Shown here: positions 1 through 39,344 of the stretch, piece after piece
Layout of the letters: every line of letters begins with the position of its first letter
Position numbering within the stretch: the stretch's first letter is position 1
Assembly: GCA_017649325.1 (NCBI GenBank)
Contig: JAGCHA010000018.1
Coordinates: 1 to 39,344, forward strand
DNA length: 39,344 nucleotides
Direction: 5' to 3'
DNA from: Ruminococcus sp.
GTDB taxonomy: Bacteria; Bacillota; Clostridia; Oscillospirales; Ruminococcaceae
Translations under genes and position numbers: made by a program
Notes under the pieces: generated by a model
The model's database searches: none
The model's input: only the letters and a program-made list of their open reading frames with translations
Told to the model about the DNA's origin: nothing

Positions 1-1
1 C

Positions 2-2611
2 GGCTACGAGCCTCTTGTAGTTGACAAAAATGCTTACTCGGGTTGTACCTCTATCAAGGAGATAAAGATGCCCGATAACGTTCAAAGCATAGGAGAGAGG
101 GCATTTTCAGGCTGTACCAGCCTAACCTTGCTAACCTGCGGCAAGAACCTTCTCGGTCTTGACAAGGATTCATTCAACGGCTGTACCGCTCTTGATACTA
201 TTTTATTCAACAAGGGACTTCTGTGTCTCGGCGGCGGCACGTTCCAGAATTGTACATCTCTTAAAGAGGTCAAGAATATCCCGACTACAATAGTAGATTG
301 GGTGATGACCGATAAAAACAGCAGGAAGGGCTACGGCCTTGGCGACGGCGTGTTCTCAGGGTGTACCGCTCTTGAGCTCTGTGAGCTCCCCTCTTCTATA
401 ACAAGGATACCAACGAATACGTTCTCTGGCTGCACTCATCTTACGACTGTGGTTGGCGATTTTAACAAAAACGGCGACAATATTGTAATCATCGACCCGA
501 ACGCCTTCAATAGATGTACGAGCCTCCAGAAGGCTGAATTCAAGAACGTACATACTATCGATGCTTCAGCTTATACAAGTTGTACCAGTCTTGTTATTGC
601 TGACTTTCCTGCTGCGAAGTATATTGGCGGAAACATACTTGGAAATAACAGTACTGAGAAAGCTACGATCAATCTCGATGATAAGACATTCACGGGTGCA
701 GGCTCGACCTTCTCGGGCTGTACCTCGCTAGTGACTGTAAATATCCCTTCATCCGAGTACATTCTTCAGAACTGCTTCAAGGGCTGTACCGCAATGACAA
801 CATTCAATGCGGGCGAGTGTGAAGTTGTTGGAAACAACGCTCTCGACGGCTGTTCTTCAATTGAGGAGATAAAGCTTATATCCAACCTCTATGGCAACGC
901 CGAGCCCACGAGCAAGAATACCTCTAATGGCTTTGTATTCCAGAATTGTAGTGCTGCTAAGAAGATTACAATAAAGTCAGGCTATATGACAAAGACTCCG
1001 AACGGACTATTCAACGGCTGCTCTTCGCTCACTACCATAGACGGCGACCTCACCAATATTGCTATCGTCAGCCCTAGGACGTTCGCTGGCTGTACGTCGC
1101 TGGAAGCTATCGATCTTCCTGCTGTACGTATCCTTGAATCCAACGCGTTTGCTAACTGCACGTCGATAAAGAAGATTTCCAACAGCTCCAACGCTCTAAA
1201 TGCCGAAGACTACGGCGACAGTGCATTTCTCAACTGCTCCGAGTTGAAAATAGAGCTGGGCGGTGAGATATCCACGATCGGCACGAATTCCTTCAAAGGC
1301 AGCGGTATCCAGAAGGTCAACATCGAGGGGATGCAGGGGGGTACAGTCGTTATCGGCAACAATGCCTTCTCAGACTGTGCGAACCTCACCGAAGCAAAGA
1401 TACTTTCGGACAGCGCAGCCAAGTTCTCGATAGGAACTGGTGTGTTTGCAAACTGTTCCAACCTTAAGACAGTGACCTACGATGGCAAGATCGTGACATC
1501 GAATATGTTCAAAAACTGCCCGCTGCTTGAGAAGATAGTGACCAATGCCACCACAATCAAGGACAGCGCCTTCGAGGGCGACACGGCTCTGACTATGCTC
1601 GAAGACCTTGCTTCTCCGGGCAGCAGCATTATCGCGGACGAGATAAATTCCGCTGCTTTCAAGGGGTGTGCTTCATTGAATAAGTTCCCTGCGGACTCGC
1701 ACACCAATATCATCGGCTCTAACAACTTTATGAACTGCGAGGCTTTGAAGTCGGTAGAGGTAGGGACTCTCACATCAGGCATATTCTCAGGCTGTACTGG
1801 CATTAGCGATGTGAAACTGGTAAATATCTCGACCATTCCCTCGAGTGCCTTCGCAGGCTGTACCTCGCTGGAGAAGATAGATTTCAGCAATATTACTTCT
1901 ATCGGGCAGAAGGCGTTCAGCGGCTCGGGGCTGACAACCGTGAAGGTGCCGAACGCTCAGACCATAGATTTAGGCGCATTCGAGAACTGCGCTTCTCTCT
2001 CGAGTGCTGAACTGTCGGCTAATACCTTTGGACAGAACGCTTTCAGAAATTGCACTGTTCTGGAAAAGGCTGTTATCAACGTTGATACAGTCGGAGCTTA
2101 TTCCTTCTACGGCTGTACCAATCTTGCAAATGTTGAGTTCGTATCCAATGATGCGCATACTCTCAAGGAGATCGGCGCGAGTGCCTTTGCAGAATGCAAC
2201 TCGCTCGGGACTTTGACGATTGAGGGCGACCCGAAAATAGTTGATAAAAGCATCGGTTTTGTAGGCGGCAAGGTCAACGAGAAGTTCACTCTTGTCGGCA
2301 AGACGGGTTCGACGGTGCAGACTTACGCTGATAACAACAAGATAACGTTCAAGGATATCGACGGCTATACTCCTCCCGTATCGAAGGTGACTCTCCTCGG
2401 CGACGCCAACTGCGACAAGAAGGTGACGGTAGCCGATTCCGTAGCGATATTGCAGAGTATCGCCAATAAGGACAAATACTCACTCTCAGAGGTCGGCGCA
2501 GCAAATGCAGACTGCTGCGATCCCGGAAACGGAATAACAGCCAAGGACGCGCTCACTATCCAAAGACTGGACGCTAAGGTAATAACCTCGCTTCCCGAGT
2601 ACACAAAATGA
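2..2611 (+). CDS. BspA-like leucine-rich-repeat protein with C-terminal dockerin (5' truncated)
   Basis: The gene enters from the left edge. The reading frame is open from base 2 and the LRR pattern already runs there, so the true start lies outside the window and 869 residues are visible. Nearly the whole protein is tandem repeats with the signature F.GCTSL, typical of the LRR_5/BspA family of secreted bacterial surface proteins that bind host or substrate ligands. The last 75 or so residues (from about nt 2387) are a dockerin with two Ca-binding-type segments, GDANCDKKVTVADSVAIL and NGITAKDALTIQ. The dockerin places it in the cellulosome, docked on a scaffoldin cohesin. It closely resembles the dockerins of the GH5 enzyme and of ScaC in this window, which suggests the same cohesin partner. 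No catalytic domain is visible; an adhesion or recognition role is inference. A hairpin terminator follows. Confidence 0.9.
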   Translation, partial: GYEPLVVDKNAYSGCTSIKEIKMPDNVQSIGERAFSGCTSLTLLTCGKNLLGLDKDSFNGCTALDTILFNKGLLCLGGGTFQNCTSLKEVKNIPTTIVDWVMTDKNSRKGYGLGDGVFSGCTALELCELPSSITRIPTNTFSGCTHLTTVVGDFNKNGDNIVIIDPNAFNRCTSLQKAEFKNVHTIDASAYTSCTSLVIADFPAAKYIGGNILGNNSTEKATINLDDKTFTGAGSTFSGCTSLVTVNIPSSEYILQNCFKGCTAMTTFNAGECEVVGNNALDGCSSIEEIKLISNLYGNAEPTSKNTSNGFVFQNCSAAKKITIKSGYMTKTPNGLFNGCSSLTTIDGDLTNIAIVSPRTFAGCTSLEAIDLPAVRILESNAFANCTSIKKISNSSNALNAEDYGDSAFLNCSELKIELGGEISTIGTNSFKGSGIQKVNIEGMQGGTVVIGNNAFSDCANLTEAKILSDSAAKFSIGTGVFANCSNLKTVTYDGKIVTSNMFKNCPLLEKIVTNATTIKDSAFEGDTALTMLEDLASPGSSIIADEINSAAFKGCASLNKFPADSHTNIIGSNNFMNCEALKSVEVGTLTSGIFSGCTGISDVKLVNISTIPSSAFAGCTSLEKIDFSNITSIGQKAFSGSGLTTVKVPNAQTIDLGAFENCASLSSAELSANTFGQNAFRNCTVLEKAVINVDTVGAYSFYGCTNLANVEFVSNDAHTLKEIGASAFAECNSLGTLTIEGDPKIVDKSIGFVGGKVNEKFTLVGKTGSTVQTYADNNKITFKDIDGYTPPVSKVTLLGDANCDKKVTVADSVAILQSIANKDKYSLSEVGAANADCCDPGNGITAKDALTIQRLDAKVITSLPEYTK

Positions 2612-2635
2612 TTTTTACTCTTCCATAAAAAGCTG

Positions 2636-2662
2636 TCGGCGGTCGTATATTCTGACCGCCGA
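2636..2662 (+). terminator. Terminator after the LRR-dockerin gene
   Basis: A perfect 9-bp stem (tcggcggtc at 2636-2644 and gaccgccga at 2654-2662) with a 9-nt loop is followed by tgactttt. It lies 24 bases after the stop codon of the LRR gene. Confidence 0.65.
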
Positions 2663-2673
2663 TGACTTTTAAC

Positions 2674-2836
2674 TTATATCCACGAACCATTCTCCGCATA
2701 CCTGTAACGACTGATTTGCTTTTTTCCGCCCTCGAAAGAGGTTATCGTAAGGGAACACTCCTCGTCCGCGGGGGGATCATCCGCGTCGATGATACTCGGC
2801 TGGTGACGGCCCGGAAAAGTAGATCTGTGCCAGCAC
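2674..2836 (-). pseudogene. Possible C-terminal gene remnant
   Basis: On the minus strand one frame stays open for about 55 codons and ends at TAA 2674-2676. Its reading has a protein-like composition (for example ADDPPADEECSLTITS and ISRYRYAENGSWI), but no start codon or ribosome binding site is visible. The terminator of the neighbouring anti-sigma-like gene sits directly upstream of it. It could be the tail of a gene whose 5' part was lost, or simply chance. I do not recognise the family. The opposite strand also has an 80-codon open frame that looks less protein-like. Confidence 0.25.
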
Positions 2837-2871
2837 AAAAAAGCTCCACCCAGATGGGGGGGAGCTTTTTT
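2837..2871 (-). terminator. Bidirectional hairpin terminator
   Basis: The arms aaaaaagctcc (2837-2847) and ggagctttttt (2861-2871) give a stem with A/T runs on both sides. It begins 3 bases beyond the stop codon of the minus-strand membrane protein and would also work on the plus strand. Confidence 0.8.
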
Positions 2872-2873
2872 GT

Positions 2874-3446
2874 CTATTCGAGCGGTATTTCCCAGTTTCC
2901 GTAGATTGAAAGATCTGCATCAGCCTTTTTTCGGCTTATCAGTTCAGTTATGGATATTGAATCTGCGTCAGCTATATCAAGGAAAAATATAGCCTTGCCG
3001 TTTTCAACCTCCGATATTTCATCGGTTGAAAAATCAGTGTTTTTCCCTTTCGATATTAATGTGCATTTACCGATTTTCAGTTGCTCACAGTCCTCATATG
3101 GCATTTTATTGATATAAGGTTCAAGTATCTGGACAGTAAGCTCGATCTGTTCCGATTTTCTGACAGCTTTAATGCTTATTTCATCGGTCGCATTTTCGTA
3201 TGTGACACCTGTTACTGTTCCGAAACCGTTCTTCACATCGTGGAAGTATCCGCCGTTATGGATAGTGTATACTCCCGCTCCGAGCAGTACCGCTGCTGCG
3301 GGAATTCCTATGATAGCTGCATAGGTCAGCCGCGAGCGCTTTGAACGATACGCCGAGAACTCGCTGTAAAGCTTTAAATTCGCTTTCTGTGGAGCTCTTG
3401 TCTCGCTTCTGAGTGAAGTCCTGATAGTTTCGTCAGTAATTTTCAT
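2874..3446 (-). CDS. Single-pass membrane protein, probable anti-sigma factor
   Basis: This 190-residue protein has a basic N-terminal cytoplasmic stretch of about 40 residues, one hydrophobic segment at about residues 41-60 (YAAIIGIPAAAVLLGAGVYT), and an extracytoplasmic C-terminal domain. I chose the ATG at 3446 because GGAGG lies just upstream (GGAGGAAAAAGGCT-ATG). The start overlaps the 3' end of the sigma factor gene by 14 bases, so the two are translationally coupled. That coupling and the topology (cytoplasmic head, one TM, outer domain) match the usual partner of an ECF sigma factor, a membrane anti-sigma factor that holds sigma until a signal arrives. No ZAS zinc motif (HxxxCxxC) is present, so the anti-sigma call rests on context and topology. 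Confidence 0.65.
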   Translation of the reverse strand: MKITDETIRTSLRSETRAPQKANLKLYSEFSAYRSKRSRLTYAAIIGIPAAAVLLGAGVYTIHNGGYFHDVKNGFGTVTGVTYENATDEISIKAVRKSEQIELTVQILEPYINKMPYEDCEQLKIGKCTLISKGKNTDFSTDEISEVENGKAIFFLDIADADSISITELISRKKADADLSIYGNWEIPLE

Positions 3447-3969
3447 AGCCTTTTTCCTCCAGTTCTTTTTTGATGATGCTTCTGCTGCGGCTGAGACGGC
3501 TCTTGACCGTACCACTCGGGATATGCAGTGCCGCGCCTATGTCGCTGATACTCATATCGGCGAAGTAGAACATATACGTCACTGCGCGGAGTTTCTCTGG
3601 CAGGGAGCTCACCGCCTGTCGTATCTGCGCATTTAGTTCCCTGCGCTCAGATTCGCCTGCTATATCCTCGGCCGAGTCAGCCGACGTTAGCTCGCGCTCG
3701 TTTACGTCCTGTGCCACGCTGCTTCTGTTTGACAGTCTGCGGGAGCTGTTTTTTGCGAGTCTGACTGCTATGCCTATAATGTAATTGCGCGCCGTGAGAT
3801 AGTCCGACTCGCCGCCGCAGCTTATCTTTTTCAGCTTTGAGAAGGCTTTCATCACCGAGTCGTGATACAGATCCTCAGCCTCTGCCACCTTGCCTGTAAG
3901 GTGGCAGCAGAAGCCAAATATCGAATCCCCGTGCAGCTGAATGAGTCTCTCAAATTGAAGTTGTGTCAT
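3433..3969 (-). CDS. ECF-type RNA polymerase sigma factor
   Basis: This 178-residue protein has the short sigma-70 layout. Region 2 lies in residues 5-45 (FERLIQLHGDSIFGFC and EAEDLYHDSVMKAF). Region 4 lies in the last 60 residues, with SLPEKLRAV and the helix-turn-helix SISDIGAALHIPSGTVKSRL. It directs RNA polymerase to a small set of promoters. The ATG at 3969 follows CGAAAGGAGGCAAGACT, a strong ribosome binding site; an in-frame extension upstream lacks one. The downstream gene overlaps and is probably its anti-sigma factor. On the minus strand a GTGAACC sequence near 4014-4020, about 45 bases before the start, resembles the AAC-containing -35 element of ECF promoters, so autoregulation is possible. 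The target genes are unknown, but the pair stands next to a cellulosomal gene. Confidence 0.9.
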   Translation of the reverse strand: MTQLQFERLIQLHGDSIFGFCCHLTGKVAEAEDLYHDSVMKAFSKLKKISCGGESDYLTARNYIIGIAVRLAKNSSRRLSNRSSVAQDVNERELTSADSAEDIAGESERRELNAQIRQAVSSLPEKLRAVTYMFYFADMSISDIGAALHIPSGTVKSRLSRSRSIIKKELEEKGYENY

Positions 3970-4066
3970 AGTCTTGCCTCCTTTCGTATACATATTGTCG
4001 CGAGCGTGGAAAAGGTTCACTAAAAGTGACTGCGGGGGCTTGTGACTATACATATACAAAAGGCAA

Positions 4067-4094
4067 GCGGCGCTCAGCAAATGCTGACCGCCGC
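4067..4094 (-). other. GC-rich inverted repeat upstream of the sigma factor
   Basis: Arms gcggcgctcagc (4067-4078) and gctgaccgccgc (4083-4094) pair with one mismatch around a 4-nt loop. It lies about 100 bases upstream of the sigma factor start. It lacks a clear following U-run, so it may be a regulatory hairpin or a poor terminator. Confidence 0.35.
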
Positions 4095-4218
4095 TCTACC
4101 TGTTAGGGTGGTTTATATGAAATGTGGAGATTGCTATATTTTTCTATATTGATATTGTATCTCTCATTTATGATGCTTTCGTGAAAGAAAGCTGAAATAC
4201 TGGAAAAATCGGAAAATA

Positions 4219-4244
4219 AAACGGCGGGATTATACCCGCCGTTT
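4219..4244 (-). terminator. Terminator of the Asp-rich membrane protein gene
   Basis: A 10-bp perfect stem (aaacggcggg at 4219-4228 and cccgccgttt at 4235-4244) with loop attata lies just after the stop codon of the minus-strand gene ending at 4250. It has T-rich flanks. Confidence 0.75.
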
Positions 4245-4249
4245 ATGTT

Positions 4250-6514
4250 TTACTTCATTCCCGTGAGCTTGAAGGTGACAGTGATAGTCTTCCATGACTG
4301 AACGCCCGAGAGGTCGACGCCGTTTTTGTATTCGCCGTCCTCCTCTTCGAGGTCGAAGTATGAGTCTGAGTAGATAAGCGCCGCAAAGAACTCTTCGTCA
4401 GCCTCGGTAGTGATGTCCTTGCTGACATCGTACGTCTTTCCGTCGATGTCGAGAGATGTTACCTCGATCTTGGCATTCTCCGCACCCTTTATGCCTTGAC
4501 AGCCGATTACCAGAACACCCAGACCGTTGGGCATTGCAGTGAACTTCTCCAGATATTCGGGAGTATCAGCCGAAACGCTGACTGTATATGTGCCGTCGCC
4601 CTTGATGTCCGCAAATTTCGCACCATAGGAGAGGTAGTCGGTGCCTTCGCCTGTGAAGAAGTGCTGCATATCCTTATCGTAGAGCATCAGGAACGCCTGA
4701 CCGTCCTTAGCTGAGGGACCGTTAGCGGATGCGTAAAAATCATCGTCGTCGAAGTCATAATCGTCGTCGTCGAAATCGTAGTCGTCATCGTCGTAGTTGT
4801 CGTCGCTGTCCCAGCCGTAGTCATCATCGTCGTAGTCGTCGTAATAGCTATCCCAGGTGTAGTACATTTCCTCAGCGCAATCCTTGGCGTACTCAGAGGC
4901 GTTTGTGTCCTTGATCCCGAGCTTCTTGAAGAGGTCGGTTAGGAACTTCTCCATTTCGTCCTGAGTAACATAGTCGCTCCAGAAGTCCTCTGTATTGTCC
5001 ATATCGTCGAGGACGAATGCTCCGTTCTTGGAGGGGATAGCAGGCTCAGCACCCGTCTGCAAGCCTGCTGTGAGGGTGAGCTTTCCGTAGTTGGCGCCGT
5101 CGATAACGATATCGCCAGCTATCGCCTGACTTTCGCCGTCTGTTGAGAAGTCGAGCGGGATAGAGAGCTCGTCATCGTTGTCCGTGATGTTGAGGACAGT
5201 GGAAGCGTTGAAGTAGCCGTACTCCTCGTCAACTATCTCGAAGTCGCTGAATTCGAGCGACCACGATTCATCCTCGTCGAGAATAAAATCAAGGGTTCCG
5301 CTGAACTTGTTATCTGATTCCTCGGCGCTGAGCTTGAAAGTAAACTCTGGCTCTTCGTAGCCGTCGTATAACCAGCACTCACCGCGTACCTTGCCGTCCT
5401 TCTTGCCGATAACGGCGAGGAACTCCTCGTTTTCATTGTTTGTCTTGGCTCCCCAGCCGCGGATAACGCCCTTGGCGTCGATGTAGGTGTCGAGTGTTAC
5501 AACAGTCTCTGTATCAACGGTGTCGTCCTTGAGGTTCTCGATAGCGTCGTCTATCTTCTCAGCGTACTCGTCGGCGTCCATTTGGTGGAGGCGGTCAACG
5601 ACTATCTCCTTGAGGAGTGCGTCGTCCTTAGCTGTTGTCAGCATTTTTTCTCCTATTTCGATGAACTTCTGCTGTGTGAGGTTCACGGAAACGACCGTGT
5701 AGTTCATATCAATGTCATTGATAGTGACGGTCTGCTTCTTCTCGAGCTTTACGTCCTCAACAGACTCGTTCCAAACCTTGATATAGCGGTCTGCGAGCTC
5801 CTCTATCTCCTCGGGAGTGATAACGGAGCGCGGGTCCTGAACAGCCTTTTTGTAGGCGTCGATGACCTCCTGCTCGGTGTCCGAGTAGGAATTCTCCTCA
5901 ATCAGCTTTTCAGCCTCAACGGCTATCCACTGCTCCGTGAGCTCGGGTATGCGGACGAAATAGTCCATAGTAGAGTTGTCGGTCGCGATATCAGCCGTGA
6001 CGAGCCTTTCGTCGTTCCAGTCGATATAAGTCTTGCCCGAGATAAGCGAATCCTTTGAGCTTCCCTCTCCGCCGATGGTGATATTATTAAGGTTATTGAC
6101 GATGTCACGCTCTTCGTTACGTGATTCTCTGTCGAGGTCGAGCTCGTCGATGATGATGTCTCTTGCTTCATCGGTGAGGTCATATCTGAGCGAGAGCTTT
6201 GTCTTCTGCCCTGCCTCGAGCTTGTCGAGACCTCTTGCGTAAGCTGTGGAAATCTGTTTTGCGGCAGCGTCCGCGTTCTTTTCGTACACCCATGCATAGT
6301 AGCTTTCGGGGCTCGAGACGCGGAGCTTCACCTGATTCTTGACAAAGTCGGAAAGGCAGTATGCGGCGATTCCTCCGCCCGCAACAGCAGCTACAGCTCC
6401 CGCTGTGACAACTGCGAGACCTCCGATTATGAGACCTTTTTTACTCTTTTTTACAACGTCGACGCCCGAAACGACGTCGCCCTGATAGTTGTTGATATCG
6501 TTATAATCTGCCAT
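4250..6514 (-). CDS. Membrane-anchored extracellular protein with Asp/Tyr-rich tract, function unknown
   Basis: This 754-residue protein begins at ATG 6514, preceded by TTGGAGGGACGAATT. Residues 1-26 are polar and cytoplasmic. Residues 27-55 form one transmembrane helix rich in Gly, Ala and Val, and the rest is probably outside the cell. The ectodomain has a mixed helical half (many Glu/Lys heptad-like stretches, LTDEARDIIIDELDLD and VIDAYKKAVQDP) and a later beta-rich half. Between them sits a roughly 40-residue run of repeated DDDDYDF-like units, then a C-terminal domain of about 145 residues. The pattern resembles uncharacterised Ruminococcus surface proteins, and I cannot name a family with confidence. 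No enzyme motif or dockerin is seen. It is monocistronic, with its own promoter and terminator. The acidic tract could bind Ca or simply act as a spacer; this is inference. Confidence 0.8.
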   Translation of the reverse strand: MADYNDINNYQGDVVSGVDVVKKSKKGLIIGGLAVVTAGAVAAVAGGGIAAYCLSDFVKNQVKLRVSSPESYYAWVYEKNADAAAKQISTAYARGLDKLEAGQKTKLSLRYDLTDEARDIIIDELDLDRESRNEERDIVNNLNNITIGGEGSSKDSLISGKTYIDWNDERLVTADIATDNSTMDYFVRIPELTEQWIAVEAEKLIEENSYSDTEQEVIDAYKKAVQDPRSVITPEEIEELADRYIKVWNESVEDVKLEKKQTVTINDIDMNYTVVSVNLTQQKFIEIGEKMLTTAKDDALLKEIVVDRLHQMDADEYAEKIDDAIENLKDDTVDTETVVTLDTYIDAKGVIRGWGAKTNNENEEFLAVIGKKDGKVRGECWLYDGYEEPEFTFKLSAEESDNKFSGTLDFILDEDESWSLEFSDFEIVDEEYGYFNASTVLNITDNDDELSIPLDFSTDGESQAIAGDIVIDGANYGKLTLTAGLQTGAEPAIPSKNGAFVLDDMDNTEDFWSDYVTQDEMEKFLTDLFKKLGIKDTNASEYAKDCAEEMYYTWDSYYDDYDDDDYGWDSDDNYDDDDYDFDDDDYDFDDDDFYASANGPSAKDGQAFLMLYDKDMQHFFTGEGTDYLSYGAKFADIKGDGTYTVSVSADTPEYLEKFTAMPNGLGVLVIGCQGIKGAENAKIEVTSLDIDGKTYDVSKDITTEADEEFFAALIYSDSYFDLEEEDGEYKNGVDLSGVQSWKTITVTFKLTGMK
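4742..4851 (-). repeat. Low-complexity Asp/Tyr coding repeat
   Basis: On the plus strand this stretch is built of cgtcgtcgaagtcataat-like units. It encodes repeated D-D-D-D-Y-D-F and related blocks in the membrane protein. The unit is about 21 bases and imperfect, so the tract may vary in length between strains. Confidence 0.75.
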
Positions 6515-6576
6515 AATTCGTCCCTCCAATAAAGTTTTTCTCTGTGCGGATAATGACAAGGTTTTTGTCTGTACTT

Positions 6577-6605
6577 ATAGTAGCATAAAAGTGCGGGAAA
6601 GTCAA
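6577..6605 (-). promoter_or_regulatory. Sigma-A promoter of the Asp-rich membrane protein
   Basis: Read on the minus strand: -35 TTGACT, 17-bp spacer, -10 TACTAT. It points at the gene starting at 6514. Confidence 0.75.
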
Positions 6606-6756
6606 TAAAACAGGCGAATTGTATTACATTTGTATTCATTTTTGTTACATTTGTAACTATTCTTGAAAAATCTTGAAATATTATGAAATAATAAGAAAAA
6701 ACGATATAAATTCAAAAAAAACAGTAAAAATCCGTTAAAACGTCAGATGATAGCAC

Positions 6757-6785
6757 TTGCGGTTCAGACGAACTTATGATATAAT
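6757..6785 (+). promoter_or_regulatory. Sigma-A promoter of the DUF1836 gene
   Basis: -35 TTGCGG, 17-bp spacer, -10 TATAAT, 54 bases upstream of the GTG start. The rest of the 324-base divergent intergenic region (6515-6838) is AT-rich and holds only this and the opposite promoter. Confidence 0.7.
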
Positions 6786-6838
6786 CAATATATTGTGATT
6801 GGGGGTTAATGTATTACATTTGAAGGTTGGTGTAACTC

Positions 6839-7411
6839 GTGAAAAGGCTGATACCCGGTACTACCATAAAATATACCGAGCAGGCAAGAAATTCGGCGTT
6901 TTCGCTCATTTCTCCCGTGCTCGAGGCTACGGGCGGACTTACTCTGTCGCAGCTCTCAAAGCTGACAGGGCTTGAAGGCTCGACTATCCAGAACTGGATA
7001 AAGCGCGGGTGGGTATCGTCCACCAAGGGCAAGAAGTACGACGAGCAGCAGGTGCTCCGCATACTTCTGATAAATATGCTCCGCGGGACGATGAAGCTCG
7101 AGAGCATCGTCAACCTTATGACCTACATCAACGGCGACGTCGAGGACACCGCCGACGATATCATCGATGAGATACTGCTCTTTGACCTCCTGTGCAGGAT
7201 GATATTCAACGCAGAGGATGAGGAGATATTCGCTCCCGAGGACGTGAAAGCGCTGATAGAGCGCGAGCTCGGCGAGTGCGACAGCGGTATCACCTCGGAC
7301 GAAGAAAAGCTCAGCAAGGCTATGTACGTAATGGTCATGGCATACAGGAGCGCGTGGCTCAAATCCGAAATGGAAAAGGGCATAGAAGAGATATTCGGCA
7401 GTGACGAATGA
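6839..7411 (+). CDS. DUF1836 family protein, putative DNA-binding regulator
   Basis: This 190-residue protein matches the DUF1836 pattern: an N-terminal MerR-like helix-turn-helix at about residues 33-60 (LTLSQLSKLTGLEGSTIQNWI and then KRGWV), followed by a helical domain ending in acidic residues. The start is GTG 6839. An in-frame stop codon six bases upstream excludes a longer form, and GAAGG further upstream is a weak ribosome binding site. Family members are widespread in Firmicutes and uncharacterised; a role as transcription regulator is inferred from the HTH. Transcribed alone. Confidence 0.85.
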   Translation: MKRLIPGTTIKYTEQARNSAFSLISPVLEATGGLTLSQLSKLTGLEGSTIQNWIKRGWVSSTKGKKYDEQQVLRILLINMLRGTMKLESIVNLMTYINGDVEDTADDIIDEILLFDLLCRMIFNAEDEEIFAPEDVKALIERELGECDSGITSDEEKLSKAMYVMVMAYRSAWLKSEMEKGIEEIFGSDE

Positions 7412-7548
7412 GCGTTCATCTGCTTGATATGAGGGATGCGGACATCGGTCTGCAAAAAGAGACTGCTTGGCGGCGTATGGGGGTATGCCGCAGAATTTAG
7501 CAGTAAAGGGAAATATGGGGAATTATAACGGATGAGATTAGTATGCAG

Positions 7549-7581
7549 AAACGCCGAAGAGGACAAGCCTCTTCGGCGTTT
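7549..7581. terminator. Bidirectional terminator between DUF1836 and pdaA genes
   Basis: A 14-bp perfect stem (aaacgccgaagagg at 7549-7562 and cctcttcggcgttt at 7568-7581) with loop acaag lies between convergent genes, with T-rich ends on both strands. Confidence 0.85.
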
Positions 7582-7588
7582 TGCGTTG

Positions 7589-8329
7589 TTATACCGTAAA
7601 GCCCTGCTCGCGGAACGAGTCTATCACGTCGCCGAGTATCTCGGCATTCGTAGCAGATACCGAGTGCAGGAGGAGTATCTCTCCGCCGTGAGCCGACTTT
7701 GTAAGCTTCTCCATACCCTCAGCCGCAGAGGGCTGAGCGTCGGTCTTCCAGTCGACGTAGGCAAAGCTCCAGAACACAGTTTTATAGCCGCATTTCTGTA
7801 CGGTCTCGAGTACCTGCTCGGAGTATTCACCGCACGGACAGCGGAAGTACTGCATCTCGTAGCCGTAGTTGTTGAGCACGTAGTTGTGGAGCGACATTAT
7901 CTCCGCGCGTGCGCCGTCCTCCGAGAGGGTAGGGAGACTGGCGTGGGTCATGCCGTGGTTGCCGAGGGTGTGCCCCTCCGCTATCATGCGCTTGACGAGG
8001 GCTTCCTCGCGCTTGGCGTAGTCGCCCGTGAGGAAGAATATCGCGTGGACATCCTTCTCCTTCAGCGTGTCGAGTATCTTCGCGGTATAGCCGTTCTCAT
8101 AGCCCTGATCGAAGGTGATGATTATCCTGTTATCATCTGCCGACAGGGCGAAGGCATCAAGGTCGCCGTATCGGGCGTTGAACTGCATCGCGTCGGTCGG
8201 ACGGTTGAGTGCGTCTACCGACGTTCCCTGTCCGTAACCTATCCTTGTGCAGTCCGCGGCGCATACTGATACTGTCGGCACGATAGCCGCAGTAAGGAGA
8301 GCCGCCGCAGTCGGAGCTATTTTTTTCAT
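7589..8329 (-). CDS. pdaA: PdaA-like N-acetylmuramic acid deacetylase
   Basis: This 246-residue secreted protein has a signal peptide at residues 1-24 (cut near CAA) and a polysaccharide deacetylase (NodB, CE4) domain. Motif 1 is TFDQGYENGYT (D74); motif 2 is NHGMTH (H125, H129); later motifs are FRCPCGEYSE, VFWSFAYVDWK and LLLHSVS. TFD-x-GYENGYT and WSFAYVDW are typical of PdaA, which removes the acetyl group from MurNAc so that muramic-delta-lactam can form in the spore cortex, rather than of general chitin deacetylases. The NodB second Asp is replaced by Gln, as PdaA homologues also lack it. The protein ends just after the catalytic domain. A sequence resembling a sigma-G promoter lies upstream, which fits a spore role. 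It is not in an operon. Confidence 0.88.
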   Translation of the reverse strand: MKKIAPTAAALLTAAIVPTVSVCAADCTRIGYGQGTSVDALNRPTDAMQFNARYGDLDAFALSADDNRIIITFDQGYENGYTAKILDTLKEKDVHAIFFLTGDYAKREEALVKRMIAEGHTLGNHGMTHASLPTLSEDGARAEIMSLHNYVLNNYGYEMQYFRCPCGEYSEQVLETVQKCGYKTVFWSFAYVDWKTDAQPSAAEGMEKLTKSAHGGEILLLHSVSATNAEILGDVIDSFREQGFTV

Positions 8330-8352
8330 AATTGTTTATATCCTTTGAAGTT

Positions 8353-8371
8353 TTGCAGAATAACTCTGCAA
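8353..8371 (-). other. Small hairpin in the pdaA leader
   Basis: Arms ttgcaga (8353-8359) and tctgcaa (8365-8371) pair perfectly around ataac, between the putative promoter and the start codon. The role is unknown. Confidence 0.35.
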
Positions 8372-8374
8372 GCA

Positions 8375-8403
8375 TAGTATATCACCTGAAGTCGAGATTA
8401 TGA
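8375..8403 (-). promoter_or_regulatory. Sigma-G/F-like promoter of pdaA
   Basis: On the minus strand TCATA, then 17 bp, then TATACTA precede pdaA. The forespore sigma-G consensus as I know it is roughly GNATR, 17-18 bp, CATNHTA. No good sigma-A -35 (TTGACA) is found at the matching distance. Confidence 0.45.
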
Positions 8404-8461
8404 CTTGAAAAATATAGTGCAAAATTTTTGATATGATTGCAAAGAAAGAGATATTCAATTA

Positions 8462-8490
8462 TTGCAAAAAAACAGCCCGCGTGTTATAAT
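8462..8490 (+). promoter_or_regulatory. Sigma-A promoter of the SDR gene
   Basis: -35 TTGCAA, 17-bp spacer, -10 TATAAT, 40 bases upstream of the start codon. Confidence 0.75.
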
Positions 8491-8529
8491 CATCGTATAA
8501 ATTGCCTGAGGGCAAGGAGGTCAACTCTT

Positions 8530-9282
8530 ATGGTAAACGTTAAAGGCAAATGGGCGCTTATCACAGGCGCGAGCAGAGGTATCGGCTATCTTTCGGCTAT
8601 TTTTATGGCGAAGCAGGGCGCAAATCTCATTCTTCACAGCAGGGACGCGGCACATAGTGCAAAGGTGCTCGCGGACGTCAAGGCGCTTGGAGTTGAGGCA
8701 TATACTGTTTCGGCTGAGCTGTCTGAACCCGATTCAGTGCAACAGATGCTCGCAGAGATAGACGCAAAGGGCACGCAGGTGGACATAGTCCTCAATAATG
8801 CGGGTCTCCAGATAGCCTACAGAACGGACTACATCGCGACGCCGTATACGGACTACGATATCAGCTTCCGTATCAATACCGTCGCACCAATGCTGATATG
8901 CTACCATTTTCTTCCCAAAATGGCAGAGAGAGGTTTCGGCAGGATAGTCAATACCACGAGCGGCATAGACCTTGAGCCCGAACAGGCAGGCTATTCTGCG
9001 GCAAAGGCGGCGTTGAACAAGGTAACGCACGATATAGGCAAGATGTATGACGGCACGGACGTGATGATAAATCTCACCGACCCGGGCTGGTGCAGGACCG
9101 ACCTCGGCGGACCCAACGCTCCCAACACACCCGAGAGTGCGCTCCCCGGCGTACTGGTAGGTGCTTTCATGGACGACAAGAAGTCGGGACGCATATTCTC
9201 GGCTCAGGAGTTCACAGGGCTGACGCTCGCTGAGGCAGTTGCAAAGGCTGAGCAGCAGGACAGCGATTACCCGCAGCGATAA
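8530..9282 (+). CDS. SDR-family NAD(P)-dependent oxidoreductase
   Basis: This 250-residue protein has a classical short-chain dehydrogenase fold. The cofactor motif TGASRGIG is at residues 12-19, NNAG at 89-92, the catalytic Ser at 144 (NTTSG), and Tyr155/Lys159 in YSAAK. An Arg follows the Ser in the Gly-rich loop (SR at 15-16) and HSRD ends the second strand, which favours NADP(H). The substrate is unknown; the PGWCRTDLGG segment is common in uncharacterised SDRs. The start is ATG 8530, chosen because AAGGAGG stands at 8515-8521 and the promoter leaves no room for a longer protein. Monocistronic. Confidence 0.9.
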   Translation: MVNVKGKWALITGASRGIGYLSAIFMAKQGANLILHSRDAAHSAKVLADVKALGVEAYTVSAELSEPDSVQQMLAEIDAKGTQVDIVLNNAGLQIAYRTDYIATPYTDYDISFRINTVAPMLICYHFLPKMAERGFGRIVNTTSGIDLEPEQAGYSAAKAALNKVTHDIGKMYDGTDVMINLTDPGWCRTDLGGPNAPNTPESALPGVLVGAFMDDKKSGRIFSAQEFTGLTLAEAVAKAEQQDSDYPQR

Positions 9283-9397
9283 AAAAACAGCTGACGGGCA
9301 TCGAGAATAGAAATTATATAGAAAAAAGGGATAACCACAGGATGTGTGGTGAGGGGTGAGCTTCCCGCGTATATAGGCGATATGCGGGAAAATAAAA

Positions 9398-9421
9398 GCG
9401 GCAGCTATGTAAAGCTGCCGC
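9398..9421 (+). terminator. Terminator between SDR and ireB genes
   Basis: Stem gcggcagct (9398-9406) and agctgccgc (9413-9421), loop atgtaa, followed by attttttta. It lies 115 bases after the SDR stop codon, so either the 3' UTR is long or the hairpin mainly blocks read-through into the convergent gene. Confidence 0.75.
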
Positions 9422-9487
9422 ATTTTTTTATTTGAGATAACATCCGCGCCCTCAGCCCTGCTTGTCCGCAGCAGCCTCGGCGACCGC

Positions 9488-9733
9488 TTATGCCTGAAGG
9501 TAAGATCTTACAAGCACCTGAAGGAGTTCGTCTCTGTCGATGTGACGGATAAGGTTTCTTGCGTTATTGTATGTGGTTATGTAGGTGGGGTCCTCTGAGA
9601 GGATATAGCCTACGATCTGATTAACGGGGTTGTATCCCTTCTGAACGAGAGCGTCGTAGATTATGGTGAGATTTTTTCTGAGCTCCGCTTCCTTGTCTTC
9701 GTTAACGGAAAATGTCATAGTTTTGTCGAACAT
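9488..9733 (-). CDS. ireB: IreB family regulatory phosphoprotein
   Basis: This 81-residue protein is a full-length IreB/UPF0297 (YrzL) protein. It has MFDKTMTFSV at the N-terminus and GYNPVNQIVGYILSEDPTYIT and RNLIRHIDRDELL in the core. In Enterococcus, IreB is phosphorylated on N-terminal threonines by the PASTA kinase IreK and tunes cephalosporin tolerance; Thr5 and Thr7 are the equivalent candidates here. In many Firmicutes it lies in an alaS-ireB-ruvX operon; here it stands alone with its own promoter. AGGAGG is well placed before ATG 9733. Confidence 0.92.
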   Translation of the reverse strand: MFDKTMTFSVNEDKEAELRKNLTIIYDALVQKGYNPVNQIVGYILSEDPTYITTYNNARNLIRHIDRDELLQVLVRSYLQA

Positions 9734-9782
9734 ATCATCAGCCTCCTGTTGGGAATAATTACTTCGGTAGAAGCTTAATACT

Positions 9783-9811
9783 ATTATACAATAAAAACTC
9801 CGTCAATGCAA
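9783..9811 (-). promoter_or_regulatory. Sigma-A promoter of ireB
   Basis: On the minus strand: -35 TTGCAT, 17-bp spacer, -10 TATAAT, 50 bases upstream of the ireB start. I see nothing else in the stretch up to 9989. Confidence 0.75.
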
Positions 9812-9989
9812 GAGCGCACAATAAATTTTCCCGATTTGACTGTAAACGGGCTTCCGATTTGTCTATGTTTACCAATGGGAGAAGCAGACGCACACGCAGA
9901 AAATGCGGGCGGATGCAGGCTTTCACCCTTATGGTTCGGGATTATGTATGGGTCGATGCCTTCATCGACCCGCTTGTTCTGACGGTTTG

Positions 9990-10172
9990 TCAGTCGCAGC
10001 AGCCTGTGCGCTTGACGAAGCTGTTGCAGTCGGTACATTCGGGGACAGTGGGGTTCTCCTCGTGAGTGCCGACAGATATAGAGTCAAGCGAGCAGTAGTT
10101 CTCGGTCACCATATTGTGCTGGCACTGCGCCACCGAGCACTTGATACAGTCGTTTTTATGCTTGTTATCCAT
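9990..10172 (-). CDS. DUF1540 domain protein
   Basis: This 60-residue Cys-rich protein contains one DUF1540 motif, a pattern of Cys residues (CIKCSVAQCQHN, YCSL, CTDCNSFV) likely to bind a metal. It begins at ATG 10172, preceded by AAGGAGG nine bases upstream. DUF1540 proteins are small, common in Clostridia and often turn up in spore-former genomes; the function is not known. It is divergent from the DUF421 gene. Confidence 0.85.
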   Translation of the reverse strand: MDNKHKNDCIKCSVAQCQHNMVTENYCSLDSISVGTHEENPTVPECTDCNSFVKRTGCCD

Positions 10173-10302
10173 GATACAAGCCTCCTTGAAAGAATTTAGC
10201 ATTAAAGCCATTCCTATTATTAACGTTTCGCAGCCTTTTTATTCAGATCAGATACATATTTTTTTCTCAGAAAGCCATAATACCATAAAAGGAGCTGTTG
10301 AA

Positions 10303-11040
10303 ATGTCGGTAATACTTATCCGTTCGCTAATCTTGTATGTGCTGGTAATATTCGCGGTGCGGCTCATGGGCAAGCGCCAGCTCGGGGAGCTCCAGCCCTC
10401 CGAGCTCGTGATAACGATACTCGTCTCGAACATCGCCACCCTCCCGATAGAGGACGTGAATATCCCCGTTCTTGTCGGTATCACGCCGATATTTGCAATG
10501 GTCTGCTTTGAGGTGACGGTGTCGTGGCTGTGTCTGCGCTTCCCGACGGTGAGGCGGTTCATCTCGGGCAGCCCGAAGATAGTCATCAGGGGCGGCAGGA
10601 TAGACCGTCAGGCTATGGCTGACCTGCGATTCTCCGTCGATGACCTGATGATGGCACTCCGCGGGAGCGAGGTGTTCGACCTCGCGGAGGTGCAGTACGC
10701 CATTGTCGAGACCACGGGGAGTATGTCCGTGATGAGGAAGCCGTCTGCGGATACTCCCACGCGCGGAGAGCTCGGCGTTCAGGCGGAGGACTCCGACCCG
10801 CCGCTAGTCATCGTCTCGGACGGGATAGTTCTGCACACGGCTCTGCGCTCGCTCGGCTTCGACTCTGACTACGCCGACCGCACTGCCCGACGCTTCGGAC
10901 TGAAAGCGAGCGATATCTTTATCATGACCGCCGACAGCTCGGGAAGCTGTTTCATCTCGCCGCGTGACGGCGGCAGACCTATCATCACACAGGGAGGCGA
11001 CGAAAGTGACAAGGCTAAAAATCAGTGCCGCGATACTTAG
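10303..11040 (+). CDS. DUF421 (YetF-like) membrane protein
   Basis: This 245-residue protein starts at ATG 10303, after AAAGGAG. The first 85 residues hold three membrane segments containing the family signature GKRQLGELQPSELVITILVS (residues 24-43). The remainder is a cytoplasmic domain of the YetF type (KIVIRGGRIDRQAM, DDLMMALR and EVQYAIVETTGSMSV). The Bacillus relatives YetF and YdfS contribute to spore envelope or inner membrane functions. The 3' end overlaps the next gene by 35 bases. Confidence 0.88.
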   Translation: MSVILIRSLILYVLVIFAVRLMGKRQLGELQPSELVITILVSNIATLPIEDVNIPVLVGITPIFAMVCFEVTVSWLCLRFPTVRRFISGSPKIVIRGGRIDRQAMADLRFSVDDLMMALRGSEVFDLAEVQYAIVETTGSMSVMRKPSADTPTRGELGVQAEDSDPPLVIVSDGIVLHTALRSLGFDSDYADRTARRFGLKASDIFIMTADSSGSCFISPRDGGRPIITQGGDESDKAKNQCRDT

Positions 11041-11383
11041 TCTGCTCATCGCGGCGAGTATAGTATCGGGCGTGTGGGTGAATGTGAGCTGCGGGAGGCT
11101 CATATCCGCTGCAGACGAGGTCGCGGAGCTGTACGATGGCGGCTCGCGGGCAGAGGCTGTCGAGTCCGCACGCGCACTGGAGCAGGAATGGGAGAGCTTC
11201 CGCAGGACGGCGGCGGTACTGGTAAAGAGCGACCGCCTCTCTGAGGTAGACCGCATCTGCACGCGGATAAGCTACTACGCCGAAAACGAGCGTGACGAGC
11301 TTGTCCCCGAGCTGATAGAGCTGCATCACATACTGGAGCAGCTCCGCGACGGCGAAACGCCGATGATAACTACCGTATTATAG
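11006..11383 (+). CDS. DUF4363 family protein
   Basis: This 125-residue protein begins at GTG 11006, after GGGAGGCGACGAAA, inside the end of the DUF421 gene. Residues 1-25 form one N-terminal membrane helix or uncleaved signal, followed by a helical domain outside the membrane. Pairing with a DUF421 gene is common in Clostridia and supports both calls. The overlap predicts translational coupling and a shared complex; the function is unknown. Confidence 0.8.
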   Translation: MTRLKISAAILSLLIAASIVSGVWVNVSCGRLISAADEVAELYDGGSRAEAVESARALEQEWESFRRTAAVLVKSDRLSEVDRICTRISYYAENERDELVPELIELHHILEQLRDGETPMITTVL

Positions 11384-11385
11384 CA

Positions 11386-11418
11386 AAAATGTGGGCAACT
11401 TTAAGTTGCCCACATTTT
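11386..11418. terminator. Bidirectional terminator between DUF4363 and XRE genes
   Basis: A 16-bp perfect stem (aaaatgtgggcaactt at 11386-11401 and aagttgcccacatttt at 11403-11418) lies between convergent genes. Confidence 0.85.
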
Positions 11419-11422
11419 ATAG

Positions 11423-11656
11423 TTACTGATTATCGGCAAGCTCTTTGCCGCCGTCGTCAATGAATTCGAGGAGATCTCCCGGCTGACAGTTGAGGGTCTT
11501 GCATATCGCCTCAAGCGTGGAGAAGCGTATCGCGCTGACCTTGCCAGTTTTGAGCTTGGAGAGATTGACGTTGCTGACGCCGACGCGCTCGCTGAGCTCG
11601 TTGAGGCTCATTTTTCTGTCCGCCATAACGCGGTCAAGTCTGAGGATTATCGACAT
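11423..11656 (-). CDS. XRE-family transcription regulator (YozG-like)
   Basis: This 77-residue protein is little more than a Cro/C1-type helix-turn-helix (MSLNELSERVGVSNVNLSKL, then FSTLEAICKTLNCQPGDLLEF). This is the compact YozG type, usually encoded next to a DUF2975 membrane protein, as it is here. The start is ATG 11656, with AGGAGG upstream. It is second in an operon, 13 bases after the DUF2975 gene. Two AT-rich palindromes upstream of the operon promoter are good operator candidates for it. Confidence 0.9.
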   Translation of the reverse strand: MSIILRLDRVMADRKMSLNELSERVGVSNVNLSKLKTGKVSAIRFSTLEAICKTLNCQPGDLLEFIDDGGKELADNQ

Positions 11657-11669
11657 ACTGAGCACCTCC

Positions 11670-12371
11670 TTATAATGTCTCGTCTGACTCCTGCTGGAGG
11701 TTCTTGCCGTGTGCGAATACATAGCCGAGCATGAGGACTGCAAGACCGGCAACTATGGTTGTGAGATTCAGACTTGTGAGCACGCCGTAGCCGATCATTA
11801 CCCCGCCGAATACCTTCATCTTCTTGACGATATCTTCTGTGAAGGGAGTTTCACACTTTGCAAGAGCCTTGAATACACGTCGTGCGAAGAAGAGGGTCAC
11901 AGCTGTCGCAATGACTGCGATAGTAGCCTCCAGCACCTTCAAGAGGAGCTCGCGCTTTACTGCCTTCTTGTTGAAGTCGGCGAAATCGCCTGTGAGGTGA
12001 TAGGTAGCAGAGGTTTCGTCCGAGGATACTTCCTCTACGTCAAGAGACCATATACCGCCGAAATCTACCTTGTCCTCGTCGATGGAGATGCCTTCGTTCG
12101 AGCCCTCGATAGATAAGCCATTTTTGTCGCCCACTATCATGAAATTGCCCGTGTCGATACCCGTGCCGATATTCATGTTCTCAGCGGTGATAGTGATCGT
12201 TGCGTCAGCATTGCCCGAGAGGTTTATCTTGTCGAGTGGCATGAAGATGATGGCAATATCAGCGATGATGAGTCCCACGAAGCCCACGATGCAGAAGATG
12301 AATGCTATCAGACTGATTACTGAGCAAGCCTTGCCGATTCCGTTAACTGTTTTGATGTTTGAGTTTTTCAT
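11670..12371 (-). CDS. DUF2975-like membrane protein
   Basis: This 233-residue protein has a first membrane helix at residues 14-45 and an extracytoplasmic beta-rich domain at about 46-145 (repeated NMNIGTGIDTG, GLSIEGSNEG and similar strands). Two or three further helices follow in the C-terminal half (VLEATIAVIATAVTLFFARR, FGGVMIGYGVLTSL and TTIVAGLAVLMLGYVFAHG). The layout and the adjacent XRE gene match DUF2975/YoaS-like proteins, though the extracytoplasmic domain is longer than usual. The function is unknown. The start is ATG 12371, with AAAGGAGG upstream. Confidence 0.75.
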   Translation of the reverse strand: MKNSNIKTVNGIGKACSVISLIAFIFCIVGFVGLIIADIAIIFMPLDKINLSGNADATITITAENMNIGTGIDTGNFMIVGDKNGLSIEGSNEGISIDEDKVDFGGIWSLDVEEVSSDETSATYHLTGDFADFNKKAVKRELLLKVLEATIAVIATAVTLFFARRVFKALAKCETPFTEDIVKKMKVFGGVMIGYGVLTSLNLTTIVAGLAVLMLGYVFAHGKNLQQESDETL

Positions 12372-12425
12372 AATAATTTCCTCCTTTTATTTGGTGGGAA
12401 TTTTGTGTTCCCCTTTGATGAGTCC

Positions 12426-12454
12426 ATAATACCACGGATATTTACGTTTGTCAA
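12426..12454 (-). promoter_or_regulatory. Sigma-A promoter of the DUF2975-XRE operon
   Basis: On the minus strand: -35 TTGACA (perfect), 17-bp spacer, -10 TATTAT, 54 bases upstream of the start codon. Confidence 0.8.
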
Positions 12455-12458
12455 TAGT

Positions 12459-12481
12459 TATTTATCGTTTAACGATAAATA
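12459..12481. promoter_or_regulatory. Candidate XRE operator 1
   Basis: A perfect palindrome with 11-bp arms (tatttatcgtt and aacgataaata) around one central base begins 5 bases upstream of the -35 box of the DUF2975-XRE operon. Confidence 0.55.
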
Positions 12482-12535
12482 TTGTATGTTTGCATATAAA
12501 CACTGTATTCGAAATATGTTGTTCTTGTGCAATAT

Positions 12536-12567
12536 AAACGATAATTATTTATCGTTTATCATTAAAT
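12536..12567. promoter_or_regulatory. Candidate XRE operator 2
   Basis: Arms aaacgataa (12536-12544) and ttatcgttt (12549-12557) form a second palindrome with the same cgata/tatcg core. The overlapping stretch 12547-12567 is a degenerate copy of operator 1. Confidence 0.45.
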
Positions 12568-12581
12568 ATAGGGTGAAAAAA

Positions 12582-12610
12582 CTGCGGTAAGGGAGTTTCC
12601 CTTACCGCAG
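12582..12610 (-). terminator. Terminator of the GH5 gene
   Basis: A 13-bp perfect stem (ctgcggtaaggga at 12582-12594 and tcccttaccgcag at 12598-12610), followed on the minus strand by TTTTTT, starts 13 bases after the GH5 stop codon. Confidence 0.9.
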
Positions 12611-12622
12611 CTGCTATTATAT

Positions 12623-14629
12623 TTACTTTGCCGAAGCAGGCAGCGAATCAATAGCCTTAGCATCGAGCTGCTGAATCGCGAGTGCGTCCATAGCAGTTAT
12701 GCCGTCGCCTACATTGAAGCAGTCCGCATTCTTTCTGGCTTCGTCGTTGAGCTTGAACTTGTCACCGTTAGCGATGTTCTGGAGTATTGCTACCGCGTCC
12801 GCGACCGTAACTTTTTTATCAAGATTAGCATCCCCGTACAGAACAGTACCAACAGAAGGAGTATCATTGCTGCTGCTACTACTGACTATTATAGTAGTAG
12901 TGGTAGATGTCGTTGTGTACTCGGGCGGAGGAGCAGCTGTACCTATGTAAGCGCCATTCTCGTAGCACTCCTGACACACAGGGAATCCGAGAGGTCCGTA
13001 GATAGCCTCGGATTTGAGTATCTCCTTGCCGCAGTGTTCGCAGTTGACCTTATCCTCACTTATAGTAGTTGTCGTAGTTGTAGCTGTGGTAGTAGCTGTA
13101 GTAGTTCCCTTAGATGAAGCGGTAGTGCTGCTCGAGGGATCAACGCTTATGGGAGTACCGCTGCCCTTCTTGCCGCCGTCGAGGTTGCTTCCCTCTGTGT
13201 TGGCGTATTTGGAGTAGAAGTCGTTGAGCGAGATACCGTTCTTACCGAGTGCGCGCTGGTGGTCGAGACCAATGTACTTGCCCGATGAAGCTGTCTGCCA
13301 GAGAGCCTCCTCAAAGAGCTTATATTTAGGCTCGTTCCACTTGATGGACGTACCCGAGCCCTGTGTGAAGCCGAGGCTGTCCCACAGTCCGCCGGTATCG
13401 CCCGAGTTTGTGTTCAGGCACCAGAAAGTGTGGTTGATGTGGTGCTTTATCATATAGTCGCGCAGGAGAGTCATCCACTTCTGGTTCTCGGCGCCGTCCA
13501 TATGACCGCCCCATTCGCCGATGAGCTCGGGACCGATTTCCTCAGCGTTGATGTAAGCCCATGTCTCGTACCAATAGTCGTCGAGAAGCGTCTGCTCAGT
13601 GAAGTTCTTGTCGAACCATGTCTGTGCATAAACTGACGGACCGTAATCGTGCGGCGAGTAAACTATCTGTGAAGTACCCTGCTTGGGCTTGATGGGATAC
13701 TTTCTTGCGCCGCGGAAGTTACCGCCCCACCATGCGCCGATGTAGGGGGAGTTATCACGTCTGTCGGGCATACCCCAGTAGTCGCCTTCCATAGCGCCGC
13801 TCATCGACTGCTCAACGCCCTCTACGAGGATAAGCGCGTGCGGGTTCACGTCGAGGATAGCCTCAGCGCACTTTGTAGCCGCATAAGCCCAGTTGTTCTC
13901 ATCGGTTGAGCCGTCCCACTTGGCGGCATCCTTGCCTTCCTGACCCTTGCCGTGAGGCTCGTTCTTGAGGTCGAAAGCGAGGAGCGTGTCGTCGTTCTTG
14001 TACTTGTCGGCGAGCCATACCAGCGAGTCTATCCACACGTCGGTGGTAACTCCTGCCTTGCCATACCAGAGGTTGTAGTTATGACCCGAGTTGTCGGTAT
14101 GCGGGCTGTGGATATCAATGAAAGCCTTGATACCGTGCTCCTTGCACTTCTTCATCATTATGTCGAACACCTGCATACTGTCGACGGGAGTTTTGCCGTC
14201 ATCGGAGCAGAAGTCGGGGTTGATGGTGAAAGCAGGGTCGGTGTTGCATGAGAAGCTGCTGACCTCATTGGGTTTACCCTTCATCCACGAAACGATGAGC
14301 TCGGTGGATATCGGAAAGCGAATGATGTTGATACCGCGGTCGGCTATCTCGGTGAGACAGTCGTCGGCGTCGGCACTCCAGAGGTAGTGCGGGCAAGCTT
14401 CGTTGCAGTTGAAGCCGAACCAGTTAGCGCCCGTGAGCCAGACCTCGTTGCCGTTCATGTCGTAGAGACGGCTGCCCTCAGCGTGGAGCCAGTCGTCGTT
14501 TCCGTCATCTACCGCGGACGCCGTCACAGCGGGTGATGACAGGGCTGCCTGAAAGCTCGAAGCGGCGCCTGAAACGGTCAGCGCGCCAGCCGAGGCAACG
14601 GCAGCCATTGCCTTGAATAATTTCTTCAT
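12623..14629 (-). CDS. Secreted GH5 endoglucanase with zinc-knuckle-like insert and dockerin
   Basis: This 668-residue protein starts at ATG 14629 (GAGAGGGG upstream) with a signal peptide to about residue 38. Residues 45-480 are a glycoside hydrolase family 5 catalytic domain. GANWFGFN is at 67-74 and R104 is in NIIRFP. The acid/base is Glu224 in LKNEP, the nucleophile Glu372 in IGEWGG, and HDYGPSVY is between them. These motifs point to the GH5_1-like endo-beta-1,4-glucanases, which cut cellulose internally. A Ser/Thr linker (about 490-523) follows. Then comes a Cys4 module, CEHC at 530-533 and CQEC at 552-555, then a second Ser/Thr linker and a dockerin (597-664). The dockerin (GDANLDKKVTVADAVAIL and DGITAMDALAIQ) attaches it to the cellulosome and resembles those of ScaC and the LRR protein. 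Own promoter and terminator; single gene. Confidence 0.95.
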   Translation of the reverse strand: MKKLFKAMAAVASAGALTVSGAASSFQAALSSPAVTASAVDDGNDDWLHAEGSRLYDMNGNEVWLTGANWFGFNCNEACPHYLWSADADDCLTEIADRGINIIRFPISTELIVSWMKGKPNEVSSFSCNTDPAFTINPDFCSDDGKTPVDSMQVFDIMMKKCKEHGIKAFIDIHSPHTDNSGHNYNLWYGKAGVTTDVWIDSLVWLADKYKNDDTLLAFDLKNEPHGKGQEGKDAAKWDGSTDENNWAYAATKCAEAILDVNPHALILVEGVEQSMSGAMEGDYWGMPDRRDNSPYIGAWWGGNFRGARKYPIKPKQGTSQIVYSPHDYGPSVYAQTWFDKNFTEQTLLDDYWYETWAYINAEEIGPELIGEWGGHMDGAENQKWMTLLRDYMIKHHINHTFWCLNTNSGDTGGLWDSLGFTQGSGTSIKWNEPKYKLFEEALWQTASSGKYIGLDHQRALGKNGISLNDFYSKYANTEGSNLDGGKKGSGTPISVDPSSSTTASSKGTTTATTTATTTTTTISEDKVNCEHCGKEILKSEAIYGPLGFPVCQECYENGAYIGTAAPPPEYTTTSTTTTIIVSSSSSNDTPSVGTVLYGDANLDKKVTVADAVAILQNIANGDKFKLNDEARKNADCFNVGDGITAMDALAIQQLDAKAIDSLPASAK

Positions 14630-14687
14630 GGTAAATTTCCCCTCTCGTGGACGCCGAGATATTTTTTTGCAGCGTCCTATCATCTAC

Positions 14688-14716
14688 ATTGTAACATCTG
14701 AGAGCGGAAATGTCAA
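14688..14716 (-). promoter_or_regulatory. Sigma-A promoter of the GH5 gene
   Basis: On the minus strand: -35 TTGACA (perfect), 17-bp spacer, -10 TACAAT, 58 bases upstream of the start. Confidence 0.85.
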
Positions 14717-14790
14717 CAATAATATGCAATATTTCCGCGAAAAACCGCGGGCATAATAATAATTTTATCACGCCCGCAAAATAAATTAAT

Positions 14791-14817
14791 AAAGGGGCGG
14801 ATGCCGTCCGCCCCTTT
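14791..14817 (-). terminator. Terminator of the coaX-MIF operon
   Basis: An 11-bp perfect stem (aaaggggcgga at 14791-14801 and tccgccccttt at 14807-14817) lies after the MIF-like gene. Confidence 0.75.
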
Positions 14818-14831
14818 AATGGTGTTCTTTA

Positions 14832-15173
14832 TCAGAAATTCGAGCCGTTCCAGCCCCAGGGTTCGGTTTCGGAGTATTTGATGTATATCCTGTTCATCGG
14901 TATACTCAGCTGGTGGTTGAGGATATCGCAGATACGGGCGGTGAGGTTGTTGTAGGCGGAGGCGGTAGCTCCGCCGAGGATATCGACGCTGACCATAGCC
15001 GCGGGCGAGCCGTCACCGTCGAAATAGAGTGTATAGTTGGGCTGGATTCCCACCATGAGCCATGTTTCCGTCTTGCCGGGAATAGCGGTGATAGCCTGAC
15101 CAAGAGCTGATTTCAGCGCTACCTCAGCTTCTTTGCTGACCATTACATTAGTTTTTACATCGATTAGCGGCAT
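14832..15173 (-). CDS. MIF/phenylpyruvate tautomerase-like protein
   Basis: This 113-residue protein has the length and pattern of the macrophage migration inhibitory factor family: Met-Pro at the N-terminus (Pro2 would be the catalytic base after Met removal), GKTETWLMVGIQPN in the core, and a C-terminal NRIYIKYSETEPWGWNGSNF like that of MIF. Members tautomerise keto-enol substrates such as phenylpyruvate; the physiological substrate in bacteria is not established. It lies 12 bases after coaX and is probably co-transcribed. GGGAGG precedes ATG 15173. Confidence 0.88.
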   Translation of the reverse strand: MPLIDVKTNVMVSKEAEVALKSALGQAITAIPGKTETWLMVGIQPNYTLYFDGDGSPAAMVSVDILGGATASAYNNLTARICDILNHQLSIPMNRIYIKYSETEPWGWNGSNF

Positions 15174-15185
15174 AATGATTCCTCC

Positions 15186-15959
15186 CTATTTTTTCTTGTT
15201 TTTATTGTAGATTATCGCAAGTCCCTTTATGAGGAGGTCCTTGTCAAGGATTACCTTTTTCTTGCAGAGGGGAACAACTACCTCCGCGAGACCGCCTGTG
15301 GCGACTGCTGTGCAGCTCTCGCCCATTTCAGCCTCGATACGTTCGATAATGCCGTCGAGAGCACAGGCGTTGGAGTAGAGCGAGCCGCTCTTCATGCAGT
15401 CGATAGTGTTTCTGCCGATGATATTGGGCGGGAGCTCAAAGTCTATCTTGGGCAGCTGAGCGGTGCGGTTGATGAGGGCTTCGGTGGAGACACCCATACC
15501 CGTGAAGATAAGACCGCCGAGGTAGTTTTTGCTGCTGTCCACAACTGAGACCGTCGTAGCAGTACCCATGTCGATGATTATCAGGGGAGTGGGGTACTCG
15601 TTTATTGCGGCTACGGCGTCAACAGCCTGGTCGCTGCCGAGCTGGCGGGGATTGTCGATGAGGATATTCAGTCCGGTCTTGACACCTGGACCCGCTATCA
15701 TGACCTCAACGCCGAAGAGCTTGCGGATAGCCTCTTTGACGGTATTTGTCACGGACGGCACGACTGACGACATTATCGCGTCGTGGATATCACCGCACAT
15801 GAAGTCGTTCATTTCGAGGATATTGCGGATAAGAACGGCATATTCGGCGGCTGTGGCGTTATGGTTGGTGGAGATACGCTCGAAGACGAGGATCTTCCCG
15901 TCGCTGTCCACGCAGCCGAAAACGATGTTTGTGTTGCCTATATCAACTGCTAAAAGCAT
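15186..15959 (-). CDS. coaX: Type III pantothenate kinase
   Basis: This 257-residue protein phosphorylates pantothenate with ATP in the first step of coenzyme A synthesis. CoaX signatures are DIGNTN (6-11) for phosphate binding, the central RQLGSDQAVDAVAA, and IDMGTATT. I chose ATG 15959, placed six bases after GGAGG; a TTG two codons upstream lies almost on the ribosome binding site. Type III enzymes need a monovalent cation and are not feedback-inhibited by CoA. First gene of a two-gene operon with the MIF-like protein. Confidence 0.95.
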   Translation of the reverse strand: MLLAVDIGNTNIVFGCVDSDGKILVFERISTNHNATAAEYAVLIRNILEMNDFMCGDIHDAIMSSVVPSVTNTVKEAIRKLFGVEVMIAGPGVKTGLNILIDNPRQLGSDQAVDAVAAINEYPTPLIIIDMGTATTVSVVDSSKNYLGGLIFTGMGVSTEALINRTAQLPKIDFELPPNIIGRNTIDCMKSGSLYSNACALDGIIERIEAEMGESCTAVATGGLAEVVVPLCKKKVILDKDLLIKGLAIIYNKNKKK

Positions 15960-15991
15960 GGTCAACCTCCTTTGGCAATTACTGTAAGCAT

Positions 15992-16020
15992 ATTATAGCA
16001 CAGAAATCCGTTAATAGCAA
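15992..16020 (-). promoter_or_regulatory. Sigma-A promoter of coaX
   Basis: On the minus strand: -35 TTGCTA, 17-bp spacer, -10 TATAAT, 32 bases upstream of the coaX start. Confidence 0.75.
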
Positions 16021-16117
16021 GAGATGCGGGAATAAATTTTAAGGCAGCACCGATGATGTGAGCCTGGCTCCTTCTCAGAGAGGCATCTCCCGTAAAACTT
16101 ATTTATAGGTTCAGCAC

Positions 16118-17791
16118 TTACGTCCGCCGTTTTTCTATCGGGAGCTCCACCGTGAAAGCCGTGCCCTTGCCGACGGTGCTGTCCACGCGTACTGTGCCGC
16201 CGTGGTAGCTGACGCCGTGCTTGACTATCGAAAGACCGAGCCCCGTACCCTTTATCTTGCGGGAGCGGCTCTTGTCCACGCGGTAGAAGCGCTCGAATAT
16301 GCGCCCGAGGTGAGCCTCGGGTATGCCCGCGCCCGTATCGCTTACAGTAACTATTGCCTTCATCGGGATATGTGATATCTTCACAGAGAAGCTGCCGCCC
16401 TCGTTGTTGTACTTGATAGCGTTGTCGCAGAGGTTATAGATGACCTCGTCGAGAATGGTGCGGCTGCCGCAGACGGTGACGTGGTCGCCTGTGAGTTTCG
16501 CCGTGACGTGCTTCGCGTCAGCGCTCATTCTCAGGCGTGAGATAACGTCTGAGGCGAGGTCGTAGAGGTCGACTTCCTCGTCCTGTCTCGGAGCGTTCTC
16601 CTCCTCATCGAGCTTGGAGAGCGACACGATGTCGTTTATGAGGGTGATAAGACGGTCAGCCTCGTGGCGGATATCGCCGCTCAGCGCGGTCACATCCTCG
16701 GGCTTGACCATGCCGTTTGCGAGCATATCAGATATGCCGTAAATGGTGGTGAGCGGAGTTTTCAGCTCGTGCGAGACGTTCGAGGTGAACTCGCGGCGCA
16801 TGGTTTCGAGCTGCTGCTGCTCGGTGACGTCGAGGATGAACACGACTATGCCGTTGACGGTGTCGTGGCTGTTGGCAGGGGAGGCGATGACCCTGCGCTC
16901 GCCGCCGTCGGTGCTGATGAGGCACTCAGCGCGTCTGCCGCCCATTGCGTCCTGTATGCAGCGTCGGAACTGCTCCGTTCGGCAGAGCGAGAATACGGTA
17001 TGGTCGCTATCGTTCTTCTCTGCCCCGAGGAGAGCGTACGCACTGGAGTTGCTTGTGAGGATAGTCGCCTTCTGGTCGGCGACCACGAGCCCTTCGCTCA
17101 TGCTCTCGGTGATGAGGCTGAACTGCTCGCGGCTCTGTCGGAGTTCTATCATCTGTCGGTTGACTCTGCCGTTTTGCTTGCTGAGCTTTTTCAGCAGGGG
17201 AGTGAGCTCCTTGTAGCTTTTTTCGGTCATGGGATGGTCGAGGTCGATATCGTTTATCGGGCGGACGATGTGCCGCGAGATAAGTATCGCTGCCGTCAGT
17301 GAGCACGCCCACAGCGCAGTCAGCACAACTGCGAGAGGCTGGAGATTTTTCAGCAGCAGCGCCGCGAACGAGCGCTGAACATTGGATACGCGGATAACAG
17401 AGCCGTCAGAGAGACGCCGTGCGCGGTTGACCGTCTTGGTCATAAGGGTGTCCGAATAGCGTTCTGACTCGCCGTCGCCCGAGCGCATAGCCTCCTCGAC
17501 CTCCTGTCTGTCGGAGTGGTCGTCGAGCTTTACGGGATCGTGCTGAGAGTCGAAAATGACGCGTCCGCTGCTGGATATCCACGTAACGCGGAGGTCACCG
17601 AAGTCGGTCTCGTCGAGGTATGTTCCTCCGCTCTGCTCTACCGCAGAGGCTATCATCGTACAGCTTTGCCGCAGGTGCTCCGAGGAGGACTCTTCGCTGT
17701 ACCTGTAGGAAACTCCCGTAAGCAGGAATATCACCGCTGTGACTGCCAAGAACGAAACGAGCATAATGCTCAGAAATATTTTTTTAGTCAT
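16118..17791 (-). CDS. PhoR-type sensor histidine kinase
   Basis: This 557-residue membrane kinase has a first TM at about residues 5-27, an extracytoplasmic sensing domain up to about 145, a second TM (LAVVLTALWACSLTAAILIS), then a linker and a PAS domain (ITESMSEGLVVADQ). Next come the HisKA domain with the phospho-acceptor His in NVSHELKTPLT and an ATPase domain (N box YNLCDNAIKYN, G boxes DTGAGIP and GTGLGLSIVKH). The layout matches PhoR/WalK-like kinases; the signal is unknown. I chose ATG 17791; the start overlaps the regulator gene by 8 bases. A GTG three codons upstream is possible but lies on the only SD-like sequence. No clear terminator is seen after it. Confidence 0.92.
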   Translation of the reverse strand: MTKKIFLSIMLVSFLAVTAVIFLLTGVSYRYSEESSSEHLRQSCTMIASAVEQSGGTYLDETDFGDLRVTWISSSGRVIFDSQHDPVKLDDHSDRQEVEEAMRSGDGESERYSDTLMTKTVNRARRLSDGSVIRVSNVQRSFAALLLKNLQPLAVVLTALWACSLTAAILISRHIVRPINDIDLDHPMTEKSYKELTPLLKKLSKQNGRVNRQMIELRQSREQFSLITESMSEGLVVADQKATILTSNSSAYALLGAEKNDSDHTVFSLCRTEQFRRCIQDAMGGRRAECLISTDGGERRVIASPANSHDTVNGIVVFILDVTEQQQLETMRREFTSNVSHELKTPLTTIYGISDMLANGMVKPEDVTALSGDIRHEADRLITLINDIVSLSKLDEEENAPRQDEEVDLYDLASDVISRLRMSADAKHVTAKLTGDHVTVCGSRTILDEVIYNLCDNAIKYNNEGGSFSVKISHIPMKAIVTVSDTGAGIPEAHLGRIFERFYRVDKSRSRKIKGTGLGLSIVKHGVSYHGGTVRVDSTVGKGTAFTVELPIEKRRT

Positions 17792-18461
17792 TTGCGTCAC
17801 CTATCCTGTAGCCCACACCGCGGACGGTTTCTATTATATTGCCGCTCGCACCGAGCTTTGCGCGGAGAGTACGTATATGCACGTCGAGGGTTCGGCTCTC
17901 GCCTGTGAAATCGTAGCCCCATACACTTCTGAGGAGCTCATCGCGGGAGATCACCTTGCCCTTGTTCTTCATCAGCGCCGCGAGCAGCTCGTACTCCTTG
18001 AGTGTCAGGGATAAGTGCTCCCCGCCGCGCAGCACCTCTCTCCGCGCGGGAATCAGAGTGATATCGCCCGCAGTTAGCGAGCTGTTGCTGTCAGAGCTGC
18101 CGACCCGTCGGAGCAGGGCATTTATCCGCGATATGAGCTCAATAGCGCCGAAAGGCTTGGTGATGTAGTCGTCAGCACCGCTGTCGAGCCCGTTTGCCAT
18201 ATCGAATTCGGTCGACCTTGCGGTGAGCATGATTATCGGCAGCCTGTGCGTTTCGTCAGAGGCGCGGAGCTTTTTCAGTATGGATATGCCGTCCTCCTCG
18301 GGCAGCATAATGTCGAGCAGGAGCAGGTCGGGCAGCCGCTCGCTCATTGCCCTGCGGAATGCGGATGGGGTCTCGAAGCCCTCTGCTTCGAAGCCGGAGC
18401 TGCGTAGCGCATACAGCACGAAATTCTGAATGCCGCCGTCATCCTCGAGCAGATATATCAT
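17784..18461 (-). CDS. OmpR/PhoB-family response regulator
   Basis: This 225-residue protein has a receiver domain with the acidic pair at D7-D8, phospho-acceptor D50 (LLLLDIMLP), Thr in MLTARS and Lys in ITKPFG. A C-terminal winged helix follows (LTLKEYELLAALMKNKGKVI, SRDELLRSVWG, ESRTLDVHIRTLRAKLG and VRGVGYRI). It is activated by the kinase encoded next to it. The start is ATG 18461, with GGAGGTGATATT upstream; it begins 16 bases after the GNAT gene stop and may share that gene's promoter. PhoB-like by sequence pattern, but no Pho genes lie nearby. Confidence 0.95.
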   Translation of the reverse strand: MIYLLEDDGGIQNFVLYALRSSGFEAEGFETPSAFRRAMSERLPDLLLLDIMLPEEDGISILKKLRASDETHRLPIIMLTARSTEFDMANGLDSGADDYITKPFGAIELISRINALLRRVGSSDSNSSLTAGDITLIPARREVLRGGEHLSLTLKEYELLAALMKNKGKVISRDELLRSVWGYDFTGESRTLDVHIRTLRAKLGASGNIIETVRGVGYRIGDAND

Positions 18462-18477
18462 AATATCACCTCCGCGC

Positions 18478-18912
18478 TTACAGCCACTGGATAAATCCTG
18501 TTTTGTCGTTTCTGTTGTAGCCTGCGCGCTCGTAGAAACGGAGCGTGCTCTCAAGTTTCGAGCCTGTCATGAGCATTATCTTGTAGCAGTTCTCGCGGCG
18601 GGCTATGTCGCGGGCGTAGTCGAGGCAGGCGGTGGCAAGTCCCCTGTTGCGGTAGGCACTGTCAGTGACAACGTTCTCGACAACAGCGTGCGGGCGCTGC
18701 TCGTGGGTGAGGTTTGGGACAATAATGCACACGCAGGTAGAGACTATTTTTCCGTCCTCCTCTGCGACGATGATATGGTGGTTTGGGTCGGAGAGAATGC
18801 TGTTCCATACGCCCATAACGCGTTCGTCCTTTTCGGGGAAGGGGTTGCCGTGAAGCTGATCATAGAGCGTCATCAGTCCATCAAAATCTGCTGCTGTTAT
18901 CTCGCGTATCAT
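18478..18912 (-). CDS. GNAT-family N-acetyltransferase
   Basis: This 144-residue protein has the GNAT fold: an N-terminal IREITAADFDGLMTLYDQL, a central strand HHIIVAEEDGKIVSTCVCII, the acetyl-CoA motif YRNRGLATACL, and a C-terminal FYERAGYN. It transfers acetyl from acetyl-CoA to an unknown amine. The start is ATG 18912, with AGGAGG eight bases upstream. First gene of a probable three-gene operon with the two-component system. Confidence 0.92.
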   Translation of the reverse strand: MIREITAADFDGLMTLYDQLHGNPFPEKDERVMGVWNSILSDPNHHIIVAEEDGKIVSTCVCIIVPNLTHEQRPHAVVENVVTDSAYRNRGLATACLDYARDIARRENCYKIMLMTGSKLESTLRFYERAGYNRNDKTGFIQWL

Positions 18913-18943
18913 ATTGGAGCCTCCTATTGATTTTATCATATAT

Positions 18944-18972
18944 AGTATAAGCGATTTGGGAGAAAAATGCAA
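18944..18972 (-). promoter_or_regulatory. Sigma-A promoter of GNAT and two-component genes
   Basis: On the minus strand: -35 TTGCAT, 17-bp spacer, -10 TATACT, 31 bases upstream of the GNAT start. It is the only clear promoter for the three minus-strand genes. Confidence 0.7.
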
Positions 18973-19054
18973 GCGCCGAGCAGGCTCTCGAAGAAGCTTG
19001 CTGGGTGTATAAGCGGCATAGCAAAAACAAACGGAAAAATTTTCTCCGCGCGGC

Positions 19055-19083
19055 TTGCTATTTGCGGATTAGTGTGGTATAAT
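19055..19083 (+). promoter_or_regulatory. Sigma-A promoter of the corA leader transcript
   Basis: -35 TTGCTA, 17-bp spacer, -10 TATAAT. The predicted transcript start near 19090 leaves a 180-base leader before corA. Confidence 0.75.
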
Positions 19084-19112
19084 ATAAATACTTTGATTCA
19101 GGAGGTGCATTT

Positions 19113-19202
19113 ATGAGTTCCGACCCTTATGGGAATTGTCTGAATAATTCCATACTGCGAAGAGCTGTATACGTGCCTCCGTTTTTATGCCCTGACGCCT
19201 GA
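19113..19202 (+). CDS. 29-codon leader peptide upstream of corA
   Basis: ATG 19113 is preceded by AGGAGG with ideal spacing, and the frame ends at TGA 19200. The peptide starts MSSDPYGN and ends VPPFLCPDA. It carries four prolines, three of them in the last nine residues including a Pro-Pro pair, which is a known cause of ribosome slowing. The 3' half of the open frame overlaps arm A of the RNA structures described for this leader, so its translation could decide whether the corA ribosome binding site is free. Salmonella corA and mgtA have short leader frames that control their Mg transporters; this peptide does not resemble them in sequence. A role as a regulatory leader is inference. Confidence 0.65.
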   Translation: MSSDPYGNCLNNSILRRAVYVPPFLCPDA

Positions 19203-19261
19203 TCTCCCGCGCAGGGCAGCACGGCGGTGAAGCTTCTTCGCAGTAAATACTGCGAAAGGAG
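19153..19261 (+). promoter_or_regulatory. Alternative-pairing attenuator of corA
   Basis: Three segments compete. A is tactgcgaaga plus gct (19153-19166). B is agct plus tcttcgcagta (19231-19245). C is actgcgaa (19249-19256), which directly abuts the corA Shine-Dalgarno AAAGGAG (19255-19261). B can pair with A (11 bp perfect, plus 3 bp after a one-base bulge) or with C (8-bp stem, loop aaat). A and C share the same octamer. The B-C hairpin would hide part of the Shine-Dalgarno; the A-B pairing would free it. A further hairpin, gccctg (19189-19194) with cagggc (19212-19217), lies in between. Confidence 0.6.
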
Positions 19262-19270
19262 ATATATCCG

Positions 19271-20197
19271 ATGATAAGCTATTACACCTCCGATAACGGC
19301 AGGCTCGACCCTATAGATTCCATAGAGAGCGGCTGCTGGGTATCGGTGATAGACCCGTCTCCGCAGGAGATAAAAATGCTCATTGACGACTTCGGGCTCG
19401 ACAGCGGCTTCGTCAAGTCGTCACTCGATGAGGAGGAGTCTTCGCGTATCGAACGCGAGGACGACCAGACCCTCATCATCGTAGACACGCCCGTAGCCTC
19501 GACCGAGGAGGACGAGACGAAGGTGTTCTACACCATGCCTATCGGCATAATAATCACAGATGAAAACGTGTTTACTATATCGCTGCACGCTACGCAGATA
19601 ATCGACGAGGCGGTGCGAGGTACGATACGCAACCTCCGCCCGACGTTCAAGACGCGTTTTGTATTGCAGCTCCTGCTGAGGATAGCAGCGCTGTTCCTGT
19701 ACTACCTAAAGCAGATAGATAAGCTGTCATCCGCAGCCGAGCAGCAGCTTCACGACGCGATGAAGAACGAGCTTCTCATGCAGCTTCTGGCGCTTGAGAA
19801 ATCCCTCGTATATTTTTCGACTTCATTGAAGGCGAACGAGGCAACGATAGAGAAGATATTCCGCGGGCGCGTCATCAAGCTCTACGACGAGGATCAGGAC
19901 CTCCTTGAGGACGTGCTCATCGAGATGAAGCAGGCGATAGAGATGTCGAGCATATATTCGGGCATCCTGTCTCACATGATGGACGGCTTCTCGTCTGTAA
20001 TATCGAACAATCTGAACATCGTGATGTGGCGCCTGACTATCGTCACCATTTTAATGGAGATACCGAACATCATCTTTGCGCTGTACGGTATCAACACGGT
20101 GGATCTGCCGCTGCCCTTCACATGGTTCCCGATATCGCTGGCAGTGTTCCTGACGGCAGTCGCAGCTGTGATACTGATAAAGTGGAAGAAGAAATAG
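19271..20197 (+). CDS. corA: CorA-family Mg/divalent cation transporter
   Basis: This 308-residue protein has a large cytoplasmic N-terminal domain with long helices (residues 1-245) and two C-terminal membrane helices separated by the selectivity loop YGIN, a common variant of the CorA GMN motif. The second helix ends in basic residues (IKWKKK). It lets Mg2+, and in some members Co2+, Ni2+ or Zn2+, into the cell as a pentamer. AAAGGAG is at 19255-19261 and the ATG at 19271. It is the only large gene on a transcript with a structured leader, and a terminator follows directly. Confidence 0.93.
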   Translation: MISYYTSDNGRLDPIDSIESGCWVSVIDPSPQEIKMLIDDFGLDSGFVKSSLDEEESSRIEREDDQTLIIVDTPVASTEEDETKVFYTMPIGIIITDENVFTISLHATQIIDEAVRGTIRNLRPTFKTRFVLQLLLRIAALFLYYLKQIDKLSSAAEQQLHDAMKNELLMQLLALEKSLVYFSTSLKANEATIEKIFRGRVIKLYDEDQDLLEDVLIEMKQAIEMSSIYSGILSHMMDGFSSVISNNLNIVMWRLTIVTILMEIPNIIFALYGINTVDLPLPFTWFPISLAVFLTAVAAVILIKWKKK

Positions 20198-20203
20198 CTG
20201 TAT

Positions 20204-20227
20204 GGGCGGATCTCATCCGCCCTTTTT
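20204..20227 (+). terminator. Terminator of corA
   Basis: Stem gggcgga (20204-20210) and tccgccc (20216-20222), loop tctca, followed by ttttt. Confidence 0.85.
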
Positions 20228-20239
20228 GCTTGCCTTTAC

Positions 20240-20268
20240 GGATAATATCCTCATCCCGTGGCATACTA
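20240..20268 (+). promoter_or_regulatory. Sigma-G-like promoter of the gerA operon
   Basis: GGATA, 17 bp, CATACTA. The -10 matches the sigma-G consensus CATNHTA fully and the -35 differs in one base from GHATR. It lies 18 bases before gerAA, between the corA terminator and the start codon, with no sigma-A promoter in that space. Confidence 0.5.
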
Positions 20269-20285
20269 CCTCAGAGGTGAGAAAA

Positions 20286-21752
20286 ATGACACGGAATGAA
20301 CGCGAATCGCTTCCGATACTCTCGGGGCTCCGCGAAAACATCGCGAGGATAAAGCAGCTCTCGGGCGGCTCGTCGGACGTGCTCGTCAACGAATTCACGA
20401 CTGGCGGGATAGCCTGTGCGCTGATATGCTGCGAGGGCATGATGTCGTCGCAGACAGCCGCGGAGATGATACTATCTCCGATAACCGGCATAGCTCCGCA
20501 GGGGAGTGCTGACGCCTTGTTTCGTTATATACAGACCGAGCTCCTGCTCTCGACAGACCGTCCCGAGGCGCGCAACTACGACACGCTCTTCCGCCTGCTG
20601 AATTCGGGCTTTGCGGTGCTCATCGCGGACGGAGCCGACCGCGCGCTTGCTTTTGGAGTGCAGGGCTACGCCACCCGCGGAGTGCAGGAGCCCTCGGGTG
20701 AGGGCAACATCATGGGCAGCCACGAGGGCTTCACGGAGGCAGTGCGCACAAATATGTCGCTGATTCGGCGGCGGCTGAAGTCGCCCGAGCTCGTAATGGA
20801 GTTGTCAGTCAAGGGCGAGCGCTCGCGCACGGACATCTGCCTTTGCTATATGCGCGACCGCGTGCCGAAGCGTCTGCTTGACCGTATACGACGCTCACTT
20901 GAGGATATCAGACTGGAATCAGTGCTCTCGACGGGCTATATACGCCCGTTTCTGGAGAAGCGCAGCTTTGAGCTGTTCAGCTCGGCGGGCATAACGGAGC
21001 GCCCGGATGTCCTCTGCTCGAAGCTTATAGAGGGCAGGGCAGCCGTCCTGATAGACGGCGTCCCCTACGCGATAACGGTGCCGCGGCTGCTGTGCGAGAG
21101 CTTCCACACGCTCGATGACTATGCCTATAAGCCATACTACGCGGTATTCGGACGCTGGCTGAGGTACGGAGCCTTCATTATCGCGGTGCTGCTGCCCGCG
21201 GTCTACACCGCGATAGTCATGCACCACCCCGAGCTCCTCAACAGCACTCTTCTCATGCTCCTTGCAGACGCGGAAAAGAGCGCACCGCTGCCTATACTTG
21301 CGGAGGCACTTATAGTGCTGCTGATGTACGAGATGATACGCGAGGCGGGGATACGTCTGCCGAAGCCCGTCGGCGGAGCTGTCAGCATAATCAGCGGACT
21401 TATCATCGGCGACGCAGCCGTAAAATCAGGCTTGGTTAGCACTCCGCTGCTGACGATGACGGCGCTTGCCGTGCTCGGAGGACTGGTCGTCCCCGACCTT
21501 GCACCGCAGGTGACGGTGCTGAGGCTCGCATTTCTCATAGCGGGCGGTATCATGGGTGTTTTCGGGATAAGCCTGCTGGCGTGCGCGGTGCTGACCAACA
21601 TCTGCGCGACCGAAGACTACGGCTTCCCATTCACAGCTCCGCTTTCACCGTTCACGGCGGCGGGCGCTGGCGATACGGCGGTGCGGCTCGGTATGCGTAG
21701 GATGCTGCGCCGCGGCTTTACTGTGGAGGCTTACCATGAACAGGATAAGTAA
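20286..21752 (+). CDS. gerAA: GerA-family spore germination receptor A subunit
   Basis: This 488-residue protein has the GerA layout. A soluble N-terminal domain of about 285 residues includes CALICCEGMMSS and SHEGFTEAVRTNMSLIRRR, the hallmark of the family, and then SVLSTGYIRPFLE. A membrane part follows with five or six helices (AFIIAVLLPAVYTAIVMHHP, LPILAEALIVLLMYEMIREAG and others). In spore-formers the A, B and C subunits form a receptor in the spore inner membrane that senses nutrients. ATG 20286 follows AGAGGTGAG. The 3' end overlaps the B gene by 17 bases, so the three genes form a tight operon. Confidence 0.93.
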   Translation: MTRNERESLPILSGLRENIARIKQLSGGSSDVLVNEFTTGGIACALICCEGMMSSQTAAEMILSPITGIAPQGSADALFRYIQTELLLSTDRPEARNYDTLFRLLNSGFAVLIADGADRALAFGVQGYATRGVQEPSGEGNIMGSHEGFTEAVRTNMSLIRRRLKSPELVMELSVKGERSRTDICLCYMRDRVPKRLLDRIRRSLEDIRLESVLSTGYIRPFLEKRSFELFSSAGITERPDVLCSKLIEGRAAVLIDGVPYAITVPRLLCESFHTLDDYAYKPYYAVFGRWLRYGAFIIAVLLPAVYTAIVMHHPELLNSTLLMLLADAEKSAPLPILAEALIVLLMYEMIREAGIRLPKPVGGAVSIISGLIIGDAAVKSGLVSTPLLTMTALAVLGGLVVPDLAPQVTVLRLAFLIAGGIMGVFGISLLACAVLTNICATEDYGFPFTAPLSPFTAAGAGDTAVRLGMRRMLRRGFTVEAYHEQDK

Positions 21753-22746
21753 GCTCCAGCTCGCGGCTCTTCTGCTCATAGGGGATGCATTCGCGATATT
21801 CTGTCTGCACGGCAGGATATGCGCGATGACGGCGGTCGGATTCTCGTCGGGCAGTCTTATACAGCTGTTACTTGCGCTCCCGCTCGCGAGAGCATACGAC
21901 CGCGGCCGCACTCTCGCGGACTGCGGCACAATTGTCCGCCTTGTACTGCTCACATACGTGCTCGTATGGGGCGGAGCACTGTTCGCAATGCTGCGCGAGG
22001 CGAGCGAGGTCATCTATATTCCCTATGAGCGCACGGGCATATTCGGGCAGCTCGCAGTCGCGGGACTCGTCGCGCTGGTGTGCGTGTATGTCTCGTCCTC
22101 GGGGATAAAGGCGCTCGCGAGGTCAGCTGTCATCGCGGCGGGGCTCGGAGCGGTATGCGTGGGGATAGTGGTCGTCAGCGCAGGATTTCAGTCCGATGCG
22201 GGCAACCTCCTCCGACCGACGGAGAGCAGCCTGTGGCGGGAACTGATGCGCGGCTTTGCAGCGAGCGGGAATCTTGGCAGCTTTGTCGTGCTGCTCGGCT
22301 TCACCGCCGACGACAGGACGGACACAGCAGCGCTGTATTTCACGTGCAAGGCAGTGCTCTCGGGAGTGGTGCTGTTTACGGCTGTACTCGTGACGGGCGG
22401 TATCATGGACGTACTCAGCTTCCCTGTGATATCGGCGGCGCAGCTCTCGCAGCCCTTCCCCGTACAGCGCACGGATTCGCTGTTTCTGGTGGTGTTCTCG
22501 GTGTTCGCAGTCTACACTGCGGCGGTGCAGGCTTCGGCGGCGGAGTACCTCATCGCGCGGACTTTCCCGCAGCTGAAACGCTTCCGCTGCACGCTCGCAC
22601 TCATGATACTGGCGGCGGCGGGAGCTGTCATGAGCGCTCCCTCTCAGTACACGGAGCTTTACGCGGCGGCAGCTCTCACAGCACTGCTCATCGTGCCCGC
22701 AGAGGGACTGCTGAAAGGAGGTGTTCGCAAGCGTGAAAGGACTTAA
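21736..22746 (+). CDS. gerAB: GerAB-family germination permease subunit
   Basis: This 336-residue protein has about ten hydrophobic helices and the amino-acid/polyamine permease-like fold of GerAB, with KLQLAALLLIGDAFAIFCL at the N-terminus. It is slightly shorter than the usual 360 residues. GerAB subunits bind the germinant. ATG 21736 follows GGAGG inside the gerAA end; the gene overlaps gerAC by 14 bases. Confidence 0.88.
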   Translation: MNRISKLQLAALLLIGDAFAIFCLHGRICAMTAVGFSSGSLIQLLLALPLARAYDRGRTLADCGTIVRLVLLTYVLVWGGALFAMLREASEVIYIPYERTGIFGQLAVAGLVALVCVYVSSSGIKALARSAVIAAGLGAVCVGIVVVSAGFQSDAGNLLRPTESSLWRELMRGFAASGNLGSFVVLLGFTADDRTDTAALYFTCKAVLSGVVLFTAVLVTGGIMDVLSFPVISAAQLSQPFPVQRTDSLFLVVFSVFAVYTAAVQASAAEYLIARTFPQLKRFRCTLALMILAAAGAVMSAPSQYTELYAAAALTALLIVPAEGLLKGGVRKRERT

Positions 22747-23263
22747 ATTAGGACTCGCACTCGTGACAGCCGGACTGCTTGCGGGCTGTGCGTCCGACGG
22801 CAATGTCAGCAACAAGAGCTACCTGCGCGCGGCAGTGATCGGGTCTGATTCCGTGACGATGTCCTTTTTCTCTGGGGAGGATGAGGTCATGACCGTCAGT
22901 GCAGATTCGCCCGAGGAGGCGCTCTCCGCGGCTGAACTGCGCGGCGGGAAAAAGATATTCACGGGCTTTACCGAGCTTGTTCTGCTCGACGGCTGCGACT
23001 GCACCGATACGCTCGAGCGAATGCTCCGCGAGTGGAAGGTGGCGCCGTCGTGCATCGTAGCCTGTCCGCGCGGGAACGGAGCTGAGTTCCTCACTTCGAG
23101 AACAGCTGAAGAGCTCGAAGGAGCGGTCAGAGTCGCGCAGGAGCAGGAGCTCATCGGCAGATGTGACATCGTGAATGTGCTCGGCGAGCTGCTCGGCAGC
23201 GGGAGCGCGGAAATCCCCGAGCTCTCGCGGGACGGCTTTGTCGGGAAGAAAAGCATAAAATAA
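22733..23263 (+). CDS. gerAC: GerAC-like lipoprotein subunit, short form
   Basis: This 176-residue protein starts at GTG 22733, following AAGGAGG. It has a signal peptide with lipobox LLAGC (Cys19 would be lipidated). The next part (RAAVIGSDSVTMSFF, SPEEALSAAELRGGKKIFTGFTELVLLD) matches domain 1 of GerAC. Full-length GerAC proteins are about 370-400 residues with three domains, so domains 2 and 3 are absent. The frame ends cleanly and no downstream remnant is visible in other frames, so this looks like a shortened form rather than a fresh frameshift. Its place after gerAA and gerAB supports the call. Confidence 0.8.
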   Translation: MKGLKLGLALVTAGLLAGCASDGNVSNKSYLRAAVIGSDSVTMSFFSGEDEVMTVSADSPEEALSAAELRGGKKIFTGFTELVLLDGCDCTDTLERMLREWKVAPSCIVACPRGNGAEFLTSRTAEELEGAVRVAQEQELIGRCDIVNVLGELLGSGSAEIPELSRDGFVGKKSIK

Positions 23264-23279
23264 CGGGACGCCGGTCCCG
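23264..23279 (+). other. Small hairpin between gerAC and the DUF6472 gene
   Basis: cgggac (23264-23269) pairs with gtcccg (23274-23279) around gccg, immediately after the gerAC stop. There is no U-run, so it is not a terminator; it may stabilise or separate the two parts of the message. Confidence 0.35.
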
Positions 23280-23298
23280 ATACATAAGGAGGATACAT

Positions 23299-23481
23299 AT
23301 GAAAACTGCAACAAACTGCGAGACCTGCACCAACTACGTCTACGACGACGACTGCGACTGCTATGTATGCATGGTCGACCTTGACGAGGACGAGATGGCT
23401 CGTTTTATACAGGGCACCAACTATGCCTGTCCGTACTACCGCCTCGACGATGAGTACGGAGTAGTACGTCACCAGAACTGA
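23299..23481 (+). CDS. DUF6472-like small Cys-rich protein
   Basis: This 60-residue acidic protein has five Cys (CETC, CDCYVC and CPYY) and the pattern NYVYDDDCDCYVCMVDLDEDE. It matches the small DUF6472 proteins I know from Ruminococcaceae, where it stands near unrelated genes. It probably binds a metal. AAGGAGG lies at 23286-23292 before ATG 23299. It may be the last gene of the gerA transcript. Confidence 0.75.
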   Translation: MKTATNCETCTNYVYDDDCDCYVCMVDLDEDEMARFIQGTNYACPYYRLDDEYGVVRHQN

Positions 23482-23497
23482 CAAGATACGTTATTAT

Positions 23498-23543
23498 CTT
23501 CGTCTATCCTGCATATATATTACTGTCCGCAGAATAGACGAAG
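23498..23543 (+). promoter_or_regulatory. Inverted repeat over the spoIIID ribosome binding site
   Basis: Arms cttcgtctat (23498-23507) and atagacgaag (23534-23543) are a perfect 10-bp inverted repeat. The right arm covers the first bases of the spoIIID Shine-Dalgarno AAGGAG (23541-23546). The loop region holds gcatatatat, similar to a sigma-E -10 (CATANNNT). Confidence 0.5.
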
Positions 23544-23554
23544 GAGTGATGCAC

Positions 23555-23824
23555 TTGAAAATACCCCCCGCTCAGCGGGCTGTGACACTCGGACGGTATA
23601 TACTCGAAAACAAGGCGACCGTTCGCGCCGCTGCAAGGCAGTTCGGCATATCCAAAAGCACGGTACACAAGGACGTCAGCGAGCGGCTGAAACGGGAAGA
23701 CCCCGAGCTGTATACGCAGGTCAAGGACGTACTCGAGATAAACAAGCAGGAGCGGCATATCCGCGGCGGGCTTGCTACCCGCGAGAAATACAGGGAAATT
23801 GCAAAACACAAGAGGGGATACTAA
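23555..23824 (+). CDS. spoIIID: Sporulation transcription regulator SpoIIID
   Basis: This 89-residue DNA-binding protein matches SpoIIID throughout: RAVTLGRYILENKATVRAAA, then the helix-turn-helix RQFGISKSTVHKDVSERL, then ERHIRGGLATREKY. In Bacillus and Clostridia it acts in the mother cell after sigma-E and switches many sporulation genes. I chose TTG 23555, eight bases after AAGGAG; the GTG/ATG pair at 23546-23551 lies too close to that site. An inverted repeat covers the ribosome binding site. Its presence strongly suggests the strain can sporulate or descends recently from a sporulating ancestor. Confidence 0.92.
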   Translation: MKIPPAQRAVTLGRYILENKATVRAAARQFGISKSTVHKDVSERLKREDPELYTQVKDVLEINKQERHIRGGLATREKYREIAKHKRGY

Positions 23825-24176
23825 TGTATCCCCTTCTTGCAATTATATGATAACGGCAGTCTGACAGCTCTCTGCCTCTGCGCAGCTATCCGCGGGCAGC
23901 ACCGATGCATCACTGACGTCAGCCACTCCGCAGCGACCGCTGCCACACTGCTGTTTACTTTTATTCTATGCAGAAATCGGCAAAAGGCAACAAGAAAATA
24001 AAGGTAGCAGTAAATTTAATTGATTTAATTATCACAATCGCCGTGAATCAGTATCGTTCATATTATTTCAGGTATTGTCCGCGGAACGGACACCGTAATT
24101 ACGAATTGTGTCACCGTTGTAGCTATTCTGTAACTGACGTATACCGAACTGTATTCAAACTTTGACCTGCCTGTTA

Positions 24177-24205
24177 TTGCATTTGCACGCCATATCAGCT
24201 ATAAT
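24177..24205 (+). promoter_or_regulatory. Sigma-A promoter of a candidate small RNA
   Basis: -35 TTGCAT, 17-bp spacer, -10 TATAAT, 94 bases upstream of a strong terminator and with no credible coding frame in between. The rest of the 613-base gap 23825-24437, apart from this unit and the gtrA promoter, shows nothing I can assign; a 65-codon open frame at 23968-24165 has no ribosome binding site. Confidence 0.65.
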
Positions 24206-24211
24206 GAAATC

Positions 24212-24341
24212 ACAGAACAGAGAGATTCACATATAGCCAACAACCGTTTCAGCGCTCATATACCTCCGAGCGTTTTATAAACACACCTTTTCAGATAAGA
24301 GCAGCTGCCGTGGGGAAACCTGCGGCAGCTGCTCTTTTTTT
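24212..24341 (+). ncRNA. Candidate small RNA with CCUCC loop
   Basis: The promoter at 24177-24205 predicts a start near 24212 and the terminator ends in a U-run at 24341, giving about 130 nt. Within it a hairpin has stem agcgctc (24251-24257) and gagcgtt (24268-24274) with one G-U pair and loop atatacctcc, which exposes the anti-Shine-Dalgarno sequence CCUCC. C-rich single-stranded loops of this kind are used by RsaE/RoxS-like and other Firmicutes small RNAs to cover ribosome binding sites. There is no start codon with a ribosome binding site in it. Expression is not shown by sequence alone. Confidence 0.5.
24299..24341 (+). terminator. Strong terminator upstream of gtrA
   Basis: A 12-bp perfect stem (gagcagctgccg at 24299-24310 and cggcagctgctc at 24323-24334), followed by ttttttt. 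No coding gene precedes it closely, which is why the stretch before it is considered a small RNA. Confidence 0.9.
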
Positions 24342-24371
24342 GCCAATTATTGTGAACTTTTTTAAAATCAC

Positions 24372-24400
24372 TTGAAAAATGCGGCAAAAGCTGTTATTAT
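24372..24400 (+). promoter_or_regulatory. Sigma-A promoter of gtrA-dusB
   Basis: -35 TTGAAA, 17-bp spacer, -10 TATTAT, 37 bases upstream of gtrA. Confidence 0.7.
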
Positions 24401-24437
24401 TATAAAGTATCGCATTTGAAAGGACAAGATAATCAGA

Positions 24438-24953
24438 ATGAAAAACCTTATCAGAAAAATCGTATCGGTATTCCCGAAGCCGATACGTGACCTGTACTTC
24501 AAATTTGAGGACAAATGGCTCTACATCTTTTTCGGCGGACTGACTACTGTCGTCAGCTTTGTGGCGGCGGGTTTTGCAAAGTGGGTGCTTGAGAAGTGGG
24601 GCGGCTTCGGTACAGACGCCATAAGCGATATCAGTACCGTGTTCTCGTGGGTGTGCGCGGTCACGTTTGCCTACCTCACCAACAGAGTGTGGGTGTTCGA
24701 CTCGACCACCAAGGGCGCGAAGAATCTCATTGTTGAGGGCGCAAAGTTCTACGGCGGACGCGTTTTCACTCTCGGAGTGGAATGGGTAGTCATGCGTGTC
24801 GGATTTGCGTGGCTCGGCATCAACTACTGGGTAGTAAAGGTACTGGCGAACGTCATTGTGCTCATACTCAATTACGTCATCAGCAAGGTGTTCGTCTTCA
24901 AGAAGAATGGCGAGCCTGTGACTGCCGCAGAAACAGAGGCAGCGGATGAGTGA
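24438..24953 (+). CDS. GtrA-family membrane protein
   Basis: This 171-residue protein has four predicted membrane helices and the GtrA pattern: YIFFGGLTTVVSFVAAG near the N-terminus, SWVCAVTFAYLTNRVWVF, and a last helix LNYVISKVFVFKK. GtrA proteins are thought to flip or move lipid-linked sugars across the membrane for wall or exopolysaccharide decoration. AAAGGA lies upstream of ATG 24438. The stop overlaps the dusB start by 8 bases. Confidence 0.9.
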   Translation: MKNLIRKIVSVFPKPIRDLYFKFEDKWLYIFFGGLTTVVSFVAAGFAKWVLEKWGGFGTDAISDISTVFSWVCAVTFAYLTNRVWVFDSTTKGAKNLIVEGAKFYGGRVFTLGVEWVVMRVGFAWLGINYWVVKVLANVIVLILNYVISKVFVFKKNGEPVTAAETEAADE

Positions 24954-25953
24954 TACTGTAAAGATAGGCAGAGTTGAAATAAAGCGGACTGCCGCACTCG
25001 CTCCCATGGCAGGAGTCGCGGACAGGGCTTACCGCCTGATGTGCAAGCGTTTCGGAGCAGCATATACGGTCAGCGAAATGGTCTCCGCGAAGGGAATATG
25101 CTACAGCGACCGCAAGACCGCGGAACTCTGCACCGTTACCGACGCCGAGCGCCCCATGGCTGTACAGCTCTTCGGCAGCGAACCCGACTTCATGGCGGAG
25201 GCTGTGAAGATAGTGCTCGAATACAAGCCCGACATCATCGACATAAACATGGGCTGTCCCGTACCGAAGGTAGTTGGCACGGGAGCAGGCTCGGCGCTGA
25301 TGAAGGACGTGAAGCTCGCGGCGGATATCACCGAGGCTGCCGTCAGGGCGGCGGGGGACGTCCCCGTGACGGCGAAGATACGCAGCGGCTGGTCGGCGGA
25401 AACGGTCAACGCAGTGGAGATGGCAAAGGCTCTCGAGGCTGCGGGAGCGGCGGCGATAGCCGTCCACGGACGCACGCGCGACCAGTTCTACAGCGGACGC
25501 GCCGACTACGGAGTGATATACGACGTCAAGCAGGCGGTGAGCATACCCGTCATCGGCAACGGCGACGTTACGGACGCAAATTCGTGCATGAGGATGTACT
25601 GGGAGACCTGCTGTGACTTGGTCATGGTAGGACGCGGGAGCTACGGCAATCCGTTCATCTTCGAGGAGTTAGAGGCAACAAATGAGGGGCGAGTGTATGT
25701 TAAGCCGTCGGTCGAGGAGCGGATGCGTGTGATGCTGGAGCACATAAGGCTCATGCTTGAGCTTAGTCCGAAGAGCGAGGAAATGGCTATGCATGAGGCT
25801 CGCAAGCACGCCGCATGGTACATGAACGGCTTCTACGGCTCGGCAAAATTCCGCGGAAGGTGCTATCAGCTGAGCTCGTACAGCGAGGCTGAAAGTCTGG
25901 CAAATGAGTTCATTGAGCTGCAAAATAGCAGAATGAACAAAAATAATTTGTAA
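24946..25953 (+). CDS. dusB: tRNA-dihydrouridine synthase
   Basis: This 335-residue flavoenzyme reduces uridines in the tRNA D-loop. Motifs are LAPMAGVADRAYRLMCKRFGA with the FMN-binding APM, the catalytic Cys in NMGCPVPKVV, GSALM, VPVTAKIRSGW, AAAIAVHGRTRDQFYSG, VIGNGDV, and GRGSYGNPFIF. The C-terminal helical domain (HARKH..WYMNG-like) binds tRNA. DusB type, the usual single Dus of Firmicutes. The start is translationally coupled to gtrA (ATGAGTGA overlap). The 216 bases after it up to the next gene hold one promoter and no terminator that I can see. Confidence 0.94.
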   Translation: MSDTVKIGRVEIKRTAALAPMAGVADRAYRLMCKRFGAAYTVSEMVSAKGICYSDRKTAELCTVTDAERPMAVQLFGSEPDFMAEAVKIVLEYKPDIIDINMGCPVPKVVGTGAGSALMKDVKLAADITEAAVRAAGDVPVTAKIRSGWSAETVNAVEMAKALEAAGAAAIAVHGRTRDQFYSGRADYGVIYDVKQAVSIPVIGNGDVTDANSCMRMYWETCCDLVMVGRGSYGNPFIFEELEATNEGRVYVKPSVEERMRVMLEHIRLMLELSPKSEEMAMHEARKHAAWYMNGFYGSAKFRGRCYQLSSYSEAESLANEFIELQNSRMNKNNL

Positions 25954-26097
25954 AATTCGTGAAAACTGACAAAGAGTGCTCGAAGCGTGATATATCAGTA
26001 GCTCGAATGGCTATAAATAGGCAAAAAAACGCCTTAATCCAATTAATTAGCGAATAAAACTGCCTGTAATTATGCAGTCTAATCATACAATTAGTAA

Positions 26098-26126
26098 TTG
26101 CATTTGGAAAAACAATGTGATATAAT
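26098..26126 (+). promoter_or_regulatory. Sigma-A promoter of the CapA-like gene
   Basis: -35 TTGCAT, 17-bp spacer, -10 TATAAT. The predicted start near 26133 gives a leader of about 37 bases. Confidence 0.75.
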
Positions 26127-26141
26127 ATAGTCGCGGAGGTA

Positions 26142-26161
26142 TCCCTTCGCGCTGAAAGGGA
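26142..26161 (+). promoter_or_regulatory. Hairpin hiding the capA ribosome binding site
   Basis: tccctt (26142-26147) pairs with aaggga (26156-26161) around cgcgctga. The right arm is the Shine-Dalgarno region of the ATG at 26170. Confidence 0.35.
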
Positions 26162-26169
26162 CGATTAAG

Positions 26170-27441
26170 ATGAAGCTTAGAAAAGGTCGTGCCGCAGCTG
26201 CACTCGCAGTGCTGGCGGTCATTCTTGTATCCGGTGTGAGCTGTGCCACTAAAGTAGTCGGCGAAGGCAGCTCTGAAGGTAGCAGCTCTGAAAAGAGCAC
26301 TGTCCCGCAGACTACCGAAGCTCCGACTGAGGAGCCCACGACGGAGCCTGTCCCCGAGGATAAGCGCGTCCACGTGATAGCGGCGGGCGACAACCTTATA
26401 CACTACTCTGTATACAAGAATGCGGAAAAGCTTGCAGGACCGGGCGAGAACTTTGATTTCAAGCCCCTTTACAAGAACGTGAAGTACCTTATTGAGGATG
26501 CTGACGTTGCTATCCTCAATCAGGAGACGATAATCAGCCAGAGCAACGAGATACGCGGCGCAAACGGCGGCGCACTCCTGTTCAATTCGCCTCCCGAGGT
26601 TGCAGATGCGGTGATTGACCTTGGTTTCGACGTTTTCACAATGGCTAACAACCACCTGCTCGATTTCGGCTCGGACGCCCTTGAGGAGTCCATAAGGTTC
26701 TGGGATCAGAAGGCAGAGGATAATGACCTCACGGTGCTCGGCGCCTACCTCAACGAGGAGGACGCCAATAACATCCGCGTGCGCGAGGTCAACGGCGTGA
26801 AGATAGCCTTCCTTGCGTATGCAGAGCATATCAACGGCTTCGAGTTCCCCGCGGGCTGCCCCCTCAGAGTTGTCATGAACTACGAGGAGGACGTCATCGA
26901 GAGACAGATAAAGGAAGCAAAGGAAAAGGCTGACGTTGTCATCGTTTCGGCTCACTGGGGGGTTGAGGATACTCACCTCGTCTCCGATGACAGGATAGAG
27001 CTCGCGAACAAGATGGTCAACTGGGGCGCAGACGTCATACTCGGCTGCCACACGCATACGGCAGAGACTATGGAGTGGATAACCCGCGACGACGGTACAA
27101 AGGGCTTTGTATTCTACTCTATGGGCAACTTCATCTGCTGCCAGACGGATAACTTCAACCTCGTCGGCGAGATGCCGGATTTTGACATCGTAATGGACGG
27201 CGAAACAGGCGAGATATCCCTCGAAAATGTGGGCGCTATCCCGAACATCATCCACTATGAATCCCCCGATTTTGCTAATCTCGGGGTCTATCCATACAGC
27301 AAGTACACACCCGAGCTCGCGGCGGTACACGGAGTTCCGTATGCGATACCTCAGGGCAGTTCCACAAGCTTCAGCTGGGACATACTCAATGATATAATTA
27401 ACGAGAGTATGCCGCCTGAATTTCAGAAGCTGGACAAATAA
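26170..27441 (+). CDS. CapA-family metallophosphatase-like extracellular protein
   Basis: This 423-residue protein has a hydrophobic N-terminus (1-27, ending SGVSC, close to a lipobox), a Ser/Thr/Glu/Pro-rich linker to about residue 66, then a CapA/PGA_cap domain. That domain includes HVIAAGDNLIHYS, ILNQETIIS, FDVFTMANNHLLDFG, VVIVSAHWGVE, ILGCHTHTAETME and YSMGNFICCQ, the metal-binding Asp/His/Asn motifs of calcineurin-like phosphoesterases. Relatives take part in poly-gamma-glutamate capsule formation, but stand-alone copies have unclear roles. No capBC genes are nearby. Confidence 0.9.
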   Translation: MKLRKGRAAAALAVLAVILVSGVSCATKVVGEGSSEGSSSEKSTVPQTTEAPTEEPTTEPVPEDKRVHVIAAGDNLIHYSVYKNAEKLAGPGENFDFKPLYKNVKYLIEDADVAILNQETIISQSNEIRGANGGALLFNSPPEVADAVIDLGFDVFTMANNHLLDFGSDALEESIRFWDQKAEDNDLTVLGAYLNEEDANNIRVREVNGVKIAFLAYAEHINGFEFPAGCPLRVVMNYEEDVIERQIKEAKEKADVVIVSAHWGVEDTHLVSDDRIELANKMVNWGADVILGCHTHTAETMEWITRDDGTKGFVFYSMGNFICCQTDNFNLVGEMPDFDIVMDGETGEISLENVGAIPNIIHYESPDFANLGVYPYSKYTPELAAVHGVPYAIPQGSSTSFSWDILNDIINESMPPEFQKLDK

Positions 27442-27568
27442 TAAATTTGTTCACATTCTGTTCATAAAGACAAATTATTGCAGGATTTTAGACAAATTTC
27501 CGATTGTGCAAACCGCGCAAAAATCAGGTTGAATGTTTAGATAAAATACCAAAAACGGAATAAACCTA

Positions 27569-27597
27569 TTTACATTTGCTTTGACCTGATATATAAT
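27569..27597 (+). promoter_or_regulatory. Sigma-A promoter of scaC and the scaffoldin locus
   Basis: -35 TTTACA, 17-bp spacer, -10 TATAAT. It lies 282 bases upstream of scaC and is the only good promoter before it. I see no terminator between scaC and scaA or between scaA and scaB, so it may drive all three. Confidence 0.7.
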
Positions 27598-27603
27598 GAA
27601 ATC

Positions 27604-27878
27604 ATGAATAAATATGGATTTTGGGATTAACATCTCGTCACGGCAGTGTGATGCGTCTTACAGTTGATCACTGTAGTACGCCGGAGGGGCTGAAGCGCTT
27701 GTGGAGTGTACATACTCCGCAAATTGTACGTACAGCTTTTGCACGGCGTCTGACTGTGTTTGTTCATGTCGCGGTTTTTCCCGACAGGCAGCCATGGGCT
27801 GCACTTTAAGACACGATATAATAAAAGGGGCACCCGTTCCTTTGTTATATAACATTAATGAAGAAGGAGGAAAAAATC
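27604..27878 (+). promoter_or_regulatory. Long structured 5' leader of scaC
   Basis: About 275 transcribed but untranslated bases contain several hairpins: cagtg (27644-27648) with cactg (27669-27673); gtggagt (27701-27707) with actccgc (27714-27720); and gcagcc (27788-27793) with ggctgc (27797-27802). I could not match it to a riboswitch class. The ribosome binding site GAAGGAGG (27863-27870) is not obviously hidden. The stretch before the promoter (27442-27568) shows nothing. Confidence 0.45.
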
Positions 27879-28748
27879 ATGAAGACAAAAAAGATAGTCA
27901 TCGGAGCTATGGCTGCAGCTATGCTTTCACTTTCAGTATGCTCGATCGCTCCCGCTGTTGCGGCTGACGAAACAGTGCAGATTTCCGCCAGCAAAACAAC
28001 AGCTGAGGCAGGCAAGGAGTTTACAGTGGAGGTATCTCTGTCCGACATTCCGAGTACTGGTCTCCAGTGCTGCAATTTCGCTATCGAGTACGATTCAAAG
28101 GTTCTCAAAATCACTGACATTAAGGCAGGTACGCTGGCAGGGAGCGTAAGCGGTGATTCTTCATCATCCATGCTTCCCAATTTTGGCAACTATTCAGAAG
28201 AGGGGCTTATCAGCGTAGCATGGTCGACATCAGTTGATGATTCGTCCAAGTGGCTGAAAGGTGAGGGTACGTTTGTTACTATCAGCGGTACTGTTGCAAG
28301 CAATGCTGCTGAAGGAACAGTTTCCAAGATCAACATCGTTCCTACAGACCGCGAGACATTCTCAGGTTCAGGCGTAAAGAATGACGAGTTTGACTGCGGT
28401 TACCTTAAAGATGGCGTTAAGGTCAACTTTAATGTCCAGGCTAATGCAGGAAGTGTTACAATCGGTAGCGATGTTACGACAACTACGACAGTAACTACTC
28501 AGACTACAACTACTACTTCACAGGGCGGTTCGACCATTGAGGTAAGCCTCAAGGGCGACGCTAACGTTGATGGCAGGGTAACAGTTGCTGACGCAGTAGC
28601 TATACTCCAGTCTATCGCAAATCAGGACAAGTATGCGCTCAAGCCGCAGGGCAAGGTTAACGGTGATGTTGACGGTGCAGGCGGTATCACTGCAAATGAC
28701 GCTCTGATGATCCAGAAGCTCGATGCAGGCGCTATTTCATCTCTCTAA
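27879..28748 (+). CDS. scaC: Scaffoldin ScaC: one cohesin and one dockerin
   Basis: This 289-residue protein starts at ATG 27879, after AAGGAGG. It has a signal peptide (1-28, AVAA end) and one cohesin (about 30-190, from VQISASKTTAEAGKEFTVEV). A Thr-rich linker follows, then a dockerin (about 219-289, GDANVDGRVTVADAVAIL and GGITANDALMIQ). In R. flavefaciens ScaC is an adaptor: its dockerin docks on ScaA cohesins and its cohesin offers a different specificity, enlarging the set of enzymes held. The dockerin here closely resembles those of the GH5 and LRR proteins, so they should compete for the same cohesins. It is the first gene of the sca locus. Confidence 0.9.
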   Translation: MKTKKIVIGAMAAAMLSLSVCSIAPAVAADETVQISASKTTAEAGKEFTVEVSLSDIPSTGLQCCNFAIEYDSKVLKITDIKAGTLAGSVSGDSSSSMLPNFGNYSEEGLISVAWSTSVDDSSKWLKGEGTFVTISGTVASNAAEGTVSKINIVPTDRETFSGSGVKNDEFDCGYLKDGVKVNFNVQANAGSVTIGSDVTTTTTVTTQTTTTTSQGGSTIEVSLKGDANVDGRVTVADAVAILQSIANQDKYALKPQGKVNGDVDGAGGITANDALMIQKLDAGAISSL

Positions 28749-28861
28749 GCGATAGTTCTTGAATCCGAAGATTATCTGATTTGTCCCCCTTACAAAGGAA
28801 TACAAACCCAAATCATAAGTTATTAATAGGCGTAAAAACCTAAAGAAAGGAATTATTACAA

Positions 28862-30511
28862 ATGAAGAAACTTATTTCTGCAGCTGCTTCACTTGCTATG
28901 GCTGCATCGATGGTAAGCTCAGCTGTTCCTTTTATGACAGGTGCTGCTGACTCCAAGGGCCTCGAGCTCCGCACATATCTTGATGCCAACGGTAAAGAGG
29001 TTAGTTCAGAGATCTCTGCTGACGCTATCTCTGCCGGTGCTGTTACTATCCCTGTAGGTCTTTTCCTTACAGAGGGTGCTAACGACTCTCAGACAATTTC
29101 CGCACAGTGGACAGTTAAGTCCTCTGATGGCGATGCTTCTAATACTTATGTAACTTTCAAGAAGCACAAGGTTGGTTCCGACTACTTCAAGGATGCTCAG
29201 GATGTTACCCTGGCTGACGGAAGCAAGGGTAAGACAACTTCTCTTATCGGCTTTGCAGGTAAGATCGTAAACGACGATGAGGACGGCGATTACTTCTCGT
29301 CTTCAGTTGCAGGTCAGGAGTTCGCTCTTGAGAACTCTACTTCTGCAAACACACCCAACGCTTTTGCTTCACTTGCTTACACAGGTCCTACAAGCGGTTC
29401 CTACAAGTGGTCAGGTTCCAAGTCTGATGACTATCCTGTATACGTTGTAGACGTTATCTTCGCTAAGGGCACACCCGCTGGTACTTACACCATCGACTTC
29501 TGTGACTACGCTCCCGATGCTGATTATCCCGACAACATGTCCAACATGATCGAGACAGCAGGCGGCAAGCTCACTTCCAAGAGCGGCCTCACACTCAAGA
29601 GCCTCGATATCACAGTAGGCGGTGCATCAGCTGGTACAACTGCTTCTACTACAGCAGATACAACTCAGACAACAACTCAGACTACAGCAACTCAGCCTTC
29701 CGGCACAACAGCTCCCAGCGATTTCGAGGTTGATGACAAGTTCATCATCACTCCTGCTGATGTTGAAGCTGCTCCCGGTGAGACAGTAAGAGTTGCTATC
29801 AACTGCGAGAACGGCAATGACCGTAAGGCTGCTCAGTTCGTTGCTCAGGTAATCGACGCTAACCTTCCTATCAAGGGTGCTACAGCTACAATGGAGAAGG
29901 TTAAGTGCTCTGCTGTTGAAGGCGGCTGCGAGTACAAGCTCATGGGCGACACATGGTACTGCGATACTCTCGATTCTGGTGAGCCGCAGGAGATCAACAC
30001 CTCTAAGGCTGTTGCTACATTCGATATCACTATCCCTGCTGATGCAGAGGCTGGCGAGTACGAGTGGAAGCTTGACAGATTCCACGTTGTTGAGAGCGGT
30101 TACGACGGAATCGAGTTCGATGCTGTTCTCAAGACTGGTAAGATTACTATAACTGGACCTACTACTGAATCTACTGAAACTACTTCAACAACAACTACTG
30201 AGACTACAACAGTTACAGAGACAACAACAACAACTGCTTCTGCTACACAGACAACAGTTGCTCCCGGCGAGAAGCTCTACGGCGATACAAACTGCGACGG
30301 TAAGGTTAACATCGCTGACGTAGTTGTACTTAACAAGTACCTCAACGACGCTTCTTCTTACGACATGAAGGCACAGGGCAAGATCAACGCTGACTGCTGC
30401 GACGCTAAGGACGGCGAAGGCCTTGACGCTAACGACTCTGATGCAATCATCAAGAGCATTGTTCACCTTGTAGACATTTCTAATGGCTGCACAGCTGCTG
30501 ATCTTAAGTGA
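28862..30511 (+). CDS. scaA: Scaffoldin ScaA
   Basis: This 549-residue protein has a signal peptide (1-29). A first module (about 30-258, LELRTYLDANGKEV to LDITVGG) is probably a divergent cohesin. A Thr-rich linker is followed by a clear cohesin (about 292-436, DDKFIITPADVEAAPGETV, CSAVEGGCEYKL and FHVVESGYDG). After another Thr-rich linker the dockerin spans about 472-541 (YGDTNCDGKVNIADVVVLNKY, then LDANDSDAIIKSIVHL). Two cohesin-like modules plus a dockerin match the described ScaA of R. flavefaciens FD-1; strain 17 has three. The cohesins should bind enzyme-type dockerins and the dockerin should bind ScaB. AAAGGAATT precedes ATG 28862; 113 bases separate it from scaC. Confidence 0.88.
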   Translation: MKKLISAAASLAMAASMVSSAVPFMTGAADSKGLELRTYLDANGKEVSSEISADAISAGAVTIPVGLFLTEGANDSQTISAQWTVKSSDGDASNTYVTFKKHKVGSDYFKDAQDVTLADGSKGKTTSLIGFAGKIVNDDEDGDYFSSSVAGQEFALENSTSANTPNAFASLAYTGPTSGSYKWSGSKSDDYPVYVVDVIFAKGTPAGTYTIDFCDYAPDADYPDNMSNMIETAGGKLTSKSGLTLKSLDITVGGASAGTTASTTADTTQTTTQTTATQPSGTTAPSDFEVDDKFIITPADVEAAPGETVRVAINCENGNDRKAAQFVAQVIDANLPIKGATATMEKVKCSAVEGGCEYKLMGDTWYCDTLDSGEPQEINTSKAVATFDITIPADAEAGEYEWKLDRFHVVESGYDGIEFDAVLKTGKITITGPTTESTETTSTTTTETTTVTETTTTTASATQTTVAPGEKLYGDTNCDGKVNIADVVVLNKYLNDASSYDMKAQGKINADCCDAKDGEGLDANDSDAIIKSIVHLVDISNGCTAADLK

Positions 30512-30566
30512 TCAACAACTGAGTACACAATAAAATAGAGCAATTGCTCGGAAAGGAAATGCACAA

Positions 30567-33500
30567 ATGAAGAAACTGCTTGCGGCAGTTACGTCTTTCG
30601 CAATGAGCGCATCGCTCATGACGAGTGCATTTGCTTCTTCCTTTAATGTTAGTGCTGCCGGCAGAGTATCTGCTGTGCAGCCTAACGTTAGTATAGGAGA
30701 AGTTGCAGACGTTGCTGTCAATAAAACTGCTCAGGCTGACTTCGTTGTAACTCCTGAAGAGGTTTCTGTTAATCCGGGTGAAACTGTAAAAGTCAAGATA
30801 ACTGCTGATGCAGGCTCTCACAAGGTCGCTACATTTATAGTAGGTCTTGATGATGCAGATCTCCCGCAGGGTATCACAGCAGATGTTGCTGAAGCTGATC
30901 TCCGCTGCAAGGCTGTAGACGGTCAGTTTACCTTCAAAGAACTTAACGGAAGATATTACTGCGATACGCTCGATTCGGGCGAGCCTATGGAGGTTAACTC
31001 CGATAAGGCTGTAATCGCATTTACACTCTCTGTCCCCGCTAACGCACAGCCCGGAGATTATACTTATAATCTCACACATTTCCACGTAGTTGAGGACGGT
31101 TATAACGGCGTCGAGTTTGACGCAACCATCAAGCCCGGTACCATCCACATTCTTGGTGAGGGCACAACAGCTCCTGCTACAACAGGCGCACCCACAAACA
31201 CAACAACTCCGGGCGGAGATGTAAGCGTTGTCGCTACAACTAAGACTCCCGATCCGAGCCTTAACATTGATGACGGCTTCATCATCAAGCCCGAGGATGT
31301 AGAAGTAAATGCAGGCGATACTGCCAGCATTAAGGTCTACGCTGAGAACAACAGCAACCGCAAGGTAGCTCAGTTCGTAGCTCAGATCATTGATTCTAAT
31401 CTTCCCATCAGTGGTGCTACTTCAACAATGTCAAAGACAAAGTGCTCTGCTGTTGAGGGCGGCTGCGAGTATAAGCTTTTAGGTGGTACATGGTACTGTG
31501 ATACTCTCGATTCTGGTGAGCCGCAGGAGATCAACACCGCTAAGGCTGTTGCTACATTCGATATCAGCATCCCCGCCGGTACAGCTCCCGGAACATACAC
31601 ATGGTATCTCGACAGATTCCACGTTGTTGAGGACGGATATAACGGCGTTGAGTTCGATGCTACTATCAAGCCCGCTACCATCACAGTTAATGGCGGCGGC
31701 ACAACTGCTGCTACACAGGGCGAGACTACTCCTGTTACTACAGGTACAAAGCCCGCTAGCGTAGATGCAGACTTCATCATTACTCCTGTGGACGTTGAGG
31801 TTGCTCCCGGAGAGGATGTAACTATCAACCTCATGTGCGAGAATGGCAGCAATCGTCTTGCTGGTCAGTTCGTTGTAAGAGTTGACGATGCGAATCTTCC
31901 CATCGACGGCGCTAAGGCAACAATGACAAGCCTGAGATGTACTGCTATCTCCGGTTCTCCCGAGTATAAGGAGATAGACGGCACTTGGTACTGTGACTGT
32001 CTCGACAGCGGTGACCCGCAGGAGATCGACACTTCCAAGCCTGTTGCTAAGATCACTATCTCTGTTCCTGCAGACGCAGAGCCCGGCGAGTACACATGGG
32101 CTCCCGACAGATTCCACGTAGTTGAAAACGGCTACGGAGCTATCGAGTTTGATGCAAACATCAAGTCCGGTAAGATCGTTGTTACTGGTGGTACAACAAC
32201 AACTTCCGAGGTAACAACTGCAGCTACCACTACAGCTAGTGATGACACTACAACTACCGTTACTACAACAGTTACTAATGCTGCTCCTGCTGACGGCGAG
32301 GTTGAGTGGAAGATACCCACTGTAAAGGCTAAGGCTGGCGATACTGTAACAATGGACGTAGTCGTTAACGGCGACTCTGACCTTGCAGTTGCAGGCGCAC
32401 AGTTCAAGATCACACCCGCTTCAGGTATCGCATTTGCAGGCGTAAACGCAACATCTGCGGCTTACAAGGCTGATATCCAGAAGAACGCTTCTACAAACGA
32501 ATTCGCTTTCGCTGAGGGCAAGGGTGCTGCTACAGCTGCTGCTGACGGCGCAGTTGTACTTTCACTTTCCTACAAGGTTCCCGCTGATGCAAGCGGTACT
32601 TACGCAGTTAAGTGGTCCGACGCTTTCGTAAGCGATACAAACGGCAATGCTATCACAGACAAGGTAACATTCACAGACGGTGCTATCGTCGTTGACGCTC
32701 CCGTTGACGGCAACATCTCTTGGGAGATACCTACTGTTCACGTTCAGCCCGGCAAGACAGCTACTCTCGATGTAGTAGTAGTTGATCCCAAGGCTGAGGC
32801 ACTCGAGGTTGCAGGCGCCCAGTTCAACATTGACGCTAAGGCACCTGTTGAGTTCAGCTCTGTAAAGGGCTCTGACGCATACAAGTCAGACATCGTAAAC
32901 AACAAGAATGAGTTTGCATTCGGCGAAGGCAAGGGTGCTGGCGTAGCTGCTGCTGACGGCGCTACAGTAATGACCCTTAAGTTCGACGTTCCTGCAGACA
33001 CAAAGGCAGGTACATATCCTGTTGAGTGGTCCAAGGCATTCGTTTCCGATACAAACGGCAGCGATATCACTGCTAACGTAACTCTCATCGACGGCGCTAT
33101 CATCGTTGATGCTCCTGTTACCGGCAAGGTTACATGGACTATCCCCGAAAAGCACGCTGTTCCCGGTGAAACAGTAACTATGGACGTTCTCGTATCCGTA
33201 GATGATGAGAACCTCGCAGTAGGCGGTGCTCAGTTCAACATTGACGCTGAGTCTCCTATCGCATTTGCTTCTGCAAAGGGTTCTGAAGGCTACAAGGCTG
33301 AGCTCACCTACAATGCAGACACTAAGGAATTTGCATTCGCAGAAGGCAAGGGCGCTGGCGTTGAGGCTGCTGACGGTTCTGTTGTTCTCCAGCTCACATA
33401 CACAGTACCCGAGGATGCTGCTGCAGGCGAGTATCCTGTTACATGGTCCAAGGCATTCATCTCCGATACCAACGGAGACGATATCACTGCTGACGTAGCT

Positions 33501-36053
33501 CTCATTGATGGTGCAATCATCATCGACGAGATCACATCTACAACAAGTGAAGTTACAACAACAGGTACTGACTCAGTGACAACTACTTCTTCTGAGACAG
33601 ATACAGTTTCCACAACTGATTCCGAGACTATAACAACAGTTTCGACTCAGGGAGAAGGTACAACTACTGTTGTAACAGCTCCTGACGGCGCAATCATCTG
33701 GGCAATCCAGAAGGTTGAGGCTATGCCCGGCGATACAGTTACAGTTCCTGTACTCGTTCTCGATCCCAACGGCGTTGCTCTCCCCGTAGGCGGTGCTCAG
33801 TTCGGCGTAACAGCTGACGCTCCTATCGCTTACGATTCTATCTCTGGCTCTGATGCATACGGTGCAGACGTAGTTGCAAATCCTGCAACATTCGAGTTTG
33901 CATTTGCTGATGCTAAGGGCGGCGAGAAGGCAGCTGCTAACAATGCAGTAGTATTCAACCTCACCTACACAGTTCCCAGGGAAACAGAACAGGGTGAGTA
34001 TCCTGTAAAGTGGACAAACGGCTTCTTCAGCGCAGCTAACTCCAAGGGCGAAGATATCTCCAATTATATCGTTTGCATGGACGGCGCTATCATCGTTAAG
34101 GAAGAGACAGATTATACAAGCGAAACAACAACAACAACATCTACAGCTACATGGACAGCTACTGAGACTGAGACAACAACTACACTCACAGTTGCTGAGG
34201 GCTCTATCATCTGGCAGGTTCCCACTGTTAAGGCTAAGCCCGGCGAAGAGGTAGCTCTCGATGTAATTGTTCTTGATCCCAACAACACAAAGCTTGAGGT
34301 CGGCGGTGCTCAGTTCATCGCTGCTGCTGAGGGTGACGTAACTCTCGTAAGCGGCACAGGTTCTGACGCTTATAAGGCTGACATCGAGTCCGGCAAGGAC
34401 GGCAACGCTAATGAGTTCGCATTTGCTCATCCCAAGGGAGAGGGCATTGCAGCTGATAACGGTGCAAAGGTTATCACTCTTACCTACAAGGTTCCCGAGA
34501 ATGCTAAGGACGGTGACAAGTATCCCGTAACTCTCAGCGAGCTCAACGCTTCTGATACGAACGGTCTTGACATCACAAAGCACATCCTCGTACTTGCAGG
34601 TGCTATCCTCGTTGAGGAAGAGACTCCTGTTTCTACAACAGAGTCTACCACAACAGGTACAGAAACAACTACTGCTTCTACAACAACTGAAGCTGTTGTG
34701 ACAGCTCCCGAGGGTGCTATCATTTGGCAGATCCAGAGAGTAGAGGCTAAGCCCGGCGAAACTGTAACAGTTCCCGTACTCGTACTCGATCCTAACGGAG
34801 TAAACCTCCCGATAGGCGGTGCACAGTTCGGCGTAACAGCTAAGACACCTATCGCATACAGTGCTATTTCAGCTACATCTGAAGGCTACGGTGCTGACGT
34901 TGTTGCAAATCCTGCAACATATGAGTTCGCATTCGCAAATGCTAAGGGTGCTGAGATGTCAGCTGCAAACGGTGCAACAGTATTCAATCTCACCTACACA
35001 GTTCCCGAGGGAACAGCAGCAGGCGAGTATCCTGTAGTTTGGACAAAGGACTTCTTCAATGTATCGTCCGCTGAGGGCGCAGATATGACTGGTCATATCA
35101 TCTGCCTCGACGGTGCTATCATCATTAAGGAAGAGACTACCACAACAACAGGCGAAAGCACAACATCTACTGATACAGAGACAACAACTACTACTGTTTC
35201 TGAGACAGGTGAGGATTCTACAACAACATCTGAAACAGGTGAGGTTTCTACAACTACAACAACATCTGAAACAACCACAGTATCTGAATCTGATACTGAT
35301 ACAGGTGTGTCTACAACTTCAACAACAAGCACAACTGTAACTGAGCTTCCTGATGCAGCTAAGTACGTAATTATTGAGGGTACAGCTATCGATGGCTTCT
35401 ACTTCAACCACGACGGCAGAACATTCAATAAGGGCCACGTAACTGCAACTAAGGTTCAGGTGGTTATGAACGATGGCACAACTGAGGATCTGACATTTGA
35501 TGATTCAGCACTCAGCTTCAAGGAGCAGGTAAGCGGCAAGGATAATCCTATGGAAGCTTACAGAGAATCGCAGACAGACTTCACCTACAACGTTGACGTT
35601 CTCTATGGCGGCAAGCCTCTCGAGTTCGCTGACGGCAAGCCTGTAACATTCAAGGCTTACATCGGTGTTAAGGGCGACTCTAACCTTGATAACAAGGCAG
35701 ATGCTAAGGATGCATCCAATGCTCTTGCATACTATGCTAAGATATCCACACTTGCTGAAGGCGAAAGCCCCGATACAGTAAGACTTAATCCTGATGCAAA
35801 CGAGATAATCAATAATAATCCCGACCTCGACCTCGACCAGTTCGGTGCATTCCTCGTAGACGTTGATAAGGACGTATACGACGCAGACAACTGGAAGACA
35901 ACAAAGAGCGGCAGAACTATTGATGCTAAGGATGCAAGCTGGATACTCAAGTACTACTCCATCATGTCTACAGGCGAGAATGATCGTCAGAAGGCATGGA
36001 ACGAGACTATTCTCGGCAGAGAGGAAAAGATAGCTGATTTCCTTATAAAGTAA
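30567..36053 (+). CDS. scaB: Scaffoldin ScaB: nine cohesins, X-module and dockerin
   Basis: This 1828-residue protein has a signal peptide (1-24 or so). Three cohesins of one class lie at about 58-198, 235-377 and 400-541 (FxITPxDVEVxPG, CDTLDSGEPxE, FHVVEDGY). Six cohesins of a second class start at about 578, 714, 852, 1040, 1212 and 1383 (WxIPTVKAKPG, VGGAQF, EFAFAxAKG). They are joined mostly by Thr-rich linkers, with almost none between cohesins 4, 5 and 6. A Thr/Ser/Glu linker (1524-1592) precedes an X-module (from about 1596, YVIIEGTAIDGFYFNHD) and a dockerin (from about 1699, GDSNLDNKADAKDASNALAY, then IDAKDASWILKYYS). The X-dockerin should bind the wall-anchored ScaE; second-class cohesins should bind the ScaA dockerin. 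Nine cohesins match the FD-1 arrangement. Confidence 0.93.
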   Translation: MKKLLAAVTSFAMSASLMTSAFASSFNVSAAGRVSAVQPNVSIGEVADVAVNKTAQADFVVTPEEVSVNPGETVKVKITADAGSHKVATFIVGLDDADLPQGITADVAEADLRCKAVDGQFTFKELNGRYYCDTLDSGEPMEVNSDKAVIAFTLSVPANAQPGDYTYNLTHFHVVEDGYNGVEFDATIKPGTIHILGEGTTAPATTGAPTNTTTPGGDVSVVATTKTPDPSLNIDDGFIIKPEDVEVNAGDTASIKVYAENNSNRKVAQFVAQIIDSNLPISGATSTMSKTKCSAVEGGCEYKLLGGTWYCDTLDSGEPQEINTAKAVATFDISIPAGTAPGTYTWYLDRFHVVEDGYNGVEFDATIKPATITVNGGGTTAATQGETTPVTTGTKPASVDADFIITPVDVEVAPGEDVTINLMCENGSNRLAGQFVVRVDDANLPIDGAKATMTSLRCTAISGSPEYKEIDGTWYCDCLDSGDPQEIDTSKPVAKITISVPADAEPGEYTWAPDRFHVVENGYGAIEFDANIKSGKIVVTGGTTTTSEVTTAATTTASDDTTTTVTTTVTNAAPADGEVEWKIPTVKAKAGDTVTMDVVVNGDSDLAVAGAQFKITPASGIAFAGVNATSAAYKADIQKNASTNEFAFAEGKGAATAAADGAVVLSLSYKVPADASGTYAVKWSDAFVSDTNGNAITDKVTFTDGAIVVDAPVDGNISWEIPTVHVQPGKTATLDVVVVDPKAEALEVAGAQFNIDAKAPVEFSSVKGSDAYKSDIVNNKNEFAFGEGKGAGVAAADGATVMTLKFDVPADTKAGTYPVEWSKAFVSDTNGSDITANVTLIDGAIIVDAPVTGKVTWTIPEKHAVPGETVTMDVLVSVDDENLAVGGAQFNIDAESPIAFASAKGSEGYKAELTYNADTKEFAFAEGKGAGVEAADGSVVLQLTYTVPEDAAAGEYPVTWSKAFISDTNGDDITADVALIDGAIIIDEITSTTSEVTTTGTDSVTTTSSETDTVSTTDSETITTVSTQGEGTTTVVTAPDGAIIWAIQKVEAMPGDTVTVPVLVLDPNGVALPVGGAQFGVTADAPIAYDSISGSDAYGADVVANPATFEFAFADAKGGEKAAANNAVVFNLTYTVPRETEQGEYPVKWTNGFFSAANSKGEDISNYIVCMDGAIIVKEETDYTSETTTTTSTATWTATETETTTTLTVAEGSIIWQVPTVKAKPGEEVALDVIVLDPNNTKLEVGGAQFIAAAEGDVTLVSGTGSDAYKADIESGKDGNANEFAFAHPKGEGIAADNGAKVITLTYKVPENAKDGDKYPVTLSELNASDTNGLDITKHILVLAGAILVEEETPVSTTESTTTGTETTTASTTTEAVVTAPEGAIIWQIQRVEAKPGETVTVPVLVLDPNGVNLPIGGAQFGVTAKTPIAYSAISATSEGYGADVVANPATYEFAFANAKGAEMSAANGATVFNLTYTVPEGTAAGEYPVVWTKDFFNVSSAEGADMTGHIICLDGAIIIKEETTTTTGESTTSTDTETTTTTVSETGEDSTTTSETGEVSTTTTTSETTTVSESDTDTGVSTTSTTSTTVTELPDAAKYVIIEGTAIDGFYFNHDGRTFNKGHVTATKVQVVMNDGTTEDLTFDDSALSFKEQVSGKDNPMEAYRESQTDFTYNVDVLYGGKPLEFADGKPVTFKAYIGVKGDSNLDNKADAKDASNALAYYAKISTLAEGESPDTVRLNPDANEIINNNPDLDLDQFGAFLVDVDKDVYDADNWKTTKSGRTIDAKDASWILKYYSIMSTGENDRQKAWNETILGREEKIADFLIK
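30738..32190 (+). repeat. ScaB cohesins 1-3 (ScaA-like class)
   Basis: Three tandem copies of about 430 bases carry the conserved blocks CDxLDSGxPxE and FHVVExGY. Copy 2 is nearly identical at DNA level to part of scaA. Confidence 0.85.
32299..35135 (+). repeat. ScaB cohesins 4-9 (second class)
   Basis: Six copies of about 410 bases begin with W(K/E/T/A/Q)IP or WxIQ and contain GGAQF or AGAQF and the FAF(A/G)E(G)KG block. Copies 7 and 9 resemble each other most (LDPNGVxLPxGGAQFGVTA), as do copies 5 and 6. Confidence 0.88.
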
Positions 36054-36076
36054 GTCAGCATCCATAGTAGCTATAA

Positions 36077-36108
36077 GCAAGTCGGACCTCGTGTCCGACT
36101 TGTTTTTT
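36077..36108 (+). terminator. Terminator of scaB
   Basis: A 10-bp perfect stem (caagtcggac at 36077-36086 and gtccgacttg at 36092-36101), loop ctcgt, followed by tttttt. Confidence 0.9.
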
Positions 36109-36123
36109 GCCTGTAATTTCATA

Positions 36124-36152
36124 TTGACTTCACAGCCGCAGAATACTATAAT
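36124..36152 (+). promoter_or_regulatory. Sigma-A promoter in the scaB-cttA gap
   Basis: -35 TTGACT, 17-bp spacer, -10 TATAAT, about 400 bases upstream of cttA and 16 bases after the scaB terminator U-run. Confidence 0.7.
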
Positions 36153-36158
36153 AGTAGA

Positions 36159-36374
36159 TGCCAGGCGAGAACCGTATTAAACAGTAATATGGCTTCACGC
36201 ACTAATAGGCTGCCTGCCACACAGGGCAAAGTTGTAGCTTTTGACGGAACAAGTCAGTAATAAAACAGTGAAATATTACAGAGAGGCATATTATTGATAA
36301 AATAGCCCGTTATAGGTTTTACTGATTGTGAAATACGTACAAAAATGATGATAATTAATCGTCAATTATTTTTT
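36159..36374 (+). ncRNA. Candidate structured RNA between scaB and cttA
   Basis: A transcript from the promoter at 36124-36152 would run through a hairpin ccgtatta (36172-36179) with taatatgg (36185-36192, one G-U pair). A smaller aaag-cttt hairpin lies near 36228-36241, and the unit may end at a weak AT-rich terminator, ataatt (36351-36356) with aattat (36364-36369) and a T run. No coding frame of note is present. It could instead be a long leader of cttA. Confidence 0.35.
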
Positions 36375-36394
36375 GGAAAAAAACGTTGTTTTTC

Positions 36395-36423
36395 TTGACT
36401 TATTCAGTATTGTGTGATAAAAT
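36395..36423 (+). promoter_or_regulatory. Sigma-A promoter of cttA
   Basis: -35 TTGACT, 17-bp spacer, -10 TAAAAT, giving a leader of about 118 bases before cttA. Confidence 0.7.
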
Positions 36424-36433
36424 GTAGTTATGA

Positions 36434-36478
36434 ATTTTCGGGGGGATTATAGGCTAATTGCCTTTATTCGCCGAAAAT
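36434..36478 (+). promoter_or_regulatory. Nested hairpin in the cttA leader
   Basis: Outer arms attttcgg (36434-36441) and ccgaaaat (36471-36478) enclose an inner hairpin aggc (36451-36454) and gcct (36460-36463). It starts a few bases after the predicted transcript start; the function is unknown, possibly stabilising the 5' end of the message. Confidence 0.45.
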
Positions 36479-36548
36479 GCAAGCTGAAATGCCGTCGTGT
36501 AATACGATAAGCTGTTTCAGACAAAATATGTTAGAGAGGTATAGAACA

Positions 36549-38708
36549 ATGAAGAACTCATTATTCAAGAGAGCTATCGCAGTAGCAGCTTCTGCTCCGC
36601 TCGCTCTCACTCAGTGCCTGACTGTTGCTAATGCTGCAAGCATCAACAACGCTGACATCACGGCGGTTGCTAATGAGACATTTACAGCAGACAACTCAGT
36701 TACACTGAACGGCACAGACGGTCTTATCTACATTGAGCCCGGAAAGGACGACACCGATAAGGACTACTACATCACAGATGGTACAGCGCTTGCTGACATC
36801 GAGGAATTCACAGCTGATGAGTACACCATCACAAAGGATTCCACATGGAACGAGCTTGTTTACGGTAAGCTCACATCAGAGGCTGGCAAGTCTGGTTCAT
36901 TCTCTGTACAGGACATTCTTAGCGATGCTGCTAAGAAGGCTGGCAACTATAAGGACATCACAAGCAGAATTGCAAAGTATGTTGGCGATGTGAAGTACAC
37001 TATCGCTGATAACGGTGATATCACTCTTACTTGCGACCTTTCAAACATCGCTCCCGAGTTTACAAAGAGCGACAAGGTAGAGGTTGCCGGTACATTCACA
37101 GCTGTTATCAAGGCTTCTGCTCTTGAGAACAGCACAAAGCTCGAAGGCACTCTTACATTCAAGGCTGCTGACGGCAAGGAGTACAAGGGTACAGCAATTG
37201 CTGACTACTTCCTTGCTAAGATAGCTGAGGTTGAGGAGAAGTTTGGTACAGATACTGAGTATGCAGGCGCTCTCAACTACTACAAGAAGCAGCTCAACAG
37301 AGCTAAGACATGGTCTGCAAAGGCTAAGTCCAAGACAACAGAGCTCAAGGAGTACGGTACATTTGCTGAGGCTCTCGCTGCTGTTAAGGCAAGCACATAC
37401 GGCCAGAAGGCTGAGGACAAGCTCAACAAGGAGATCCCCGCAAGCGGTTCTGCTGCAGCTTCCGACGCTACTGTAAACAAGTACTACGACAAGGCTCTTA
37501 AGCTCATTTCTGACAACGCTTCTTTCACAGTTGATATCACAACAGCTGACCTTGGCGCATTTGCTGATTCTCTCAAGAACATCACAGCTCAGCTCCTCGG
37601 CGGCACAGCTACATTCAGCGCTGAGTTCGATGATGCTGAGAAGGACGCAGTTGCTGAGTACCTCCTCTCTGAGTATGGTCTCGAGCTCACAGAAAGCTAT
37701 AAGACGATCGACATCACAGCTGACTATTCCGCTGTAGACAACGGTGCAGCTTCTGTTGACGTTAAAATGCAGAGAATCGTTAAGGCTGTAACAACTACAA
37801 CAGTTTCTACATCTTCTACAACTTCTACATCTACAGAGACTACATCTACAGAGACTGAGACAACTCCTACAGAGACTGAGTCTTCAACATCTACCACTGC
37901 TACCGGTACAGAGACAACTTCCTCTGAGACCACAACAAGAGCAGAGCGCAAGACTGTTGCTAACTACACAATTGAAGCTAAGACAGGCTTCTACCTCAAC
38001 ATCGACGAGAAGTTCAACAAGGAGCAGATCGAGTCTGTTTCTGTAAGCCTTGATGACAGCTATGTTTACTATGACGAGGATGACGAGGTAGTTGGTCAGG
38101 ACGTTATCGTTAAGGGCGAGAAGTTTGACATCACCGGCAAGGTTGATTTCGGTTCAGCTACACCTGCAAACGTATTCGTAAAGGGCGACTATGAGTTCGC
38201 TCACAAGGTTCCTCTCTTTGCTACAGAGGACATAATGGACGGCGCAAGAAAGATTCTCAGCGCTGGCGATAAGCTCGTTAAGGTAAACGGCGACGACGTT
38301 GCAGTAGTTTGCTACGTTGGCGTTAAGGGCGACGGCGACCTCAACTACAAGGCTGACGCTAAGGATGCTTCACTCGTTCTCAAGTGGTACTCTGCTATGT
38401 CAGTTCTCGAGGATCCCGAGACAACAGTATTCTCCAACAGCAATCAGATCACAGAGCTCAACGCAGAAGGCGAGAGAGTAGTTAAGGAGAACTACGACGA
38501 GAATCTTGACCAGTTCGCTGCATTCCTCTGCGACGTTGACAACGAGAACGCTGCTGACAACTGGTACGCACTCAAGCCCGCAAGAAAGCTTCTTGCTACT
38601 GACGCTTCCTTCATCCTGAAGATGTACTCAAGTGCTTCTACAGGCGGCGAAGTAGGCAGAACAGAGTGGAATGAAGTTCTCGGCGAGAAGTTCGCTAAGA
38701 AGAACTAA
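36549..38708 (+). CDS. cttA: CttA: cellulose-attachment protein with X-module-dockerin
   Basis: This 719-residue protein starts at ATG 36549 (AGAGAGG upstream). It has a signal peptide (1-30, ANAAS end) and an N-terminal region (31-413) that I cannot assign to a named family. A Thr/Ser/Glu linker (414-465) follows, then an X-module (from about 466, VANYTIEAKTGFYLNIDEKF) and a dockerin (from about 593, VKGDGDLNYKADAKDASLVL and LLATDASFILKMYS). In R. flavefaciens, CttA carries N-terminal cellulose-binding modules and its X-dockerin binds ScaE, fixing the cell to plant fibre. The position between scaB and scaE supports the name. The X-dockerin resembles that of ScaB, so the two would compete for ScaE. 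Own promoter. Confidence 0.88.
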   Translation: MKNSLFKRAIAVAASAPLALTQCLTVANAASINNADITAVANETFTADNSVTLNGTDGLIYIEPGKDDTDKDYYITDGTALADIEEFTADEYTITKDSTWNELVYGKLTSEAGKSGSFSVQDILSDAAKKAGNYKDITSRIAKYVGDVKYTIADNGDITLTCDLSNIAPEFTKSDKVEVAGTFTAVIKASALENSTKLEGTLTFKAADGKEYKGTAIADYFLAKIAEVEEKFGTDTEYAGALNYYKKQLNRAKTWSAKAKSKTTELKEYGTFAEALAAVKASTYGQKAEDKLNKEIPASGSAAASDATVNKYYDKALKLISDNASFTVDITTADLGAFADSLKNITAQLLGGTATFSAEFDDAEKDAVAEYLLSEYGLELTESYKTIDITADYSAVDNGAASVDVKMQRIVKAVTTTTVSTSSTTSTSTETTSTETETTPTETESSTSTTATGTETTSSETTTRAERKTVANYTIEAKTGFYLNIDEKFNKEQIESVSVSLDDSYVYYDEDDEVVGQDVIVKGEKFDITGKVDFGSATPANVFVKGDYEFAHKVPLFATEDIMDGARKILSAGDKLVKVNGDDVAVVCYVGVKGDGDLNYKADAKDASLVLKWYSAMSVLEDPETTVFSNSNQITELNAEGERVVKENYDENLDQFAAFLCDVDNENAADNWYALKPARKLLATDASFILKMYSSASTGGEVGRTEWNEVLGEKFAKKN

Positions 38709-38805
38709 GCACCAAACATCATAACCCCAAAGCATTGTTAAGTCTGCCGTCCAAGCGGCGGCAGGCTGACATATAAATCAAAATTATCTGAAAGGAATAA
38801 TCAAA

Positions 38806-39344
38806 ATGAAGAAGAATTCATTTAAGAGAGTAGCATCTGCTCTCGCTATCGCAGCAGTAGCTGCTTCAGCATCTTCTATGGCTGCATTCGCAGACGAGTA
38901 CAATGGCTATGACATGGCTGAGATCAACGGCTCTGAAGTAAAGCCTACAGTTTTCATCTCTGTAGACGGCACACAGGGTGGTAAGGTATTTGATGAGACA
39001 ATCGCTGGCAAGACAGTTGAGTGTACTCTCAATGTTAAGGACGCTGCTAACAAGTACGCTTCCACAGGTTTCCACGTATTCTTCGACAAGAGACTTGCTC
39101 TTGCTGAAGACGGTGGTTACATCGATGTATCCGCAGGCGGCGCTATCTCCAAGATCTCTCCTGGTGAGCCTGTAAAGGACGAGACAGACGCTTCCATGAA
39201 CGGCTTCTTTGCTGCTTCTGCTGGTTCTAGCAACCGTGGTAACGACGGTGTTATGTGGACATTCAATCTCGTAGTTCCTGCTGACGCTAAGGCTGGCGAT
39301 GTATTCCCCATCGACATCATCTACAAGTCAAGCGACAACGCTGA
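38806..39344 (+). CDS. scaE: ScaE, wall-anchored cohesin protein (3' truncated by window)
   Basis: 179 residues are visible and the frame is still open at the right edge. They comprise a signal peptide (1-29, AFADE) and the first part of a cohesin (KPTVFISVDGTQGGKVFDET, TVECTLNVKDAANKY, TGFHVFFDKRLAL and NDGVMWTFNLVVPADAKAG). In R. flavefaciens the last gene of the sca locus encodes ScaE, a single cohesin covalently linked to peptidoglycan by a sortase motif, holding ScaB and CttA. The sortase signal must lie beyond the window. ATG 38806 follows AAAGGAATAATCAAA. The 97-base gap to cttA shows no terminator, so it may be co-transcribed. Confidence 0.88.
   Translation, partial: MKKNSFKRVASALAIAAVAASASSMAAFADEYNGYDMAEINGSEVKPTVFISVDGTQGGKVFDETIAGKTVECTLNVKDAANKYASTGFHVFFDKRLALAEDGGYIDVSAGGAISKISPGEPVKDETDASMNGFFAASAGSSNRGNDGVMWTFNLVVPADAKAGDVFPIDIIYKSSDNA

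Follow-up and report, generated by a model that had tools for sequence, protein, structure and literature searches.

The window analysed here, a whole stretch of 39,344 nucleotides from a Ruminococcus sp. genome, raises a simple question: what does a short reading frame with its own strong ribosome-binding site do ahead of a corA gene? The original prediction, made from the letters alone, was that a leader peptide and a three-segment RNA switch act as a translational attenuator of a Mg2+ transporter in a Gram-positive gut bacterium, and that this arrangement belonged to no recognised class. The frame and its Shine-Dalgarno sequence are present, as are segments A, B, and C with both alternative pairings, in the sequence and in folds (Table 1). 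In the window, A:B consists of 11 bp and 3 bp separated by a one-base bulge, and B:C of 8 bp with a loop of 4 nt, while C adjoins the corA Shine-Dalgarno and takes in two of its seven bases, as had been claimed. The promoter-like site further upstream is weak taken alone (a mean of 0.5 such sites per shuffle).

Table 1. Parts of the corA locus, in positions of the window.
Feature	Positions	Strand	Basis
Promoter-like site, sigma-70-like, TTGCTA-17-TATAAT	19055..19083	+	10/12 consensus matches, TG ahead of second hexamer
Leader Shine-Dalgarno, GGAGGTG	19101..19107	+	Sequence
Leader peptide frame, 29 codons and stop, MSSDPYGNCLNNSILRRAVYVPPFLCPDA	19113..19202	+	ORF translation; leader common in genus
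Core codons Asp4-Pro5-Tyr6-Gly7 (GAC CCT TAT GGG)	19122..19133	+	Genus conservation
Candidate small hairpin directly 3' of core, GGAATTGT / ATAATTCC	19132..19151	+	Weak stem score
Segment A, within leader frame	19153..19166	+	Pairs with B
Segment B	19231..19245	+	Partner of A or of C
Segment C, overlapping 5' part of corA Shine-Dalgarno	19249..19256	+	B:C pairing kept
corA Shine-Dalgarno, AAAGGAG	19255..19261	+	Sequence; 9-nt spacer before ATG
corA, 308 aa, putative CorA-family divalent-cation channel	19271..20197	+	Pfam CorA match

The genome of the window comprises 2.2 Mb in 143 contigs and is 84% complete. By their CorA, its nearest named relatives are Ruminococcus flavefaciens YRD2003 (99% identical), a species placed at NCBI in the Clostridia, Bacillota, and a strain named Anaerotruncus sp. 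MC2020 (97%); the other close relatives are Ruminococcus assemblies from rumen or gut. The CorA of the window matches the Pfam CorA family (PF01544) at 158 bits, TIGR00383 at 90.9 bits, which is under the cut-off of 200.75 for that model, and solved CorA structures with a best E-value of 1.2e-21. Its GMN-like signature reads GIN (Tyr-Gly-Ile-Asn). This form is found in 75 of 80 named genus loci, the remaining five having Gly-Met-Asn, and GMN occurs in 33 of the 38 CorA signature matches obtained at distant loci with a loose pattern. On these matches, the product is probably a CorA-family channel with Mg2+ as its putative substrate. The second CorA-like gene of the genome (L002, on contig C33) has its own Shine-Dalgarno near the start and, by eye, no such leader. 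Viral contigs scanned for corA relatives contained none.

Conservation of the leader was followed in a genus set of 125 genomes, including that of the window. This CorA is found in 116 of them, and upstream DNA was read at 116 loci from 115 genomes, G106 giving two loci and a partial match in G035 being left out. The leader stands ahead of corA in 112 of the 116 loci (111 by pattern, with L195 added by eye), the exceptions being L021, L123, L141, and L156. All 111 leaders checked have GGAGG, GGCGG, GGTGG, or AGGAG no more than 18 nt upstream. The conservation predicted for Ruminococcus corA upstream regions is thus borne out, and from these comparisons the presence of the leader before corA is more than chance. 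Among the loci that lack it, L123 and L141 have, by eye, a leader-type Shine-Dalgarno directly before corA, and L156 keeps the C-region site.

What is conserved in the peptide is its beginning, a feature that the original prediction had left unremarked. The leader core reads Met-(Ser/Asn/Thr/Lys)-(Ser/Ala/Pro/Val/Thr)-Asp-Pro-(Tyr/Cys/Phe)-(Gly/Ala), so that the fixed element is Asp4-Pro5 in MxxDP(Y/C/F)G. Asp-Pro occupies codons 4-5 in 110 of the 112 leaders and codons 3-4 in the other two, which have one residue fewer before Asp. A strict DNA pattern of the core gives 105 matches in 103 of the 125 genus genomes, and the same pattern reversed gives none in the 125. Past codon 8, both sequence and length vary, and the leaders range from 10 to 45 codons. 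Stalling at a Pro-Pro pair in the C-terminal tail, which had been proposed from the window alone, was rejected: the tails are variable, and Pro-Pro occurs in only 4 of the 112 leaders.

Selection on the peptide itself is suggested by synonymous changes at codons 2-6 among the genus loci, together with the replacement of Asp by Glu in two distant leaders (MNPEP and MSPEP). The core is also constrained at the nucleotide level beyond the peptide. Its Asp codon is GAC in 108 of 112 leaders, and its Gly7 codon (19131-19133 in the window) is GGG in 110 of 112, whereas GGG accounts for 8% of glycine codons across the corA genes sampled. A candidate small hairpin after the core gives a weak signal, with a stem score of 12.05 against 11.05 in shuffled sequences and a score above the shuffle mean in 79 of 112 leaders, and TCC or CCC lies within leader nt 33-46 in 77 of 112. 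Such a hairpin (GGGA/TCCC), just 5' of A, could be the reason for the GGG at Gly7.

The strong constraint at GGG might also be read as the mark of a metal-binding riboswitch that overlaps the frame by chance, the peptide being irrelevant. The gammaproteobacterial corA motif has been put forward as a riboswitch candidate (PMC6429828). This explanation is nevertheless very unlikely, as the strong conservation lies at the beginning of a frame that has a strong Shine-Dalgarno, synonymous changes, and Asp-to-Glu replacement, and as A and C vary freely (77 and 61 distinct sequences, respectively, in 112 loci). Within the window, no Rfam family reaches its gathering score, and in 19050-19300 none matches at an E-value of up to 1. 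The M-box and the other known riboswitches of Rfam were rejected, no covariance model matching.

The second part of the prediction concerned covariation of A with B and of B with C. This was assessed by a permutation test on 49 non-redundant loci of 111, with windows chosen by position alone; L193 was excluded from this test and from the folding tests of Shine-Dalgarno access, its Shine-Dalgarno lying outside the rule used. For A:B, the pairing energy is -15.3 kcal/mol within species and -10.7 kcal/mol across species, and for B:C -11.9 and -8.8 kcal/mol, respectively; none of 10,000 permutations was as good in either case. Against a shuffled-partner control, B:C does better in 47 of 49 loci, while A:B does so in only 37 of 49.

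The helices can also be counted locus by locus. A:B reaches at least 7 bp in 106 of 112 loci. Under a strict, ungapped definition, in which A and C compete for at least 4 nt of B and B:C has at least 6 bp, mutually exclusive helices with B:C covering or adjoining the corA ribosome-binding site are found in 85 of the 112 loci, and 27 fail it. In these 85 loci, pairs of the B:C helix are kept through two-sided changes at several positions (one column has CG, AT, TA, and GC), and in 50 of them the helix extends as far as base 4 of the Shine-Dalgarno stretch RAAGGAG. Since the B partner was picked by best pairing, such pair counts are biased towards pairing, a bias of which the permutation test is free. 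A conserved, real switch at the corA ribosome-binding site is almost certainly indicated, and the comparison of the genus loci makes both switch and core well supported.

Two explanations that give the leader or the helices another role can be weighed at this point. In the first, coupling is constitutive, and the leader merely boosts corA initiation through re-initiation or by keeping the region open. The strong leader Shine-Dalgarno would suit this, as would the relatives in which the leader lies near corA or overlaps it. Hardly any credence can be given to it, given that the leader stop and the leader-to-corA distance are highly variable and that an A/B/C competition with complementarity maintained within species would have no role. 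In the second, A/B/C would set premature transcription termination, Rho-dependent as in enterobacterial corA, for which corL and Rho in E. coli offer a precedent (PMC11552253). Here, C adjoins the Shine-Dalgarno, and a search of the + strand of 18950-19290 for sites resembling intrinsic terminators gave none, which makes transcription attenuation most improbable.

An additional feature is found between the corA Shine-Dalgarno and the start codon. This gap exceeds 15 nt in 94 of the 112 genus loci, and all 94 have a hairpin in it (e.g., L133, L135, and L172). The 88 unique spacers have a mean energy of -11.7 kcal/mol against -5.0 kcal/mol in mononucleotide shuffles, with a median z of -3.2. The spacer of the window (19262-19270) is a plain 9 nt. 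A structured spacer inside the corA ribosome-binding site may constitute a second control element.

How a ribosome on the leader could throw the switch is suggested by the position of A. In 99 of the 106 species with an A:B helix of at least 7 bp, A starts at leader nt 34-49, most commonly at 40-41, and it begins about 20 nt past the core. In 97 of the 106, the leader stop is level with the 5' end of A or lies past it, the two being exactly flush in 17. A ribosome reaches about 15 nt forward of its P-site. With this reach, A would be free of a ribosome at codons 4-6 and covered by any ribosome from codon 10 onwards.

The reading that we favour, and hold to be probable, is a translational ON/OFF switch of corA that is read by the ribosomes on its leader, abortion at Asp-Pro being the event sensed. 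Ribosomes that pass the core would sit on A, B would pair with C, and corA initiation would be hindered (OFF). Abortion or pausing at Asp-Pro, expected at low Mg2+, would leave A free, and A:B would form and leave the corA ribosome-binding site open (ON). A:B would have the earlier opportunity because B is transcribed before C. Comparison shows a coding-like core, Asp-Pro (rarely Glu-Pro) at codons 4-5, the competing helices, and the geometry. We infer that the signal is Mg2+, that the event is drop-off, and that control runs in the direction given. That the leader senses Mg2+ is what the analogy with MgtL would lead one to expect.

Partition-function folding of 63 distinct A/B/C triples goes in the expected direction. 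A 16-nt block on A changes access to C and the Shine-Dalgarno by a mean of -0.10 to -0.14, and blocking the core changes it by +0.05 and +0.015; a block at nt 12-35 past the start of A gives a smaller drop (-0.07, n 17-20). When a block at nt 25-52 is compared with an occupied core, 47 of 111 loci lose more than 0.1 of their access to the Shine-Dalgarno and one gains access, and the C arm, for changes above 0.3, falls in 17 loci and rises in one. In many species, access is hardly altered in the folding models, and parking a ribosome at the stop codon gives, on average, no closure of the Shine-Dalgarno (0.32 vs. 0.27 when free). Equilibrium access is low even with A free (means of 0.24 for C and the Shine-Dalgarno and 0.27 for the Shine-Dalgarno), so that a kinetic argument is needed for the switch. 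Equilibrium folding is thus not decisive: it has the expected direction, yet is no proof of a switch.

The event at the core can be read in a second way. Only one acidic residue is present among the first ten in 103 of the 112 genus leaders, that of the window included, and the destabilising motifs described in the cited papers contain two. If two acids are required, adjacent or alternating as in EPDP, most genus leaders fall short, and some distant leaders have them (MDADP, MDSDP, and MDGDP). As a single acid is fewer than in the published motifs, stalling was kept as a rival to drop-off. Here, slow Asp-Pro, rare GGG, and perhaps a hairpin at the entry channel would arrest the ribosome and leave A free, and the signal could be Mg2+, the supply of Pro- or Gly-tRNA, or general translation stress. 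Where A lies with respect to the core is as compatible with arrest as with drop-off, and the near-invariant GGG at Gly7 would suit it. tRNA-Gly with anticodons UCC and GCC were seen and none with CCC, among 18 of 28 tRNA loci scanned in the 84% complete genome. No arrest motif known to us consists of a lone Asp-Pro. The distant leaders retain Asp or Glu but are free in the residue that follows (S, G, L, C, R, A, K, or Y), a pattern better suited to an effect of charge plus proline. The MgtL sequence, which contains XPX, is reportedly assisted by EfpL/EF-P (PMC11611912), a further point in favour of stalling. Taken together, arrest in place of drop-off appears unlikely, though worth keeping in view.

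The core was also followed beyond the genus. With the strict pattern, corA leaders were found in four more genera of the family (L204, L205, L218, and L229-L235); other family matches (MKADPYG and similar) were set aside, as they lie inside long coding frames, which we take to be glycogen-branching enzyme. At the level of the order, a pattern search gave further leaders before corA (L236/L248 and L249-L251). One order pattern, with a fixed Shine-Dalgarno spacing, misses the commonest form (GGTGCATTATG), and its 12 of 394 genomes are not evidence of absence; the search with a replacement pattern gave 10 of 394. Class-wide, the strict pattern matched 4 of 391, of which three belong to the home family; L255, the remaining one, has no corA nearby and was taken as chance.

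As the strict pattern misses diverged cores, corA upstream regions were read directly in 44 genomes outside the genus, this CorA being present in 21 of 30 and 23 of 79 genomes picked. Among starts preceded by a Shine-Dalgarno upstream of corA, 23 of 71 have Asp-Pro or Glu-Pro at codons 4-5, against 5 of 1,207 elsewhere in the same loci (p ~3e-37). Such a frame is present in 23 of the 44 corA loci, from nine families, or in 21 of 42 without L269 and L274, which came from pattern-matched genomes. L282 (MAGDPSS, by eye) is uncounted, being outside the Shine-Dalgarno rule of the script. Examples are MTADPSG, MNPDPGS, MSPDPSG, MKPDPLC, MDADPRT, MDSDPGG, MNPEPSI, and MSPEPDN. The other 21 of the 44 loci lack a counted start of this kind; they include near misses (MSADGNG in L261, MECDTGN in L295, MDSYPSI in L299, MADDVG in L272, and MPDAAD in L277), and besides these most have, by eye, nothing similar.

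The A/B/C segments of leaders outside the genus were inspected by eye only. In L266, L268, and L269, which are relatives in another family, the leader frame ends within corA, leaving no space for A/B/C. There, a ribosome finishing the leader would cover the corA start itself, the same logic being served by other hardware.

These observations allow a broader proposal, to which we give slightly less than even credence: an old, Clostridia-wide nascent-chain Mg2+ sensor, Met-x-x-(Asp/Glu)-Pro, would act on corA by aborting ribosomes at low Mg2+, and would have stayed fixed while its read-out was rebuilt several times, as an A/B/C switch or as an overlapping leader. To our knowledge, sensing of Mg2+ by ribosome drop-off is known only from enterobacteria. 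If the proposal is true, Gram-positives would have their first sensor class of this kind, convergent with or related to enterobacterial MgtL. An Asp-Pro corA leader in nine sampled Clostridia families would suggest that the Mg2+ dependence of the ribosome itself controls Mg2+ uptake far from E. coli. More than 100 natural variants would also be at hand for finding N-terminal residues that destabilise ribosomes.

Full-text literature searches, in a collection that lacks preprints and most subscription papers, turned up nothing recognisable as such a corA leader in Clostridia or other Gram-positives, and the passages of PMC8040213, PMC12992588, and PMC12121999 that match chosen terms contain nothing on it. 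The claim that the arrangement belongs to no recognised class needs qualifying: its layout works like Salmonella mgtQ-mgtB and its core resembles the EPDP of MgtL. That of a translational attenuator stands as a leader-peptide switch at the corA ribosome-binding site of a Gram-positive gut bacterium, with conserved A/B/C complementarity, and falls as regards stalling at prolines in the tail.

Several systems share parts of this arrangement. The corA motif RNA is likewise a structured RNA upstream of corA, its representatives being all gammaproteobacterial or metagenomic in the source (PMC6429828). The mycobacterial M-box with uORF2 offers another case, outside the enterobacteria, of a conserved short frame in a leader related to Mg2+, but that frame is controlled by the M-box riboswitch, is described as specific to mycobacteria, and precedes the pe20 operon instead of corA (PMC12810186). 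CorL-corA of the enterobacteria also has a leader before corA and two exclusive RNA structures, and in E. coli the translation of corL is inverse to corA expression (PMC11552253). The differences lie in CorL being, as described, poorer in acids and prolines than MgtL, in its use of UUG as the start codon in E. coli, and in an output that depends on Rho (PMC11552253).

In its peptide, the leader resembles MgtL-mgtA, in which an acid-Pro pair is also found at codons 4-5 (M-E-P-D-P); several of the distant leaders read M-x-P-D-P (PMC11282234, PMC11552253, and PMC11611912). For the EPDP motif of MgtL, ribosome drop-off at low Mg2+ has been reported in E. coli (PMC11282234). In both cases a Mg2+ transporter, putative here, lies downstream, and completion of the leader is linked to repression for MgtL and predicted to be so here. 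Unlike the leader described here, for which competing helices at the ribosome-binding site are predicted, MgtL is said to work at the level of transcription, by way of Rho.

In this read-out, the arrangement works like Salmonella mgtQ-mgtB. The Salmonella system likewise has a short frame with a strong Shine-Dalgarno and acids near the start, which are required in mgtQ (PMC8092293), and these acidic residues promote mgtB translation via competing helices over the ribosome-binding site. Alternative helices thus set the ribosome-binding site of a Mg2+ transporter free or closed at the level of translation, as is predicted here. The mgtQ frame, of 8 aa with acids at Asp2 and Glu5, belongs to an operon in which mgtC precedes and mgtB follows it, and controls a P-type ATPase (PMC8092293), whereas the present frame forms the 5' leader of corA, with Asp-Pro at codons 4-5 and three clear competing segments. 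Without translation of mgtQ, mgtB is lower because stems 1:2 and 3:4 form (PMC8092293), whereas here, absence of translation is expected to leave corA ON. What is most likely new is that a core of the MgtL kind is combined with a read-out of the mgtQ kind, ahead of corA and in Gram-positives.
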